A stretch of 64,000 nucleotides of DNA from Anaerolineae bacterium (GTDB lineage Bacteria; Chloroflexota; Anaerolineae; Aggregatilineales; Phototrophicaceae): positions 1,116,001 to 1,180,000 of the forward strand of contig JALHQT010000001.1 in assembly GCA_022841825.1 (NCBI GenBank), read 5' to 3'. This document shows, piece by piece, positions 1 to 64,000 of the stretch. The notes below the pieces were generated by a model that had not been told where the DNA came from, made no database searches, and saw nothing but the letters and a program-made list of their open reading frames with translations. Each line of letters starts with the position of its first letter. Positions within the stretch are counted from its first letter, which is position 1. The translations under genes were made by a program, and so were the position numbers.

Positions 1-2
1 CC

Positions 3-428
3 ACGCCACCCGCACAAAGCGGACCCGCCGTGGTCGGGCAGGCAATCGATGTCTTCGCGCTTTGCGACAACTCGTTCTTCGGCATTGCGCCCCCCACCAA
101 CATTGCTGCTGGCTCCACCATTGACATCTACTTTGCGTGGTTCGCTGCCACTCGTGAGCAAGTCGAGCAGCATGTTGCCGCCGCGATTTACGATGTCCGC
201 CTGGACGGCACCGTCCTTCGCATTCCGCCTCCGGCATTCATTCGCCCAAGCGCCGGATCCGGCTATGAAGCGTTCTGGTTCATCAACGTGGGTCCAGTCG
301 CAGCGGGGCAACGCCGAATCACCTACCGTGTGACCTGGAACAGCCCGGTATTCGATGGGTCCGCCAATTTTGGACCTGGGACGAGCATCACCCAGGAGAC
401 GGGCAGTTGCACATTCACCGTGCGCTAA
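3..428 (+). CDS. C-terminal part of an exported protein, unrecognised (5' partial)
   Basis: The reading frame is open from the first bases of the window to a TAA at 426-428, so the gene begins upstream. A GTG at 30 is possible as a start but has no convincing ribosome site, and the upstream codons are Pro/Ala/Gln-rich like the linkers of other exported proteins here. The visible 140 or so residues contain two widely spaced cysteines, near FALCDN and TGSCTF, and many beta-strand-like Gly/Thr/aromatic stretches. This fits an immunoglobulin-like secreted domain with a disulfide. I do not recognise a family. The stop overlaps the stop of the convergent gene on the other strand, so the two transcription units meet tail to tail with no terminator between them. 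Confidence 0.6.
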   Translation, partial: TPPAQSGPAVVGQAIDVFALCDNSFFGIAPPTNIAAGSTIDIYFAWFAATREQVEQHVAAAIYDVRLDGTVLRIPPPAFIRPSAGSGYEAFWFINVGPVAAGQRRITYRVTWNSPVFDGSANFGPGTSITQETGSCTFTVR

Positions 429-1222
429 GGACGCCAACTAGGGTAGGCTTCCTGAGCGCGATCCTGGGTCAGTCGAGTGACGATTGACCCCGGTTCCGAT
501 GGCACGCTGAAAAGATCAAAGCCGCTCTCCGTCAGCGCGACGAACGTGACCTGTTCACCATCCGCCGACCAGGTTGGCGGATCTGTATACTGCTGTCCGG
601 CATCGGCGAGGTGCCGCGCCTCGCCGCCTGCGCCCTCTGCCATATAGATTCCCCAATCGCCCGCGCGAAACATGACATACAGGTAATAGCGCCCATCCGG
701 GGAAACGGATGAGTTGAGCCGCTGCGGGTCCATGTCCAGGTCGCGGCGGATGCTGTCGCGGGCATCCAACGCGGTAATCTGCTGGAAATTACTGCCATCC
801 AGATCAACCTGATAGATGTCATCACGCCCGGCAGCAGAGCGGAAGAAGTACAAGCGCTGCCCATCGGACGACCAGCGCGCCGAAAAAGCGACGCCAAGCT
901 CGACCGGAACAATCGAGCGCACCTCTTTCCCGCGCGAATCCATCACATAGACACTCAGTGGACCTGCTCGGTCGGATGTAAACGCAATCAGGCGACCATC
1001 GGGAGACCATGACGGCGTACCATCATACCCCTGGCGGCGTGTGATGTTGACCGCAAGGCGATGCATCACGTCGAGCCGGAAGATATCCACCTCGGTGCGA
1101 TCATAACGGGCATAGATGATCTCATTTCTGGGCAGCACCAGCCCTGCCGTTTCTATCCAGCCGAACAGAACAGCGGGCGCTATCGCCAACCCAATTACGA
1201 AGCGGCTGAAGAGGCGAAGCAT
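425..1222 (-). CDS. PD40/TolB-like beta-propeller protein, membrane-anchored or secreted
   Basis: This 265-aa protein has an N-terminal hydrophobic segment (MLRLFSRFVIGLAIAPAVLF) that fits an uncleaved anchor or signal peptide. It then carries repeated PD40 blades of the form (P)xWSPDGxxIAFxS. At least four are visible: PSWSPDGRLIAFTS, ARWSSDGQRLYFF, SSVSPDGRYYLY and PTWSADGEQVTFVA, with a last blade ending in YPSWRP. Such blades form the propeller of TolB and of peptidase-associated domains and usually bind protein partners or ligands outside the cytoplasm. It is the last gene of a five-gene minus-strand operon, only 6 bases after the previous stop. The function beyond the fold is unknown. 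It resembles its three upstream neighbours and probably arose with them by duplication. Confidence 0.7.
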   Translation of the reverse strand: MLRLFSRFVIGLAIAPAVLFGWIETAGLVLPRNEIIYARYDRTEVDIFRLDVMHRLAVNITRRQGYDGTPSWSPDGRLIAFTSDRAGPLSVYVMDSRGKEVRSIVPVELGVAFSARWSSDGQRLYFFRSAAGRDDIYQVDLDGSNFQQITALDARDSIRRDLDMDPQRLNSSVSPDGRYYLYVMFRAGDWGIYMAEGAGGEARHLADAGQQYTDPPTWSADGEQVTFVALTESGFDLFSVPSEPGSIVTRLTQDRAQEAYPSWRP

Positions 1223-1228
1223 TGACCG

Positions 1229-2272
1229 TCACTTTCGCGGTCGCCAGCTTGGCGACCAGTTATCCCATACATCGAACGTGATGCGCTGCGGGCGCGCGTC
1301 TGGCTCAAGCACCAGGACAAAAAGATCGAATCGCCCATTGGGTGCGGACAGATACGCAATAGCCCCGCCATCCGGGGAAAAGCGAGGGGATGCGTACTGC
1401 TGCCTGTCGTTGGTCACGAGAGTCTCGATCTTGCTCTCAGTATCCAGCAGTACGACCTGAAAGTCCCCCCCAACACGCGACGTATACACCAACCAACGGC
1501 TGTCCGGCGACCAATCCAGGTAGGAAAATGCCGTCTCGCGCGCAGTTAGGCGTTCAACCAGCGCGGCGCAGTCCCGTACTTCTCGCAGGCACGACACGGG
1601 TACTCGATAGATGTCCTGCCCTCGTTCGCCCTCGCTGACAAATGCCAACCACCGTCCATCGGGCGAAAAGGTGGGCGCGTACTCGCGGATACCGTCGAAG
1701 AAAAGGCGCTGCGGATGGCTGCCATCCAGAGGCAGGTTATGGAGCAGCGGGTAGTTCAGCCCTGCCGTGAAGACGACGGCGCGGTTGTCAGGCGTCCAGG
1801 CGTAATCCAGATAACCGCCGATTGAAAGAATATCGGCCCGCGTTGACAGATCGCTCGGCAGCAGACTGAGACGCACATCCCCACCAAACGTCACCGACTG
1901 GTAGACAAGCGAACTCCCATCGTGCGACCAGCGTGGTCGAGCCTCCAAAGATCCGGTAGACCACGCACAGCGGCGCGCGATGGCGGGCAGCGACCAGACG
2001 CAGATGTCACGAATCATCACTTCGCCATAAACATATGCCAGCATCCGCCCGTCGGCGGACCACTCAGCGCTTTCTTCGCTCGTGTCCGGCGTCCGTGTCA
2101 GATTCAGCATCAAAGGTCGTCCTGTATCGATGAGACGGAGATCGCGGAGTCCATCGCGCCGGTCACTTTCGACCAGGAGCTGGTCGGCACCGGGCAGCGC
2201 GCGCCCCAACGCTGCGGCGCTGCTGATGACACTGTACAGCGCAAGATAGAGCGCGACAAGCCGGACGAGCAT
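1229..2272 (-). CDS. PD40/TolB-like beta-propeller protein, exported
   Basis: This 347-aa protein has an N-terminal hydrophobic stretch (residues 1-24) and then six or so PD40 blades. Clear repeats are SAEWSADGRMLAYVYG, RPRWSHDGSSLVYQS, YAWTPDNRAVVFTAG, APTFSPDGRWLAFVSEG, YLDWSPDSRWLVYTS and SPRFSPDGGAIAYLS. The number of blades suggests a complete six-bladed propeller. Its ATG overlaps the TGA of the preceding gene (TGATG at 2270-2274), so translation is coupled. A Cys pair in the fifth blade (SCLREVRDCAAL) may form a disulfide outside the membrane. The family is known for extracytoplasmic binding rather than catalysis. Its specific partner is unknown. Confidence 0.72.
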   Translation of the reverse strand: MLVRLVALYLALYSVISSAAALGRALPGADQLLVESDRRDGLRDLRLIDTGRPLMLNLTRTPDTSEESAEWSADGRMLAYVYGEVMIRDICVWSLPAIARRCAWSTGSLEARPRWSHDGSSLVYQSVTFGGDVRLSLLPSDLSTRADILSIGGYLDYAWTPDNRAVVFTAGLNYPLLHNLPLDGSHPQRLFFDGIREYAPTFSPDGRWLAFVSEGERGQDIYRVPVSCLREVRDCAALVERLTARETAFSYLDWSPDSRWLVYTSRVGGDFQVVLLDTESKIETLVTNDRQQYASPRFSPDGGAIAYLSAPNGRFDLFVLVLEPDARPQRITFDVWDNWSPSWRPRK

Positions 2273-3306
2273 CAGCAGTCGTGCTCCAGACAGGGTCGCC
2301 AGGCATAGACCAGATCGACAGGACGAAGTGTCGTCACGGCGCGCGTGGAATCACCCTGCAGGTCGGCGAGAAAAAGATGCATTTGACCTCCAGTGTTGAC
2401 ATAGTAGGCAAGAAGCTCGCCGTTGGGCGACCAGCGCGGATAGGCACTTGCCCCTTTGCCCTGAGTCAGCCAGCGAATCGCCCGCTGCTGGACATCAACC
2501 GTGAAAATATCCGCGCCAAAGTTATCATACTGAAATAGAGCGAGTTGTGACCCATCGGGTGACCACGACGGCGGTTCATCGAGCGCCGCGCCATTCAACG
2601 GCAGCGCAAGAATAGTGGTCTCCGCCACGACATCATAGACCTGAAGCGACAGACTCATACCCTGCGCCGTGTAGTAGGCGACCTGGCGGCTGTCCGCCGA
2701 CCACGATATCTTCGCCGCGACGCCCGCGACGCTGTCGGCGATCCGTGAAACGCGAGCATCGCCCACATCCAGGAGTGCCAATCCCGATGTATGGACTGCA
2801 ATGTCCACAAATGCGATCTGTGACCCGTCGGGCGACCAGACATGCTCGGCGACCAGCGCACCCGGCACATAGCGTAGCGGCGGCGACTCCTCACGCTGCA
2901 ACGCCCAGGCGTACGAAAAGATGAGCAGTCCTCCGCCCTGTCGCCCCGTGCAGCTCAACAGATCACCACGCCCACGCAGAGAACCCTCTCGGCATTCATC
3001 AGGCAACCGGAGCACCTGGGCACTTCGCCCGATTTCAAACATCAGGTAACTCGGTCGATTGCCCGCCTGGCGAAGCAGGAAGCGCTCTTCGGTGACCCAA
3101 TCAATAAAGCTGTTAGCGCCCAGCCGAAGCGGCAGCCGATACGTGAGCGTCGCTCGAATGTCCATCAGGGATGTGCGCGCGCGATTTGATCGCATATCTG
3201 AACTCGTCAGCGCGATCTCAACGCCACCAGGCAGTGCGTGCCCGTAGGCGATCCCGCCAGCGATAGCACACATGCTCAGGGCGACCATCATCAGGAGCCG
3301 CATCAT
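2272..3306 (-). CDS. PD40/TolB-like beta-propeller protein, exported
   Basis: The start is set at 3306, where ATG overlaps the TGA of the upstream gene (ATGA). The longer frame reaching 3477 would run deep into that gene and lacks a signal peptide at its end. From 3306 the protein is 344 aa and starts with a classic signal peptide, MMRLLMMVALSMCAIAGGIA. Blades such as HVWSPDGSQIAFVDI, KISWSADSRQVAYYT, PPSWSPDGSQLALFQY and YPRWSPNGELLAYYV follow. The first third has two Cys (DECREGS and LLSCTGR) that could pair. It belongs to the five-gene propeller operon, and its function is unknown. Confidence 0.7.
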   Translation of the reverse strand: MMRLLMMVALSMCAIAGGIAYGHALPGGVEIALTSSDMRSNRARTSLMDIRATLTYRLPLRLGANSFIDWVTEERFLLRQAGNRPSYLMFEIGRSAQVLRLPDECREGSLRGRGDLLSCTGRQGGGLLIFSYAWALQREESPPLRYVPGALVAEHVWSPDGSQIAFVDIAVHTSGLALLDVGDARVSRIADSVAGVAAKISWSADSRQVAYYTAQGMSLSLQVYDVVAETTILALPLNGAALDEPPSWSPDGSQLALFQYDNFGADIFTVDVQQRAIRWLTQGKGASAYPRWSPNGELLAYYVNTGGQMHLFLADLQGDSTRAVTTLRPVDLVYAWRPCLEHDC

Positions 3307-3875
3307 CGCCGCCAGCATCCGACCTCCGGGCATGGTCGCCAGAAATAGTTTAAGCCCAGAACCCCCCTCCGGGTGACACGGCGTGTGCTTCCTGCCGTGT
3401 CTGCGACGTAGAGCAGGAGCGCGAAACCATTGCCCACGCGCCGCATCAAGGCGACCCGCATTCCGTCTGGCGACCACTGCGGCGCAAGGTCTTGTCCCGA
3501 ACGCCCCACCCAGGAGCGAAGCGGTTCATCGGACGAGACTATTGCAGGCACGCAAGCATCCGTCGCGCAGTCGGAATCGCGCACCCAACCTGCGCCGACC
3601 CGGAAGCTGGCAAGCTGTCCATCCAACTCGACCAGCAATTCGCGCGAGTTCGACCAACCGATCAGTTTTACAGCGCTGCGCAGGTGATGAAGGCGCATCT
3701 GGAGTCGCTGTTGAGTATCGACCAGGAATGTGGCAGCCTCGCGCGTAATCCGGTCGTGGTAGCCATACGCAAGCTGTGCCCCTGCGGATTGCTGTGCACC
3801 GGCTGCCCGGCTGACTCCGAGGAGCGCCGCGAGAAGGATGACCAGGGCTAGAAGCCGCCCGAAAACGCGCGCCAT
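3303..3875 (-). CDS. Short PD40-repeat exported protein
   Basis: This 190-aa protein has a signal peptide (ARVFGRLLALVILLAALLG, cleavage likely after AGA) and only two recognisable propeller blades, SNSRELLVELDG and APQWSPDGMRVALMR. It is too short for a closed propeller, so it may need its larger neighbours to complete the fold or may be a degenerate copy. Four cysteines are present, with DSDCATDAC and RPCPEVGC as pairs. The start overlaps the end of the lipoprotein gene by 28 bases, and its own stop overlaps the next ATG, so it sits firmly within the operon. I see no catalytic motif. Confidence 0.62.
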   Translation of the reverse strand: MARVFGRLLALVILLAALLGVSRAAGAQQSAGAQLAYGYHDRITREAATFLVDTQQRLQMRLHHLRSAVKLIGWSNSRELLVELDGQLASFRVGAGWVRDSDCATDACVPAIVSSDEPLRSWVGRSGQDLAPQWSPDGMRVALMRRVGNGFALLLYVADTAGSTRRVTRRGVLGLNYFWRPCPEVGCWRR

Positions 3876-4810
3876 GACCCACTTTGCCCATCCGGGTTAT
3901 CGATCATGACGATAGTCTCGCCGCGATCTGGCAGAAAGATCGCCCGTCCGCGTTCAAATGCCTGAAGCGTAACCACCCCGCCAAGCTCGCCCGTGACCGC
4001 CCAGCCAAGCGCAGCACGAACATCCGGGTTTAGCCGCCAGACTTTCCCAAAGCCGCGAATGGGTTCGATCAGTCCATCAGGGGGCACTTCGCCACCGCTG
4101 TTGGGGTCTACACCTTCGACCCAGGTGTCGGGAAAACGGCGAAAACGAGTATCTACAGTCAGGCTGTAGATGTAGGTCGGCGACAGCGCCAAGAAATACA
4201 TCATCCCTCCCTGGAATACCTGCGCGCCCCCGTTGATGAACTGTGTCATGCCAACCGCACAACCGAGCTGCCCCGCCAGCGTGGGGTCTGCGCCAATCGC
4301 TTGCGCCAGGGTCGCGGGCGGTGATATAGGGCAGTTGACTGGCGAGAGCGGCAACCCGGTCAGCGTGGGAAGCCCCGGCAGCGGCGTTCCCGCAAATCCC
4401 GGCGGCGTCACAAAGAATGTCGCCGATGGCTGTGGCGTCCGCACGAGCGTCGGCGGCACAGTGACCGCCAAAGCAGTTTGTGCCAGCGCCCCTAAGCCAA
4501 GACTTTGTGCCGTCGCGGTCGGGGTGCGCGTCGGGATTGGACTCGCCGTATTGGTGATGGTTGCGCTGGGCGTTACGGTCAGCGTAAGTGTCGCCGTCTG
4601 CGTCGCCGCCCGCGTCGCCAGGCGTGTTGCTGTTGCTGACGGCGACACAGGCGTTGTTGACGGGCGCAGCGTAAGCGATGGCGTTGCGCTCGGAATCAGC
4701 GTCGGCAGTTCTGCGCGCGTCGGTAGTTCCCCCAGTTCAGTCTGCACAGGCGAACACGCCGTGAACATCAGAGCCGCAAACAGGAGTGAGGCGTGTAGAA
4801 ATCGAAACAT
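3848..4810 (-). CDS. Lipoprotein with Thr/Pro-rich stalk
   Basis: ATG at 4810 is preferred over the GTG at 4819, because an AAGGGTG ribosome site lies 6 bases before it. The protein has a lipoprotein signal with lipobox FTAC, then a stalk of about 80 residues rich in Thr, Pro, Ser and Ala (roughly residues 25-110) that should span the wall or surface layer. A globular C-terminal domain of about 160 residues follows, with two Cys (NCPISPP and LGCAVG), a Trp-Gly-rich segment and the motif LQAFERGRAIFLP, which recalls wall-binding LGFP-like repeats. As first gene of the operon, it may anchor or present the secreted propellers encoded behind it. That role is inference. Confidence 0.65.
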   Translation of the reverse strand: MFRFLHASLLFAALMFTACSPVQTELGELPTRAELPTLIPSATPSLTLRPSTTPVSPSATATRLATRAATQTATLTLTVTPSATITNTASPIPTRTPTATAQSLGLGALAQTALAVTVPPTLVRTPQPSATFFVTPPGFAGTPLPGLPTLTGLPLSPVNCPISPPATLAQAIGADPTLAGQLGCAVGMTQFINGGAQVFQGGMMYFLALSPTYIYSLTVDTRFRRFPDTWVEGVDPNSGGEVPPDGLIEPIRGFGKVWRLNPDVRAALGWAVTGELGGVVTLQAFERGRAIFLPDRGETIVMIDNPDGQSGSWRAFSGGF

Positions 4811-4866
4811 CACAATCACCCTTACTGTGCGGATACGCTGAACATTAGGATAGCGTGTTGGGCAAT

Positions 4867-4895
4867 TTGGGCAAAACTGACAGCGCTGTTATATT
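4867..4895 (+). promoter_or_regulatory. Probable sigma-70-type promoter of the metallophosphoesterase gene
   Basis: TTGGGC at 4867-4872 and TATATT at 4890-4895 are separated by 17 bases. The -10 box matches consensus at five of six positions and the -35 at three. The expected start near 4902 leaves a 60-base leader to the ATG at 4963. Confidence 0.4.
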
Positions 4896-4962
4896 CATGC
4901 TGCAAGAAGCCACAAAATCGACAACTCTTGTACACCCTCAGTGTGAAGTGAGTTCTTTCTTC

Positions 4963-5769
4963 ATGCCCGATATTGCTCTCCGCTTCGTTCATTTGAGCGA
5001 CACCCATATTCACGCGGACCCCGCACACGGTGCCGATTCGGGGCGCAGCGACAAACCCCACTCGACCCATCAGGGGGCGCGCGCCTTGGTCGAAGCGGTC
5101 AATCGTTTGCCGTTCCAGCCCGATTTCATTCTTCACACCGGCGATGTTGCCTATGACCCAGATGAGGCTGCCTACACCGCCGCGCGCGACATCCTTGCCG
5201 AACTCAAGGCACCGGTGTACTACGTTCCCGGCAATCATGATGACGCGGCAATGCTGCAACGTATTGTGATCGGACGAGAGCCTGCCATCCCATACGACTA
5301 CGAGTTTGAAATCAACGGGATACAACTTGTGATTGTCGATAGCAATCAGCCATATGAGATGGATAGCCCTAGCAGCCGCCTTGCCGACGCGCAAATCGAA
5401 CGCCTGCACGCGATTGCCAGGCAGCCTGATTCTCGCCCGCTGATCGTCGCAACGCATCACAACATACTGCCCATCGGCATTCCCTGGTGGGATAACTACA
5501 TGCGGATGCAAAATGGCGAAGAATTTCACATGGCGCTGCTGCCCGCCCAGCATCGTCTGCTCGGCGTGCTGCACGGGCATGTCCACATGCAGGCACAGAC
5601 GCTGCGTGACGGCATCAGCTACACCAGCGCTATGAGTTCATGGTTCCATCTGGATTGCCAACCGGGACAGACCGGGACGGTCTTTGACTTGCACGCCCAA
5701 CCCGCCTTCAACGTATGTACCGTCGCAGGACGCCAGATGTATATCAGGCAACAGACCTTCTCCGTGTAG
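4963..5769 (+). CDS. Calcineurin-like metallophosphoesterase (CpdA/Icc-like)
   Basis: The start is placed at ATG 4963 (MPDIALRFVHLSDTHIH), because the family begins there and the frame upstream to GTG 4855 would cover the predicted promoter. The 268-aa product shows the dimetal motifs in order: DTHIH, GDVAY, GNHDD, THHN and GHVH. The family hydrolyses phosphodiesters such as cyclic nucleotides with Fe/Mn at the site, in the cytoplasm. The order and spacing are closest to the class III cAMP phosphodiesterase-like group, but the substrate cannot be read from sequence. It is monocistronic and divergent from the propeller operon. Confidence 0.82.
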   Translation: MPDIALRFVHLSDTHIHADPAHGADSGRSDKPHSTHQGARALVEAVNRLPFQPDFILHTGDVAYDPDEAAYTAARDILAELKAPVYYVPGNHDDAAMLQRIVIGREPAIPYDYEFEINGIQLVIVDSNQPYEMDSPSSRLADAQIERLHAIARQPDSRPLIVATHHNILPIGIPWWDNYMRMQNGEEFHMALLPAQHRLLGVLHGHVHMQAQTLRDGISYTSAMSSWFHLDCQPGQTGTVFDLHAQPAFNVCTVAGRQMYIRQQTFSV

Positions 5770-5789
5770 CTCGAACCCATCTGCGCGCA

Positions 5790-6272
5790 CTACGGGTCGG
5801 CGATGTAATCTCCATGCACCCCGCCACGCTTTTCGATCAGGCGAACATCACTGATGCGCATGGCGCGGTCTACCGCCTTTGCCATGTCGTAGATCGTCAG
5901 CGCAGCAGCAGTGACAGCCGTCAGCGCTTCCATCTCGACGCCCGTCTTGCCAATTGTGCGCGCCGTCGCCCGAATGTGAACCGACGAGGCTGGCTCATCC
6001 AGTATCAATTCAACTTCAAGATGGGTAAGCGGTATGGGGTGGCAGAGCGGAATGATCTCGCTCGTACGCTTCGCCGCCATGATGCCCGCGATGCGCGCAA
6101 TCGTCAGCACATCGCCTTTCTTGATCGCCCCATCGCGAATCAGGCGCAGCGTCTCCGGCTGCATAGTGATAGAGCCACCGGCGATGGCGATGCGTTCGGA
6201 ATCTGGTTTTGCGCCAACATCGACCATGCGCGCCGTGCCCGTCCGGTCAAGATGGGTCAGTTCGTCTGCCAT
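5790..6272 (-). CDS. moaC: Cyclic pyranopterin monophosphate synthase MoaC
   Basis: MoaC turns the 3',8-cyclo-dihydro-GTP made by MoaA into cyclic pyranopterin monophosphate, the first stable intermediate of molybdenum cofactor synthesis. The 160-aa length is normal. The diagnostic stretches [13 protein letters not shown] and [20 protein letters not shown] are present, as are KAVDRAM and the KRGGVHGDY tail. The start ATG at 6272 has GGAGG in front. It stands alone between divergent ftsY and the convergent phosphoesterase. Other cofactor genes in the window are the MoaD-MoaE fusion at 30283 and xdhC at 31047. moaA is not in view. Confidence 0.95.
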
Positions 6273-6330
6273 CTACAGTCCTCCGCCCCTCCGCCAGCAA
6301 TGCGCCGATCATACCCAAAGACAACGGCGC

Positions 6331-6359
6331 TTGTAGCGCGATTCTCACTCATGTACAAT
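6331..6359 (+). promoter_or_regulatory. Probable promoter of ftsY-prfB
   Basis: TTGTAG at 6331-6336 and TACAAT at 6354-6359 are separated by 17 bases, giving an expected start near 6366. The -10 box covers the ATG at 6358, which rules that codon out as the ftsY start and supports one further downstream. Confidence 0.5.
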
Positions 6360-6402
6360 GATCGCCTGCCTGATGACAGGCTCGCACCCCCGACTTACAG
6401 CG

Positions 6403-7329
6403 ATGGAGACAGCAGATTTGGGTATCTTTCGCAGTGGCATGGCAAAAACTCGCCAGTCCTTTTTTGGTCGCATCGCCAACATGCTTGGCGGCGGAGCACA
6501 GATCGACGATGACACCTGGGATGAGGTCGAAGCGCTCCTCATCCAAGCGGATGTCGGAGTCGAAACGACCCTCCGTGTGCTCGAAGACCTGCGCACTCGC
6601 GTTCGCAAGGAGAACCTCAAGACGCCAGATGCCATGAACAAGGCGTTGAGAGCATCGCTGACCAGTCTGCTGCAAGCGCCGCCAACGCCGAATATCTCAG
6701 GGCGCGACCTGTCAATCGTCCTGATCGTCGGCGTCAACGGCAGCGGCAAGACGACGACCATCGGCAAACTGGCACACCGCCTGAACAACATCAACAATCG
6801 GCGCGTGATGATAGCGGCGGGCGATACCTTTCGTGCCGCTGCCATCGATCAGCTTCAGAAGTGGGGCGAGCGCGCCCAGGTTCCCGTGATCGCCAACAAG
6901 CCGGGCAGCGACGCGGCGGCAGTCGTCTTCGACGCCGTGACCGCCGCGAAGGCACGCAATAAAGACATCCTGCTTGTCGATACCGCCGGACGCTTGCATA
7001 CCAACTATAATCTGATGGAAGAACTGGCGAAGATCAAGGCAGTCGCTGCCAAAGTTGTGCCCGATGCGCCGCACGAAGTCTGGCTCGTCCTTGACGGCAC
7101 CACCGGTCAGAATGCGCTACAGCAGGCACAAAAATTCCGCGAAATGGTGGATGTCACCGGACTGATCGTCACCAAGCTCGATGGTACCGCCAAAGGCGGT
7201 ATGATTTTTGCCATCCAAGACACGGTCAAACTGCCTGTACACTATATTGGCTTGGGCGAAGCCATCCACGATCTGGTTCCCTTTCGCCCCGATTTCTTCG
7301 TGGACAGCCTCTTTGATGAGGAGGGCTAA
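6403..7329 (+). CDS. ftsY: Signal recognition particle receptor FtsY
   Basis: FtsY is the SRP GTPase that docks ribosome-SRP complexes at the membrane. With the start at 6403 it has 308 residues: an N domain (about 1-95) followed by the G domain. P-loop GVNGSGKTT is at about 110-118, DTFRAAA at 141-147, DTAGR at 193-197 and TKLDG at 257-261. The acidic A domain of the E. coli protein is missing, as in many bacteria. ATG 6358 overlaps the predicted -10 box. ATG 6439 (MAKTRQSF) is the other possible start. It is followed after 3 bases by prfB. Confidence 0.93.
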   Translation: METADLGIFRSGMAKTRQSFFGRIANMLGGGAQIDDDTWDEVEALLIQADVGVETTLRVLEDLRTRVRKENLKTPDAMNKALRASLTSLLQAPPTPNISGRDLSIVLIVGVNGSGKTTTIGKLAHRLNNINNRRVMIAAGDTFRAAAIDQLQKWGERAQVPVIANKPGSDAAAVVFDAVTAAKARNKDILLVDTAGRLHTNYNLMEELAKIKAVAAKVVPDAPHEVWLVLDGTTGQNALQQAQKFREMVDVTGLIVTKLDGTAKGGMIFAIQDTVKLPVHYIGLGEAIHDLVPFRPDFFVDSLFDEEG

Positions 7330-7332
7330 CCG

Positions 7333-8454
7333 TTGGAACAACTGATCAGCAGCCTCCAGGGGATGAAGACGCAGCTTGGCGCGCTCATGAGCCAGCTTGA
7401 CATCGCTGGCAAACAGGCGCGCATCAAGCAGCTTGAACACGCCTCGACCGAGACCGAGTTCTGGGCGAACGCCGACCTTGCGCAAAAGACCATGCAGGAA
7501 CTGTCGATCCTGCGCGCGGAGGTCGAACGCTGGAACAACACCGCGACGCGCGTGGACGAAGCGCTTGAGCTGGCGCAGTTGGGCGATAGCAGTTTCTTCG
7601 ATGAGATGAGCGAAGAAGTCGCTGTCCTCGTCCCGCTCGTGGATCGCCTGTCATTTGAAGCGATGCTTTCAGGCGAATACGACCGCGAAAACGCCATCCT
7701 CGCCATTCATGCGGGCGCGGGCGGCACCGACTCGCAGGATTGGGGACAAATGCTGGAGCGCATGTTCCTGCGTTGGGCGGAACAAAATCGCTACAAGGTC
7801 GAAGTCCTCGAACGAAGCGATGGTGAAGAAGCTGGCATCAAGTCGGTGATGATGAGCATCAAGGGCGAATTCGCCTTCGGCTACCTGCAAAGCGAAGCGG
7901 GCGTACATCGCCTGGTGCGCATCAGCCCGTTTGATGCGGCAGCACGCAGACACACGTCGTTTGTTAAGGTTGAAGTCTGGCCAGACATCCAGGGTGAGAT
8001 TGAGTTGGATGTGCCAGAAAAAGATCTCCGGATCGAAACCTATCGGTCAAGCGGCGCGGGCGGGCAGAATGTGCAGAAGAATGAGAGCGCCGTCCGCATC
8101 ATCCACATCCCAAGCGGGCTGGTGGTCGCGGTACAGGATCAGCGCAGTCAGCAGCAAAACCGTGAGCGCGCCATGCAGGTGCTGAAGGCGCGTCTGTTTG
8201 AGCTGGAACGCAAGAAGCGCGAAGCACAGATCGCTGCGTTGAAGGGCGAAAACATCGACGCAGCGTGGGGCAACCAGATCCGCTCCTACGTGCTGCATCC
8301 TTACCAAATGGTCAAGGATCACCGCACGGGTCACGAAGTGGGCAACCCACAGGCTGTTCTGGATGGACGGCTGAATGATTTTATGGAGAGCTACCTGCGC
8401 GCCAAGATCAACGGTTTCAGCCCGTCCCTGGCGCAAGACGCTGTAGAAGCATAA
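7333..8454 (+). CDS. prfB: Peptide chain release factor 2 (no programmed frameshift)
   Basis: RF2 ends translation at UGA and UAA. The 373-aa protein has the SPF anticodon-like tripeptide at 198-200 and the catalytic GGQ at 243-245 (SSGAGGQN). The TTG start is supported by GAGGAGG at the end of ftsY, about 8 bases ahead. In most bacteria prfB needs a +1 shift at CUU UGA C near codon 25. Here the gene is one continuous frame, yet codons 22-23 at the same place read CTT GAC (7396-7401), exactly the shifted reading. It is co-transcribed with ftsY. Confidence 0.95.
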   Translation: MEQLISSLQGMKTQLGALMSQLDIAGKQARIKQLEHASTETEFWANADLAQKTMQELSILRAEVERWNNTATRVDEALELAQLGDSSFFDEMSEEVAVLVPLVDRLSFEAMLSGEYDRENAILAIHAGAGGTDSQDWGQMLERMFLRWAEQNRYKVEVLERSDGEEAGIKSVMMSIKGEFAFGYLQSEAGVHRLVRISPFDAAARRHTSFVKVEVWPDIQGEIELDVPEKDLRIETYRSSGAGGQNVQKNESAVRIIHIPSGLVVAVQDQRSQQQNRERAMQVLKARLFELERKKREAQIAALKGENIDAAWGNQIRSYVLHPYQMVKDHRTGHEVGNPQAVLDGRLNDFMESYLRAKINGFSPSLAQDAVEA

Positions 8455-8467
8455 GGGGGTTGCCCTC

Positions 8468-10600
8468 ATGCCGCCGATCAGCCTTGCCTTCGATGTCTCG
8501 TCGCTCCCGGATGGGCGATTCCGCGTCACACTGACTTCGCCTGTCGGGACTGCAAGCGCCGATGTCCCTGCGCCATTCACCCCGCAGGAAGCCGACGATT
8601 TCCATGCCATATTCAGCCGCCAGCGTGAGGGCGTCACCCGCGCGCAGGCGGCAGCAGCAGCCCGCGACTACGGCGGGCGTCTGTTCGATTTCCTGGTGCG
8701 CAAACATGAAGCCATCAATCAGATTTACACCGCGAGTCTGACCCAGGCAGGCGCGGATGGTGTGAAACTTCGTCTCTCAGTCGAACGCGCGGGGGAACTG
8801 GAGGATTCCGCCTGGGAATTTCTGCGTGACCCCCAGCGCGATTTCCTCGCACTAAGCCGCCAGTCGCCGCTCATTCGCTATACCGCGCAGTTCAGTACCC
8901 GCCCCGCACTGCCCGTCAAGCTGCCCCTGCGCGTGCTTGTCATGATCAGCGCGCCAGAGGGGTACGAAGCGCTGGATACCGAAGGCGAATGGAAGCGTTT
9001 GAACGAAGCCACCGCGGAACTGCAAGCGCGCAACCTCCTCGTCCTGGAGCGCATGGACAGTGCGACGCTGATCGCACTCCAACGCAAGCTGCGCAGCCGC
9101 GATTATCATGTCTTCCACTTCATCGGGCACAGTACATTTGATGCGCTTGCCGGGCAGGGGCTGTTGGTCTTTGAAACGGAGCAGGACAACGGTCGCGCAC
9201 AACTGATCAGCGCAGGCTCCCTCAGCCGCGAGATCGGGGAGGAAGGCTCGATCCGTCTCGTGGCCCTCAATTCATGCAAGAGTGCCCAAGGGGTGCAGGA
9301 AGATGCCTTCGCGGGAATCGCCAGCAGTCTTGTGGCGCGCGGCATCCCCGCGGTCGTCGCCATGCAGTTCGAGATCACTGACGCGGCTGCGCAGGCGTTT
9401 GCCGAGGAATTCTATCGAACTATCGCCGAAGGGCTGCCAATCGAAAGCGCCGTCAGCGAGGGTCGGCGCGCCATCGCAAATCGTGTACAGAACATCGAGT
9501 GGGCAACGCCCATTCTCTACATGCGCGGTGATGATGGCGTTTTGTTCGATACGGGCACGTCGGATGCAACCAAGCCGCGTACCGACCGAGTCCTCCTGCC
9601 GGACACATCCCGGCAGCGGTTAGCCCCCTGGTGGATCGCGGGAGCTGCGCTGATAATCCTCGGCGCAGTCGCAGGAATTGCGGTCAGCAGACTCGGACAG
9701 GAGCCGCCGGCTACCCCTACGCCAACACTCCCCCCGACTGTCGACATCAACGCGACGCCCACACTCCTGCCCGGCGCGCTGCCGGATCTCGCGGTGACTT
9801 CGATCCGCAACACCCCGCGCAACCCAGCGCCGGGGCAAGTCTTCCGCCTCAGCATCGGCATCACCAACCAGGGCGACGCGCCTTCGAGCGACTTCGAGTA
9901 TTCATGGGATGCCAGCCCGCGCCAGCGCAATGCGGTCACCGGCGAAATTGATGGGCTGCCTCCCGGCGCATCGCGCAGCTTTACGATTAGCTTCGCCTAT
10001 GGCTGGTGGGGAACCTACGAGTCGGTTGTCAATGTAGACGACCTGAACGTCGTGCGCGAACGCGATGAGCGTGAAAACAACCGCCGCGACCAGGCGATCA
10101 CTGTTGACCCCGACACGCCCTTCGACATCGACTTTTCGCTCCTGCCAACCATCGAATTGAGCGAACCGGGCATGTTGGCATCGCGCGATCAGTTCGTGCC
10201 GTGGAACATGGTCTTTGAGGTGGCAAGCGACGAGCGCGCGGACTGTGTAGAAACCCCCATCGTATTCGTCGCCCTGCCCGATGATGACATCGCCATCCAG
10301 GCGGAAGCGGATGGCGTGCCAGACGACTGCGCGCTGCTGCCCTTCTCTATCGCGCTGCGCCAGCCCGTCGGCAGCGTCCAGGCAGAAGTGTTCGGAATCA
10401 ACGATGGCGACGCTGTCCTCATTCTTTACGCAGATTTAGCCGGCACACGCGAACTCCTGCGCTTCACGGGCGCTATCAGTGCCGGGTCGCCTGTGCTGAT
10501 TGGCGACGTGGTCGATTTGTCTGAAGGCATCCGCCGTATCGACATCTCCGGCGGCAGCCAGCGCCTGACGCTCACACGCCTCACGCTGTTCCCACCCTAG
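8468..10600 (+). CDS. Membrane-anchored CHAT-domain protein with CARDB domain
   Basis: The product has 710 residues. The first 370 or so form a CHAT (caspase-like) domain with the catalytic pair visible: His221 in HFIGHS and Cys270 in NSCKSA, followed by the conserved ARGIPAVVAMQ segment. A single hydrophobic helix (about 388-409, WWIAGAALIILGAVAGIAV) is followed by a Pro/Thr linker, a CARDB adhesion-like domain (about 435-550) and a beta-rich C-terminal domain with paired Cys. With no signal peptide, the likely topology is CHAT inside and CARDB outside. CHAT proteases are known in caspase-like and defence systems. The substrate is not apparent. The gene follows prfB by 13 bases with an AGGGGG ribosome site. 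Confidence 0.82.
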   Translation: MPPISLAFDVSSLPDGRFRVTLTSPVGTASADVPAPFTPQEADDFHAIFSRQREGVTRAQAAAAARDYGGRLFDFLVRKHEAINQIYTASLTQAGADGVKLRLSVERAGELEDSAWEFLRDPQRDFLALSRQSPLIRYTAQFSTRPALPVKLPLRVLVMISAPEGYEALDTEGEWKRLNEATAELQARNLLVLERMDSATLIALQRKLRSRDYHVFHFIGHSTFDALAGQGLLVFETEQDNGRAQLISAGSLSREIGEEGSIRLVALNSCKSAQGVQEDAFAGIASSLVARGIPAVVAMQFEITDAAAQAFAEEFYRTIAEGLPIESAVSEGRRAIANRVQNIEWATPILYMRGDDGVLFDTGTSDATKPRTDRVLLPDTSRQRLAPWWIAGAALIILGAVAGIAVSRLGQEPPATPTPTLPPTVDINATPTLLPGALPDLAVTSIRNTPRNPAPGQVFRLSIGITNQGDAPSSDFEYSWDASPRQRNAVTGEIDGLPPGASRSFTISFAYGWWGTYESVVNVDDLNVVRERDERENNRRDQAITVDPDTPFDIDFSLLPTIELSEPGMLASRDQFVPWNMVFEVASDERADCVETPIVFVALPDDDIAIQAEADGVPDDCALLPFSIALRQPVGSVQAEVFGINDGDAVLILYADLAGTRELLRFTGAISAGSPVLIGDVVDLSEGIRRIDISGGSQRLTLTRLTLFPP

Positions 10601-10617
10601 CCGTTAGAACCCTCATG

Positions 10618-10672
10618 CACGCGGCGACGCGAAGACGGGTTAAGTGTCTTCGCGTCGCCGCGTGTTTATCTT
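10618..10672 (+). terminator. Intrinsic terminator after the CHAT gene
   Basis: A perfect 19-base inverted repeat (10618-10636 and 10646-10664) with a 9-base loop is followed by TTTATCTT. It lies between convergent genes and can serve the plus-strand ftsY-prfB-CHAT unit. The stem could also stop the opposite transcript, but that side has no T run. Confidence 0.8.
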
Positions 10673-10708
10673 GCGTTTTGTGCGCTTCACTGATCGGTCG
10701 TAGCGTGC

Positions 10709-12043
10709 TTACGCCTGCGCTTCTGCCTCCGGCGCGACCGCTGCTTCGTAGGTCTTGCTGATGTAGTTCTGCGCCCGCGCGTACGCTTCGAGCTGGTCGC
10801 GGAATTTGGGATGCGCGATATTGATCAGCGAATGTACGCGCTCAGAGATCGTTCGCCCCCAGAGATCGGCAACACCATACTCCGTCGCCACAAAGTGGAC
10901 ATCGTTCCGTGAGGTGGTCACGCCCGCGCCCGGCTGAAGCTGCGTGGTAATGCGGCTGATCGTGTCGTTCTTGGCAGTGCTGGCAAGCGCGATGAACGTC
11001 ATGCCGCCCTTGCTCCGCGCCGCGCCGCGTACGAAATCGACCTGCCCGCCCACGCCGGAAAAGAAGCGTGTGCCGATGCTGTCCGCGCAGACCTGCCCGG
11101 TAACGTCGACTTCCAGCGCCGAATTGATGGAGACCATCTTGTTGTTCTGGGCAACGATGAACGGATCGTTGACATACTCGGTTGGATGCAGCTCGATGAT
11201 CGGATTATCGTGAATGTAGCTGTAGAGCGCCTTCGTCCCCAGTACGAAGCCTGCGACGACCTTGCCGGGATGCAGCTTCTTTGCTGCGCAGGTGATAACC
11301 CCGCGCTCGATCATTTCCATCACACCATCGCTGAAAAGTTCGGTGTGGATGCCGAGGTTTTTGTGATTGCCCAGTCGGCGCAGCACTGCATCCGGAATAC
11401 CACCAATGCCAGTCTGGAGCGTCGCGCCGTCGGGGATGAGTTCCGCGATATGGTTGGCGAGGCGTTCCTGTGTCTCGGACGCAGGCTCCCCCTTCACTTC
11501 CGGCAGATCGTAATTGACGTCGATGAAGTAGTCGATGTTGCTGACATGGATGAAGCTGTCACCCAGGGTGCGCGGCATGTTCGGATTGACCTCAGCGATG
11601 ACGATGCCAGCGGTCTCGGCAGCGCTCTTGCTCACGCCGACTTCTACACCGTACGAGCAGAAGCCATGCTCATCAGGAGGGCTGACGTGGATGACTGCGA
11701 CATCCAGCACAAGTCTGCCGCTCCGCCAGAGACTCGGAATTTCGGATAGGAAGATCGGCGTGAAATCAGCGTAGCCCTCGTTGACCATCTTGCGGACTTT
11801 GCCACTGATGAAAAGGCTGTTGATTTTGATGTTTTCCGCCATGTCCGACGTGATGTAATCGCCCGCGCCAAGATCAAGCAGTTGGACGATTTCGACGTTG
11901 TAGAGTTCCCGTGCGCGATCACGCAGCGCTTTCGCGAAAACCTGCGGCGTCGAACAATTGCCCGTGAGAAAGACGCGGTTGCCGCTCTTGACCTTGCGCG
12001 CTGCTTCTTCCGGGCTGACGATGCGAATGCGCCAATCGACCAT
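10709..12043 (-). CDS. Acetyl-CoA hydrolase/transferase family CoA-transferase (4-hydroxybutyrate CoA-transferase-like)
   Basis: This 444-aa protein belongs to the family that moves CoA between acyl groups through a glutamyl-CoA intermediate. The catalytic Glu is E235 in HTELFSDGV, and the CoA-binding loops GIGGIPDAVL and GVGGQVDFVRGA are intact. Length and motif order match AbfT/Cat-type enzymes that act on acetate with butyrate or 4-hydroxybutyrate. The exact acyl substrate cannot be fixed. The gene is monocistronic and divergent from rpoC. A good promoter overlapped by an inverted repeat lies 60-90 bases upstream. Confidence 0.85.
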   Translation of the reverse strand: MVDWRIRIVSPEEAARKVKSGNRVFLTGNCSTPQVFAKALRDRARELYNVEIVQLLDLGAGDYITSDMAENIKINSLFISGKVRKMVNEGYADFTPIFLSEIPSLWRSGRLVLDVAVIHVSPPDEHGFCSYGVEVGVSKSAAETAGIVIAEVNPNMPRTLGDSFIHVSNIDYFIDVNYDLPEVKGEPASETQERLANHIAELIPDGATLQTGIGGIPDAVLRRLGNHKNLGIHTELFSDGVMEMIERGVITCAAKKLHPGKVVAGFVLGTKALYSYIHDNPIIELHPTEYVNDPFIVAQNNKMVSINSALEVDVTGQVCADSIGTRFFSGVGGQVDFVRGAARSKGGMTFIALASTAKNDTISRITTQLQPGAGVTTSRNDVHFVATEYGVADLWGRTISERVHSLINIAHPKFRDQLEAYARAQNYISKTYEAAVAPEAEAQA

Positions 12044-12106
12044 AGTTTCAGCTTCTCCCAGGATGCTTCTGTGTTTGCTCTATCTCTCGAAGTCTAAAGC
12101 TGTGCG

Positions 12107-12135
12107 CTTATAGGAGATAGTGACGAACGTCACAA
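12107..12135 (-). promoter_or_regulatory. Promoter of the CoA-transferase with an overlapping operator-like palindrome
   Basis: On the minus strand TTGTGA (12135-12130) and TATAAG (12112-12107) are 17 bases apart. The perfect inverted repeat GTGACG-tt-CGTCAC at 12120-12133 overlaps the -35 box, a common place for a repressor site. Confidence 0.5.
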
Positions 12136-12303
12136 ACACGCGCGGATAAAGATACCGTTCTTAAAGTGTGCGATTATCCTAACGGTTCACCCCCGACATT
12201 CTCACCTGAGGGTACTTGACGCTTAACATAAATCTGCATAGGATCACCTGCAAGAAGCGTGAAAGCGCATCGTTAGAATTGCCTCAACATCACCCCCACC
12301 ATA

Positions 12304-12333
12304 TTGACACCCACCGTCGGGATGCACTATAAT
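12304..12333 (+). promoter_or_regulatory. Consensus sigma-70 promoter of rpoC
   Basis: TTGACA at 12304-12309 and TATAAT at 12328-12333 are both perfect matches, with an 18-base spacer. The start near 12340 would give rpoC a leader of about 200 bases. It is the strongest promoter match that I found in the window. Confidence 0.8.
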
Positions 12334-12377
12334 TCCCGGACGTATGGTTGCATTTTGATTCCTTCTTCGATGTTCTG

Positions 12378-12407
12378 AGCGATGAGATACGTCTCACTCG
12401 CTTTTTT
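12378..12407 (+). terminator. Terminator-like hairpin inside the rpoC leader (candidate attenuator)
   Basis: AGCGATGAGA (12378-12387), loop TACG and TCTCACTCGCT (12392-12402) form a stem with one bulged C, directly followed by TTTTTT (12402-12407). It lies about 40 bases after the predicted start and 130 bases before the rpoC start codon. It should cause premature termination unless overcome. A second 7-base inverted repeat (CCGCTGT at 12447-12453, ACAGCGG at 12468-12474) lies in the rest of the leader. No protein gene is evident in 12340-12537. Confidence 0.6.
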
Positions 12408-12537
12408 GGCGTCTATCGTACAAACAGATGCCAATCATATTCGTTCCCGCTGTGGAGAGCGGCAGAAACAGCGGTTCCGTCCAGCAACAACTGACTGAGT
12501 GTGAGAGTAGCCCAAGAAGTCACAGAGGAGGAACACC

Positions 12538-15500
12538 TTGGAGGCGAAGGATTTCAGCGCGCTGCGCATCAGCCTTGCTTCCCCGGAGCAGATCAGGTCC
12601 TGGTCTTACGGGGAAGTACTGAAGCCGGAAACCATCAACTACCGTCGCTTGCGCCCGGAAAAAGACGGGCTGTTCTGCGAAGCGATCTTTGGACCCACCC
12701 GTGACTGGCAGTGCTACTGCGGCAAGTACAAGAACGTACGTTACAAGGGCGTGATCTGCGATAAGTGTGGCGTTGAAGTCACACGCGCCAGCGTCCGCCG
12801 CGAACGCATGGGGCACATCGAGCTTGCCGCGCCTGTCGCACACGTATGGTACACCCGCCGTGTGCCCAGTTACCTGGGGCTGCTGCTCGACATCAGCCGT
12901 CGCAACCTCGACCGCGTCCTGTACTTCGCACAGTACGTCGTCACACACGTGGATGAGGAAGCCCGCCAGAAGGCGCTGGCGCGCATCGAGCGTGAGGTGG
13001 CGCAAAAAGAAAACCTGCTCGGCGGCGACCTGGAAGATCAGGTGCGCGATGTTCGCGATCAGCGCGAAAGCATCCTCAAGGATTTCGAGGAGCGAACGCA
13101 GCAGATCAATGCGCACTTTGAAAACGAACTCGCCCGATTGAGCGATGCCGTCGTCCGCGAAGGTCAGGCGATCCAGGCGCGCCTCGAATCCATGATGGGC
13201 AAAACTGCTCCCTCCGATGTCAACTTCGAAATCGCCAAAACGGTCATCGTCGCTAAAGGCGAAGAAGTCAACTATGACCATGTCGCGCGGGTCCAGCAAA
13301 TTGTCACCGGGCAGATCAATAATCTGCAAGGCGACGTCGATGTGCTGCGCCAGGAGGAACTGACGAAACTGAACGACGAGGCGAACGCTGCCACCAGCGA
13401 AGTCTCGATGGCGCTCGATGTCCACAACAGCGAGCTTGAGGGGCGTCTTTCCGGGATTCGTGCCAGTGCAGAAAAAGCGCGCGGCGAACTCCAGGAACTG
13501 CACATACAGCAGTTTCTCTCGGAGCAGCGTTATCGTGAACTGCGCACGCGTTACGGCAACGTCTTTCAGGCGGATATGGGCGCAGAAGCCTTCCATAAGA
13601 TTCTGTCAGCAGTCGATCTCGATAAGCTGGCAGCAGAATTGTGGCACGAAGTCCGCACGACGCGCAGTAAACAGCGTAAGAAGAAGGCGACCAAGCGCCT
13701 GCGCATCTGCGAAAGTCTGCGCAAGAGCAGCAATCGCCCAGAGTGGATGATCCTGACCATCCTCCCAGTCATCCCACCCGACCTGCGCCCGATGGTGCAG
13801 CTCGATGGTGGTCGCTTCGCCACTAGCGACCTGAACGACCTGTATCGCCGCGTCATCAACCGCAACAACCGCCTGAAGCACCTGCTTGAGCTTGGCGCGC
13901 CGGACGTGATCGTCCGCAACGAAAAGCGTATGCTCCAGGAAGCCGTCGACAGTCTGATCGACAACAGCCAGCGTGGGAAGGCACTCAGCCGTCGGGGACG
14001 ACGCGAACTGAAGTCGCTCAGTGACATGCTCAAGGGCAAGAAGGGGCGCTTCCGCCGCAACCTGCTCGGCAAGCGCGTCGATTACAGTGGACGTTCGGTC
14101 ATCGTCATCGGTCCGCGTCTCAAGCTGCACCAGTGCGGTCTGCCCAAGACGATGGCGCTCGAACTCTATCGCCCATTCGTCATCAGCCGCCTGGTCAAAC
14201 TGAGTTACGCGAGCAACGTCAAGGGTGCCAAGCGCATCATCGAACGTGAAAAGCCAGAAGTCTGGGAAGTGCTGGAAGAGGTGATCAAGGATCGTCCTGT
14301 TCTCCTCAACCGTGCGCCTACCCTGCACCGCCTCGGTATCCAGGCGTTTGAACCCCAGCTTGTCGAAGGCAAAGCGATCCAGATCCACCCGCTCGTATGC
14401 GCCGCCTTCAACGCGGACTTCGACGGGGATCAGATGGCTGTCCACGTCCCGCTCAGTGATAAGGCGGTCGAGGAAGCTCGCGAGCGCATGTTGAGCACCA
14501 AGAACCTGCTCAAGCCCGCCGACGGTCAGCCCATTGTCGGTCCTGCGAAGGACATGGTGCTTGGCATCTACTACCTGACGATGGACCCCACCGTCGATCT
14601 GATTGCGCTGACGAAGAACGCCAACAAGTTCCGCTCCATCGATGTGACGGCGGACCCGAAAGTCAAGGTTGGCGTCGCGATGCGCACCAACGGCTACTAC
14701 TGGTCGCTCAACCACGATGTCCCCGGCATGGTCTTGTTCGAGGACACCATCGAGGAAATCGATGGGCGCAAGAAGGTCACTGAAAGTGCCGCTGATCGCA
14801 CGATCCGAGCCGTGCTAGAGGGCGAAGTGGACTGCATGGTCGCCAATGGCTACGAGGCGATCAAGCTCTTCAAGAAGAAGGGGCTGGCGGACAAAATCGC
14901 TGTCTCCAACCTGCACGAACGACGCAAGGTCGTCGATATGGACGAGGTGGAGTACCTGTACAACCTCGGCATCGTCAACCTGCATACGCCGATCCTGCTC
15001 CAGAACTATAACGACAGCCTGCCCGCGCAGGATGAACCGGAAGTGACGACCATCGGGCGCGCCATCTTCAACCGAATTCTGCCGGACGAGATGCGCTTCG
15101 AGCAGAAGACGCTTGGCAAGAAGCAGCTCCAGGAACTGATTGACCGCTGCTACCGCCGCCTGGGCAGCGAACGCACAGTTGATATCGTCGATGCCGTCAA
15201 GAACCATGGCTTTCACTACGCGACGGTCTCCGGCACCACCATCGCCGTCACCGACCTGACCATCCCGGAAGAGCGTGTGGATATCCTCAGCGACGCCGAT
15301 GCGACGGTGGACCGCGCCGAACGTGAGTTCCGTCGTGGTCTGCTCACCGAAGAAGAGCGCTACCAGAAGACCATCGAAACCTGGAACAAGGCGAAAGACA
15401 CGCTCCAGAAGAAAATTCAGGAGACGCTCAATCCCTACGGTCCGATCGCGGTCATGGCGATTTCCGGCTCCACCAAAGGTGGTTTCGGTCCAATCACTCA

Positions 15501-17112
15501 GCTCGCGGGGATGCGCGGTCTGATGGCAGACCCCAGCGGACGCATCATCGACCTGCCCATCCGCAGCCACTTCCGCGAAGGACTGACCGCGTTGGAATAC
15601 TTCATCTCAACGCACGGCGCGCGTAAGGGTCTGGCGGATACCGCGCTTCGTACCGCCGACGCCGGGTATCTCACCCGCCGACTGGTGGATGTCACGCAGG
15701 ACATGATCATCAACCGTACCGACTGCGGCACGATGGAGGCGTTGTGGGTACACCGCAGCGACGATGTCGCCGGGCAATCCGTTGCAGAGCGTATTGTCGG
15801 ACGCTGTGCCGCACGTGACATTCACGACCCGGAGACGGGAGAACTGATCGTCGCTCGCAACGGTATGATCGACGAAGAAGTCTCAGAACGCATCCAGGCA
15901 GTGAAGAAGATCGAAGATGTCCCCGTCCGCAGTCCGATGAAGTGCGCCCTCATTCATGGCTGCTGCGCCCTCTGCTACGGTCGTGACCTCGGTCGCGGCG
16001 AGATGGTGGAGATCGGCACGGCGGTCGGCATCATCGCGGCGCAGTCCATCGGCGAACCGGGCACCCAGCTTACGCTGCGTACCTTCCACACGGGTGGTAC
16101 GGCGCAGGCATCGGGCGACATCACCAGCGGTCTACCGCGTGTCGAAGAACTCTTCGAAGCGCGCAAGAAGCCGAAGGGCGAAGCCGTCCTGACCGAAATT
16201 GGTGGCACGTTGCGTCTCACCAAGCGTGACGGCATCCGCGTCGCTACTGTGATCAACAGCGAAGTCTTCAGCGAGCAGCACACCCTGCCGACCGCATGGA
16301 CGCTGAACGTTGAAGACGACCAGGAAGTGCCAGCAGGCTTCATCCTGGCGCACGACGAAGACGGAGATGGCAAGCTGATTGCAGGCATGTCCGGTCGTGT
16401 GTACCTGGAAGACGGGAATATCTACCTTCGCTTCGAAAAGCGCGAAGAGGAAGACTACGAAATCCCGCCGAGCGCCCGTCTGCTGCCGGAAATCGTCGAG
16501 GGTATGACGGTCACCCCAGGTCAGCAGTTGACCGAAGGTGCCAAGAACCCGCACAAGATTCTGCGCGTGCAGGGCGAAGAAGCGACGATGCTCTACCTGC
16601 TGACGGAAGTCCAGAAGGTCTATCGCAGCCAGGGCGTGAACATCGCCGACAAGCACTTCGAGATCGTCATCCGCAAGATGCTCTCGCGCGTGCAGCTCAC
16701 GAAGAGCGGCGACAGCCAGCTTCTGCCAGGCGAACTGGACGACAACCTCCAGTTCATCGATATGAACTCCAAGCTGGCAGCGGCGGGCAAGGAGCCTGCG
16801 CAGGCAGTGCCCATCCTGCTCGGCGTCACCAAAGCAGCACTCAGCACCGACAGTTTCCTGTCCGCATCCAGCTTCCAGCACACGATCCGCGTGCTGGCAG
16901 GCGCTGCCATCGAAGGCAAGATGGACAAGCTGTACGGCTTGAAGGAGAACGTCATCATCGGCAAGCTGATCCCGGCGGGCACAGGTTTCCACACCTACCA
17001 GGATCGCGAACTGGTCGCTCCGGCGCTGACTCTGGCAGAGATCGGCGCGCTAGGCGATAGCGCCGATGTTCTGACGGATGACAGCGACGACGAAGAGAAC
17101 GAGAAGGATTAA
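12538..17112 (+). CDS. rpoC: RNA polymerase beta' subunit
   Basis: This 1524-aa protein forms half of the RNA polymerase active centre. The first zinc site has Cys 59, 61, 74 and 77. The catalytic Mg loop NADFDGD has Asp 627, 629 and 631. The bridge-helix/trigger-loop segment ([19 protein letters not shown]) is present, and the second zinc site has Cys 1063, 1136, 1143 and 1146. A coiled-coil, Glu/Gln-rich insertion of about 190 residues (roughly 145-330) lengthens the N-terminal part compared with E. coli, as in Thermus-like enzymes. The TTG start has GAGGAGG 6 bases ahead. rpoB is not upstream, where a divergent CoA-transferase lies, so the usual rpoBC operon is split. Confidence 0.97.
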
Positions 17113-17123
17113 CCTTCTCAGAG

Positions 17124-17168
17124 TGAAACAAAAAACGGACACCTGATGGGTGTCCGTTTTTTGTTTCA
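17124..17168 (+). terminator. Strong intrinsic terminator after rpoC
   Basis: A perfect 20-base inverted repeat (17124-17143 and 17149-17168) has a 5-base loop and its own A run and T run, so it could work in both directions. Its core GGACACC-TGATG-GGTGTCC resembles the repeat at 45104-45123. Confidence 0.9.
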
Positions 17169-17261
17169 AAAGCCGCGCACGCGCAGGCATATTCGTGCTA
17201 CACTGAGCGCTGCGATTTTCTGGGGCAATACTGCGCCAGCCATTTCTTTCGAGGGACAACA

Positions 17262-17894
17262 ATGGACTTACGGTTACAGCCTGGCTTTCTGGGGACAGGC
17301 GCGAGCATGCTCGCGGACTTGACACTTATCGCCTATATCCTCATTCTGCTGCCTGCCATGCTGGTTGGCTTCTTTTTTGCACGACGTAAATGGTTCGAAC
17401 CGCACCACAAAATGACCATGACCACGATCACACTCGTGAACTGGGTGCTGATTATCGCCCTCATGATCGGCTCCTATTCGCAAGGCGTACTGCCCAACCT
17501 GGCGAACAACCTCAGCAATCCGGTCTTTTTGCTGCCCACGCTTCATCTGATCACGGGAGCGCTGGCGCAGATTATTGCCACCTACCTGGTCATTCGTATG
17601 TGGTTTGAAGACCAACTCCCGAATTGGTTCAAGATCCAGAATATCAAACGCGCCATGCGCTTTACGCTGGTCTGCTGGCTCATCACTGTGCTGCTCGGCA
17701 TCAGCATCTATGTGACGTGGTATGTGGGACAACCAGCGAGCAATGCAGAAGCGCCCGTCGCTACGCCGGAAGTGATAGCAACCGAAGAAGCAGCCCCGAC
17801 AGATGGCGCAACCAGCGAGCCAGCGGCGACCGAAGAAGCAGACGTCCCAGAAAGCACGCCAGAAGTTGAAGTCACAGCCGAAGCGGCGGGGTAG
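17262..17894 (+). CDS. DUF420-like four-helix membrane protein with acidic tail
   Basis: The 210-aa product has four hydrophobic helices (about 17-38, 53-72, 90-112 and 130-152). Histidines sit at the membrane edge in FEPHHKMTM and in LPTLHLITG, the pattern of DUF420 proteins (YozB/CtaM). Those assist heme-copper oxidase maturation in Bacillus-type bacteria. A low-complexity Ala/Glu/Thr/Pro tail of about 50 residues follows outside or inside the membrane. ATG 17262 has GAGGG 6 bases ahead. No oxidase genes are nearby, so the assignment rests on topology and the histidines only. Confidence 0.6.
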   Translation: MDLRLQPGFLGTGASMLADLTLIAYILILLPAMLVGFFFARRKWFEPHHKMTMTTITLVNWVLIIALMIGSYSQGVLPNLANNLSNPVFLLPTLHLITGALAQIIATYLVIRMWFEDQLPNWFKIQNIKRAMRFTLVCWLITVLLGISIYVTWYVGQPASNAEAPVATPEVIATEEAAPTDGATSEPAATEEADVPESTPEVEVTAEAAG

Positions 17895-17930
17895 AACGCT
17901 AATCGTCACTTGGTGACTATACGCGATAGT

Positions 17931-17978
17931 AAATGATACAAACTCTCATTTAATAAGCGAGACTTTGTATCATTTTTT
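17931..17978 (+). terminator. Intrinsic terminator after the DUF420-like gene
   Basis: AAATGATACAAA (17931-17942) pairs with TTTGTATCATTT (17964-17975). An inner TCTC/GAGA stem and a T6 run (17973-17978) are present. The A-rich and T-rich flanks would let it work both ways. Confidence 0.75.
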
Positions 17979-18104
17979 GAATTTCTTACGTTACCCACAT
18001 CACTTAATAGAAAAAACTCCCCTGCTTAAAGTTAGCGCACTATTTTCCAATGCTGGCGTATGCAGTATGCCAACATCGTCAAGCGTACAGGGGAAAACAG
18101 ACGC

Positions 18105-20333
18105 ATGTTCAAGAATCGATTCGTTCGTAAGGCACTCGTCGTTCTGGCGCTCGCCGCCATCATGGTGGTTCCATTCGCTTCCATACAGGGGCAGACGGCA
18201 GAAATTCCAGTCCTGATCCTGCCGGTGGACAACGCCAATTTCCTGCCAGGCGCATTCTTTGATTTCCGCGTGGAAGTGCACACCATTGCCGAACTCCCAG
18301 AAGACTTCGCCGTCACGGTCAATGGAGAACCTGCTGCTGCGTTCTTTGGCGCAGAGGCTGAAGAAGAAACCTTTGAATTCGGTGGACGTGTCACTCGGTT
18401 TGACAATTCCGGAACGCCCGCTGCCGACTTCGCTATCGCCAGCCTTGCGCTTCAGTACTACAACACTGCCTTTGGCGTTGCCGAAGTCACCGCCGACGGT
18501 GAAAACCTGACCGCCGTTGTTGCTGGCGAGACGGTGGTGCTCGAAGCGACTGACGACCCGCTCGTCTTTACGGCTGTCGGCGGCGCTGCCGATGGGCAAG
18601 CAGTCACCTTCGGCTTGAACGAAGATGGCGTAGTCACCGGCTTCCAGGTCGCTGGGCAGGATTTTGGCAAGATGGATCGCCAGCCCACGCCCGCCGCAAG
18701 CGTCATCTGGCGTCAGCTTCAGGCACCTGCCCCAGGCGAATACGTAGTCGAAGTCACCGCAGGCGGTACCACTCGTACTGCCACCTGGACTGTGCGTGAA
18801 CCCGTCGCAGGCACGGCACGCAACGTCATCCTCTTCGTCGCCGATGGTATGACCGTCGGTATGCTGACTGCGGCGCGCGCGGCACGCGGCATGACCCAGG
18901 GGCTGCCCGACAACCCGCTCTACATCGACTCAATGCCTGAAGTCGGCATTGCCAGCACCAGCAGCATCGACTCGCTCATGGCGGACAGCGCCAACACTGC
19001 GAGCTCGCTGAACACCGGGCATATCGGCAGCGTCAACGCAACCGGCAGCTATTCAGACAATACCCCCAGCTCGCTCGATGACCCCCGCACCGAAACACTC
19101 GCCTCTATCCTCCAGCGCACCCGCGACTACGCTATCGGCGTGGTCACAACCGCCGACTACAGCGACGCGACCCCGGCGTCCGTGTGGGCGCATGGGCGCA
19201 ACCGCGGCGACGGTAACCGCGCTGCCTATGTCGTGCAGTCGCTCGAATCCGGGATCGACGTCCTGATGGGTGGCGGCGCACGTCGTCTGCTGCCGCAGAG
19301 CGCCGAAGGTTCGCGTCGTTCGGACGACCGCGATATGTTTGCCGAATTTGAGGCGGCGGGCTACACCGTTGTCACCACCGCGACGGAACTGGGCGAGGCG
19401 ATGGGCGCTGACGCGATGCCGACCCAGCTTCTCGGCATCTTCCACCCCGGCGACCTGAACGTCTGGCTCGACCGCAACGTTTACACCGAAAACGTCGGTG
19501 ATTTCACCGACCAGCCGGGATTGGTGGATATGACCACCGCTGCTCTGGACGTCCTCGGGCAGAACCCCAACGGCTTCTATCTGATGGTCGAAGCCGCCAG
19601 CGTTGACAAGCAAATCCACCCGCTCGACCAGGAACGCGCCCTGAGCGACCTGATCGAATTCGACCAGAGCATCGCCGCCGCCGCCGCCTGGGTTGCCGAA
19701 AACGCGCCGGATACGTTGATTGTCGTCACCGCCGATCACGGACATGGTTATGATGTCTACGGCACGGTCAACCTCGAAGTCTTCAACGCAGGTGAGACGG
19801 ACGAGGAACGCCGCGTAGGCATTCGTGTGTACGCCGCAGCAGGTTACCCGGACTATCCGGATGCCGATGGGGATGGTCAGCCGGAATGGGCGGACGCCAC
19901 CATCGCATTTGCAGGTGCCGTCAATAACGGACCCACCCACACCGAAAACTACCAGGTGAGCGAAGTGCCGCGCGTTCCCGCCGTGCAAGACGATGCGGGC
20001 ATCTACATCGATAACCCGGATGATGACGCCAATGGCATTTTCTTCGCGGGCAACCTCGGTCCCGGCGACTCGACCGGTGTACACACCCTCCAGGATGTCC
20101 CGGTGTACGCAATGGGTCCGGGCGCGGAAGCGGTTTCCGGTCACTATCACCAGCGGGAACTCTTCTTCGTCATGGCTGCTGCGCTCGGTCTCGACCCATC
20201 GGCGGAAGATGGTATGGTATTGAGCGCGACTGACCTTTCGACCGCCGGCATCGCCGGAACCGGTTCGCTGGTCATCGCGGCGTTTGGGCTGGTGGCAGGT
20301 CTCGCCATCGGGCGAATCAGCCGCCGCAAGTAA
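18105..20333 (+). CDS. Alkaline phosphatase, surface-anchored
   Basis: The start at ATG 18105 gives a clean signal peptide (residues 1-30). A frame beginning at 18060 adds no sensible sequence. A beta-rich N-terminal extension of about 210 residues precedes the alkaline phosphatase domain. Metal ligand Asp247 is in FVADGM and the nucleophile Ser295 in ADSANTAS. Further ligands are in MVEAASVDKQIHP and VTADHGHG, and the late His is in GVHTL. The enzyme releases phosphate from monoesters outside the cell. The C-terminus (GTGSLVIAAFGLVAGLAIGR then ISRRK) is a hydrophobic helix with a positive tail, so the protein is probably held in the membrane. At 742 aa it is longer than PhoA because of the extension. 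Confidence 0.88.
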   Translation: MFKNRFVRKALVVLALAAIMVVPFASIQGQTAEIPVLILPVDNANFLPGAFFDFRVEVHTIAELPEDFAVTVNGEPAAAFFGAEAEEETFEFGGRVTRFDNSGTPAADFAIASLALQYYNTAFGVAEVTADGENLTAVVAGETVVLEATDDPLVFTAVGGAADGQAVTFGLNEDGVVTGFQVAGQDFGKMDRQPTPAASVIWRQLQAPAPGEYVVEVTAGGTTRTATWTVREPVAGTARNVILFVADGMTVGMLTAARAARGMTQGLPDNPLYIDSMPEVGIASTSSIDSLMADSANTASSLNTGHIGSVNATGSYSDNTPSSLDDPRTETLASILQRTRDYAIGVVTTADYSDATPASVWAHGRNRGDGNRAAYVVQSLESGIDVLMGGGARRLLPQSAEGSRRSDDRDMFAEFEAAGYTVVTTATELGEAMGADAMPTQLLGIFHPGDLNVWLDRNVYTENVGDFTDQPGLVDMTTAALDVLGQNPNGFYLMVEAASVDKQIHPLDQERALSDLIEFDQSIAAAAAWVAENAPDTLIVVTADHGHGYDVYGTVNLEVFNAGETDEERRVGIRVYAAAGYPDYPDADGDGQPEWADATIAFAGAVNNGPTHTENYQVSEVPRVPAVQDDAGIYIDNPDDDANGIFFAGNLGPGDSTGVHTLQDVPVYAMGPGAEAVSGHYHQRELFFVMAAALGLDPSAEDGMVLSATDLSTAGIAGTGSLVIAAFGLVAGLAIGRISRRK

Positions 20334-20351
20334 GACATTGTAGTAAAATGA

Positions 20352-20386
20352 GGATGAGGTATGCCCGCATACGGGATACCTCATCC
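20352..20386 (+). terminator. Hairpin between alkaline phosphatase and the metal-type ABC operon
   Basis: GGATGAGGTAT (20352-20362) and ATACCTCATCC (20376-20386) form a perfect 11-base stem, extended by CCCG/CGGG around a CATA loop with one bulged G. The T6 run comes only 20 bases later. It may end the phosphatase message or be an operator for the next operon. Confidence 0.5.
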
Positions 20387-20447
20387 GATCCGTTGTGAGA
20401 AGTATTTTTTCGGTGGGTATTCATATAGACGAGAACGTCAGAGTCCG

Positions 20448-21170
20448 ATGAAGCCGATTGCTCATTTGCTCCTGCTCCTTGCTACGGCATCCTGCGCCTC
20501 AGCGCCAAGTTCCATCCAAAGAGTCACGCCGCTTCCGCAAACCTCCGCACCGCTTGTCGCCCAGCAGCCGACAGCAGTTGCTTCGCTCACGGAGCGGGCA
20601 CCGGGTCCCTTCAGCGCGACACAAGAACCCGGCGACCTGCAAAGCCCGTTTGAACAGCTCTTTGCCTCAGCCCCCGCACCGACGGCTACCCCCCTGAGTA
20701 ACGACCTGCCAGAAGGCAGCGCCCGCGAGATCGCACTGGCGACCGACACGGCGATGCAGGTTACACTCGATGCTCCCCTCACCTTCGACGAATCCCCTGT
20801 GCCGATCACATTTGACGAGTTTTACGACGGGTACAACCTCAGAACGGGGCTGATACTTTCTCAGAAGCTGCTGTCGCTTGATGGGCAAAGTGTGGTCCTC
20901 GAAGGATACATGGCACCGCCCCTAAAGCCTGCGCTCGATTACTTCGTTCTCACCCGCATCCGCCTGGCTTTCTGCCCATTCTGCTCCAATGCATCCGACT
21001 GGCCTGATGACATTGCACTCGTCTACATGCCCGAGGGTGCCACCACCCTCGCCACCACCGCGCCTGTGCGTGTCACCGGGCGAATCGAGATCGGTGCCTC
21101 GACCGACATGGAAACGGGTATGGTCAGCCTCGTCCGGGTTTATGTCGAGCAGTACGAGGTCATCGACTGA
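20448..21170 (+). CDS. Lipoprotein, DUF3299-like, of a metal-type ABC operon
   Basis: ATG 20448 starts a lipoprotein signal with lipobox ATASC. The frame reaching back to 20361 would include the hairpin and no signal. After a Pro/Thr/Ala-rich linker (about 20-90), the C-terminal 130 residues begin LDGQSVVLEGYMAPP and carry a CPFC motif. The LDGQ..LEGYM segment resembles DUF3299 lipoproteins. In Pseudomonas (PA4066) such a lipoprotein is encoded with an ABC ATPase and FtsX-type permease under the zinc repressor Zur. The same three components are adjacent here, and the stop overlaps the ATPase start. I infer a role in metal handling at the membrane. The DUF2796 partner is not seen. Confidence 0.6.
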   Translation: MKPIAHLLLLLATASCASAPSSIQRVTPLPQTSAPLVAQQPTAVASLTERAPGPFSATQEPGDLQSPFEQLFASAPAPTATPLSNDLPEGSAREIALATDTAMQVTLDAPLTFDESPVPITFDEFYDGYNLRTGLILSQKLLSLDGQSVVLEGYMAPPLKPALDYFVLTRIRLAFCPFCSNASDWPDDIALVYMPEGATTLATTAPVRVTGRIEIGASTDMETGMVSLVRVYVEQYEVID

Positions 21171-21892
21171 TGCTCTTGATCGAGCAGCTTGCGCATACCT
21201 ATCCGGGTGCCGAACGACCCGCGCTGACCTTCGGCGATTTCGCCTTCGCAGGGGGCGACCAGGTGCTGCTGCGCGGGGTGAGCGGCAGCGGCAAGACGAC
21301 TTTCCTGCACATTACAGCCGGGCTGCTCAACCCATCTCAGGGCAGAATTCTCCTGGGCGGGCGTTCGCTCTACGATTTTCGCGAAGCCGAACGCGACCGA
21401 GTGCGCGCGCACATGATCGGGTATGTCCTTCAGAATCATCACCTGCTTCCGGCGCTGTCCGCCCTCGAAAATGTGATCGCGCCGATGGCTTTTGCCCGTG
21501 TTCCGCGACTCCAGCGGCAGAACCGCGCCCTTGCACTTCTGGAAAAAGTCGGTCTTGCCCATCTGGCGCACCGCCGACCCGCACAGCTTAGTACCGGGCA
21601 GCGCCAGCGCGTCGCCATTGCACGTGCCCTCGCCAACATGCCGAAACTCTTGCTTGCAGACGAGCCGACCGCAGCGCTCGACAGCGAAGCAGGGCAGTTG
21701 ATGATCCAGCTTTTGCGAGAATCTGCGTCCGCGACTGAAGGCGTGCTGATCGTCGCAAGTCACGACCCGGCACTGGATGGTCAGTTCCCACACACCCTAA
21801 ATCTTCAATCGGTCTCGCCAGTGCCCTCGCAGCGGGGCGACACAAGCCTATCCGAGAGCCGCTATCCAGAGACGACCCATGCTGGCATATGA
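21170..21892 (+). CDS. ABC transporter ATP-binding protein (LolD/MacB-type)
   Basis: This 240-aa ATPase has Walker A GVSGSGKTT, Q-loop YVLQNHH, signature LSTGQRQRVA, Walker B LLLADEPTA and the switch His in VASHDPA. It powers the permease encoded next. This subfamily usually works on lipoproteins or other membrane-held substrates rather than small solutes. ATG 21170 overlaps the TGA of the lipoprotein gene (TGATG), and its end overlaps the permease start by 14 bases, so all three are translated together. Confidence 0.88.
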   Translation: MLLIEQLAHTYPGAERPALTFGDFAFAGGDQVLLRGVSGSGKTTFLHITAGLLNPSQGRILLGGRSLYDFREAERDRVRAHMIGYVLQNHHLLPALSALENVIAPMAFARVPRLQRQNRALALLEKVGLAHLAHRRPAQLSTGQRQRVAIARALANMPKLLLADEPTAALDSEAGQLMIQLLRESASATEGVLIVASHDPALDGQFPHTLNLQSVSPVPSQRGDTSLSESRYPETTHAGI

Positions 21893-23120
21893 ACTCTTTC
21901 TTGCCTGGCGTACCCTGCGTACACAGCACCTCACGTCGCTAATCCTGTTGATCATCATCGCGGTGGCAGTCGCACTGCCGATCACCGTCGTCGTCCTGGG
22001 CGATGGCGCGCGCCAAAGCATCATCCGCGCCAGTGATCCGTTCGGGATGCTCGTGATTGGCGCGAAAGGCAGCGCGCAGCAGCTCGTTCTCAATACGCTT
22101 CTGCTTCAGGGAGTACCTATCGGCAATATCAACGCCGCCCTTTATGACGCACTCGTGCAGGACCGCCGCGTCGGGCTGGTTGTCCCGCTCGCCCTGGGTG
22201 ACAGCGTGGGCGGAGCCAGACTCATGGGCACGAACGATGCGCTGCTGGAAATACGCTCAGACATGACCTCGCCCGCAAGCTTCCGCGTCCTGGCAGGGCG
22301 CTACTTTACGTCGGATTTTGAGGCAGTCCTGGGCAACCGCGCCGCAGAGAGCCTCGGACTCGGGGTTGGCGACCAATTTCAGGCGCAGCACGGTATCGAA
22401 CGCGGCTTGGCGAGCGACGTCCATCAACAGCCCTATACCGTCGTGGGCATCTTCGACGCCAGCAGCACCCCCTATGACAGCGCGGTCTTCGTCAGCATCA
22501 ACAGCATCTGGCGCGCACACGAACGTGATGAGGACGATCCGATGAATGCGTTCGCGCTCGGCGGCGCGGCGCTGGATAACCAACTCACTGCCCTTCTCGT
22601 CCGTCCGGTCGGCTTTGTGGAAGGCAATCTGTTGTGGCAGGAATTCGCAACCGGCACTGTTGCACAGGCGGCATTTCCTGGGCAGGAAATCGGCGGATTG
22701 TTTGACCTGTTCCGAGTCGCCGAAACCGTTCTTGCCTGGGTCGGCTATCTCGTGCTGGCAATGAGCAGTCTGGTCGTCTTCCTATCGATGTACAACGCCA
22801 TTCGCGCCCGCGAACAGTCGATTGCTGTCATTCGTACCATCGGCGCAGAACGCCTGTCCATCTTCCGTATCGTCGTCTTTGAAACCCTGCTGCTCACGCT
22901 CGCCGCCGCGCTCGTGGGGCGTCTGCTCGGCTATGGGATTGCGTGGGGAATCAGCGCGATCCTCACTGAGCAAACCGCAATCCCATTTGCCATCCGCTTC
23001 CTGCCCGCCTTGGAGCCTGCGCTGTGGCTGGCAACCGTCGCGCTCGGACTCGTCGCCGGGCTGTTACCTGCCCTCCATGCTTACCGCATCAATGCTGCCG
23101 ATAAACTCCTCGCCACTTAG
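21879..23120 (+). CDS. FtsX-family ABC permease, metal-operon type
   Basis: The 413-aa product has the FtsX/MacB layout: one helix at about 20-45, a large extracytoplasmic domain (about 50-280) and three helices near the C-terminus (about 285-310, 335-355 and 375-400). The sequence just after the first helix (VIGAKGSAQQLVLNT, then PIGNIN) matches what I recall of permeases in the Zur-regulated PA4065-type operons. This strengthens the link with metal homeostasis over lipoprotein sorting. The assignment from memory should be treated as moderate. Confidence 0.75.
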   Translation: MLAYELFLAWRTLRTQHLTSLILLIIIAVAVALPITVVVLGDGARQSIIRASDPFGMLVIGAKGSAQQLVLNTLLLQGVPIGNINAALYDALVQDRRVGLVVPLALGDSVGGARLMGTNDALLEIRSDMTSPASFRVLAGRYFTSDFEAVLGNRAAESLGLGVGDQFQAQHGIERGLASDVHQQPYTVVGIFDASSTPYDSAVFVSINSIWRAHERDEDDPMNAFALGGAALDNQLTALLVRPVGFVEGNLLWQEFATGTVAQAAFPGQEIGGLFDLFRVAETVLAWVGYLVLAMSSLVVFLSMYNAIRAREQSIAVIRTIGAERLSIFRIVVFETLLLTLAAALVGRLLGYGIAWGISAILTEQTAIPFAIRFLPALEPALWLATVALGLVAGLLPALHAYRINAADKLLAT

Positions 23121-23141
23121 CGCGGTCGCTAAGCACTCTCA

Positions 23142-24512
23142 TCAGCGCCGCAGCCCCAGCACTTCGCGCGCGGCGCGCACACCGCTGTCAAAGGCACCAT
23201 GCACCAAGCCAGGGCGAGCGGCGTTCGTCGCCTCGCCCGCCCAGAACAGCACGTTATCGAGCGGTGCTGCCAACACATCGCGCAGCCCAGCGCTGCCCGG
23301 CGGCGTATACGAATAGCCCATCCTGCTGAAGGGGTCGGCTAGCCAATCGGCGAAGCGCGCATCCTGCAAGCGACCGCTCAGACCGCTGATCCCAAAGACA
23401 CGCTCAAGATCACCCAGAATTGCCGCAACTGCCCCATCTACGCCCATCTGCGAAAAACCGCGTGCGCTCGCTGCCCCGAAGTACGCGGTGAAGACTGCCG
23501 AGTCGTCCTGTCCATAGCCGGGCGTCCAGCCGAGCTGCATCGGCAGATCGGTGTAGAGTAGTTCCAGGTTGTCCGCCCAAAAGGGTTCGTCAAAACTCAG
23601 GATGAGCTTTCCGACTGCCCCGCTGCCCAAACCGGCGACTGCCGCCGTCTTCTCAGGTGGGAGTGGCGGGTCGAAGCGTATTGCGCCGGACTGCAATATC
23701 GCCAGCGGCACGCTGATAATGGCGTGGTCCGCCTCATACTGTGTTCCCGCCTGGGTGACAACACGGACGCCAGTAGATGACCATGTGATGCTCTCCACCA
23801 CCGAACTCAGTCGTACATCCAGCCCACGCGCGTATAGTTCGAAAAACCGCGAATACCCTTCAGCAATGCGATGATCGCCACCGCCATCGTCCTCAAACTC
23901 CAGCAGCCCGAAGGCTCCCTGCTCATCCAGCGTCGCCGCGTATTCCGCCTGGATCGCGTTATCGACCAGACGATAAAGACCGTCATCCAGCACGATACCA
24001 CGCGATTGCAGCAGCCCGGCGAGGTTGATGTCAGCCGCTCCGGAGCCTTCGCGGACTTCCGCGAGCGGGAAGAAGCCGTCGTCGATCAGGTTGATGCGCG
24101 GAATGAGAAACCAGCGCGGCGCGGCGATGAGTTCGCCATTGAGGAAGATGGAGTAATTGCGTTCATTGTTCATTGCAGGCAGCAAGCGCAGCCCCTGCCG
24201 CCGTGCAAGGTCGTAGGTGCTGACATTTCCACCATGGATGAATTCCGCACCCAGTTCGACCGGAAACGACGCAAACTCGTAGTCGGTATATGCGCGCCCG
24301 CCGATACGATCACGAGCTTCCAATACGATGACATTCTGACGCTGATTGCGCAGGAACTGTGCCGCAGCCAGACCAGCCGCGCCTGCGCCAATGACGAGGA
24401 TGTCGCGCGTCTGCCCATGCGCGGGTGTCGGCAAGAGACCCATCCCGAACAGAGCAGCGCCAACACTGGCAAATCGCAGGACGTGCCGCCGCGAAAGTTG
24501 ATCTAGCCGCAT
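23142..24512 (-). CDS. Tat-exported flavin amine oxidase
   Basis: The N-terminus has a twin-arginine signal (SRRHVLRFASVGAALFGMG), so the folded FAD enzyme should be exported. The FAD-binding Rossmann motif is VIGAGAAGLAAAQ, followed by LEARDRIGGRAYT, the usual amine oxidase pattern. The C-terminal flavin contact is LFWAGEATN. At 456 aa it fits monoamine/polyamine oxidases, which oxidise amines to imines with release of peroxide. The amine used is unknown. It is convergent with the ABC operon and not linked to it by function as far as I see. Confidence 0.85.
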   Translation of the reverse strand: MRLDQLSRRHVLRFASVGAALFGMGLLPTPAHGQTRDILVIGAGAAGLAAAQFLRNQRQNVIVLEARDRIGGRAYTDYEFASFPVELGAEFIHGGNVSTYDLARRQGLRLLPAMNNERNYSIFLNGELIAAPRWFLIPRINLIDDGFFPLAEVREGSGAADINLAGLLQSRGIVLDDGLYRLVDNAIQAEYAATLDEQGAFGLLEFEDDGGGDHRIAEGYSRFFELYARGLDVRLSSVVESITWSSTGVRVVTQAGTQYEADHAIISVPLAILQSGAIRFDPPLPPEKTAAVAGLGSGAVGKLILSFDEPFWADNLELLYTDLPMQLGWTPGYGQDDSAVFTAYFGAASARGFSQMGVDGAVAAILGDLERVFGISGLSGRLQDARFADWLADPFSRMGYSYTPPGSAGLRDVLAAPLDNVLFWAGEATNAARPGLVHGAFDSGVRAAREVLGLRR

Positions 24513-24587
24513 CGAAAGCGCCCCCTATATCTTCACCTTGATCATAGGGCAGCTTCGCCGCCGTGCCACAAGTGTTTGGTGAGAATC

Positions 24588-24620
24588 AAAAAGGGGGATG
24601 CAATGATGCATCCCCCTTTT
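24588..24620 (-). terminator. Terminator of the mevalonate/DUF35 unit
   Basis: AAAAGGGGGATGCA pairs with TGCATCCCCCTTTT around an ATGA loop (24588-24620). Reading leftward on the minus strand the stem is followed by a T run. It lies just after the stop of the OB-fold gene at 24640. Confidence 0.8.
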
Positions 24621-24639
24621 ACGGACTAGTCGAGGAGCG

Positions 24640-24954
24640 TTATGGCTCTCGGTGGAGTATCTTGCGGAATTTGTACCCGTAGATGATCACACCGCGTTTG
24701 CCTTCGGTCGTCAGCTTACGAGTGACCATCTCGACCCGGTCACCGATCTCAAGCGGTTGGTCGTCCAGATCAGTGATCTGCGCTGTGATCATCGGACCTT
24801 CGTCGAGTTTGACCAGCGCAACCACGTACGGAGCCTGATCATCGTACCCTTCGGGCGCTTCCTGCACAATCGTATAGGTATAGATTTCCCCCGTGCCCGC
24901 AAATGCGAAGCGCTCGCCCGGAATCTGGACATCGTGGCGCACTGAATCAGGCAT
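24640..24954 (-). CDS. DUF35 OB-fold protein (acyl-CoA partner of the HMG-CoA synthase/thiolase pair)
   Basis: This 104-aa protein is the OB-fold half of DUF35, with ALVKLDEGPMITAQITDLD and the closing VIIYGYKFRK. In methanogens a DUF35 protein bridges acetoacetyl-CoA thiolase and HMG-CoA synthase into one complex that channels the intermediate. There the zinc ribbon and the OB fold are one polypeptide. Here only the OB fold is present, and the ribbon part is a separate gene 11 bases upstream. ATG 24954 has AGGGG 8 bases ahead, better than the TTG at 24960. Its place after HMG-CoA reductase, synthase and thiolase supports the same role. Confidence 0.8.
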   Translation of the reverse strand: MPDSVRHDVQIPGERFAFAGTGEIYTYTIVQEAPEGYDDQAPYVVALVKLDEGPMITAQITDLDDQPLEIGDRVEMVTRKLTTEGKRGVIIYGYKFRKILHREP

Positions 24955-24965
24955 GGACAAATCCC

Positions 24966-25145
24966 CTAGCGCGAAGACGCGGGTTGATGAACTGCCTGGG
25001 CTTCCTGCGTCTCCAAATCAGTCCTGCGCTGGTACACAACCTGGGGAGCAGGTCGATTCTGCAAGCTGATATCGCCATTCTCATAACGAACGCCTTCGAG
25101 ACGATACCGCTGCGGCTTGACGCGCCAATGACGTGAAATTTGCAT
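24966..25145 (-). CDS. Small protein equivalent to the DUF35 N-terminal (zinc-ribbon) part, without cysteines
   Basis: This 59-aa frame runs from ATG 25145, with AAGGAAG 8 bases ahead, to TAG 24966-24968. It begins MQISRHWRVKPQRYRLEGVR, matching the start of DUF35 proteins, in which a YxLxGxxC..C ribbon follows. Here Tyr stands at the first Cys position and no Cys occurs anywhere. The usual FPPR is LQNR. The tail is Gln-rich and ends just before the OB-fold gene. It is either a genuine split subunit that lost metal binding or the remains of a gene broken by a stop. The good ribosome sites of both halves favour the first. Confidence 0.65.
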   Translation of the reverse strand: MQISRHWRVKPQRYRLEGVRYENGDISLQNRPAPQVVYQRRTDLETQEAQAVHQPASSR

Positions 25146-25238
25146 GAGTACGACTTCCTTACGCTAGCTTCGATACATTGTGCATCTTCGCACAAGTTGC
25201 TCGCAGTGTATGTTGTGACGGCTCTCAAAACCTATCAT

Positions 25239-25268
25239 GAGAGCTTGTGATAGCTATCACAAGCTCTC
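25239..25268 (-). terminator. Perfect 30-base palindrome after the thiolase gene
   Basis: GAGAGCTTGTGATAG followed at once by its reverse complement makes a 15-base stem with no spare loop. On the minus strand a short TTTT follows about 8 bases later. It may be a weak terminator or processing site between the thiolase and the DUF35 pair. Confidence 0.45.
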
Positions 25269-25279
25269 CACCCTCAGCA

Positions 25280-26434
25280 TCAGACCGTCAGGACATGCGT
25301 CACGACGGTGCTCGCCATCCCGCCAATATTCTGGATCAGCGCGCGCTGCGCACCCGCGATTTGGAGATCGCCCGCTGTGCCGCGCAGTTGCAGTGTCGCT
25401 TCGACCGCCTGGTAGACGCCCGTCGCGCCTACGGGATTGCCGCGCGCCTTAAGCCCGCCAAACGTGCTGATGGCGATCTGGGCATCACCGCCAATGCGAC
25501 CATCCGATGACAGCATCCATCCCTGCCCGTACGGCGCAAGACCAATTGCCTCCAGCGCGAGCGTGCTCAGGATCGTGTAGCTGTCGTGCATCTCGAACAA
25601 ATCGACATCGGAAGGCAGAATACGCGCCCGCGCGCACGCCGCCTCCGTCGAGCGCATCACCGCGCTCAAGCGCAGCAGTTCCTTTCGGTCGTGGATCGCC
25701 AGCGTATCCGTCGCGACGGCACTACCCGCGATCCGCACAGGCTGTGGCACCATGTCGGCAGCTCTATCGGCACGCGCCAGGATGACTGCTGCCGCACCAT
25801 CGCCATCCGGCGCGCCATCGAACAGGCTGACAGGTGACGCAACCATCGGCGCTCTGGCGAATGCGCCGGGCTTGATCTGGTTTCGATACATCGCATTGGG
25901 GTTCTTGCCAGCGTTGCGATGGGCATTGATGGAAAACCCCTCGAAGGCACTTAACGGCACACCGTATTCATGCATGTACCGCTGCATCAGGAGTGCCGCC
26001 TGCGCCGTGACGGTCGCACCCTGGATTGCTTCGTAGTCGGCATCCAGGCTAACGCTGCGTGCACGCACCCGCGCCGAAGCAACCATGTCCGTCGACTTCT
26101 CGACGCCCAACACCATCACGTTGTCCACTGCGCCACTGGCGACCGCCAGATAGCCAGCGCGCAGCGCGGCACCACCGCTGGCATCCGCAGCGTCCACTGT
26201 CCATGCCTCGATGCCACCCAGACCTGCATGATCGGCGATCAACGCGCCAATCTGCGACTGACCACTGATGGTCGCTGCGAACGCATTGCCCACATACAGC
26301 GCATTCACAGCGCTGATCGCCGCATCGTCCAACGCTGCGCGCGCCGCGACTGCCGCCAGATCGCGCAGACTGCTACCCCAGTGTTCCGCAACGGGCGTCT
26401 GCCCAATGCCGATGATTGCTACTTCATGCATCAT
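25280..26434 (-). CDS. SCP2/archaeal-type thiolase homologue with altered catalytic residues
   Basis: The 384-aa product matches archaeal acetoacetyl-CoA thiolases along its length: AIIGIGQT at the start, VLGVEKSTD, the loop EMHDSYTI with its His, and GLKARG..VGATGVYQ. Two key positions differ. The nucleophile loop, normally ACASG, reads AADASG with Asp84 (codon GAT). The late GHP/GHA motif is GNP with Asn333 (codon AAT). By family knowledge a thiolase with neither Cys nor His should not do standard Claisen condensation. It may serve as a structural or CoA-binding partner, or use other chemistry. It sits 2 bases after the HMG-CoA synthase gene. Confidence 0.8.
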   Translation of the reverse strand: MMHEVAIIGIGQTPVAEHWGSSLRDLAAVAARAALDDAAISAVNALYVGNAFAATISGQSQIGALIADHAGLGGIEAWTVDAADASGGAALRAGYLAVASGAVDNVMVLGVEKSTDMVASARVRARSVSLDADYEAIQGATVTAQAALLMQRYMHEYGVPLSAFEGFSINAHRNAGKNPNAMYRNQIKPGAFARAPMVASPVSLFDGAPDGDGAAAVILARADRAADMVPQPVRIAGSAVATDTLAIHDRKELLRLSAVMRSTEAACARARILPSDVDLFEMHDSYTILSTLALEAIGLAPYGQGWMLSSDGRIGGDAQIAISTFGGLKARGNPVGATGVYQAVEATLQLRGTAGDLQIAGAQRALIQNIGGMASTVVTHVLTV

Positions 26435-26436
26435 GC

Positions 26437-27531
26437 TTAATCCCGCAACAGTCCGCGAAAACGTGCATAGGTGGCATAATCGATCACGGTTCGGCGTGCG
26501 ATGTAGTCGCGTGTCTTTGGCGCGCGACCCGGCACGCCTTCAATACGTTCCGTCACCAGAAGGTCAAACGTATCGGAACCCGCGCCGCTGCCGTAGCTCA
26601 CCATCAAAATGCGGTCGCCAGGCTTGGCGATGTCGAGGATTGCCGTCAAGCCAATCATGCACGAACCGGAATAGACATTGCCGATCTCACCCGCCAGCAG
26701 CCCAGTCTTGATCTGTTCATCCTTGAATCCGAGCATTTTCGCCGCCCGCTCAGGGAACTTCACGTTTGGCTGATGAAACACCGCGTAGGCATAGTCCTCC
26801 GCCTTCGTGCCCATCATTTCCATCAACATGGCTGCGCTGCTCTGAACATGATGGAAGTACGCGGGTTCACCGGTAAAGCGCTCCCCGTGTGACGGATAGG
26901 TTTCATCCGCGCGCCGCCAGAAATCTGGCGTGTCGGTCACGAAACTGTAGCTTCCCTGGTAGATGGCGACCGACTCCTCGGCGGGACCGATGATGAATGC
27001 CGCGCCACCGCTGGCTGCCGTGTATTCGAGGGCGTCGCCAGGGCGTGACTGCGCCGTGTCCATGCCAATGCTCATCGTATACGTGCCCATCCCGCTGCCG
27101 ACGATGCCGATGCTCGCCTGGACTGCCTCGGTGCCCGCCTTACACGCGAACTCCCAGTCCGCCGCCTGAATGTTGGGCGACGCGCCGATGCTTTCCGCCA
27201 CAATCGTGCTGGTCGGCTTGACGGCATAAGGGTGGCTCTCGCTTCCTACCCAAATCGCGCGCAGTGCCGTCGGGTCGATACGGGCGCGGCTCAACGCATT
27301 ACGCGCTGCTTCAATCGACATCGTACAGACATCTTCGTCCAGACCTGCGACTGCTTTCTCCGTCACCGGACTGCCGCCAAGATTGTTCGTCCACACGCGC
27401 GCCACTTCTGCGCCCGGCAGGCGATAACGTGGCACGTATGCGCCGTAGCCAACGATCCCGACCTGACGATCCGGGCGCATCAGCAGCGATGCGGTCTTCG
27501 GCTGCGGGGTTCTTCCATTCAATTGCGACAT
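26437..27531 (-). CDS. Hydroxymethylglutaryl-CoA synthase, archaeal type
   Basis: HMG-CoA synthase adds acetyl-CoA to acetoacetyl-CoA, the second step of the mevalonate pathway. The 364-aa protein has the archaeal pattern [13 protein letters not shown], catalytic Cys130 in EFACKAGT, His253 in FHQPNVKFP and a conserved acidic loop [13 protein letters not shown]. All catalytic residues look intact, unlike in the thiolase next to it. ATG 27531 has AAGGAAG about 7 bases ahead. The order reductase-synthase-thiolase-DUF35 is that of a single pathway operon. Confidence 0.93.
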
Positions 27532-27623
27532 CTCATCTTCCTTCCATCTCGATCAACCCAGTCGAACGGCATTCCTGGTCATCCAGAATGTGCTGGATGC
27601 GCATCCGCGCGCCGATAGCGTGA

Positions 27624-28913
27624 TCACTTCAACTCCATGACGATCTGTTTCGCCCGTTCCAGGCGAATATTCTTCTCCGCGATCATCTGCTCGGCAATCA
27701 CCGCGACCTGAGCGCCCTGCGCTCCGGCGGCAACCGCAAGCTGGCGGGCGTGCATTCGCATGTGCCCGTGCTGGATGCCGGTGGTCGCCAGTGCGCGAAT
27801 CGCGGCGAGGTTCTGTGCCAACCCCACCGCCGCCATGATCTCGCTCAACTGGCGCGCCGAAGTTATCGCCATAATCCTGAGCGCAATCTGCGCTGTGGGA
27901 TGTACGCGCGTCGCACCGCCGACGATGCCAACCGCCAGCGGCAGCTCGATGCTGCCGCGGAGATTACCCGCCTCGTCCTGCCACCAGCGCGTCAGGCTTC
28001 GGTACTGCCCGTCCCGCGCAGCATAGGCATGAGCGCCAGCCTCGACCGCCCGCCAGTCATTGCCGGTCGCCAGCACCACTGCGTCTATCCCGTTCATGAT
28101 CCCCTTGTTGTGGGTCGTCGCGCGATAAGGGTCGATCTCCGCGAAGACACCCGCCTCGACAATGGCACGGACTGCCTCTTCGCCAGTCACCGTCTCGGTC
28201 GCCAGCGAGGCTGCTGGAATCATGCCTTCCGCACGCGCCTTGCGCTGGTCGGTCAGATTACTCAGGATGCGCAGGTTGACCCGCCCACCCGTGATCTCCT
28301 CGACAAGCGGAGCAAGATGCTCGACCGCCGTGTTGACGGCGTTCGCGCCCATTGCATCGCGCGTATCGTACAGCAGATGCAGGATCAGCATTCCGCCAAG
28401 CGGGGTATCGACAAACGGGCGCACCTCCAGTCCGCGCGCGCCACCCCCATGCTTGACAATGCTGCCGCCGACGCGGTCCGCCTCTGCCAACAGTCGATCT
28501 TTCTGTGCCATGATCGCGCCCGCCGCGACGTAAACATCCTGTAGATCGAGCACCTGGATTTGACCGATCATCACAGGTTCGTCGCTGCTGCACGAAAAGC
28601 CGCCGCCATCACGAAACAGCCTGGCGGCGTTGCTGCACGCCGCGACGACAGACGGCTCCTCGATCACCATCGGTACGAGGACATCAACGCCGTTGATGAA
28701 AAAGTTCGTCGCCACGCCGAGCGGCAGCCCATAAACACCCACCACATTCTCAATCATGTGGTCGGCTTGCGCGGCATTTAAGCCATTGACGCCCAGCAGC
28801 GCCGCCTGCTCCTGTTTACTCAGGTCAGCCCACTGCGCGACGAGCGCTGCACGCTCGGTGAGAGGGCGTTTATAGAAACCGGAAATGCGTGATGTGTGTG
28901 CGGATGAAGTCAT
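27624..28913 (-). CDS. HMG-CoA reductase, class II
   Basis: This 429-aa enzyme reduces HMG-CoA to mevalonate, or runs in reverse in degraders. Class II features are the length, the early ENVVGVYGLPLGVATNF segment (catalytic Glu region), DAMGANAVNT, the NAD(P) loop and the C-terminal IQHGHMRMHA with catalytic His. It is the first gene of the minus-strand mevalonate operon. Class II enzymes are typical of bacteria, whereas the synthase and thiolase that follow look archaeal, so the operon is a mosaic. A promoter with perfect TTGACA lies just upstream. Confidence 0.94.
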   Translation of the reverse strand: MTSSAHTSRISGFYKRPLTERAALVAQWADLSKQEQAALLGVNGLNAAQADHMIENVVGVYGLPLGVATNFFINGVDVLVPMVIEEPSVVAACSNAARLFRDGGGFSCSSDEPVMIGQIQVLDLQDVYVAAGAIMAQKDRLLAEADRVGGSIVKHGGGARGLEVRPFVDTPLGGMLILHLLYDTRDAMGANAVNTAVEHLAPLVEEITGGRVNLRILSNLTDQRKARAEGMIPAASLATETVTGEEAVRAIVEAGVFAEIDPYRATTHNKGIMNGIDAVVLATGNDWRAVEAGAHAYAARDGQYRSLTRWWQDEAGNLRGSIELPLAVGIVGGATRVHPTAQIALRIMAITSARQLSEIMAAVGLAQNLAAIRALATTGIQHGHMRMHARQLAVAAGAQGAQVAVIAEQMIAEKNIRLERAKQIVMELK

Positions 28914-28961
28914 GAACTCACAGATAATAGGTGGTGAAATCCAAAATGGAACAGTATTTCG

Positions 28962-28991
28962 TTTATGACTCTACCTTCGCAAGGCTGTCAA
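28962..28991 (-). promoter_or_regulatory. Probable promoter of the mevalonate operon
   Basis: On the minus strand TTGACA (28991-28986) and CATAAA (28967-28962) are 18 bases apart. The start near 28955 gives a leader of about 42 bases to the reductase ATG. Confidence 0.5.
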
Positions 28992-29099
28992 AAGCTATCT
29001 TTGTGCAAATGAGAACAATCAGAATCCATCAGCGCAGCGTTCGGCTTGCGCTTGTCCACCGCTTACCCGCCCAATCACTTCATTGCGGCGTACGTACGC

Positions 29100-29105
29100 T
29101 ATAAT
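29100..29105 (+). promoter_or_regulatory. Perfect -10 box before the propeller-moaDE operon
   Basis: TATAAT at 29100-29105 lies 38 bases before ATG 29144. No good -35 is seen at the right distance (best ACTTCA). Transcription would start near ATG 29111, so that ATG could only be used leaderless. The downstream ATG 29144 has GGAG and begins the signal peptide. Confidence 0.45.
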
Positions 29106-29143
29106 CTTGTATGGATCACATAGGTACTCACACTCGGAGCGCC

Positions 29144-30286
29144 ATGCGCAGGGCACTTCTCACTTTCGCAATTTGTCTACTCGTCATCATCCAGAGCGCG
29201 AGCGCTCAGTCCAACACACCGCTTGTCCTGACGATCAACGGCGATCTCTGGGCGTGGAACGGCGACCCGGCAGGAGCGCCTGGTTCACTCACGACCTGGG
29301 GTTACAATGATCCGGGTGTCATCTCTCCCGACGGCAGCCGTATCGCCTACAACTCACTCGCCACGATTGTCGTCGATGCCCTGGCGCGAGTCGGCGGGCT
29401 GGCGGGGGGGGAACTGCCCAGCAACATCTGGGTGATCGATTTCAGCGGCAACGGCATTCGCGTCGCCGAACAACCGTCAGGTTCCTCGTTCATGACCGAA
29501 GGTGTGCCCGATTTTGGCGTCGTCCGCTCGTCACCCGCATGGTCGCCCGACGGCTCGCGTCTGGTGTGGGCTGAACAGACCTTCCCGAACCCGATTGACT
29601 CGCTGGTCGTCTACAATCTTGCCAGCGGCAGCGCCCAGACGATTGTCGCCAACCTGCCCCCCAGTGCAGGCGTCACCGCCCCAAAAGCGGTCGCCTGGGG
29701 ACGGACTGGCATCGTCATGCACGACATCCAAATGGGTGGCAACGGCAGTATGATCGACCTCTTCAGCGTCTATAGCCCGGAAGGCGCGCCAATCAGCAGT
29801 TTCCAGGTCGGAGCAGGACGCATTCTGCAATATTGGGCAGTGATGGACGACAACGGGCGAGAAGTGCTCGGCACCCTCTTTAACGATGGCGTCTGGGAAC
29901 TCTACGATCTCAACAGCGGTGCCTCTCAGATCCCTTCGGGTATCCCTGAACTCTTCAGCCCACTCAACGCGGGCGGATCGCTGGCGCTCTCGCCGGGGAT
30001 CAATGAGGTCGGTGGCTTTACCTGGCGTGCGCTCTCGTCGGATGGCACGATCCTGGCGGAGTTCGTCAGTGCGCCATACTTCATCCCCCAGCGCTATGCC
30101 CTCTCCCCGGATGGGCAGTCGGTCGCCTACAGCGACTTCCAGGAAGGGCAAAACACCTTCAGCGATGTGATCAACATCTGGCGCGAGGGCACGATTACCG
30201 TCATGCCCAATCCGGTGCAGTTCCCGCTTCTGGGCGGCGTTCAATGGGCACCCATCGCCTGGCGCGTGCGAGCAGGTGTCGGATGA
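29144..30286 (+). CDS. Secreted PD40/WD40-like propeller protein
   Basis: From ATG 29144 the 380-aa protein starts with a signal peptide (MRRALLTFAICLLVIIQSAS, cleavage after ASA). It then has propeller blades: VISPDGSRIAYNS, SPAWSPDGSRLVWAE, SLALSPG and YALSPDGQSVAYSD, ending in VQWAPIAWR. This resembles the proteins encoded at 425-3875 but sits in a different operon. It overlaps the MoaD-MoaE fusion by ATGA, which ties an exported propeller to a cofactor gene. I see no functional reason for that beyond shared transcription. Confidence 0.7.
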   Translation: MRRALLTFAICLLVIIQSASAQSNTPLVLTINGDLWAWNGDPAGAPGSLTTWGYNDPGVISPDGSRIAYNSLATIVVDALARVGGLAGGELPSNIWVIDFSGNGIRVAEQPSGSSFMTEGVPDFGVVRSSPAWSPDGSRLVWAEQTFPNPIDSLVVYNLASGSAQTIVANLPPSAGVTAPKAVAWGRTGIVMHDIQMGGNGSMIDLFSVYSPEGAPISSFQVGAGRILQYWAVMDDNGREVLGTLFNDGVWELYDLNSGASQIPSGIPELFSPLNAGGSLALSPGINEVGGFTWRALSSDGTILAEFVSAPYFIPQRYALSPDGQSVAYSDFQEGQNTFSDVINIWREGTITVMPNPVQFPLLGGVQWAPIAWRVRAGVG

Positions 30287-30996
30287 ACGTCAAAGTCCTG
30301 CTGTTCGCCACGCTTAAGGATGCGATTGGGCGGCGCGAAACGCTGCTCTTGATTCCTGCTGACACCGCGACCCTCGCGCAGGTACGTGAAGCGTTGGCTG
30401 CCCAACATCCGGAGCTGCGCCCCCATCTGGGGAGCGCCATTGGCGCGATCAACGAAGAATTCGGCGAGGCGAACGATGTGGTGAAGGACGGTGACACGCT
30501 CGCTTTTTTCCCGCCCGTCAGCGGTGGCACAGGCTACCCCGAAGTCTTCCGACTGGCAGACGAGCCGCTCGACCTGGACATGCTGATGGCGGAGATCACC
30601 GTGCCCGCGACGGGCGCAGTCTGTGTCTTCAGCGGGATGGTGCGTGGCGAAACGGCGGCAGAAACGGGCACGATTGAAACCCAGCAGTTGGAGTACGAAG
30701 CATACGCACCCATGGCACTTGCGAAAATGCGCCAGGTCGCGCGCGAAATTCGCGAACAGTACCCCGGTGTGCAGGGAATCGCCATCGTTCAGCGGGTCGG
30801 TCGGTTGAAGGTCGGGCAGAATACGATCCTGATCGCCTGTGGCAGCGGTCACCGCGACGGCGGATGCTTTGAGGCGGCGCGCTATGGCATCGACCGTCTC
30901 AAGCAGATCGTCCCCGTTTGGAAGAAAGAGACGCGCCCTGATGGCTCAAGCTGGGTTGAAGGCAGCTACCAGCCCACAAACGAGGACAAAAGGTAG
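30283..30996 (+). CDS. Fused molybdopterin synthase, MoaD-MoaE
   Basis: ATG 30283 overlaps the previous stop (ATGA). Residues 1-82 are MoaD, ending FFPPVSGG at 75-82. Residues from about 84 on are MoaE, with the substrate-binding GHRDGGCFEA and catalytic Lys region VPVWKKE. Molybdopterin synthase puts two sulfurs into cyclic pyranopterin monophosphate, using a thiocarboxylate on the free C-terminal Gly of MoaD. In the fusion that Gly-Gly is internal, so it must be freed by cleavage or another route must apply. The mycobacterial MoaX fusion is known to need cleavage at this point. Partners in the window are moaC (5790) and xdhC. Confidence 0.92.
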   Translation: MNVKVLLFATLKDAIGRRETLLLIPADTATLAQVREALAAQHPELRPHLGSAIGAINEEFGEANDVVKDGDTLAFFPPVSGGTGYPEVFRLADEPLDLDMLMAEITVPATGAVCVFSGMVRGETAAETGTIETQQLEYEAYAPMALAKMRQVAREIREQYPGVQGIAIVQRVGRLKVGQNTILIACGSGHRDGGCFEAARYGIDRLKQIVPVWKKETRPDGSSWVEGSYQPTNEDKR

Positions 30997-31046
30997 AGAC
31001 AAGGTGTCCTTTCCCTACTGCCGGTTGTACCTGCCCACATGACTGG

Positions 31047-31910
31047 TCACTTATCGCTCTCTGCTTCCGCTGCACTCGGCTCACCCATCCAGCGCATCGG
31101 CTGACCGCTGCCGCCGCGCCGCCGCATGGTGATCTCCGCCATGATGCTGATCGCGATCTCCTTCGGCGTTTCCGCATTCAGTTCCAATCCAATCGGGGCA
31201 TGTACGCGCGCCATCACCTCGTCGGTCAGCCCCTTCTGCTCACGCAGTGCCTTCACCGTCAGCGCCCAACGACGACGACTGCCGATCAGCCCGACATACG
31301 CCGCGCGCGTCGCCAGCAGCGCCGGGATCAACTCCATATCGACGGGCAGCCCGCGCGTGACGGCGGCAATGAACGTGTTCGACGTAATCGCAATCTGACT
31401 CGGCACTTCAGACGGCTTGCACACGACGTACTGATCCAGCCCCGGCGCATACTCCGGCGAACAGAATTCGGGGCGATCATCGCTCAATGCCACGCGATAC
31501 CCCGTCCACTTTCCCAGATCCGCCAACGCCTTGCCGACATGCCCACCACCGATCACCAGCAGCAGCGGCGCGCTGCCAATCGGCTCGACGAAGACCTGTA
31601 CCGTCCCGCCACAGATTCCGGGATCGCCTGCCTGCAAGTCATTCAGCGCGTAACTCGGCATCCGCGTCTGCCCGTCGGCGAGCGCGGCAAGCGCCTCCTC
31701 AATGACGAGCGCCTCCAACCGCCCCCCACCAACCGTGCCGACGAAAGAACCATCTGCGCGCACGAGCAGCTTGCTCCCCTCATGGCGCGGCACGCTGCCT
31801 TTGACGCTGATGACCGTCGCCAGCGCGACCGGTTCGCCTCGCGTTTGTGCGGCTAAGAGCGCTTCGTAAACTTCTCGCATGTCTTCCATATCGTCGGCAT
31901 CCCGGTTCAC
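31047..31910 (-). CDS. XdhC/CoxI-family molybdenum enzyme maturation protein
   Basis: The 287-aa product has the XdhC_CoxI N-terminal domain (ALATVISVKGSVPRHEGSKL and GTVGGGRLEA, with GICGGTVQVF carrying the conserved Cys). A C-terminal Rossmann domain with LLVIGGGHVGKALA follows. Members bind molybdenum cofactor, see to its sulfuration and insert it into xanthine dehydrogenase or CO dehydrogenase-like enzymes. No such enzyme is encoded within the window. Its ATG overlaps the stop of the glycosyltransferase gene by 4 bases, and it is convergent with the MoaD-MoaE gene. Confidence 0.88.
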   Translation of the reverse strand: MNRDADDMEDMREVYEALLAAQTRGEPVALATVISVKGSVPRHEGSKLLVRADGSFVGTVGGGRLEALVIEEALAALADGQTRMPSYALNDLQAGDPGICGGTVQVFVEPIGSAPLLLVIGGGHVGKALADLGKWTGYRVALSDDRPEFCSPEYAPGLDQYVVCKPSEVPSQIAITSNTFIAAVTRGLPVDMELIPALLATRAAYVGLIGSRRRWALTVKALREQKGLTDEVMARVHAPIGLELNAETPKEIAISIMAEITMRRRGGSGQPMRWMGEPSAAEAESDK

Positions 31911-34528
31911 TCAGCATCGTTGATCGCGAGTTCGCCCACCCACAGCCGCCCATCCGCCCCAGCCTCGAACTGCGGCAGCGCGTCAGGTGCGAGTGTCGGC
32001 TGAAGGCGTACAAAAGTGTACGGATCGTAAAAGCCGACCGCCACCTGATAACGACCCGGTGGGATGAGGGACAAGTCTAACATAAATGTGTCGATCAGCA
32101 TCCCCGGCAGCCAGTTGCCTGGTGGCAGCGTGCCGTTCGCCGGGCGTCTGTCCGCCTGTGCCACCGGCGGCGCATCCGGGTCGCCATAAATATGCACAAA
32201 CGCCAGATAGTCACCCTGCGCCTGCGGTTCGCCCGGCAGCCCGTTCATCCAGTTCAATGTCACATCCAGCCGATCTCCCTCGCGGACGACATCAACCCAG
32301 TTGACACTGAAGCGCCCATCCTGATAGAACGCCTGCGCTGCATCCACAGACACAGCGAATGCGTACGGGAATTCGGACTGGTAGACCCAGTGCTGGTACG
32401 GCAGATAATCGCCTTCAGCCAGGCGCGGCACGATGCGAAAGCGTGTGTCACCGTCGATGAGTTCTGGCGGCACAAACGTCATCAATTCGTACCATTCGCC
32501 CGGCAAAAACGGCAGGCTGCGCGTTCCAACCAAAACGTCATCGGCATAAATGTCGAGCGCGCCCGGATGCGCCGCCTGGACGCGCGTTACGAGCAGCAGC
32601 GCGCGACCTGGCTGCGTCTGAACGCGGAAGGTCTCCTCGGCGTTGATGCGCCGCCCACCATCCGCCAGCAGACACGCGCCGCCGCAGTCGAGCGCGCTGA
32701 ACTGGAAGAACTCAGTGGGGAAACCAACGGGCACACCGCTGCTCCGCCACGCATAGTCGTGAGCGGCTTCGTCGGCGAGGTCGGCAACATCGATGCTGTC
32801 GATCAACGCCATGCCGGGAAACGACCAGTATTCACGCAAGGCAGCCTGGCGGGGAAGATCGGCATTCTCGCTGGTCGCCCATACAGGGCGATAGATGCCC
32901 TGCGTCGCCGCCGCCAGTGCGACATTGTCCTCGCCCGCAAGCGTCACGCGATAGGTCGCCAGTGGATCGGCATAAAGGTCGGTCTCCAGGAAATAGTTCA
33001 GCCCCAAGCCATGCCCCTCGCCATAGGCAGCGATCAGGTCGGGTCGCTGCTGCACCAGCCACTCGCCGACCGCACCAGGTCCCTGTCGCCAGGACAGCGC
33101 AGCGCCGGGCGTCGTCAAGCCGACCATGTCGAGTGTCTCCCGCCCACCCACATAGCGCATCATGCCCACGTCATGCACCGCCACAACCGCGTCCTCCGCT
33201 GCGTTCGCCGCCAGCCACTCCGCCATTGCCAGCGGCTGCGCGCGCACATAACCGACATTTTGTGCGTATGCAGCCATCCAACCCACCTGCCCGACAATCG
33301 CGCCCGCCAGCGCAGCCAGGAACAGAAGACTCGCGAGCCAATGCGTCCATCGGCGGGGGCTTTCGCTGCGCAGCCCGGTTAATGCCGCAGCGCCCCACGC
33401 CGCCAGCGGGAAGAACAACGCCAACATCGGAATCTGGTAGCGCCGAAAGTGCCAGAACGCCGTATCCAGCGTGCTGATCAACGCCGAAGTACCCAGCAGC
33501 CACAGCAGCACAAACGCGAAGGTGGCGACCGACACATCATCCTGGCGCACGGGCAAGGCGCACCTACCCCGCGCCGCGCCGCCCTTCCGCCCACGCCACA
33601 TCACGAGAATTATTCCCACGACCGCCAGCCCCGGAATGGCGAACATCCCATAAGGCGTGCCTGGCAGCAGCCACTCGCGCCACATGCGCACGAAGTTCCC
33701 AGCGATACGCCCGGCAATCACATCCATCGGCGCGACCGAATTCAGGAGCGACTTCGCCTGCCCGCCTGTCGCCGAAAACGACCCTGTCACGACGACGTTG
33801 AGCAGCGGTTGCAGCCCAATCGCCAGTAGCGGGATCAGTACAATCCATACGCGCGGCAGACGTGACGTGCGCGCATCAGCACTTGGCGTTTCGACCCGTG
33901 CGCGCCACGCCAGCCATGCGCTCGCCAGCAGCGCGCCAACCGCACCCTCAGGTCGCGTGACTGCCAGCAGGACCGCCGCCCATACCACCCAGCCACGCCG
34001 CGCGCTTGCGACGCCGTAGAGCAGCGACAGCGCGAAAACCGTCGCCAGCAGGGTCTCCATACCGCTCATGGCGTGCCATACAAACAGCCCGCTCACGCCA
34101 AAGACCACGGCAGCAGCGAGCGCATAGAACCAGGGCGCAACCAGGCGCGCGATGCGATAAATGAGAAATATCGAGCAGGCAAAGGCGAGGGTGCCGATCA
34201 CGACCGCCCAGACGCCGAGCGAAAGACCGCGCAGCCCCGCCGCCGCACCGATGGCGAGCAGAACGGGATAGAGCAGACTGGTCGCGCCGCTGGTCGGCGG
34301 TTCGCCAGGGTTGTAAACGAATGGCTGCCCTGCCGCCAACTGTCGCGCATATTGGAGATGAATATAGGCGTCATCCAGCGGCAGGATCATCTGCTCGCTT
34401 GCCCCGCGCGACGCAGCGTAGTAGAAGATGAACAGGATACCTGCGAGCAGCAATGCCGCCGCCCAGGCTATGCGATTTTCCCAAACACCAGTCGGCTTCA
34501 ATTTGGCACTATCCTCGTCACCCTTCAT
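31907..34528 (-). CDS. GT-C-type membrane glycosyltransferase
   Basis: ATG 34528 is preferred to the TTG at 34555. The 873-aa protein has about ten helices in its first 470 residues. Early on comes the loop LPLDDAYIHLQYARQLA with paired Asp, then FVYNPGEPPTSGATSL, as in GT-C transferases that use polyprenyl-phosphate sugars. The remaining 400 residues form two soluble, probably external domains: one alpha/beta with HDVGMMRYVGG and one beta-sandwich-like. The target glycan is unknown. The gene ends in ATGA overlap with xdhC. Confidence 0.72.
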   Translation of the reverse strand: MKGDEDSAKLKPTGVWENRIAWAAALLLAGILFIFYYAASRGASEQMILPLDDAYIHLQYARQLAAGQPFVYNPGEPPTSGATSLLYPVLLAIGAAAGLRGLSLGVWAVVIGTLAFACSIFLIYRIARLVAPWFYALAAAVVFGVSGLFVWHAMSGMETLLATVFALSLLYGVASARRGWVVWAAVLLAVTRPEGAVGALLASAWLAWRARVETPSADARTSRLPRVWIVLIPLLAIGLQPLLNVVVTGSFSATGGQAKSLLNSVAPMDVIAGRIAGNFVRMWREWLLPGTPYGMFAIPGLAVVGIILVMWRGRKGGAARGRCALPVRQDDVSVATFAFVLLWLLGTSALISTLDTAFWHFRRYQIPMLALFFPLAAWGAAALTGLRSESPRRWTHWLASLLFLAALAGAIVGQVGWMAAYAQNVGYVRAQPLAMAEWLAANAAEDAVVAVHDVGMMRYVGGRETLDMVGLTTPGAALSWRQGPGAVGEWLVQQRPDLIAAYGEGHGLGLNYFLETDLYADPLATYRVTLAGEDNVALAAATQGIYRPVWATSENADLPRQAALREYWSFPGMALIDSIDVADLADEAAHDYAWRSSGVPVGFPTEFFQFSALDCGGACLLADGGRRINAEETFRVQTQPGRALLLVTRVQAAHPGALDIYADDVLVGTRSLPFLPGEWYELMTFVPPELIDGDTRFRIVPRLAEGDYLPYQHWVYQSEFPYAFAVSVDAAQAFYQDGRFSVNWVDVVREGDRLDVTLNWMNGLPGEPQAQGDYLAFVHIYGDPDAPPVAQADRRPANGTLPPGNWLPGMLIDTFMLDLSLIPPGRYQVAVGFYDPYTFVRLQPTLAPDALPQFEAGADGRLWVGELAINDAE

Positions 34529-34642
34529 CGCACAGGGTATCTGTCCTGTGCTCAATAGAGCGTCGCCTAACCGTCAAGCACTATCCTGAAACAGTCCTTA
34601 TGATACGAGGAAGCAGATATTGGTCAAAAGAAAGTCAGCAGA

Positions 34643-35395
34643 ATGAAAACCACCGTTTGCACGCTGCTCCTGGCGCTCGTGATGGTGTCAGGCTTCGCGG
34701 CAGCAGCAGATCCAGTCAGCACCCCGACTGCCGGAGAAGCGGAAAGCTGCGCGCGGATTGCGCGGCAGGTCCTCAACATCGCCGTGACGGACGCGCTTCC
34801 AGAGGGCGACTTCCTCCAGGAACTCACGGTCAGTGCGGGAAGCGTAGGGCAAGTCATGTATGCCGCCCAGATCGTGGAGGGACCCCTTACGGGCGACCAT
34901 GTACTCCAGGCGCGCATCACCACGCCCTTCAGCCTGGAAACCGGCACGCCAATTCGGGTCACGCTGACAACCTACAGCGGGATACGCCACACCGATCCGG
35001 TCAGCTCCGCAAAGACACTGGTCTTCGATTGCACGACAGGAGAAATCAGGGAAGCCAGCGATGCACCGTTCGCCGATGGACGGATCAACCAGCATCAGGA
35101 AGCCTCCGCCGCGCTCTATTGTGGTGACCGTAGCGCGATCAATGTCTTTTCGATTGATGCGCGCGGACGCGGCGAAGATCTTTTCACAACCACAGCGCGC
35201 GAACTCAGTGCCGTGCCCGCAAACCCGGATTTCAACACGCTGGTCGAGCAAACGACGGGACCACGGGGAGCCATTCAGCTCTGGCGGCTGCAAGGCGGCA
35301 TGTTGCAGATCGTCTCCCCTGGGCAAGCAGGCGACAACGAAAAGAACTACGAATTCATCTTCAGCGGATGCAGCGGCGAGATTTTTCGCCCGTAA
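34643..35395 (+). CDS. Exported protein with a C-terminal module shared with the CHRD protein
   Basis: The 250-aa product has a signal peptide (residues 1-22) and an N-terminal beta-rich domain with Cys 36 and 130. Its C-terminal part (about 142-242) runs FADGRIN, INVFSI, LSAVPANPDFNTLVEQ and LWRLQGGMLQI. The same order of motifs occurs at the end of the CHRD protein near 61238-61510: FEDGRMD, IEVYN, IAAVPSAPAVNTLIEQ and VYRLTSGELQI. I know no name for this module. The function is unknown. The ribosome site is weak and the gene is monocistronic. Confidence 0.65.
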   Translation: MKTTVCTLLLALVMVSGFAAAADPVSTPTAGEAESCARIARQVLNIAVTDALPEGDFLQELTVSAGSVGQVMYAAQIVEGPLTGDHVLQARITTPFSLETGTPIRVTLTTYSGIRHTDPVSSAKTLVFDCTTGEIREASDAPFADGRINQHQEASAALYCGDRSAINVFSIDARGRGEDLFTTTARELSAVPANPDFNTLVEQTTGPRGAIQLWRLQGGMLQIVSPGQAGDNEKNYEFIFSGCSGEIFRP

Positions 35396-35396
35396 T

Positions 35397-35432
35397 CGAT
35401 AATGGGCGATGCCATGGCATCGCCCATTATCG
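35397..35432. terminator. Perfect 36-base palindrome between convergent genes
   Basis: Two 18-base arms meet without a loop at 35414/35415 (CGATAATGGGCGATGCCA and its complement). It starts 1 base after the TAA at 35395 and ends 8 bases before the next stop. It can fold from either transcript. No T run follows, so it may act by RNA stability or as a weak terminator. Confidence 0.55.
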
Positions 35433-35440
35433 CCCACCCC

Positions 35441-36448
35441 TTACGACGAGTAGCCATTCGCAAAGGTATCGATCATCAGGCGAACGTCGGGACCTAGCGG
35501 ATACAGGATAGGGCAGGTTGACCCGGTCGAGACGTATTCACGCACCTTACGCTTGACCTCATCCGGTGTGCCGCTCGCCGTGATGAGTTGGACGACATCG
35601 TCAGGAACCAGTTTCATCGCGTCAAGAATCTGTTCTTCGGTCGCGGGCCACGTCAGAACCTGACCGATTTCGTCGAGAAGTTCCTGTTTGACGCCGCTCG
35701 CCTTCATGATGTGCGGCTGCTGCCCCAGATACTGCGTCACGAGTTTGCGCGCGCCATCCAACGCCTTCTTGCGGTCGTTATCGACTGAGCAGACCACAAG
35801 CTGCGGGCGGTCAATGTCGTCCAGGCGCTTACCGGCTTTCTTCGCACCTGCTTCAAGCTGCTCCAAGGCAGCAGCGTTATACGCCGGAGAGACGAGGTAG
35901 TTGAGGACAGCACCATCCGCGATTTCGCCCGTCATCGTCATCATCTGCGGACCTGTAGCACCGATATAGATCGGCACATTGCGCGCGGACTTACGCCCAT
36001 GCACGACATCCAGTTCGACATCGTCTAAGTGTACGAATTCACCGTGAAAGGTCACGCGCTTCCGCGCGAGCAGTTCACGGACAACGCTGACGACTTCACG
36101 CATCGCCAAAAGCGGCTTAGTGCGGTCGATGCCGACCTTCTTCGCCAGCGGGTCCCACCACGCGCCAATGCCGCAAATGATGCGGTCGGGTGCGAGATCA
36201 TCGAGGGTGAGGAATGTCGCAGCGATGACGGCGGCATTGCGGGTCCAGTTGTTGATGACGCCGGAGCCGATCTTGATGCGGCTGGTCGTCGCTGCGAAGG
36301 CAGCCATCGGCACAATCGCATCGCGCACAAGGCGGCTTTCTGCTTGCCACACCGCCTCGAAGCCGCGCGACTCGGCATACTGTACATATTTGATGGCGTC
36401 CTGGAGAGGGTGAGCATCCTGGAGGTACATGGCGACACGATCAGGCAT
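35441..36448 (-). CDS. LLM-class, probably F420-dependent oxidoreductase
   Basis: The 335-aa protein is a luciferase-like TIM barrel: [43 protein letters not shown], and [20 protein letters not shown], near methylene-tetrahydromethanopterin reductase-type enzymes. Members use F420 or FMN for hydride transfer. Its place after the F420 biosynthesis genes cofD and cofC strongly favours F420. The substrate cannot be told. ATG 36448 has GAGGAT 8 bases ahead. There is a 97-base gap to cofC, so it may have its own promoter as well. Confidence 0.83.
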
Positions 36449-36545
36449 GGCAATTTATCCTCGTGATACAACCGCGAAAGCACGCCACATTGTAACGCGG
36501 ATGGTTGCGCCAGGGATCAGTACATGCCGCAAGTTCAGACGGTTG

Positions 36546-37169
36546 CTATGAGCGTTCGATCTCAGAATGAGAAAGTCGCTCAAGAAGCATGAGATCGTCA
36601 GGCATATCGATGTCGAGCGCCAATCGTTCAGACTGATACACATGAACATGCGCCCCAGCCAGACGCGCCCGCGTCATGTGTCGCTGAAAGCTGCCCACCC
36701 CATATGCATACTCGAACAGACCCGGCGGTTTCACCAGCATCGCATTCGTGCCATCTTCGTTGCGGTCGGTCGCGAGCACCACCGACTGTGTCTCGCGCCC
36801 CATCAACACCATCGCTGCCAGGTCATCGCGGTTGACCAGTGGCAAATCCCCCGGCAGGATCAGGACGCCTCTGCCCTTCCAACTGCTGACGACGCTGGTC
36901 GCGGTCATCAGTGCCAGATTCAAGTCGGGTGTACCACCGGTCTCCTGAAGAGTCTTTGCACCGTAATCACGAGCAATCGCCAGCGCCTTGGTATCGCGGC
37001 TGATCACCAGCGTTCCCACCACCTGCGGCGCATGCTGTGCGACGGACAGCACATGCCGAAATAATCCTTCGGCGAGGCGCTGGCGCTCCTCAGGCGCAAG
37101 GAACTTCGCAAGTCGGCTCTTTGCCAACGTCAGAGGCTTCAGCGGAATAATGACCCAAATCCCACTCAT
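36546..37169 (-). CDS. cofC: CofC/FbiD-type guanylyltransferase for F420
   Basis: CofC activates 2-phospholactate, or in some bacteria phosphoenolpyruvate, with GTP for F420 synthesis. The 207-aa product starts with IIPLKPLTLAKSRLA and has LPGDLPLV and the EDGTNAML guanine-nucleotide loop. ATG 37169 overlaps the cofD stop (ATGA), better than the ATG at 37178. The residue pattern does not let me choose between the phosphate donors, but the neighbouring nitroreductase suggests the phosphoenolpyruvate route, whose dehydro product must be reduced. Confidence 0.9.
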   Translation of the reverse strand: MSGIWVIIPLKPLTLAKSRLAKFLAPEERQRLAEGLFRHVLSVAQHAPQVVGTLVISRDTKALAIARDYGAKTLQETGGTPDLNLALMTATSVVSSWKGRGVLILPGDLPLVNRDDLAAMVLMGRETQSVVLATDRNEDGTNAMLVKPPGLFEYAYGVGSFQRHMTRARLAGAHVHVYQSERLALDIDMPDDLMLLERLSHSEIERS

Positions 37170-38104
37170 GATCGCCAACTTTCAATCCAATCGAGAACAA
37201 TAAGTGCAAGTCGTGCTCGATCAGCATCCGTCTTCATAATCGTGTCGGTCGCCAGCAACTGCGCGACACTCGGCGGTGCAGACCGATCCACTTCATCATA
37301 GACAAATCCATTGATGATTTGACCATAATGTTGCGCGACCGCCCTTGCGCTCACCTCAATTCCAATCTCATTCATCAATTTTGCCGCAGGTCCCTTGATG
37401 GCTTTCCCCCCAACAATCGGGCTTATGGCGACGCGCGGCACATCGCGCGACAGCAGCAAATCGCGCATCCCTGGCAGCGCAAGGATTGGCGCGACAGACA
37501 GCCAGGGATTGCTGGGGGCGATCAGAATCGCATCCGCCCGCTCAATCGCGAAGCGCACCTCCGGCGTCATCATCGCGCGTTCCGCCGCGCTTAAGTCGAG
37601 ACCCCGCACGGTCGGCTGCCAACGGTGACGCACGAAGTATTCCTGAAACGCCAGCCGCCCGTGCTCCACCGTATCAATAATCGTCGACGCGTCATCGTCC
37701 GTCATCGGCAATACTGACAAACGGATGCCTAGCGCCTTTGTGAGATGCCCGGCGGTCTGAGTCCAGCGCTCGCCACGATGCAGCGCTTCGGTGCGCAGCA
37801 TGTGCGTCGCAATGTCTTGATCGCCCAGACGAAACCAGGGCTGCTCGCCAAAACGCCGCAGCGCGTCCAGCGCCATCACTGTATCTCCAGCGACACCCCA
37901 ACCGTTGACCGGGTCCACCAATCCTCCGAGGGTGTACATGACCGTATCAAAATCGGGGCAAACTCGGAGTCCGTACATCCAGAAGTCATCACCCGTGTTG
38001 ACCACACAGGTGATCGACTGGGCAGGCATCGCCTGAGCCAGTCCGTGCGCCAGCTTCGCACCGCCAACGCCGCCGACAAGCACGACAAGACTGTCTATCG
38101 CCAC
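37166..38104 (-). CDS. cofD: CofD/FbiA, 2-phospholactate (or PEP) transferase of F420 synthesis
   Basis: CofD joins the guanylated three-carbon unit to the deazaflavin Fo. The 312-aa protein shows the family start LVGGVGGAKLAHGL, then VNTGDDFWMYGLRVCPDFDTVMY, RVAISPIVGGKAIKGPA and the closing barrel. GTG 38104 with AAAAGAG ahead is the likely start. The frame to 38188 would intrude on the nitroreductase gene. The order nitroreductase-cofD-cofC is tight, with overlaps at both joints. Fo synthase (CofG/H or FbiC) and CofE are not in the window. Confidence 0.93.
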   Translation of the reverse strand: MAIDSLVVLVGGVGGAKLAHGLAQAMPAQSITCVVNTGDDFWMYGLRVCPDFDTVMYTLGGLVDPVNGWGVAGDTVMALDALRRFGEQPWFRLGDQDIATHMLRTEALHRGERWTQTAGHLTKALGIRLSVLPMTDDDASTIIDTVEHGRLAFQEYFVRHRWQPTVRGLDLSAAERAMMTPEVRFAIERADAILIAPSNPWLSVAPILALPGMRDLLLSRDVPRVAISPIVGGKAIKGPAAKLMNEIGIEVSARAVAQHYGQIINGFVYDEVDRSAPPSVAQLLATDTIMKTDADRARLALIVLDWIESWRS

Positions 38105-38715
38105 ACAATGCTCTTTTCGAGAGAATGTCGAGTCTTCACCTTCGTCTCTGCCGGGTAACCGACAGTGACCAGTCCTTGTGGCTGCCAATCTTCAGGCAGA
38201 TTTAGGAGATCGCGCACCACATCGGGCGCAAACAACGGGGCACACATCCAACACGTCCCCAAGCCCAATGCAGCTGCACCCAACAGAAGGTTTTGACCTG
38301 CCATCGCTGCGCTTTGCGCCGCCATGAGGAATTCGAGGTGTTGGCGACGCTCATCCGGATAGGTATCCATATCAAGCATCGATAAGCATACCACAATCAG
38401 ACACGGCGCACCCGTGATCCGGCTGAATGACCGCTGCGTGTCTTTGATTATGAGCGCTTCTGGCGCGCCATCCGCTTCCAGGTCGCGGCGCAGGCGCTCG
38501 CCCATTGCACGGGCTAACGATTCCCTGGTGGCGGGCGCAGTCGTAACGGCAAAGCGCCAGGGTTGGCGGTTGTGAGCGGAAGGTGCCCAGATTGCCGCTT
38601 CCAGTATCCGCTCGATCAGGAGTCCAGGAACTGGGTCGGGTCGATATCGGCGAATAGAGCGGCGTGACTTTAGGGTCAACAGCGTGGTATCCGCAGGCAT
38701 GATGGATGTGGGCAT
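38095..38715 (-). CDS. Nitroreductase-family protein of the F420 operon (dehydro-F420 reductase candidate)
   Basis: From ATG 38715 the protein is 206 aa. ATG 38700 is also possible. The FMN-binding pattern is SRRSIRRYRPDPVP, APSAHNRQPWRF, QNLLLGAAALGLGTCW and VGYPAE. It resembles the C-terminal domain of FbiB, which in mycobacteria reduces dehydro-F420-0. Stand-alone versions act likewise in Thermomicrobia. Sitting directly before cofD, overlapping it by 10 bases, it is a good candidate for that step here. A general nitroreductase role cannot be excluded. The longer frame to 38859 overlaps the opposite promoter region and is rejected. Confidence 0.78.
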   Translation of the reverse strand: MPTSIMPADTTLLTLKSRRSIRRYRPDPVPGLLIERILEAAIWAPSAHNRQPWRFAVTTAPATRESLARAMGERLRRDLEADGAPEALIIKDTQRSFSRITGAPCLIVVCLSMLDMDTYPDERRQHLEFLMAAQSAAMAGQNLLLGAAALGLGTCWMCAPLFAPDVVRDLLNLPEDWQPQGLVTVGYPAETKVKTRHSLEKSIVWR

Positions 38716-38879
38716 TCGTGTTGGAGTCCTTATTTCAAATGCGCATGGATTATGACACCACAAAACGCGTTTCCACAGCAGATTGAAACGTTGTGAGAGT
38801 GTTTCGCGGCTTCTGTCGCTTGCTGCTATCATGGAAACAGCGCGAAATGTGCAGCGCATTATGTGAAGGACTTTCGGGT

Positions 38880-39827
38880 ATGGTCGGAAAACTGGCGGTT
38901 GTCGCTGTCGGCGGCAATTCCCTGATTACAGATCCTAAGCATCCAGACATTCAACACCAGTGGGACGCGGTTCGCCAGACGACTGAACACCTGGCGCAGC
39001 TGATCGCTGAAGGCTGGAGCATCGTCGTTACGCACGGCAATGGACCGCAGGTCGGCTACATCCTGCGCCGCGCGGAGATCGCTGCCGCACAGGGCATCCA
39101 CAGTGTCCCACTCGACCTGATCGTCGCCGATACCCAGGGCAGCATCGGCTATATGCTCCAGCAGCAGCTTGATAACAGCCTGCGCCGCCTGGGGATCAAC
39201 CGCACCGTGGTCACCGTCGTCACTCAGGTACGGGTAGACCCAGCAGATCCCGCCTTCTCCCACCCCACCAAGCCCATCGGCGGTTTCATGACTGAGGAAG
39301 AAGCCCGGCACTACGAAGGCGAAGGTTGGCAGGTGATGGAGGATGCCGGACGTGGCTGGAGGCGGGTTGTCGCCTCGCCTCGCCCGCAGATGATCCACGA
39401 GATCAACGCAATACGCGCCCTCATCCTGAGCGACTACATCGTCATCACCGTAGGCGGCGGCGGCATCCCGGTCGTTCGCGATGAACGGGGCGAACTGAAA
39501 GGCACATACGCGGTCATCGACAAAGATCTCGCCAGCAGCGCCCTCGCCCAGACGCTGCGCGCCGACCTGTTGGTGATCAGCACAGGTGTGGAGAAAGTCG
39601 CCTTGAACTTTAACAAGCCCAATCAGCGGACGCTCGACGTGTTGACGCTGCAAGAGGCAAAGGGTTACATCGCAGAGGGGCACTTTGGGGTTGGCAGTAT
39701 GCTGCCCAAGATCGAGGCGGCAGTTGATTTTGTGCAGATGGGTGGACCGCAGGCGCTGATCACCGATCCCGCAAATCTGCTGCGCGCGATTCGTGGGGAA
39801 ACAGGCACTCGTATCATACCCGGTTAA
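38880..39827 (+). CDS. Carbamate kinase
   Basis: Carbamate kinase makes ATP from carbamoyl phosphate and ADP, or the reverse. ATG 38880 has AAGGA 9 bases ahead and gives a normal 315 residues. Motifs are VAVGGNSL at the start, VVTHGNGPQVGYIL, TQVRVDPADPAF, KPIGGF, ITVGGGGIPVV and VIDKDLASSALA. It is not next to arginine deiminase genes. A carbamoyltransferase that could supply carbamoyl phosphate is encoded 11 kb away at 50709. It is transcribed away from the F420 operon. Confidence 0.93.
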   Translation: MVGKLAVVAVGGNSLITDPKHPDIQHQWDAVRQTTEHLAQLIAEGWSIVVTHGNGPQVGYILRRAEIAAAQGIHSVPLDLIVADTQGSIGYMLQQQLDNSLRRLGINRTVVTVVTQVRVDPADPAFSHPTKPIGGFMTEEEARHYEGEGWQVMEDAGRGWRRVVASPRPQMIHEINAIRALILSDYIVITVGGGGIPVVRDERGELKGTYAVIDKDLASSALAQTLRADLLVISTGVEKVALNFNKPNQRTLDVLTLQEAKGYIAEGHFGVGSMLPKIEAAVDFVQMGGPQALITDPANLLRAIRGETGTRIIPG

Positions 39828-39931
39828 CTCGTGCGCGGTGAGACGTACGAAGTGCGAACCGGGCAACACTGCTCTTTCGCGCCACGCACAAGGCACGGCG
39901 CACACTCTATGGGAGCGTAACCTCAAACAGC

Positions 39932-40768
39932 ATGGAACACACGAAATCGATCGCCGAGCAGGTCGCGGCACTCGACGCCGAAAAAGATCACATGCGGATC
40001 GTCTACCTGATCGGCACCTATGAGTTCCCATGGGAGACCCAGCGTTCGCTGGAATTCGCGCTCTTTCGCACGTTCGCCGTGCCCTCAATCGCCGAGCTGC
40101 TCGACCGCACCGGGCAGTTCCAGAATGCGGGGCAAAAGCGCTACGACGATACGTCCCTGCTGCTCGCCGAGATCGCGGAACATGGGTACGACAGCGAACG
40201 CGGGCGCGCCGCCATCCGCCGCATGAACCAGCTTCACCGCCGTTTCGAGATTTCCAACGACGACTATCTGTATGTCCTCTCGACCTTCATTTTCGAGCCA
40301 ATCCGCTGGAATCCCATTCTCTCCTGGCGACCTTCAACCCTTCACGAAAACCACGCCAACTACTACTTCTGGCGCGAAATTGGACGGCGCATGAACATCA
40401 AGGACATCCCGGAGTCGCTGGAGGCTTTCGAGCAGTTTAATCTCGACTACGAGCGCAGGCACTTTCGTCGGACACCCCACACGGAGCGCGTTGGGCGTGC
40501 CTCCCTTGCAACTTTTACGAAGTCGTTTCCGTCGTTATTGCATCCAACCGTGCGCTCCGCCATTTATGCGCTGATGGATGACCCGCTGCGTGAGGCGTTC
40601 GGCTTTCCGAAGATGCCGGGTTGGTACACGGCATTCCTGAAAGGGGCGCTGCGGCTGCGCGCACAGATCGTCAAGCGCCTGCCACGCCGCCGAAAACCGT
40701 TCTCGCTTACACACGAACCCAATCGCACGTATCCGAATGGTTACGAGATCGACGAACTAGGGGCATAG
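39932..40768 (+). CDS. MpaB/DUF2236-like oxygenase-family protein
   Basis: The 278-aa cytoplasmic protein has the DUF2236 (mpaB) pattern: LEFALFRTFAVPSIAELL near the start, AAIRRMNQLHRRFEISNDDY, then YVLSTFIFEPIRW. Family members are heme proteins. The fungal MpaB cleaves a prenyl side chain and bacterial Lcp-type relatives cleave rubber, so an oxygenase role is possible. The conserved Arg and His around MNQLHRRF are present. The C-terminal 60 residues are basic (RLPRRRKP). It is followed after 4 bases by threonine synthase, with which it shares no obvious pathway. Confidence 0.7.
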   Translation: MEHTKSIAEQVAALDAEKDHMRIVYLIGTYEFPWETQRSLEFALFRTFAVPSIAELLDRTGQFQNAGQKRYDDTSLLLAEIAEHGYDSERGRAAIRRMNQLHRRFEISNDDYLYVLSTFIFEPIRWNPILSWRPSTLHENHANYYFWREIGRRMNIKDIPESLEAFEQFNLDYERRHFRRTPHTERVGRASLATFTKSFPSLLHPTVRSAIYALMDDPLREAFGFPKMPGWYTAFLKGALRLRAQIVKRLPRRRKPFSLTHEPNRTYPNGYEIDELGA

Positions 40769-40772
40769 TCCT

Positions 40773-42026
40773 ATGGCTGCTGTGACTGAACTTCGCTGTT
40801 CCCTTTGTGACCGCGCTTATGCGCCGGACTCGGTCGAATACACCTGCCCTGACTGCGGCATGGTCGGCACACTCGATGTGTTGTACGACTACGCCGCACT
40901 GCGTGCGCATGTAGACCGCGACCTTCTGAGCGCCAGCGCCGACCATTCGATGTGGCGCTTTCAGACACTGATGCCTCTTGGAGAGGCGAGCGAAGTGCCG
41001 CCGCTGCGGGTCGGCGGCACGCCCCTTATGGCGACGCCGCGCCTTGCCGCAAATCTGGGGCTGCGTGCTGCCTGGGTTAAAGACGACGGGTTGAACCCGA
41101 CGGGTTCGCTCAAGGACCGTGCCAGCAGCATGGTCATCGCGCGCGCGCTTGAACGCCATATCCCGGTGGTCTCCACTGCCAGCACGGGCAACGCAGCGGC
41201 AGCCCTGGCAGGCGTGGGCGCGTCTGTGGGTGCTGACCGCGTCAAGATCGTCATCTTCGTACCCGCCAGCGCGCCAGAGGGAAAGATCGCACAACTCATC
41301 GTCTATGGCGCAACAGTCCTGCTCATTGAAGACAGCTACGATGTCGCTTTCGACCTGTGCTATACGCTGTGTCAGGAACAGGGCTGGTACTGTCGCAATA
41401 CCGGCATCAATCCCTATACGGTCGAGGGCAAAAAGACGGTCGCTTTCGAGATCGCCGAGGGGATGGGCTGGCGCGTCCCTGACGCAGTCATGGTCAGCGT
41501 CGGCGATGGCAATATCATCGCCGGAGTCTACAAAGGCTTCTACGATCTGCTGCAATTGGGATGGATTGAGCGCATTCCGCGGTTGATTGGTGTACAAGCA
41601 GAAGGAAGCTCGCCGCTCGCACGCGCCTGGCAGCAGGGGCTGCGCGCCCAGGACATGCCAGCAGAAGAAGCGGACACGCTGGCAGACAGCATCAGCGCAG
41701 GCGTCCCGCGCGACCGTGCGAAGGCGCTGCGCGCAGTTCGCAATACAGGCGGCGGCTTTGTCACAGTGCCGGACCCCGATATTCTCGCGGCAATCCCGGC
41801 GTTCGCGCGTCTGACGGGCGTCTTCGCGGAGCCGTCCTGCGCCATCATCTATGAAGGCGCAAAGCGGGCGCTGGCACAAGGCATTTTGCGCGCGGACGAC
41901 GAAGTGGTCTTCCTGGCGACGGGCAACGGCTTGAAGGATGTGAAGCGCGCCCAGATGTCCGTCGGCACCGGGCAGCGCGTGCCGCCTGATCTCGCATCGA
42001 TTCGGCGTGCACTGGGTATTTCTTAA
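40773..42026 (+). CDS. thrC: Threonine synthase
   Basis: Threonine synthase converts O-phosphohomoserine to threonine with pyridoxal phosphate. The N-terminal zinc ribbon has Cys 9, 12, 25 and 28. The PLP Lys is K114 in NPTGSLKDRAS, with STASTGNAAAA for phosphate binding and FLATGNGLKD near the C-terminus. The 417-aa length and the ribbon fit the shorter (class II-like) threonine synthases of bacteria and archaea. A related fold-type II enzyme cannot be fully excluded. It is in tight order with the MpaB-like gene before and a GT2 gene after (12 bases). Confidence 0.88.
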   Translation: MAAVTELRCSLCDRAYAPDSVEYTCPDCGMVGTLDVLYDYAALRAHVDRDLLSASADHSMWRFQTLMPLGEASEVPPLRVGGTPLMATPRLAANLGLRAAWVKDDGLNPTGSLKDRASSMVIARALERHIPVVSTASTGNAAAALAGVGASVGADRVKIVIFVPASAPEGKIAQLIVYGATVLLIEDSYDVAFDLCYTLCQEQGWYCRNTGINPYTVEGKKTVAFEIAEGMGWRVPDAVMVSVGDGNIIAGVYKGFYDLLQLGWIERIPRLIGVQAEGSSPLARAWQQGLRAQDMPAEEADTLADSISAGVPRDRAKALRAVRNTGGGFVTVPDPDILAAIPAFARLTGVFAEPSCAIIYEGAKRALAQGILRADDEVVFLATGNGLKDVKRAQMSVGTGQRVPPDLASIRRALGIS

Positions 42027-42038
42027 GCGGAGGCAGTC

Positions 42039-43007
42039 TTGGTACATACCCGATACTCAATTATCGCCCCGATCTTCAACGAGGAGGGAAATATCGATCT
42101 GCTGTATGAACGCATCAGCCAGATCCTGAACAGCACAGGCGAAACCTGGGAGCTGATCCTCGTCAACGACGGCAGTCGTGACCATTCGCCGCAAATGATG
42201 GATGACCTCGCGGCAAAAGACTCCCGCGTCAAAGTTCTGCACTTTGCGCGCAACTTCGGACACCAAATCGCCGTCACCGCAGGCATCGACCATGCCAGCG
42301 GCGACGCTGTCGTGCTGATCGACGCCGACCTGCAAGACCCACCCGAACTCATTCCCGAAATGATCGAGCGCTGGAAAGCCGGGTATCAGGTCGTTTACGC
42401 AGTGCGCTCAAAGCGCGAGGGCGAAAGCTGGTTTAAGGTGTGGACGGCGAAGCTGTTCTATCGTGTGATCAACCAGATCACCGCCATCGACATCCCGGTC
42501 GACACAGGCGATTTCCGCTTGATGGATCGGCGTGTGGTGGAGGTGCTGAAAGCGATGCGCGAGCACAGCCGCTTCATTCGCGGAATGACGAGTTGGGTCG
42601 GCTTTAAGCAGACGGGGGTCAACTACGTCCGTGCGCAGCGACACGCGGGTGAAACGAAGTATCCTCTGCGCAAGATGCTCAAATTCGCCGCCGACGCCAT
42701 CACGGGTTTTTCGTTCTGGCCTCTCCAGGTCATGATCTACTTCGCACTCGGTCTTGGCATCCTGGCGCTGCTCGCGATTGTGGTCGTCTCGGTGCTGCGA
42801 GTCGTCTACGGTCCAGACTTCTTTGGTGGGCAGGCGACGACGATAGTCCTGCTACTGCTGGTCAGCTCATTCCAGCTCTTCTTTCTGTTCGTCCTGGGGC
42901 AGTATGTGGCGCGCATCTACGACGAAGCACGCGCGCGCCCACTCTACGTGATCGCCCAGCGCACGAACCTTGAGCCTGCTGCGAGCAGCGGCGAAAGCGT
43001 AGGATGA
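42039..43007 (+). CDS. GT2 glycosyltransferase, DPM1/GtrB-like
   Basis: The 322-aa protein uses a TTG start with GGAGG 5 bases ahead. Its first 230 residues are a GT2 domain: IIAPIFNEEGNI, ILVNDGSRD, and the metal-binding IDADLQDPPE. Two membrane helices near the C-terminus (about 230-260 and 268-295) follow. Such enzymes move a sugar from a nucleotide to polyprenyl phosphate, which would feed GT-C enzymes like the one encoded at 31907. That link is inference. Confidence 0.87.
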   Translation: MVHTRYSIIAPIFNEEGNIDLLYERISQILNSTGETWELILVNDGSRDHSPQMMDDLAAKDSRVKVLHFARNFGHQIAVTAGIDHASGDAVVLIDADLQDPPELIPEMIERWKAGYQVVYAVRSKREGESWFKVWTAKLFYRVINQITAIDIPVDTGDFRLMDRRVVEVLKAMREHSRFIRGMTSWVGFKQTGVNYVRAQRHAGETKYPLRKMLKFAADAITGFSFWPLQVMIYFALGLGILALLAIVVVSVLRVVYGPDFFGGQATTIVLLLLVSSFQLFFLFVLGQYVARIYDEARARPLYVIAQRTNLEPAASSGESVG

Positions 43008-43075
43008 AGCATCGCTTGCGCACCGAAGGTGTTTGGTGTATGAAAGACTGATGCGATACACGACGAGGTGCGCAA

Positions 43076-43324
43076 ATGATGGCAGACGATACCAAAACAC
43101 GGGAGCAGCTCCGCGACGTGCAGGAATATCGCAAACTGGTCTTGCTGTACGAAGCACTCGATGCCGAAATTGACAAGCTGATCATGACTTACGGCGGTCA
43201 CAGCGAGGACATGCCGGAGGCGGACTTCGAGCGTTATCGCATTCTTGCCCGCCAACGTGACGAACTCCAAAACGACATCCGCGCCACTGAGCATCGGCTG
43301 CTCGGAGACAATTCAACGGACTGA
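43076..43324 (+). CDS. Small predicted coiled-coil protein
   Basis: The 82-aa protein is almost wholly helical and charged (QLRDVQEYRKLVLLYEALD, then YRILARQRDELQNDIRATE) and has no Cys, signal or helix-turn-helix. GAGGTG lies 5-8 bases before the twin ATGs at 43076/43079. I do not recognise a family. The closely set genes on each side suggest that it is real. The ordered polar/apolar heptads suggest self-association. Confidence 0.6.
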   Translation: MMADDTKTREQLRDVQEYRKLVLLYEALDAEIDKLIMTYGGHSEDMPEADFERYRILARQRDELQNDIRATEHRLLGDNSTD

Positions 43325-43383
43325 TCGTTGCACACAGCTCGCCGCTGTGTCATCCTCCTTTATCTCAAGCAGGAGGAGCCGTC

Positions 43384-44043
43384 ATGCCGAATCGCCTCAT
43401 TCGCCGCTACGAAAGCGACGCCATCGAAGTTCAGTACGAAATCCCCCGCTGCATCCATGCTGCTGAATGCGTCCAACGCCTGAACGAGGTCTTTGACAAT
43501 CAGAAGCGCCCCTGGGTGCAGCCGGAACATGCCAGCGCCGACTCCATCGCACAAACAATCCATCACTGCCCAACCGGGGCGCTGCACTATACGCGCAAGG
43601 ACGGCGCACCGGGCGAAGCAGCACCGGAAAAGAACACGCTGCGTATCGTCGAGAACGGACCACACTACATACACGGCGATTTGCAACTTGTGATGGGTGG
43701 CGGTGAGCCACCTTTGCGGGAGACGCGCGCGGCACTCTGCCGCTGTGGCGCATCGAAGAACAAGCCGTTCTGCGATAACAGCCATATAAACAGTGGCTTC
43801 GCCGACCCCGGCGCGGTCGATCTGGCGCAGGAAGCACCGGGTGAACCGCTGGCACCTGGCGGGCAGATCACCATCGTGCCGCACACGAACGGACCCGTGC
43901 AGGTGACGGGCAATCTCGAAATCCATACTGCCGACGGGCAAACGCTCTACCGCAGCGAGGCGTGGCTCTGCCGCTGCGGACACTCCAAAAACAAGCCCTT
44001 CTGCGATAGCACCCACGAGACAGTCGGCTTCGTCGCGGAGTAG
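43384..44043 (+). CDS. Iron-sulfur protein with divergent 4Fe-4S domain and two CDGSH domains
   Basis: The 219-aa protein has three metal modules. Residues 20-70 match the divergent mono-cluster ferredoxin domain (CIHAAEC, FDNQKRPWVQP, HHCPTGAL; Cys 23, 29 and 62). The first CDGSH motif has Cys 119, 121 and 130 with His134. The second has Cys 196, 198 and 207 with His211. CDGSH domains hold a labile 2Fe-2S cluster through three Cys and one His and act in electron or cluster transfer. All ligands are intact. A strong GGAGGAG ribosome site precedes ATG 43384. The partners are unknown. Confidence 0.88.
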   Translation: MPNRLIRRYESDAIEVQYEIPRCIHAAECVQRLNEVFDNQKRPWVQPEHASADSIAQTIHHCPTGALHYTRKDGAPGEAAPEKNTLRIVENGPHYIHGDLQLVMGGGEPPLRETRAALCRCGASKNKPFCDNSHINSGFADPGAVDLAQEAPGEPLAPGGQITIVPHTNGPVQVTGNLEIHTADGQTLYRSEAWLCRCGHSKNKPFCDSTHETVGFVAE

Positions 44044-44124
44044 CCTGGCATTACCTGGATGTAGGGAGATTGTGCAAATCGGCGTAATGTGGACGGAACT
44101 GTGCCTATCCATGACAGGTCATTC

Positions 44125-45039
44125 ATGTCCTCCACATCGCTCGACGCCCCGGCGTCACACCGCTTCAGCCGGGAGACGCTCGGCTTCGCCTTCGGTCTTC
44201 TCGGCGTGCTGATCTTCAGCGTCACCCTGCCGGCGACTCGCATCGCCGTCCAGGAACTCGATACGACATTCGTCGGGCTGGGGCGTGCGCTCGTGGCGGC
44301 ATCGCTGGCAGCGCTCGCCCTCCTTATCACCCGTCAGCCGCTGCCGACGCGCAGACAGGTGCTGCGACTGGGTGTGGTAGCGCTCGGTGTCGTGGTTGGC
44401 TTTCCGCTGCTTTCCGCCTGGGCACTGCGCGAGGCCCCCGCTTCACACAGTGCCATCATCAACGGCTTGCTCCCCATGACGACGGCGATCATCGGCGTCA
44501 TTTGGGATGGCGACCGACCTGCGCCGCGCTTTTGGGTGGCGGCAATCATCGGTATGTTGACCGTCGTCGGCTTCGTGCTGATTGAGGGCGAGACCGGGCT
44601 GGTGACCAGCGATCTGGCGATGCTGGGTGCCGTGCTGGTGGGCGGAGTCGGCTATGTCGGAGGCGGGCGAATGGCGCGCGAGCTGGGAAGCTGGCAGACG
44701 ATCTGCTGGGCGCTCGTCATCAGTGCGCCGTTTCTCATCGTCCCGGTCGGCATCAGCGCCGCGCAGCACGGATTACAGGCGTCACCGAATGCCTGGCTGG
44801 GCTTCGCCTATGTCAGCGTCTTTAGCATGTTCCTCGGCTTCTTCGCCTGGTACCACGGGCTGGCGCTGGGAGGCATCGCCCGCGTCGGGCAGGTGCAGCT
44901 CATCCAGGCGCTGCTGACGATCACCTGGTCGGCGCTGCTGCTCGGCGAGGCGATCAGCCCATTAATGCTGGTCGCCGCCGCTATCGTGATCAGCATGATC
45001 GTCATCATCCGCCGGGTGAAGATCGAGAAAAAGCGTTAG
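44125..45039 (+). CDS. EamA/DMT-family transporter
   Basis: The 304-aa membrane protein has ten helices in two EamA repeats. The first begins FGLLGVLIFSVTLPATRIAV and the second LAMLGAVLVGGVGYVGGG. Each ends in a helix of the type LGEAISPLMLVAAAIVI. DMT proteins export amino acids or other metabolites, or take up nucleotide-linked sugars. The substrate is open. ATG 44125 is favoured over GTG 44089, which would add a polar N-terminus. A threonine exporter role would fit the nearby thrC but is only a guess. Confidence 0.85.
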   Translation: MSSTSLDAPASHRFSRETLGFAFGLLGVLIFSVTLPATRIAVQELDTTFVGLGRALVAASLAALALLITRQPLPTRRQVLRLGVVALGVVVGFPLLSAWALREAPASHSAIINGLLPMTTAIIGVIWDGDRPAPRFWVAAIIGMLTVVGFVLIEGETGLVTSDLAMLGAVLVGGVGYVGGGRMARELGSWQTICWALVISAPFLIVPVGISAAQHGLQASPNAWLGFAYVSVFSMFLGFFAWYHGLALGGIARVGQVQLIQALLTITWSALLLGEAISPLMLVAAAIVISMIVIIRRVKIEKKR

Positions 45040-45063
45040 CATCGTTCGCATAGGAAGAAACGC

Positions 45064-45123
45064 GGACGCCCCTCTTGGCGTCCCTACAACCCCATGTCTG
45101 TAGGGACACCATTCATGGTGTCC
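45064..45123. repeat. Composite intergenic hairpin repeat
   Basis: Three interlocked inverted repeats lie in 60 bases: GGACGCC/GGCGTCC (45064-45070 and 45077-45083), GTCCCTACA/TGTAGGGAC (45080-45088 and 45099-45107), and GGACACC/GGTGTCC (45104-45110 and 45117-45123). The last core recurs in the rpoC terminator, and half of it is near 63952. It resembles a dispersed REP-like element and could also terminate the upstream transcript. Confidence 0.6.
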
Positions 45124-45153
45124 GTTCTTGCAGGTTCATAATGAGGAGACAAC

Positions 45154-45588
45154 ATGGATCGCATTCTGACACTGCTCATCGGGCTGCTGGGCGGCATTGC
45201 CGTCGGCATCCAGGGACCCATCGCATCCGCCATGGGGCAGCGTGTGGGTGGCGCATCCGGCAGCTTGATCGTCCACGTCAGCGGCGCAGTCTTCTCGGCG
45301 CTGCTGCTGACATACCGCGGCGGCGAAAACATCGTGGCATGGCGCTCGCTGCCCTGGTACATGCTGCTGTCCGGCGGCTTTGGCTTGCTGCTCTATCTGA
45401 CGCTCAACCACACGATCCCGCGCCTGGGCGCTGCGCCTGCTATCGTGCTTCTGATCGTCGGGCAGCTCACGCTCGGCATGATCGTTGATCATTTCGGATG
45501 GCTGGGGGTCCCGCAGCGCCCGATTGACCTGACGCGCCTGATCGCCGCAGGGCTGTTGTTCCTCGGCGGCTGGCTGATGGTGCGTTAG
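45154..45588 (+). CDS. YdcZ/DUF606-type DMT transporter
   Basis: The 144-aa protein has five hydrophobic helices, starting LTLLIGLLGGIAVGIQGPI, with the later loop TLNHTIPRLGAAPAI. This is the pattern of the short DMT proteins (YdcZ), which work as dimers. ATG 45154 has GAGGAG close ahead. The substrate is unknown. It follows the EamA gene but is separated from it by the hairpin repeat, so it may have its own regulation. Confidence 0.8.
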   Translation: MDRILTLLIGLLGGIAVGIQGPIASAMGQRVGGASGSLIVHVSGAVFSALLLTYRGGENIVAWRSLPWYMLLSGGFGLLLYLTLNHTIPRLGAAPAIVLLIVGQLTLGMIVDHFGWLGVPQRPIDLTRLIAAGLLFLGGWLMVR

Positions 45589-45619
45589 CCCGCGGATGGC
45601 GCGCGACCTGACAGCGAGC

Positions 45620-45653
45620 TTGACAGCACTTTCGGGCAAAAGTGCCCTATACT
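45620..45653 (+). promoter_or_regulatory. Possible promoter with inverted repeat in an over-long spacer
   Basis: TTGACA (45620-45625) and TATACT (45648-45653) are both good boxes but 22 bases apart. The spacer holds GCACTTT-cgggca-AAAGTGC (45626-45645). This could be an activator-dependent promoter or the chance overlap of a hairpin and a -10 box. Confidence 0.35.
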
Positions 45654-45687
45654 GGTGAGACCGATCACAAGCCCGAAGGCGCTTAAC

Positions 45688-46404
45688 ATGACCCGACGCC
45701 CATCACCCAGGACGATGCTCGCCGCGTTACTGGTGACCCTCCTGCTGATCCCCACACTGCCCGCGCTCGCACAGGGCAACCCGACGCCAACGCCCGACGG
45801 AGGCACTGGGCGCGGCGCGGGTCGCACGACAAGCATTGCCCCGTCAGCGACTGACGAGCCTGCCATAGACATGGAAGACTGGATCACCCTGGAAGGCGAC
45901 GGCGTCAGCCTGATGGTCCCGCCGCAGTTTGAGGGCGGGTCGGTCGAGGACATGCTGGAAATTCTCGACAGTGTCGAGGGGTTTCTTGGGGAAGACTTCG
46001 CAGCACTGATCGAGGTTGCGCGCAACAACCCCGAACTCTACAAGTTGTTTGCGATTGCGCCGGAACTGCTGCGCGACGGCGTGCTCACAAACATCAACAT
46101 TACGGGCAGCCCGCTGGGGATGGCACTGCCGATGGAGACGATCCTGGAACTGCTGCCCGCCTCGTTCCCGGACGTGATGGAAATCGTCGAGACGGAGGTA
46201 ATTTCGGTCGGCGACTACGACGAGGTCGGCAGGATCATCCTCGAAATGGAGATGATGGGCTTATCACAGCAGATCGTCATGTATGCCTTCCTGATCGAAG
46301 AAGACCTGTACGCCATCGCCTTCACGACCTCCGTCGACGCCTACAAAGAGCTGGGTCCCGTCTTCGAGCAGATCGCCGCGACGCTTGTGGTGAATGACAA
46401 TTAG
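45688..46404 (+). CDS. Exported protein, unrecognised
   Basis: ATG 45688, with GAAGG 8 bases ahead, opens a 238-aa protein with a signal peptide (residues 1-30, cleavage after ALA) and a short Thr/Pro/Gly linker. A domain of about 170 residues rich in Glu, Leu and Met follows: GDGVSLMVPPQFEGGS at its start and a closing ITFTTSVDAY-like strand. The layout resembles small PsbP/Mog1-type lipid- or protein-binding domains found on bacterial surface proteins. That is a guess from the strand pattern. No catalytic motif is seen. Confidence 0.6.
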   Translation: MTRRPSPRTMLAALLVTLLLIPTLPALAQGNPTPTPDGGTGRGAGRTTSIAPSATDEPAIDMEDWITLEGDGVSLMVPPQFEGGSVEDMLEILDSVEGFLGEDFAALIEVARNNPELYKLFAIAPELLRDGVLTNINITGSPLGMALPMETILELLPASFPDVMEIVETEVISVGDYDEVGRIILEMEMMGLSQQIVMYAFLIEEDLYAIAFTTSVDAYKELGPVFEQIAATLVVNDN

Positions 46405-46494
46405 AGACAGCGCCGCCGGGCTGCGCTTGCTCGGCGGCAGAGGGATGGTGGACTAGCCTGCGCATCGCGCTTGAATGCGACGCATCGTCATCTC

Positions 46495-47451
46495 TTAGTA
46501 GCGCGCGCCCGCTGCTGCGCCCGGCGGCAAGAGTGCATCGATGCGCGCCAGCTCATGCGCTGTGAGGGTGATATCGGCGGCGGCGGCGTTTTCTTCGAGA
46601 TACTTCACGCGCTTGGTGCCAGGGATCGGCAGCATATCCTCGCCCTGCGCCAGCACCCACGCCAATGCTAACTGTGCGGGTGTGCAGCCTTTTTCCGCTG
46701 CCAATGCCTTGATGTGCGCGACAAGCTCGAGGTTTTTCACAAAGTTCTCACCCTGGAAGCGTGGTGCAATCCGGCGGAAGTCGTTGGGTGCAAAGTCGTC
46801 CGGCGACGTGATCTGCCCCGTCAGGAAGCCGCGACCGAGCGGGCTGTACGGCACGAAGGCGATATCGAGTTCGCGGCAGGTTGGCAAAATCTCCGCCTCG
46901 ACATCACGATCCCACAGTGAGTACTCCGTTTGCAGCGCGGCAATCGGATGCACTGCCTGCGCCTTGCGGATATTGGCGGGCGACGCCTCTGACAAGCCGA
47001 GGAAGCGCACTTTGCCTTGCTGTACCAGCTCCGCCATCGCGCCGACCGTCTCCTCAATCGGCACGCTCGCATCGACGCGATGTTGGTAGTAAAGATCGAT
47101 GACTTCGACGCCGAGACGCTTCAGGCTTGCGTCGGCACAGGCGCGCACATACTCCGGCTTGCCGCTGACGCCCAGGAAGCTGCCATCCGCGCCGCGCACA
47201 CTACCGAACTTGGTCGCCAGGAATGCCTTGTCACGGCGGTCGTGGATCGCTTTGCCGATCAGTTCTTCGTTGCGTCCAACGCCGTACATATCGGCGGTGT
47301 CGAGGAAGTTGATGCCCAGCTCAAGCGCGCGGTGGATCGTCGCAATCGACTCCGCCTCGTCGGCGTCACCATAAAACTCGGACATGCCCATGCAGCCCAA
47401 ACCGATGGCAGAGATCATCACTCCGCTTGAACCGAGTCGTCGTTGATACAT
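46495..47451 (-). CDS. Aldo/keto reductase
   Basis: The 318-aa NADPH-dependent reductase has the tetrad in context: Asp in [10 protein letters not shown], Tyr a few residues on, Lys in ATKFG and His in YYQHRVD. The coenzyme loop is [11 protein letters not shown]. The order and the start [20 protein letters not shown] place it with the YhdN/AKR13-like group that handles aldehydes and ketones. It overlaps the merR gene by 34 bases and is in the same transcript, so the two probably form an aldehyde or electrophile response pair. Confidence 0.9.
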
Positions 47452-47822
47452 GCGTGTAACTCCTGATAACTCTCGATCTTCCTATCGATCACAGCCAGAC
47501 TATCCAACAACACCTGGATGCGCGCCAGCACAAGCTGCTTGTGATCGAGCAGCAGGCGCAGCCGCTCGCCCTCGTTGCCTTCACCCGCGCGGATGAGCGC
47601 GGCGTACTCCTTCATCTGCTCGATGGGCATCCCGGTCGCCCGCAGCTTGATCAGGAATTGCAGCAGCCGCAGATGATCCGGCGCATAGCGGCGGTGTCCG
47701 TTTGGCGCGCGGTCGACCGGCAGCAGCAGGCCGACGCGCTCGTAATAGCGCAGCGTATGCTCGCTGAGTCCGGTCTGTTCCGCTGCCTGCTGGATCGTGA
47801 GGAGGTCTGGGTGTGTGATCAT
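47418..47822 (-). CDS. MerR-family regulator
   Basis: The 134-aa regulator has the winged helix at its N-terminus ([20 protein letters not shown]) and a dimer coiled coil at about 80-118. There is no metal-binding Cys set, so it belongs with NmlR/AdhR-like members that answer carbonyl or oxidative signals. ATG 47822 is 6 bases from the -10 box of a MerR-type promoter, so its message would be leaderless. It most likely controls itself and the aldo/keto reductase behind it. Confidence 0.9.
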
Positions 47823-47828
47823 GATTGC

Positions 47829-47859
47829 ACTCTACAACTTCGAGTCGACTCTAAGTCAA
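47829..47859 (-). promoter_or_regulatory. MerR-type promoter/operator (19-base spacer)
   Basis: On the minus strand TTGACT (47859-47854) and TAGAGT (47834-47829) are 19 bases apart, the stretched spacing that MerR activators need. The spacer holds the near-perfect palindrome CTTAGAGTCGACTCGAAG. The predicted start is at or within a base or two of the merR ATG. Confidence 0.82.
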
Positions 47860-47922
47860 GCGTGGAGAGATGAGAGGAAGATAAGCAGCGTTTCTTTGAA
47901 TGGCAGAGTGATGCGACCCGAA

Positions 47923-48399
47923 CTAAACACCCCGCTTCGCCAAATACCCATCGAGCGCCGCGCGGCTCTGCTTCTGCACCGCCGCCTGGAAGGGTGGCAG
48001 CCAACCGAGCAGCGCGCCGCTCAGTCCCAGCGCCTGCCCCGCCCAACGATGAAAGTCGAACGTGTCACGATGCTCGACGATGAGTCCGTCGCGAAAGCGA
48101 AAAGCAGCATGGATCTTGTTGTGGACGGGGCGCTTGCTGCGCGAGAACGTGTAGCGCGCTTCCCAGTCGGCACTGCCCGTCGTCGCATCCGCCTGGACGT
48201 TGGCGAACGTGACCTGCAAGTCCGCACCCCGCTCGCAGAGCATCGCCCACATGCCCGCGACTTCCTCGCCGCGCAGCCCGACAAATACCGGGTCGCTGAA
48301 CTGTGCATCAGAGTGATAGCACGCTGCCATGCGGGCAGCGTCACGCGCTTGAAACGCGGTATAGAGCTGGGTGATCAACTGGGCACGATCGGCGGTCAT
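47923..48399 (-). CDS. NTF2-like/SnoaL-type protein
   Basis: ATG 48399 (AAAGGCAG ahead) gives 158 aa. It shows the NTF2-like cone fold: TQLYTAFQARDAARMAACYHSDAQFSDP split into the usual first helix and HSDAQFSDPVF strand, then IHAAFRFRDGLIVEHRDTFD. Members are hydrolases, isomerases or binding proteins, and the sequence does not say which. The gene is the farthest upstream of three minus-strand genes and separate from merR by about 100 bases, which contain the merR promoter. Confidence 0.78.
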   Translation of the reverse strand: MTADRAQLITQLYTAFQARDAARMAACYHSDAQFSDPVFVGLRGEEVAGMWAMLCERGADLQVTFANVQADATTGSADWEARYTFSRSKRPVHNKIHAAFRFRDGLIVEHRDTFDFHRWAGQALGLSGALLGWLPPFQAAVQKQSRAALDGYLAKRGV

Positions 48400-48562
48400 C
48401 GTGGTCTGCCTTTTGGTGTCAGCCAAAGGCGCTTACTGTAACGCATAACAGCGCGCACGCCGACGGGGCGCGAATTAGATAAGGGCGTTTGATGACTGCG
48501 CCACTCGCAATCAAACTTACTTCATAAGACAGCAAGCAGGTGATCTACAAAAGGCAGGAACA

Positions 48563-50623
48563 CTATGTTGATGTAATTTTCAAAAAAGTCTCAGCCACAT
48601 ATTTCTGGTGTTCAGACAACGTGCCGGCATTCAGAAGTTCGGTGACTGATATGCGAAGCTCATTCTGATCAAACCACTGCCAAAGAGATTCATTAACCCT
48701 GGCAACAACTGTGCCTCTGAATACTACGAACCCGTCAACAAAATCTAGAATCTTCGGTCTGCCTTCTAGCGCTTTACGTACCCAAGATTTAGCAGCCATC
48801 TTGTCAATCTTTCCCCAAGCATGGAGCAAAATACGAAATCTATTACTAGAAGAATCTGATAGTGCTTCCAACGCATTATTGATTTTTGCCACCACTATTG
48901 GTTGTAGAGCCAAAACATCTTCGAGACGAAGAACTTCAGCTCCTTCTGAGCTGAGGTGATTACTTTCATAAAAGAGTCCTTGACGAGATCCGAGCCATAG
49001 AAACAAGTGTGAGCACAATTCTATAGCGGCTGATTCCGGAATTAAACGTACCAGTACGCTTGCCCGTTCTTCTATTGGGATTCTGATCATCCAGGACGCA
49101 ATTACTTCAATAAGTTCACCACCGATTGGCTCAAGGTATCCAGGTCTGCTGTTATGAGCGTCGTCAAGAGCGATTACTCTGTCACCAATCTCCAGCATCG
49201 TAGCAATTAAGACTTCTGCCTGCATGGCAGTGGTTTGATCAAGTATTTCTGGGAATCGCTTCAAGACTTTTCTAGTCTTGTCCGGACTGAAGTCAACCGC
49301 CTGCTCAAACGCCTTACGAAACTCGTGAGAACTTGTCGCGGCATTCAGCAGGTTCAGCATTTCGGTACGAGAGACATCATTAGATGAAAAAGAAAAGCGA
49401 AAATAGACATCGAACACTACGGGGCTACTTACACGAAGTTCTTTACGCATCAAAGTCGCGTCATAGGTCCGAAACATCGGCGATTGATGGTACAGTGCTG
49501 GAAATAGCTCTGTTACGAGTTCTCGTACACTCTGTGTTTCACCCTCCAACAGTTGCTTTACATTATTCCCGATTTCGTCTGACGCTATCCCGCTAGTGAA
49601 AATTGTTCTGTTTCTACGCACTATGTCATACAAAGTAGGCCGAAATACTCGCAATGCCTCAATTGCAATGAAGTCCGCAGCATCTACCTCGCCAGCAACT
49701 GCTGGATAGGTGACAGAAATTGTATTGATCAGTCGAAATATGTCTCGCGGCGTCGTAAACAGTGCCTGAATTGTAAGTAAGAAGCCTCGTTCAGCCATGA
49801 AGTCAACTCGATACAGTCGCGAAGGAATTTCGCCAACAAGAGACTCAACCCTCTCAAGAAACAAGGCGCGAAGGACTTGTGCAGATATGGATGGCACTTC
49901 AAAGCTGACTTGCACAATCTTTTCAAGAAAAGCATCGCCTCGTGAGTTGTATTCGCTCGATAACGCCTCGGCAACGACATCCCGATCAAAAGCAAGCAGG
50001 TAAATCGTATTTGGGAAGTCGGCAACTGCCTTGATCAGAGCAAATAACTGTCGAATCTCCTCGGCACTTAGTCTGTCAATATCATCAATTACGATTAGTA
50101 CACGCCTCTTTTTCCGCGTTAGGATGCGCGATATATCTTGCTTGACCTTGATCACGTCCCTGGTGTCCAGATTTGGTATCCAACTACCGGCTACCTTCGC
50201 AATCCCAGAGCTTGGTACCGGAGATTCGGCAACTAGCTGCCCTAAGGTTCGAACCGATCTCGTAAGTGCCTTAACACCCTTCCCGAACTTGGATGCAAAA
50301 CGGCTGTATAGCTGATCAAAAAAATGTCGCGCTAAGTTTTCCTGACCAGTGAACCACCAAGGATTAAATCGGATTACCAAGGGTCTCTTATCTTGGTCCT
50401 TGCTCTTGAGATAATGCAGCACAAATTCAATGAGTGTGGACTTACCGGAACCCCAAGCACCATAGAGAGCTACGACAAACCCATCGTCTGGAGACATTTC
50501 GATAATGCTGTCGGCAAGTGCAGATGCAAATCTAGAGTGGTTCAACCGATCGTCGGAGGGATGGGTTAAGGGTTTATCAGAAAACAGCTTGTTACGATTG
50601 GTCGCATTCTCTTCAACGGACAT
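48563..50623 (-). CDS. KAP-family P-loop NTPase, AT-rich and probably acquired
   Basis: ATG 50623 with GAGGAC 8 bases ahead gives 686 aa. Walker A GAWGSGKST is at about 55-63, the KAP hallmark RFNPWWFTGQENL at 85-97 and Walker B VLIVIDDIDRLS at 175-186. FDRDVVAEAL and a sensor region TTPRDIFRLIN follow. The remaining 350 residues are helical and unnamed. No membrane helix is evident, unlike in many KAP proteins. Base and codon use (many AGA, ATA, TTA) differ sharply from the GC-rich genes on both sides, a sign of transfer. KAP NTPases are often linked to phage conflict or membrane signalling. That role here is inference. Confidence 0.85.
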   Translation of the reverse strand: MSVEENATNRNKLFSDKPLTHPSDDRLNHSRFASALADSIIEMSPDDGFVVALYGAWGSGKSTLIEFVLHYLKSKDQDKRPLVIRFNPWWFTGQENLARHFFDQLYSRFASKFGKGVKALTRSVRTLGQLVAESPVPSSGIAKVAGSWIPNLDTRDVIKVKQDISRILTRKKRRVLIVIDDIDRLSAEEIRQLFALIKAVADFPNTIYLLAFDRDVVAEALSSEYNSRGDAFLEKIVQVSFEVPSISAQVLRALFLERVESLVGEIPSRLYRVDFMAERGFLLTIQALFTTPRDIFRLINTISVTYPAVAGEVDAADFIAIEALRVFRPTLYDIVRRNRTIFTSGIASDEIGNNVKQLLEGETQSVRELVTELFPALYHQSPMFRTYDATLMRKELRVSSPVVFDVYFRFSFSSNDVSRTEMLNLLNAATSSHEFRKAFEQAVDFSPDKTRKVLKRFPEILDQTTAMQAEVLIATMLEIGDRVIALDDAHNSRPGYLEPIGGELIEVIASWMIRIPIEERASVLVRLIPESAAIELCSHLFLWLGSRQGLFYESNHLSSEGAEVLRLEDVLALQPIVVAKINNALEALSDSSSNRFRILLHAWGKIDKMAAKSWVRKALEGRPKILDFVDGFVVFRGTVVARVNESLWQWFDQNELRISVTELLNAGTLSEHQKYVAETFLKITST

Positions 50624-50668
50624 CGGCTTATGTCCTCGTACTGAGTTGACTATATACTTTAAAGGCTG

Positions 50669-50692
50669 GTGAGCTGGTGCAACCCAGCTCAC
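50669..50692 (-). terminator. Hairpin between the carbamoyltransferase and KAP genes
   Basis: GTGAGCTGG (50669-50677) pairs with CCAGCTCAC (50684-50692) around a 6-base loop. It lies 16 bases after the carbamoyltransferase stop on the minus strand. There is no strong T run, so termination is probable but not sure. Confidence 0.45.
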
Positions 50693-50708
50693 GCTCCAAC
50701 CTTACTCT

Positions 50709-51692
50709 CTACCGCATCGTGAGCGCCATCGCCGCCTTTTGGACGTGCAGGCGGTTCTCCGCTTCGTCGTAGACGATGCTCTGCGGACCGTCGATCACCT
50801 CGTCCGTCACCTCGATGTTGCGGTCGGCGGGCAGGCAGTGCATATACACGGCATGCTCGTTCGCCAGCGCCATCCGGCGGCTGTCGGTGATCCAGTCGGT
50901 GTATTTCTTGCCAATCAGCGAACTCTCGTTCTTGTCCTCGGTCGTCATCCAGCAGCCCCAGCTCTTCGGGTAGACGATGTCCGCGCCCTTGAAGCCTTCG
51001 TCAAAGTCGTGCAGCACCTCGAACGAGCCGCCGCTGCGCTTGGCATTCTCCGCCGACTGCCCCACGATGTCCGGCATCAGCGCGAACTCCGGCGGGTGCG
51101 TCAGGCGCACGTTCATGCCGAAGCGCGTCATCATCAGGATCAGGCTCTGCGGCACGCTCAACGGCTTCTGATACGAGCTGGCATAGGCATAGCTGACGTT
51201 GATCGTCTTGCCGCGCAGGTCGCGCCCAAAGCGCTCCTGGATCGTCATCAGGTCTGCCAGGATCTGGAAGGGGTGGAAAACATCGCACTGCATGTTCAGC
51301 ACCGGCACGCGGCTGGCGGCTGCCACCTCGCGGATGTACCGGTTGCCGAAGTTCCAATCGCACTGGCGAATGGCGATGCCGTCGGTGTAGCGCCCAATGA
51401 TCTCGCCGATCTCCTTCGCCGTATCGCCATGCGAAATCTGCGTCGTCTCGCTGTCGATGAACATGGCATGCCCGCCCAACTGTGCCATGCCCGCTTCAAA
51501 GCTGGCGCGCGTGCGCGTGCTGGTGAAGAAGAACAGCATTCCCAGCACCTTATCGCGCAGCGTGGCGTGGGATTCCCCCATCGCGCGCTTGCGCTTCAGG
51601 TCCCATGCCACGTCCAGCAGCGTATCAATCTCGTCTCGCGTCCATTCCAGTTCCGGGGCGATGCTGTCGCGCCCGCGCAAATCGGTCTGCAT
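50709..51692 (-). CDS. Carbamoyltransferase, knotted YgeW/N-acetylornithine type
   Basis: The 327-aa enzyme has the carbamoyl-phosphate loop FTSTRTRASFE, HPFQILADLMTIQER and MHCLPADR. The stretch SSYQKPLSVPQS, a Pro-rich loop before the second domain, is typical of knotted members such as YgeW and N-acetyl- or N-succinylornithine transcarbamylases rather than OTC. It is followed by IVYPKSWGCW. The amino acceptor cannot be fixed. Roles in arginine synthesis or in purine breakdown (YgeW with carbamate kinase) are both possible. Carbamate kinase is encoded at 38880. ATG 51692 is the start. Confidence 0.82.
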   Translation of the reverse strand: MQTDLRGRDSIAPELEWTRDEIDTLLDVAWDLKRKRAMGESHATLRDKVLGMLFFFTSTRTRASFEAGMAQLGGHAMFIDSETTQISHGDTAKEIGEIIGRYTDGIAIRQCDWNFGNRYIREVAAASRVPVLNMQCDVFHPFQILADLMTIQERFGRDLRGKTINVSYAYASSYQKPLSVPQSLILMMTRFGMNVRLTHPPEFALMPDIVGQSAENAKRSGGSFEVLHDFDEGFKGADIVYPKSWGCWMTTEDKNESSLIGKKYTDWITDSRRMALANEHAVYMHCLPADRNIEVTDEVIDGPQSIVYDEAENRLHVQKAAMALTMR

Positions 51693-51802
51693 GATCGGTC
51701 AAGCTCCTCAGAGGTTGATGAATGCGGGCGATCTTACCTGTTTTTGCCGCCACTGTCAGCATAGATCTGCGGCAAGGCGACCGTGATCGGCAGCCTGCAC
51801 CC

Positions 51803-51831
51803 GTGGTGGATGCCTAAAGGGCACCCACTAC
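51803..51831 (-). terminator. Probable terminator after the alpha/beta hydrolase gene
   Basis: GTGGTGGATGCC (51803-51814) and GGGCACCCACTAC (51819-51831) form an 11-12 base stem with one mismatch and one wobble around a short TAAA loop. It lies 13 bases after the hydrolase stop on the minus strand. No T run is evident. Confidence 0.4.
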
Positions 51832-51843
51832 AGGTTGATGCCG

Positions 51844-53151
51844 CTACGGGCTGTCTGTGCGGTACTCCAGCCCGACGGCGGTGCGGTTCTGGAAGCCCAG
51901 CCAGTAGGTGTGCTGATCGGTGAACGCGCCCGCATCATCGACCGCGTACACGCCATCTGCGGAGTTCTCGACCAGATCCAGGTATTCGCGCAGTTCACTC
52001 TGCCCCTGAAGATGCAGCCCCAGGAATGCGGTGATGAAGTGCTGGTTGATGTTATTGATGCGGCGGACATCCCAGGCAGGCTCTGACGCCGACTCGTATT
52101 CGCCAAACGTCACGCCATCCAGTGCAGGCGGGTTCGGCGCGACATTGTGCAGCGCGTTGACATAGGTCAGCAGCGCGCGTTCGGAGTTGAACGCGTTCTC
52201 GAACATGTTGACGATGGCATCGTAGTACGCCACGTCGTCCAGCGACCCTGCGATCCACAGCGTCGGCACGCTAATGTTGGCGAACGCCTCATCCGCCCAC
52301 AGACTGACTCCAGGCGCGCCCGCCGCCGTAAGGTCGCCACCCCAGGGCGCGAACAACACCGCCGCCTTCACGCGCGGGTCCGCCGCATAGCCGTCCGCAC
52401 CCGCCAGACGAGGCGCGACGACGGGACCCAGAAAGCCGCTCAAGACCTCCCCATAGCCCGCGCCAATCACATTCAATGCGCCATAGCCGCCCATCGAATA
52501 ACCGATCAGCGCGGTATTGTCCGCGTCCAGCATCCCGTTCAGAACGCCATCCTCGCCGTTCAGCCGCGCCATCTCGTCGATGACGAAAATCTGGTCGGTC
52601 GCACGGTTGAGGAGCGTGCTGCCAAAGGCGCTGACGTCGGCATAGGTCGACTCGGTGTGGTCGATGGCGACGACGACGTAGCCCTTCGACGCCAGATTCT
52701 CCGTCAGGTAGGTCATCATGTAGCGTGAACCGGGGTAGCCATGAGAGACGACCACCAGCGGGTACGGCGCATCTTCAGCATTCGGCAGCGCATCGCGGAA
52801 GGCACGCCCAGCGATTTCGTAAGGACGCGCTGTACCCTGGTCGGCGCGCCCAATCGTCCCCTCATAGACGGTGCGCTCACCAGCATCCGCCGGGATGACC
52901 GCCGGATACCAGACATCGACCGTGAGCACACGATCATAGGTCGCAGATGGGTTTGCCTCACTCAGGTTGAGAATATCGATCTGGTCGGGATTGGTCAGCG
53001 TCAACGTGGTCACGCCAACCGCGTAAGTCCCGCGAGCAGCCAGCTCAGGCGCATCCGGCAGAGCATCACCAAACACGAATTCCTGCTCCTGGGCGGCTGC
53101 CGCACCTGTCAGTACAAACAGCAGCATTCCGAGTACGAACAACTTCCGCAT
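51844..53151 (-). CDS. Secreted alpha/beta hydrolase (PAF-acetylhydrolase/dienelactone hydrolase-like)
   Basis: ATG 53151, with GAGGAG about 11 bases ahead, begins a 435-aa protein with a signal peptide (cleavage after AAA). The oxyanion region is VVSHGYPGSRYM. The nucleophile Ser is in GYSMGGYG, an Asp in LWIAGSLDDVAYY, and a late His in ALHNVAPN. The layout fits PAF-acetylhydrolase-like lipases/esterases acting outside the cell. The N-terminal 100 residues are a beta-rich lead-in. The substrate is unknown. The gene is followed by a tetR gene upstream on the same strand, with about 100 bases between. Confidence 0.78.
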   Translation of the reverse strand: MRKLFVLGMLLFVLTGAAAAQEQEFVFGDALPDAPELAARGTYAVGVTTLTLTNPDQIDILNLSEANPSATYDRVLTVDVWYPAVIPADAGERTVYEGTIGRADQGTARPYEIAGRAFRDALPNAEDAPYPLVVVSHGYPGSRYMMTYLTENLASKGYVVVAIDHTESTYADVSAFGSTLLNRATDQIFVIDEMARLNGEDGVLNGMLDADNTALIGYSMGGYGALNVIGAGYGEVLSGFLGPVVAPRLAGADGYAADPRVKAAVLFAPWGGDLTAAGAPGVSLWADEAFANISVPTLWIAGSLDDVAYYDAIVNMFENAFNSERALLTYVNALHNVAPNPPALDGVTFGEYESASEPAWDVRRINNINQHFITAFLGLHLQGQSELREYLDLVENSADGVYAVDDAGAFTDQHTYWLGFQNRTAVGLEYRTDSP

Positions 53152-53247
53152 CTTTACAGTCACTCCTCTATAGTTTTAACGGATAGAAGAGGACTGTAAC
53201 GTGGCTTCGTAAGCACCACGTGAGCAACCGAAATTCAGGATGTAAGA

Positions 53248-53883
53248 CTAGATGGAAATGCCGCTGATCAGCATGTCCGCCATCGACGCGGCGATCTCAT
53301 CGCCCCCCAAGCGTCCATCCGGCTTGAACCAGACGCCGACCCAGTTCTGCGCGCCCAGCAGCAGCTTTACGTAGATCGCCGCATCAATCGGTCGGAACAA
53401 TCCCTGGTCGATGCCTTCGCCGACCACCTGCCGGAACAGCGCCTCAAAGCGGTCACGCTGCGCGAAGAACGCATCGCGCGCCGCCAGGATCTCGCCGTCA
53501 AGCTCACCACTCTCGTTGATGCCAATCGGCAGTGTCATCAACGCGCGGATTTCGAAGACCATCGCCGCCCCAACTGCCCGATTGTTCGTCACGCCGACGA
53601 TGTGGCAGGCGATCATCCGGCGCAGCTTGTCGTCCGGGCGCAGATCGCAGGCGGCAATCGGCTCTAGCTGATCCAGCACGAACGTCAGCCCCGCTTCCAG
53701 CACGGCGAGGAAAAGCGCATCCTTGTTTTTGAAGTGATGGTACAGGCTGGCGGCAGTCAGGTTGACGGCGGCAGCGATGTCCTTCATCGTCGCGGCGTCA
53801 TAGCCCTTGCGCTGAAGAACGTCCGCTGCAGCGGCGATAATCTCGTCTCGATTGACCGATTGGTCGGCAGGTTTGCGCGCCAT
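53248..53883 (-). CDS. TetR-family regulator
   Basis: The 211-aa protein has the TetR helix-turn-helix in residues 10-55 (IIAAAADVLQRKGYDAATM, then LYHHFKNKDALF). Its ligand domain resembles KstR2/AcrR-like members with the closing GAQNWVGVWFKPDGRLG. TetR proteins usually repress nearby operons until a ligand binds. Here the small membrane protein gene lies 6 bases upstream in the same transcript and the hydrolase gene lies downstream. KstR2-like C-termini often bind acyl-CoA compounds, but that is not evident from sequence alone. Confidence 0.9.
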   Translation of the reverse strand: MARKPADQSVNRDEIIAAAADVLQRKGYDAATMKDIAAAVNLTAASLYHHFKNKDALFLAVLEAGLTFVLDQLEPIAACDLRPDDKLRRMIACHIVGVTNNRAVGAAMVFEIRALMTLPIGINESGELDGEILAARDAFFAQRDRFEALFRQVVGEGIDQGLFRPIDAAIYVKLLLGAQNWVGVWFKPDGRLGGDEIAASMADMLISGISI

Positions 53884-53889
53884 GTTGGT

Positions 53890-54114
53890 CTAGCCCCGCG
53901 CACGAAAAACGAGGAAATAGACGCCCACGATGACCGCGACGATGGCAGGCGGCACACACATCGCCACAAACAGACGCGGCGCGCCAGCAAGACCGGCGGC
54001 ACCCAATCCCAGCCAGAGGGCGACGAACAGCCCGATACCCAGCAGTGCCAGCAGCACCGCCAACCACTGACCCCGCAGCAGCTTCTTCCCGTCAAATCTC
54101 GGTGTATTGCTCAT
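53890..54114 (-). CDS. Small two-helix membrane protein
   Basis: The 74-aa product from ATG 54114 has GAGGGAG about 6 bases ahead. A much longer frame (to 54420) runs antiphase through the trehalase gene and is not credible. Two hydrophobic helices (about 17-40 and 48-69) are joined by GLAGAPRL, and the C-terminus is basic. It is the first gene of a pair with tetR and may be the regulator's target. The family is unknown. Confidence 0.7.
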   Translation of the reverse strand: MSNTPRFDGKKLLRGQWLAVLLALLGIGLFVALWLGLGAAGLAGAPRLFVAMCVPPAIVAVIVGVYFLVFRARG

Positions 54115-54157
54115 TAGTGCTCCCTCAAGAACGCCGAGCATTGTACCATGTGTCGGC

Positions 54158-55330
54158 TTATGAGGGGTTAGCGGGGATATTCCTGACAAAATCCTTGAAG
54201 ACTGCGTTCGTCCACCCAAAGCCGGTGACCTGCCCGTACAACCCGCCTTCGCCCCGTTGATACGGATCGACGACGTTGTACTTTTCCCAGCACGCGCCTG
54301 TCTCCGCATAAACACGGGCAACCATATCGCACCACTTTGTGCGCAGGCGGTGCGCATCGTCGTGGAACCCGTATCGATCCAGACCCGTGACCGTGATCCA
54401 TTGCAGGGGTGCCCAGCCATTTGGGAATGCCCACTGCTTGCCCGCCTCGAAGGTCAGAGTCGAAGCCAACCCCCCTGCGAACTCAAAGGCGGGCAGCCAT
54501 TCCTGGACAATACGTGCTGCCTGCGCATCGGTCGCCAGACCCGACCAAAGCGGGAAAAAGCCCGCCAGCGACGGATGTGGGTTGATTCGTTTGTTGTGAT
54601 AGTCGTAGTCGAAGAAGAAACCGCGCCTCTCATCCCACATCAATTCCTGCATTACCGCGCGCCGCTCCTCCGCTCGCACCCGCCAGCGCGCCGCTGATAC
54701 ACCATCACCCAGAAGGTCGTGCGCCCAGGCGAAATCAACCTCGCGCTCGTACAGAATGGCGTTGAGATCGACCGGCAGGTGCCCCAACCAGCGCTCATCG
54801 CAGCGCGTCGAGTGATCCCAGCCACACTCACATGAGGCAAGGATGTCCAGAAAGTTGATGTCGTAGTAACGGGACAAACCGCGATAGACCTGGCGATAGT
54901 GCGGCTGGCGTTCCCCCAGCCAAACCGTCTCATGTTCCCGTACGAAAGCAGGCAGCATCTCGCCAAGCAGCGCCGTATCATTCGTGCGCTCGTAGGCGAG
55001 ACGAAGCTGCGCCATGGAAAAAGGCGGCTGCGAACGCGAGAGGAAATAGTAGCGACTCCCGTTCGGGATCAGCCCGAAGCGCTCGACAAGATGTGCGAAG
55101 TTACGCGCCGTATCCACGATCAGATGCTCATGCGGTGTATCGATCACACCCAGCGACATAAAGAAGCTGTCCCAGTAATAGAACTCCTGGAACATCATGC
55201 CATCGCTCGGCACAAGATAGGGGTGTGGCAAGCCAATCAATGTCTCGCGGTCGTTGGGATTGTGGCGGATGATGCGTTCCCAGTAGGCACCGATGTGGCT
55301 GAGAACTGGGGCGTAATCGATAGCATTCAT
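54158..55330 (-). CDS. Trehalase-family (GH37) glycosidase, cytoplasmic
   Basis: ATG 55330 with AAGGGA 7 bases ahead gives 390 aa and no signal peptide. The first trehalase signature appears as MMFQEFYYWDSFF. The catalytic acid region ECGWDHSTR is intact, and the base Glu is probably in EKYNVVDPY, by analogy with EKYDV of E. coli TreA. The second signature reads QWAFPNGWAPLQW, with Ala where most members have Asp. GFGWTNAV near the C-terminus is kept. GH37 enzymes split trehalose into glucose. The changed signature means that a related disaccharide is possible. Confidence 0.8.
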   Translation of the reverse strand: MNAIDYAPVLSHIGAYWERIIRHNPNDRETLIGLPHPYLVPSDGMMFQEFYYWDSFFMSLGVIDTPHEHLIVDTARNFAHLVERFGLIPNGSRYYFLSRSQPPFSMAQLRLAYERTNDTALLGEMLPAFVREHETVWLGERQPHYRQVYRGLSRYYDINFLDILASCECGWDHSTRCDERWLGHLPVDLNAILYEREVDFAWAHDLLGDGVSAARWRVRAEERRAVMQELMWDERRGFFFDYDYHNKRINPHPSLAGFFPLWSGLATDAQAARIVQEWLPAFEFAGGLASTLTFEAGKQWAFPNGWAPLQWITVTGLDRYGFHDDAHRLRTKWCDMVARVYAETGACWEKYNVVDPYQRGEGGLYGQVTGFGWTNAVFKDFVRNIPANPS

Positions 55331-55370
55331 GACCGAGTCCCTTCGTGATATGACGCCGAGTATGTGCAAC

Positions 55371-58319
55371 TCATGGGCAGGTGGACGACATGTCCAGCGT
55401 GCCATCCGGCAGCGTCAGGTCGAACAGCCGCCGCTCGTCGTCCGTGAAGTCACGCAGATACCTTGTGCAGGCATACGTGATGAAAGCGCGATAATCGACG
55501 TCCCACTCGCGCAGCGCGCCATTCTGATTCAACACATACAGGCTGCCCCCATCGTCGCTGTACGCGATTGCCATCGGTGTTGCGTCAGTCATCAGGCTGC
55601 GCACGACCTGCCCCGTCTCGACATCCCAGATGAGTGCGCCGCGCTCTTCGGTCATGAAGTTCCCCGCGATGATGATGTCAGACACGATGGCGGCGATGGT
55701 GCGGCTGTCCGGGCTGAAGATGGCAGTCGAAATAAAGTCACGCGGTGCGGCGATCCGCCGCAGCACAGTGCCATCCGCGACATTCCACACGATCACGCTG
55801 CCTTCAGGATCGCCGCTTCCAGTCAGCAGATACCGACCATCGGGGCTGAAATCGACCGTCGCAAGATAATCGACCTCATGTCCGCGCAGTTCCGAAAGCG
55901 CTTCGCCAGTTTCGACATCCCATCGGTAGACATCACGACTGTCCCCGACGAGTGCCAGCATCCGCCCGTCGGGACTGACGGCGAAATCACTGATCAACGA
56001 AAGTTCGCCCTGGTAACGGCGGATACGACTGCCGCTGCCAGCATCCCACAGCACCAGATCGCCCGCGTAATTCGCGGTGATGAACTGATCTCCTGTGTCG
56101 CTGAACACAACCTGGGACACATACTCGTCACCCACCTGAATCTCCGCCAGCTTCGTCCCACTGCGCGCATCCCACAGGCGTACCAAGCCACTAGCATCCG
56201 CGCTCGCGATCACGCTGCCATCACGGGTATAAGACACGGTTGTCACCTGCGTGGTGTGTCCCTCCAGGGTTCGGAGTAGCGCTCCTGTCCCGACATCCAG
56301 GATCTGCATCTCCCCTGAACTGCTGCCGATCACCACCTGCTGCCCATCTGGACTCAGGGAAAACGCTGACCCGTTCACAAGAGCAGGAACGCTGCGGGGC
56401 GACCGACTTACGTCCACATCCCAGATGATCACATTGCCGTCGCCGCCTGCTGTCACGACACTGCGCCCGTCGGGGCTGAACTGCGCATCCTCGATAAAGA
56501 CCTGATGCCCGCGCAGCGTACGCACAACTTCGCCTGTTGCGACATCCCAGATGATGGCTGAGGTACTGTCGAGATCGCTGGTGACCACCCAGCGCCCATC
56601 GGGGCTGAACGCCGCTGAGTTGTTGGACTGTGCCGGATCGCCCAGTGTCCGGTAGAGAAATCCGCTCGCCGTCTCCCAGACCTGAATTTGCCTCGCCGCA
56701 GCCGACCAGGTCAGCAGAAAAGCTCCATCGGCGCTGAAAGCGATATCGGAATAGCTGCTGGCATCGGTGCCCAGCGCGAAAGACAAATCGCCCTCGGTCG
56801 TCCACAGGCTCACCAGCCCATTCGACCGAGACGCGATGGTGCGCCCATCCGGGCTGAAAATCGCGCCCGCGCCATCGAGGGTTCGTATCCGCTCGCCCGT
56901 CTGCACATCCCACACGAATGAGCGAGGCAGTCTGTCCATGATCAGATCAGCTTCACCCGTGATCAGCAGACTGCTGTCGGGGCTGAAACTGACCGTCACC
57001 CACTGGTCGGTATCGGGATCAAGTTCGTTGAGGGTTTCGCCCGTTTGCGCATCGTAGAGAATTACCCCTGTGTCACGCACCGCCGCCGCGATCACCTGAC
57101 CATCCGGGCTGTAGCGTACGCTGGTAATCATCTCACCCGCCTCACGCAGTTGCATCAGGCGAACGCCCGTCAGTGCATCCCAGACGTACAGTTCGCCCGA
57201 ACGCGAGCCAGACACAATCCGCGTACCGTCGGCACTGTAGCTTGCGGCAAGGACGCGATTGGTGTGTCCGCTCAGAATATGCAGCGCATGGTTATCGGCA
57301 AGCGCCTGTCCTAACCACAGATCGGTCTGCGGCGCATAGTGCAGTGACAGTGCCCGAATTTCCAACAGTGTCGCCGTAATCGGATCGCCAGCCGCAAGCT
57401 CCGCAGCGCCCAGCGCCGCCAACCGCAGGCTCTCGACTCGGTTCTCGGCATCCACGACATAGCCGCTCACTGTGGTTGCGGTCGCCAACAGCGCCACCTG
57501 AGTTGCGGCAGCGCTGTCAACCTGCTGCCGCGCCTGGGTTACGCTGAACAGCGCGGCTATCGTCACGAGTGCCAGCAGCACGGCAGCCGCGCCAAAGCGC
57601 CGCGACTGGCGACGGAGCGACACCGTGCGCGCTGCCTGCTGCGCGGCGAGTGCGGCAGCCGCTTCCTGTGCAGCACGACTGGCGGCAACAAAGTCGCGTT
57701 GTTCGGCGACAAAACGCACCTGCTCCGCGCAGCTCACCAAACGCTGCTCCGCCTCTGTAAGGACATCACCCCCAAGGAGCGCGCCAGGGCTACGCCCGCT
57801 GGACTGCCATGCCTGTGCCTGCAACAGAAGCTGGGTATGCGCCTGGACGCACTCCGGATCGGTATCAATCGTCTGTACCAACGCCTTTGCGGTCGCCGGA
57901 ATATCCTGCTTGAGCTTATCCGCGTAATCGATCCACTGAATCGACTTCAGCACTTCAAGGTTTTCGCGCGCCATCTGCTCGACCGGTCGCATCTCCGCAT
58001 CGACGTACCAGCCCCCCACAAGGTCAGCTTCGTCAATCGGGCGGCAGCGCAGGCAAATGATCCGCTTTCCCTGTTGGCGAGCGTGGGCGACTTCCCGATG
58101 GCAATAAATCGAGTTCAGCGAGTCTGGGCTGAGGACAAACACGAAGTTATCGGCACGTTCAATCCCTGAACAGATTTCTTCCCACCACCGGGTCGAATAG
58201 TCGATACCCTGCCAATCGACCCATGCCTGGCGCTTGGCAATCATCAGTTCCCCGAATAACTGCCGCACAAAGTCGGAATCACGCCGTGAGTAGGAGATAA
58301 AAACATCATAGTGCACCAT
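55371..58319 (-). CDS. TIR-domain protein with membrane helix and WD40 propeller(s)
   Basis: This 982-aa protein begins with a TIR domain (about 3-130: YDVFISYSRRDSDFV, VDWQGIDYSTRWWEE, FVLSPDSLNSIYCHREV). Glu47/48 in WWEE is at the NADase glutamate position. A helical linker (about 155-235) of the type found in TIR-WD40 proteins follows, then one helix (242-262), a second linker and about fourteen WD40 repeats (350-960, such as FSPDGRSVVTAGGDGNVIIWD). That is enough for two seven-bladed propellers. With TIR inside, the propellers would be outside, or the helix may only touch the membrane. Such proteins may sense a signal with WD40 and answer by NAD cleavage or scaffolding. It is the last gene of the sigma-factor cluster. 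Confidence 0.85.
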   Translation of the reverse strand: MVHYDVFISYSRRDSDFVRQLFGELMIAKRQAWVDWQGIDYSTRWWEEICSGIERADNFVFVLSPDSLNSIYCHREVAHARQQGKRIICLRCRPIDEADLVGGWYVDAEMRPVEQMARENLEVLKSIQWIDYADKLKQDIPATAKALVQTIDTDPECVQAHTQLLLQAQAWQSSGRSPGALLGGDVLTEAEQRLVSCAEQVRFVAEQRDFVAASRAAQEAAAALAAQQAARTVSLRRQSRRFGAAAVLLALVTIAALFSVTQARQQVDSAAATQVALLATATTVSGYVVDAENRVESLRLAALGAAELAAGDPITATLLEIRALSLHYAPQTDLWLGQALADNHALHILSGHTNRVLAASYSADGTRIVSGSRSGELYVWDALTGVRLMQLREAGEMITSVRYSPDGQVIAAAVRDTGVILYDAQTGETLNELDPDTDQWVTVSFSPDSSLLITGEADLIMDRLPRSFVWDVQTGERIRTLDGAGAIFSPDGRTIASRSNGLVSLWTTEGDLSFALGTDASSYSDIAFSADGAFLLTWSAAARQIQVWETASGFLYRTLGDPAQSNNSAAFSPDGRWVVTSDLDSTSAIIWDVATGEVVRTLRGHQVFIEDAQFSPDGRSVVTAGGDGNVIIWDVDVSRSPRSVPALVNGSAFSLSPDGQQVVIGSSSGEMQILDVGTGALLRTLEGHTTQVTTVSYTRDGSVIASADASGLVRLWDARSGTKLAEIQVGDEYVSQVVFSDTGDQFITANYAGDLVLWDAGSGSRIRRYQGELSLISDFAVSPDGRMLALVGDSRDVYRWDVETGEALSELRGHEVDYLATVDFSPDGRYLLTGSGDPEGSVIVWNVADGTVLRRIAAPRDFISTAIFSPDSRTIAAIVSDIIIAGNFMTEERGALIWDVETGQVVRSLMTDATPMAIAYSDDGGSLYVLNQNGALREWDVDYRAFITYACTRYLRDFTDDERRLFDLTLPDGTLDMSSTCP

Positions 58320-58361
58320 CGACAGCGGCTCCTTTGCGGAGATGGCGTGAATTAAAGCAGG

Positions 58362-59681
58362 CTATGGCGTCTCCGCCATGTACCACGTTTCGAGCGGTGG
58401 GTATCCCGCAATCGCCCAACTGCGCAGATATACTCGCGCTGCACCGACGAGCTTGAGCACCTTCTCACGTTCCTCACCCGCCGGCGCGCTCGCGCCCCAA
58501 AGCGTGAGGAGGCGATTTCGCAGCGCCTCGCCTATCAGTTCTGCGCCACCCTCCAGCTTTTCGAGCGCAGCGACCGCAGCCGCCGCACCCAGCGCATAAC
58601 GCATCGGTCGAACGTCATGCGCCAACGCCAGCCGCATGACACCGATCAGACGGTCATCCCAGCCAAGTTTACGCGCCGGGTCGCGCCCCACCCGCTCCGC
58701 TGTATCACGCAGATAGGGATTCGTCATGCGGACGAGCAGGTCTTCGACGTAGGCACCGTAGCCACGTTTCGTGAACAACCCATCCAACCCGCCATATTTC
58801 TCCATCAGCGGCATACCGCTCTCGTGAATGAACGCAGCCCGTGCGAAATCCATCATGCCGGGCGCAGCGCTCAAATCGGAGATGAACTCGATGCCAAGCT
58901 GCATCGCAAAATACGCCAGCAGCGCGTGGGTTGCGTTATGCCCGTAGAGTTTCGCTTCCTCGAAGGGCAGCAAATCCGGCTTCTCCTCAAAGACCGCAAT
59001 CCCGCGCGCGAACGGTTCAGGAAAATCGACCTGCGAGATCAGGATACGGTTGAACGCCTCGACCAGGAAGGTGCGCTCGCTCCCTGGCGTCAGCGCAATC
59101 AGTCCACGCTCGACGATCTCGTGTGGATCAGCCACCACGCCGCTCATTTTAGCGACGACCGTGTTGAGGAAGCGGACATGGGAGCGCACGGCAGGCTGCT
59201 CCTCAGCGGGGATTTCGCCCAAGACGGCAGCTTCGAGCGCTTCGGCGGCGTGATTGTTGTTTTCAGCGGTATAGATGACGCAGCGCGCCCCGCCCTCGGC
59301 AGCCTTGCGTCGCAGCCCCGCCGCAAGCAGGCGATGCAGGCTGCCGGGGCTATCCGTCGTATAGTAGGCAACGCTCGGCACAGCCGTCGCAACTTCGTCG
59401 GCGGCGGCGATGGCTGCAATCAAGCGCTCGCGGTCGATTTCGACTGCTGGGTTTTCGAGGGTCACAGGTCCGATCTCTGCACGTTCGATCCGATCGGCAT
59501 GAGCGATGTTGACGCCAAACCGCCCCCCTGCTTGGCGTAAGGTATGCACCATGTCCGGCATGACCTCTGCAACCACTACACTGCCGAACGCGCCCGACTG
59601 ATACGCCTCGTAAAGAAACAAACCCGCTTGGATAGCGCCAAAGCCAAACCCGACGAACGTACGCGACCCTGTGAACGACAT
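58362..59681 (-). CDS. Mannitol dehydrogenase-family protein
   Basis: The 439-aa protein has the N-terminal Rossmann part (TFVGFGFGAIQAGLFLYEA) and the C-terminal mannitol dehydrogenase domain with EEAKLYGHNATHALLAY, which holds the catalytic Lys and His-like residues, and GRDPARKLGWDDRLIG. These enzymes interconvert fructose or fructose 6-phosphate and mannitol or mannitol 1-phosphate with NAD. A phosphate or free sugar preference cannot be read with confidence. The gene sits between anti-sigma and TIR-WD40 genes, 13 and 42 bases from them. Confidence 0.8.
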   Translation of the reverse strand: MSFTGSRTFVGFGFGAIQAGLFLYEAYQSGAFGSVVVAEVMPDMVHTLRQAGGRFGVNIAHADRIERAEIGPVTLENPAVEIDRERLIAAIAAADEVATAVPSVAYYTTDSPGSLHRLLAAGLRRKAAEGGARCVIYTAENNNHAAEALEAAVLGEIPAEEQPAVRSHVRFLNTVVAKMSGVVADPHEIVERGLIALTPGSERTFLVEAFNRILISQVDFPEPFARGIAVFEEKPDLLPFEEAKLYGHNATHALLAYFAMQLGIEFISDLSAAPGMMDFARAAFIHESGMPLMEKYGGLDGLFTKRGYGAYVEDLLVRMTNPYLRDTAERVGRDPARKLGWDDRLIGVMRLALAHDVRPMRYALGAAAAVAALEKLEGGAELIGEALRNRLLTLWGASAPAGEEREKVLKLVGAARVYLRSWAIAGYPPLETWYMAETP

Positions 59682-59693
59682 AAACGATTTTCC

Positions 59694-60506
59694 TTACAAC
59701 GCGACGACCACGATGCGCGGACCCGTCGGCTTATCGGGGAACTGACTCCCCCCCTCGGCTTCCAGCGACACACTGAAACGCAGGTACCCGTCCACAGGGC
59801 GGTCGAGCGGCAGCGTAAGATAGGTGCGACCGTCCTCTGCTGGCATCGGGCGAAACAATCCACCACTCACCACGATCGGCGGCTCTACCTGCGCCAGCCA
59901 CAATTGCAGCGTCTGTGCATCGGTGACCGCTGGGAGATTCGACAGCGCCAGAACAGCCGCGCGCCGATCCGCTGAAATCACCAATTCGCCTTGAATACCA
60001 AAGTTTTCGAGGGATGTAACGGCGATGCGTTCCGCACCTGACTGCGCGATGATCTGGGCATATTCACGAACGGGGTTATCACCGAGGCGCAAGAAGGCGA
60101 GCAAAGCCACCACCAGGAGAAGGGCAGCAGCAACCCCACCGAAAGCGACCGAGGAAAAGCGGGGGCGCGATAGCTTGCGTGAGCGCAGCGCTGGCTTGCG
60201 CATTTGCTGGGTCGGCTGCTGAGATGCCAGGTCAGCGGGCAGTGGACGCCTTGTAACCTGCGTGGGCCCCTGCGCCGCATTTTCCATCGCCAGCCGATGG
60301 CGAAGATCGGCTTGTAGGTGCGCGGGTGCCTGACGAAGCGGCGTACCCAGGATGAACGTATCTTGAACCAGTCGATAGGAGTCCAATAATTGACGCGCCT
60401 CAGCATCGTCGCGCAGGAGCGCTTCGACAGCCAGCTTTTCTTCCGGATCGAGATGCCCTAGCGCATAAAGGGGCAGGAGTTCGATGAGTTCTTCTCGGTT
60501 CATCAT
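59694..60506 (-). CDS. RskA-type anti-sigma factor
   Basis: The 270-aa protein has a cytoplasmic sigma-binding part (ELIELLPLYALGHLDPEEK at the start), one membrane helix (about 119-140) and an external RskA domain ending in VDGYLRFSVSLEAEGGSQF. No zinc-binding HxxxCxxC motif is seen. RskA proteins hold their sigma factor at the membrane until they are cleaved in response to a signal. The ATG overlaps the sigma stop (ATGA), the usual coupled arrangement. Confidence 0.9.
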   Translation of the reverse strand: MMNREELIELLPLYALGHLDPEEKLAVEALLRDDAEARQLLDSYRLVQDTFILGTPLRQAPAHLQADLRHRLAMENAAQGPTQVTRRPLPADLASQQPTQQMRKPALRSRKLSRPRFSSVAFGGVAAALLLVVALLAFLRLGDNPVREYAQIIAQSGAERIAVTSLENFGIQGELVISADRRAAVLALSNLPAVTDAQTLQLWLAQVEPPIVVSGGLFRPMPAEDGRTYLTLPLDRPVDGYLRFSVSLEAEGGSQFPDKPTGPRIVVVAL

Positions 60507-61105
60507 GTTTTCTCAGACAACCATAAATCGCGCAGCTTTTGCATCCCCCGCTGCAACCTCGATTTGACGGTGGCAAGCGGTGCCTGAACGACCGATGCGA
60601 TTTCCAGGGGTGTCAGTCCGTGAAAATACGCCAGTTCAAGCGCGGTGCGCTGCTCATCTGAAAGCTGGGCGACCACAGACCATAACATCTGCCGTTCAGC
60701 ATCCAGTCCATCAGACGCAAGAAGTGCCTCGGTCAGATCAGGGTTCTCATCCAGGAAGAACAGCCCGGTGCGCGGATTGTGGCTCTGGCGTTGGCGCGCA
60801 CGGTCGATAGCAAGGTTGCGCGCTACGTTCATCAGCCAGGTACTCAGACGCCCTTTTGCGGGATCATACTGTTCCGGTCGGTGCCACAAGCGCATGAATA
60901 CATCCTGCGTGACCTCTTCGCATATGCCCTGTTCGTCGAGCACTCGCCAGGCGACGGAAAACACGAGCGACGCATAGCGCGCATGCAATTCGACCAGGGC
61001 ATCCTGATCGCGCCCACGCACCCGATGCATCAGTTCAGCGTCTGTAGCTGGCTGCATACCGTTCCAGTCATCTGACTTGGTTGGCGTCGTCAATCTCCTA
61101 TCCAT
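60503..61105 (-). CDS. ECF sigma factor, SigK-like
   Basis: The sigma-70 family protein has region 2 (about 30-95: YASLVFSVAWRVLDEQGICE, then TQDVFMRLW) and region 4 (about 145-195: LELAYFHGLTPLEIASVV, then TVKSRLQRGMQKLR). The start is uncertain. ATG 61105 is used here, ATG 61057 is equally possible, and the frame to 61180 lacks a ribosome site. With its anti-sigma it should control the cluster, which may include the CHRD gene before it. No promoter consensus for it is known. Confidence 0.9.
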   Translation of the reverse strand: MDRRLTTPTKSDDWNGMQPATDAELMHRVRGRDQDALVELHARYASLVFSVAWRVLDEQGICEEVTQDVFMRLWHRPEQYDPAKGRLSTWLMNVARNLAIDRARQRQSHNPRTGLFFLDENPDLTEALLASDGLDAERQMLWSVVAQLSDEQRTALELAYFHGLTPLEIASVVQAPLATVKSRLQRGMQKLRDLWLSEKT

Positions 61106-61152
61106 TCTAAGCGAAGACCCGCCATGTTGCACGGCTTCCGAAAGCGGGAGTG

Positions 61153-61172
61153 GGGCAGCGCTGCCGCTGCCC
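61153..61172 (-). terminator. Hairpin between the CHRD and sigma genes
   Basis: GGGCAGCG (61153-61160), loop ctgc and CGCTGCCC (61165-61172) form an 8-base GC stem 20 bases after the CHRD stop. No T run follows. It may separate or weaken transcription into the sigma gene. Confidence 0.4.
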
Positions 61173-61192
61173 ACCCCCAAAACGTGCTTCCG

Positions 61193-62362
61193 TTAGCCGC
61201 CAACACGGAAGTCTGCCCGGCGCGCCTCTGTCGTGGGCAGCGTGGCGAGGATATACACTTCAACCTTGCCCTCGGCATCCGGACCGATATTGATTTGCAG
61301 TTCGCCACTCGTCAGGCGATAGACGCTGACGAAACCATTTGCAGACTGCTCAATCAGCGTATTGACCGCTGGCGCGCTGGGCACGGCGGCGATTTCGGCG
61401 CTTGTCGTGCGCAGCAAGAGCTGCTGGGCAGCGTTGTAGACTTCGATGCCGGTTGTGCGCGCATAAATCGGATACACGAATGACCCATCCATGCGCCCAT
61501 CCTCGAACGCACTGATGCGCGTGCTGCGCCCAAGCTGCCCGCGAACCGCACCTGCCGGAAATTCCGAATTGTGGATGTTCAGGTAATAGGCAGCAGGGTT
61601 ATTGATGAGCGCGCTCAGGACATCCTGACCCAGGATAAGGCAACCGCTGGAGCGCCCCGCCGCATTGGGCGCGTTCAGATTGATCAGGATAGGACCATTG
61701 ACCCCGGCAGCACCGGTATGAATGTGTGCGCCTGACGCGGGCAGCGCAATTTCGCTGACTGCGAGCGTGTAACACATTTCGCCCGACTGTGTATTGATGG
61801 TGAAGACACCGGAACCGGTTCCATCCGGGTCGCCCTGGTTGGTCTGCCCGCTCGCGTTGACTTCGTTGGCACCGCTGGCGTTGGCGATCAGCGAGATGGG
61901 CACATTCACGACCGAGAGCTGTCCCCGCACCGCGCCCGCCGGGAACGCGGCATTGTGGACGTTCAGATAAAAGCCCGCAGGATTCGATGTGACTTCGCCG
62001 AGCAGTGCCGTCGAGACCGCCGCGCAGCCGCTGGAACGCCCGCTGGCGTTGGGTGCCGTCAGGTCAATGGCGACGGGACCGTTCGCGCCTGCTGCGCCAC
62101 GATGGATGTGCGTCACGGTCGCCGGAAGCGCGATGTTGGCGACGGTGATGTCCCAGCAAAACTGTCCTGTCGCAAGATTTGCCGAGAAGGTCGCGCTGGC
62201 ACTCCCGTCCGGGTCGCCCTGGTTTGGCGTCCCGCCTGCATTGACTTCATTCGCACCATTCGCGGTTGCAGCAAGATTGATGACATTGTCGGTCGCGCCC
62301 GCAGTGGTGACGGCAAGGGCACACAACGCGATGGTGAGTGCAATTCGTATCAGCCGATTCAT
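61193..62362 (-). CDS. Secreted protein with two CHRD domains and a C-terminal module
   Basis: ATG 62362 with GAGGAAC 9 bases ahead gives 389 aa with a signal peptide (about 1-23, cleavage after AGA). Two CHRD domains (about 28-145 and 150-278) share THIHRGAAGANGP/AHIHTGAAGVNGP, FYLNVHNAAFPAGAVRGQL and its second copy. CHRD domains occur in chordin and in bacterial surface proteins, with unknown binding partners. Each domain has a Cys pair (FCWDI with SSGCAA, and MCYTL with SSGCLI). Residues 285-375 are the same C-terminal module as in the protein at 34643. It is the first gene before the sigma factor and may be its target or signal. Confidence 0.85.
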   Translation of the reverse strand: MNRLIRIALTIALCALAVTTAGATDNVINLAATANGANEVNAGGTPNQGDPDGSASATFSANLATGQFCWDITVANIALPATVTHIHRGAAGANGPVAIDLTAPNASGRSSGCAAVSTALLGEVTSNPAGFYLNVHNAAFPAGAVRGQLSVVNVPISLIANASGANEVNASGQTNQGDPDGTGSGVFTINTQSGEMCYTLAVSEIALPASGAHIHTGAAGVNGPILINLNAPNAAGRSSGCLILGQDVLSALINNPAAYYLNIHNSEFPAGAVRGQLGRSTRISAFEDGRMDGSFVYPIYARTTGIEVYNAAQQLLLRTTSAEIAAVPSAPAVNTLIEQSANGFVSVYRLTSGELQINIGPDAEGKVEVYILATLPTTEARRADFRVGG

Positions 62363-62555
62363 GTGGATTTGTTCCTCGTGTATTTCAAGCGAAACGTTGT
62401 GCAGCTGCATGGATAGATACGGACTCGATACCCGCAAGGAGATGCAAGTGAATCTTGTCTCTCATGGATTTCTTATTTTGAAGTGGTGCTTGGAACAACC
62501 GCCGACATGAGGTTCAATTGGGACATCTTATGCTGCTTGATATGGAGCTACGATT

Positions 62556-63941
62556 GTGATCACCGGACCGACTTTTGAAGAAATGCTGCACCCCAATAAG
62601 ATCGACCCCGCCATTCGTGCCCGCGCGCTTGCTGCGCTCACCGCCGCGCCGCTCGACCCGATCAATCTCTACAACATCACCTGGCGTAACCCGGAAAACC
62701 ACGTCAATCATGTCGTGCTGCCCAAAGCGCTGACCGGGGTGGACGCCAATATCGTCGTGCTCTACGGCAAGGAGTACCCATCCGGCAGCCACAAAGTCGG
62801 CGCGGCATACTCGATCCTGGTCGAAAAAGTCTTGTTCGGCGAAGTCGATCCCAGCGTGCATACCCTCGTCTGGCCCTCGACCGGCAACTATGGCATCGGC
62901 GGCGCATGGGTCGGCGGGCGCATGGGCTGCAAGAGCATCGTCGTCCTGCCGGAAGGCATGAGCCGCGAACGCTTCGAACGCATCGAAAGCTACGGCGCGA
63001 GCATCATCAAGACCTATGGCACCGAGAGCAATGTCAAAGAGATCTACGACGAAACCCACCGCCTGCGCCAGGACTCGAACGTGCGCATCATGAACCAGTT
63101 CGAGCAGATGGGCAACTACCGCTTCCACTACCACGTCACAGGCAACACGATAGTCGAGTTGATGGCGGAACTCCACGCCCAGGGTGTCGGCAATGGCAAA
63201 GCGGCGGCATTCGTCTGGGCGATGGGCAGCGGCGGCAGCAACGCAGCCGCAGACCGCCTCAAGCAGGTCTACCCAGACTGTAAACACGTCAGTCTCGAGC
63301 CTATCCAGTGCCCGACGCTCTTCAACAACGGCTATGGCTCACACGAAATCCAGGGCATCGGCGACAAGCACGTCACCTGGATTCACAACGTATGGGGTGT
63401 GGATGCGCTGATGTGCATCGATGACATGAGCTGCGTCCGCGGCTTGCAACTGCTGACCGAACAGATCGGGCGTGACGCCCTGATCACGCGGTATGGCGCG
63501 GACGCGGCGCTGGTGGAGAAGTTGGGACCGCTGTTCGGCATCAGCGGCATCTGTCACATCCTCGGCGCGATCAAGACGGCGAAATACTACGGCTTTGGCA
63601 AGGACGATGTCATCGTGACGGCTGCGACGGACAGTTTCGACCGCTACCCCTCCGAGATGGACAAGCTGCGCGCCAAAGAAGGGGCGCTGGACGAAGCGCG
63701 AGCGGTGGGGCGCATCGAAGGCATCTTCCATGGACAGAAGACCGACTGGATACAGGATGGAACGCGCTTCAACCGCGAACGCTGGCACAACCTGAAGTAT
63801 TACACCTGGGTTGAACAGCAGGGGAAGAGCGTGCACGACCTTGACGCCCAGCGCGATCCGGCATGGTGGGAAGCCCACCAGCACCGCGTCGCCGAAATCG
63901 ACGCACGCCTGACTGAGGTACGAAAGACAATGCAAATCTAG
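62556..63941 (+). CDS. PLP-dependent fold-type II enzyme (cysteine synthase/TrpB-like)
   Basis: The 461-aa protein starts at GTG 62556, with GGAG 8 bases ahead. The PLP lysine is K80 in PSGSHKVGAAY, followed by the phosphate loop STGNYGIGGA and MGSGGSNAAA. A long C-terminal part (350-461) is rich in Trp, Glu and Arg. Such enzymes eliminate or replace groups at C-beta of serine-type amino acids, but this length and the WVGGRMGCKSIVVLPEGMS region match no enzyme that I can name. No terminator or co-transcribed gene follows before the window ends. Confidence 0.72.
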   Translation: MITGPTFEEMLHPNKIDPAIRARALAALTAAPLDPINLYNITWRNPENHVNHVVLPKALTGVDANIVVLYGKEYPSGSHKVGAAYSILVEKVLFGEVDPSVHTLVWPSTGNYGIGGAWVGGRMGCKSIVVLPEGMSRERFERIESYGASIIKTYGTESNVKEIYDETHRLRQDSNVRIMNQFEQMGNYRFHYHVTGNTIVELMAELHAQGVGNGKAAAFVWAMGSGGSNAAADRLKQVYPDCKHVSLEPIQCPTLFNNGYGSHEIQGIGDKHVTWIHNVWGVDALMCIDDMSCVRGLQLLTEQIGRDALITRYGADAALVEKLGPLFGISGICHILGAIKTAKYYGFGKDDVIVTAATDSFDRYPSEMDKLRAKEGALDEARAVGRIEGIFHGQKTDWIQDGTRFNRERWHNLKYYTWVEQQGKSVHDLDAQRDPAWWEAHQHRVAEIDARLTEVRKTMQI

Positions 63942-63947
63942 GCTGAG

Positions 63948-64000
63948 GGGCGGACACCATTGGGTTGCCGCCCTGATGATTCTGGGGTCAACCAGTGTCC
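63948..64000. repeat. Truncated intergenic inverted repeat at the window end
   Basis: GGGCGG (63948-63953) pairs with CCGCCC. The longer GGACACC..TGGGTTG pairs with CAACCAGTGTCC at 63989-64000. The half-site GGACACC is the one seen in the composite repeat at 45104 and in the rpoC terminator. It is cut by the window edge. Confidence 0.45.

Follow-up and report, generated by a model that had tools for sequence, protein, structure and literature searches.

Background

The complex of thiolase, DUF35 protein and HMG-CoA synthase (HMGS) is a known substrate-channelling machine. Among condensing enzymes, several dead partners have been described already, such as chain-length factors and the PhlA protein discussed below. 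The closest described system is the archaeal complex of Methanothermococcus thermolithotrophicus (6ESQ/6ET9), in which DUF35 bridges thiolase and HMGS, and both enzymes share a single CoA-binding site (excerpts of PMC12329534). In the homologous three-part complex PhlABC of Pseudomonas protegens, one condensing subunit is without catalytic residues: the HMGS-like PhlA has neither the Cys (Gly115) nor the Glu and is believed to be required for assembly of the complex, and the N-terminal tail of PhlB, the DUF35 protein, is buried between the partner enzymes (excerpts of PMC6392133). The Ltp2/Sal steroid aldolases also combine a thiolase fold with DUF35. In these the thiolase machinery is replaced, with a Tyr in a YDHF/YDCY motif; the zinc finger of Shy/Sal lies against thiolase helix 2 at the pocket (excerpts of PMC12329534). 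S. tokodaii ST0096 (4YZO) has a similar fold and a Ser aligned with the catalytic Cys, but keeps the GHP His. In a literature search of partial coverage, no report was found of a dead thiolase in a mevalonate complex, lost repeatedly alongside a second thiolase.

Features of the locus

The window, i.e. the whole stretch of Anaerolineae DNA that was analysed, is 64,000 nucleotides long. Five genes follow one another on its minus strand: HMG-CoA reductase (27624..28913; TIGR00532, 408.1 bits, cut-off 259.95), archaeal-type HMGS (26437..27531; TIGR00748, 533.7 bits, cut-off 353.35), an SCP2/archaeal-type thiolase of 384 amino acids (25280..26434; ATG start, no internal stop), a 59-aa ORF (24966..25145) and an ORF for the OB-fold half of DUF35 (24640..24960, starting with TTG at 24960 or ATG at 24954; PF01796 OB_ChsH2_C, E 2.4e-22). 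The genes for thiolase, DUF35 and HMGS thus adjoin one another, the gene set of the complex type. The 59-aa ORF (MQISRHWR...RYRLEGVRYENG) found no match in the Pfam search. It corresponds to the N-terminal segment of DUF35 (SRHWR..QRYRLEG) without the Cys residues of the zinc ribbon, and it is a separate ORF in relatives of the window's family too. Instead of a single DUF35 protein with zinc ribbon and OB fold, the window therefore holds the split pair that the first-pass annotation had mentioned, with the ribbon Cys lost.

The host genome has a size of 5.9 Mb, and the assembly is 95.7% complete. Genes for mevalonate kinase and a member of the diphosphomevalonate decarboxylase family scored above cut-off, and IspH found no match in this assembly, so that the mevalonate pathway is the isoprenoid route of the host as far as the assembly shows. 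Elsewhere in the window, a single ORF of 250 amino acids (30244-30996, plus strand) joins a ThiS/MoaD-like and a MoaE domain, i.e. a fused molybdopterin synthase.

The locus resembles the archaeal system in the kinds of protein, the thiolase fold and the archaeal-type HMGS, and its genes lie side by side. It differs in its thiolase, which lacks both the Cys and the GHP His, and in the DUF35 of the window's family, which is split and without its ribbon. PhlABC is a mirror image of the locus, with a dead HMGS-like PhlA and a live thiolase PhlC (excerpts of PMC6392133), whereas in the window the thiolase appears dead, the HMGS is intact and the setting is primary metabolism. From Ltp2/Sal it differs in having His283 (EMHDSY) where they have Tyr (motif from the excerpts of PMC12329534), and in its place in a mevalonate operon.

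Residues, family and fold of the thiolase

In an alignment to 7yvy and 6esq, the most similar thiolases of known structure, Asp84 (GAT, 26183..26185, minus strand) stands at the Cys of ACASG and Asn333 (AAT, 25436..25438, minus strand) at the His of RGHP or AGHA. The third residue, His283 of the EMHD motif (CAC, 25586..25588, minus strand), is kept. At position 84, each of the 29 relatives ranked highest after the window protein (55-66% identity) carries D, E, N or Q, always together with GNP. As these relatives agree and the reading frames are open, a sequencing error or frameshift was rejected. On all these points, AADASG and GNP with their codons, the retained EMHD His and the intact frame, the first-pass annotation had read the gene correctly; it had likewise found Cys and His in the neighbouring HMGS, where Glu98, Cys130 and His253 are all present.

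The protein matches the thiolase families PF22691 (130 bits) and PF00108 (53.7 bits) and stays under the curated NCBIfam cut-offs (NF053570, 324.5 of 600; NF004720, 382.5 of 420). Of the features of an acetoacetyl-CoA thiolase it has the fold and family and the HDxF-type His (His283), and lacks the nucleophilic Cys and the GHP His. An AlphaFold2 model, built from an alignment of 51 sequences, reached a mean pLDDT of 95.7 and a pTM of 0.95. It superposes on 6esq_A, the thiolase of the archaeal complex, with TM scores of 0.97/0.95 and an rmsd of 1.3 at 36% identity; the model indicates that the fold of the archaeal-complex thiolase is intact in the window protein. The solved structures closest to the model are 7yvy, followed by 6et9/6esq. 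The first of these, Pyrococcus furiosus PFC_04095 (7YVY), is the best solved match both by sequence (E 1.3e-97) and by Foldseek E-value (44% identity); the Pyrococcus enzyme retains ACASG and RGHP, unlike the window protein.

Distribution of degenerate copies

Relatives of the window thiolase occur in 283 of the 298 genomes of the class. From a sample of loci, 162 thiolases were extracted, of which 149 adjoin an HMGS or OB gene: 82 have Cys/His/His at positions 84/283/333, 66 are degenerate and one is cut by a contig end. The sample is biased towards relatives of the window, its first 90 loci being the best matches of the window protein, and the figures are counts, not frequencies. Among the degenerate states D/H/N is the most common (24), followed by G/H/F (8), E/H/N (6), D/H/H (5), C/H/N (4) and 15 rarer ones. 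Reading of 19 further genomes (three of them already known) added 12 degenerate copies (G281, G213, G263, G192, G243, G148, G016, G125, G202, G144, G288 and G253), one Cys/His/His operon copy (G120) and one truncated copy (G026); two others, G212 and G127, gave unlinked Cys/His/His copies only.

Outside the class, 45 genomes had a match and 28 were read. They yielded 23 operon thiolases (L304-L309, L316-L323 and L325-L333), 22 of them with HMGS seen beside them. All 23 are degenerate: 20 are G/S/D or G/T/D, and 22 have none of the three residues. The other five copies (L310, L311, L324, L334 and L335) carry Cys/His/His, and no HMGS was seen in the stretches around them. The genomes outside the class include G402, G507 and G444, which we take to be Chloroflexus aurantiacus J-10-fl, C. 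aggregans and Roseiflexus sp. RS-1. A further 53 named loci were read for their state and kept out of the counts, as they may repeat genomes already included. One locus with an E/H/N mevalonate operon like that of the window (L261, JAHHHY010000001.1) bears the name of a cyanobacterium, 'Pleurocapsa minor GSE-CHR-MK-17-07R', which appears to be a mislabelling.

The window protein belongs to an Asp/Asn type of 33 rows (18 from the window's order, including the window, and 15 from family f40), with D, E, N or Q at position 84 and N or D at 333. None of the 33 has Cys84 or His333. D or E stands at position 84 in 31 rows, H283 and N333 in 32 each, L130 in 30, and A or G at 146 in 32, so that the site is more conserved than the mean column (63%). 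From these columns the site looks re-packed rather than free. The first-pass annotation had taken the changes as more than simple decay, and the agreement of the 33 rows and the continuing purifying selection (see below) bear this out. It had also named homologues in the same clade with Cys and His as evidence that would speak against a degenerate site. None occurs among the 33 rows, but one copy from the window's order (L353, in G288) is D/H/H and keeps His333, and G212 and G127 (L350 and L343) show only an unlinked Cys/His/His paralog.

The fixed [D/E]84-His283-Asn333 counts against a dead subunit, because a dead pocket need not show such conservation. It would suit a different chemistry, in which the three residues work without an acyl-enzyme, for example in a malonyl-CoA decarboxylase, hydrolase or aldolase that serves HMGS. 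KAS III and chalcone synthase also have a His/Asn pair. That a thiolase fold with DUF35 can become an aldolase by way of other residues is seen in CtSal (Tyr302/Cys304) and TcLtp2 (Tyr294/Tyr344) (excerpts of PMC12329534). The Ltp2/Sal Tyr is however absent from the window protein, where His283 takes its place, and the other degenerate operon groups differ among themselves (G/H/F, G/H/D, S/H/D, G/S/D and G/T/D), so that there is no common new site; pocket columns 142 and 146 are altered too, and degeneration tracks the possession of a classical thiolase. On balance a different chemistry is unlikely. Its most specific form appears quite unlikely: Asp/Glu84-His283-Asn333 would be a new active site in the thiolase fold, coupled to HMGS by DUF35, which might for example decarboxylate malonyl-CoA and pass the product to the shared CoA site. 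If it were true, the mevalonate pathway would here be started by a reaction not described before.

Phylogeny

A gene tree was used in place of a species tree. Left out were L172 (which starts at residue 123), the unlinked L173 (about 35% identical) and L005 (32%), and the unlinked Cys/His/His copies; L032, L036 and L037 were retained although no HMGS was seen beside them. The tree of 151 rows, calculated without the three sites, requires at least eight changes of state. A tree of 194 rows, which also takes in thiolases found outside the class as well as unlinked paralogs and outgroups, requires a minimum of six. A third tree, of 94 rows with 19 columns removed and a mixture model, requires a minimum of seven, at least five of them forced by well-supported branches. 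Separate losses also occur among Cys/His/His relatives. By these trees the catalytic residues of the thiolase have been lost repeatedly, a conclusion that is not tentative.

In the 194-row tree, 75 wholly degenerate rows form one clade, which combines the window's order and family f40 with the G/H/F group and the operon thiolases found outside the class; its support is 93 (99 for a core of 72 rows). A single origin of this large clade is tentative, because long branches meet in the 194-row tree and a grouping of 44 rows is weak in the 151-row tree; the large dead group needs two changes in the 94-row tree, which may still be compatible with one origin.

Partner subunits

Active operons keep the HMGS Glu/Cys/His in 74 of 77 cases and degenerate ones in 64 of 65; the four exceptions are genes covered only in part. 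The three residues are likewise kept in 22 of 22 operons outside the class and in every operon read later that shows an HMGS.

In DUF35, a CxxC zinc ribbon is fused to the OB fold wherever an OB gene was found in an active operon (78 of 78). In the degenerate operons of the class, the script found CxxC in 35 of 51 and no CxxC in 16; on visual inspection, L038 and L208 turned out to retain a ribbon that is irregular or lies in another frame, which leaves about 14 clear losses (13 rows of the window's family and L022). The degenerate counts of both surveys, DUF35 and HMGS, include L172. Of the 23 degenerate operons outside the class, only L304 retains the ribbon Cys; the other 22 have lost them. 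Ribbon loss was seen in degenerate operons only. In five loci outside the class (L309, L320, L321, L325 and L330), about 0.4 to 0.9 kb lie between thiolase and DUF35 gene.

In the window's family the ribbon half forms an ORF of its own apart from the OB gene. The tail is kept and the zinc site lost, which fits the buried tail of PhlB and the position of the Shy/Sal zinc finger at the pocket. The Asp/Asn site was also considered as strictly tied to a split DUF35. This link was rejected: rows of family f40 are D/H/N and have a whole zinc-ribbon DUF35, and clear splits are those of the window's family.

Selection and erosion of the pocket

The dead thiolase copies are under purifying selection. 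Among 122 close degenerate pairs the median dN/dS was 0.107 for the thiolase and 0.086 for HMGS, and among 391 active pairs it was 0.150 and 0.137; the pairs overlap and many dS values are saturated. With its catalytic residues lost and the protein under purifying selection, the thiolase has the sequence features of a pseudoenzyme. Its dN relative to that of HMGS is 1.53 in dead and 0.94 in active pairs. Of the 121 columns that active copies conserve to at least 95%, the dead ones retain 103, and the remaining 18 are eroded, most strongly at 84, 142, 146, 333, 130, 335, 123 and 129 (F142, N146, A130, V335, T123 and A129 besides the catalytic positions).

The faster change relative to HMGS (1.53 vs 0.94), the lost zinc ribbon and the split DUF35 could also mark a relic, i.e. 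a gene on its way out that is kept by its operon position. Two genomes, both more than 95% complete, add to this: G212 from the window's family and G127 from the same order may have lost the gene altogether. Each gave one SCP2-type match (8 and 18 candidates scored; L350/L362 and L343/L363), an unlinked Cys/His/His protein, 62% identical to the host paralog described below and 50-52% to the window thiolase. The stretches read around these copies, 32 kb and 16 kb long, showed no HMGS, and no dead copy was found. These genomes may have lost the dead subunit, or their assemblies may miss it, and their HMGS, if present, may do without a dead thiolase. In genus g10, the D/H/N thiolases L032, L036, L037 and L312 stand apart from the operon: the sequence read around them (16 kb for L312) contains neither HMGS nor DUF35. 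Both G212 and G127 and the copies L032, L036 and L037 count against the scaffold role proposed below. A relic is nevertheless very unlikely, given that none of the listed matches has an internal stop, that the median dN/dS is about 0.11, that the dead clade extends beyond the class and that the fold and 103 of 121 conserved columns are kept.

A weak residual thiolase activity, with another side chain in the role of Cys84, is extremely improbable. Five of the 69 degenerate rows keep Cys84 and may be partly active. Apart from this position, no Cys is conserved across the 69 copies; the commonest Cys columns, filled in 16 to 21 of them, are present in active copies too. Another Cys as the nucleophile, which the first-pass annotation had considered, was rejected on this sequence comparison. 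The homologous PhlC is inactive after a change of Cys88 to Ala or Ser (excerpts of PMC6392133).

Classical thiolases in the same genomes

A classical thiolase was defined as a match to PF00108 at E 1e-30 or better, with up to eight candidates scored per genome of the class. By this definition 260 of 298 genomes have one, and none was among the scored candidates in 38. These 38 genomes hold 31 operon-linked thiolases, 30 of them Cys/His/His and one cut before residue 84 (L172); of the remaining seven, G187 has only a distant unlinked relative and six gave no match at 1e-40. Outside the class, two of 29 genomes (G306 and G332) are without a classical thiolase, and both carry Cys/His/His copies. 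Every one of the 104 degenerate copies (69 tree rows, 12 found later and 23 from outside the class) comes from a genome that has a classical thiolase. For 30 of the degenerate genomes the best classical thiolases were inspected, and all show CGSG and GHP.

A Fisher test on the tree set (69/0 vs 52/30) gave p 6e-10, with rows that are not independent and kinship ignored. In a Pagel-type model on the gene tree with irreversible degeneration, the dependent fitted better than the independent version (LRT 24.6, 3 df, p 1.9e-5), with degeneration rates of 0.155 without and 0.897 with a classical thiolase; this fit leans on the absence of losses of classical thiolases in dead lineages. With only the degeneration rate made dependent, p was 0.0013, the rate without a classical thiolase being at the lower bound and that with one 1.02. 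An independent-pairs test found four supported pairs, of which about one differed in the second trait in the same direction and about three showed no difference (median p of the sign test 1). On its own the rule that a dead copy implies a classical thiolase is weak, because classical thiolases are common (260/298).

The host genome encodes two classical thiolases (L001 and L002) with Cys and GHP motifs, and an SCP2-type paralog of the active Cys/His/His type (L296:7564-8724), which passes NF004720 (457.3) and not NF053570 (406.8). The first-pass annotation had suggested looking for a second, normal thiolase in this genome, and these three are the result. The genes plsX and fabF adjoin the paralog (L296:5127-8724) and were not seen beside unlinked copies in the other stretches read for comparison. 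A further thiolase-like protein of the host (L005, G000:C3:321433-322098) has G at 84, a Tyr in the HDxF position and GAP instead of GHP; judged by these residues it is a candidate Ltp2/Sal-like aldolase.

Thiolases of the SCP2/archaeal kind are dimers or tetramers, and in a mixed dimer the stand-alone Cys/His/His paralog could supply the activity that the dead subunit has lost. Such paralogs are encoded in the host genome and in families f32 and f56 (L174, L276-L291). A paralog is not general, however, since the other two genomes of the window's genus, G055 and G083, gave one SCP2-type match each with all their 15 and 13 candidates scored; a mixed dimer is for this reason very improbable. The supply of acetoacetyl-CoA by an SCP2-type paralog alone, as a general rule, was rejected on the same matches.

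Proposed role of the thiolase

The most probable reading, to which we assign a probability of roughly 0.7, is that the window thiolase is a pseudoenzyme that serves as scaffold of the thiolase/DUF35/HMGS complex, with acetoacetyl-CoA made by another thiolase. This agrees with the first-pass suggestion of a scaffold or CoA carrier supplied from elsewhere, which draws support from the distribution of the degenerate copies, purifying selection, the intact HMGS and the erosion of the pocket. We infer that the complex forms in these bacteria, that its thiolase is inactive and that the substrate has an outside source. A thiolase subunit without Cys would be unable to form acetyl-Cys and hence to make acetoacetyl-CoA by the thiolase mechanism. 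The dead subunit would be retained as a structural partner that HMGS still uses; in the archaeal complex the CoA site is shared, for which reason HMGS could not easily shed its thiolase neighbour. HMGS would receive acetoacetyl-CoA by diffusion, as free substrate made by a classical thiolase or by a stand-alone paralog of the active SCP2 type, and channelling from thiolase to HMGS would have been given up. In some lineages catalysis may have been lost first, then the zinc ribbon of DUF35, and then, in the window's family, DUF35 would have been split into two ORFs.

Significance

If the thiolase died several times and was kept each time, the complex would be worth having even without channelling, which would point to a structural debt of HMGS that follows from the shared CoA site. 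The dozens of paired live and dead operons would offer a natural experiment on how a pseudoenzyme originates after redundancy. For the organisms themselves, the operon thiolase would not be the source of acetoacetyl-CoA across much of the Chloroflexota, what we take to be Chloroflexus and Roseiflexus probably among them.
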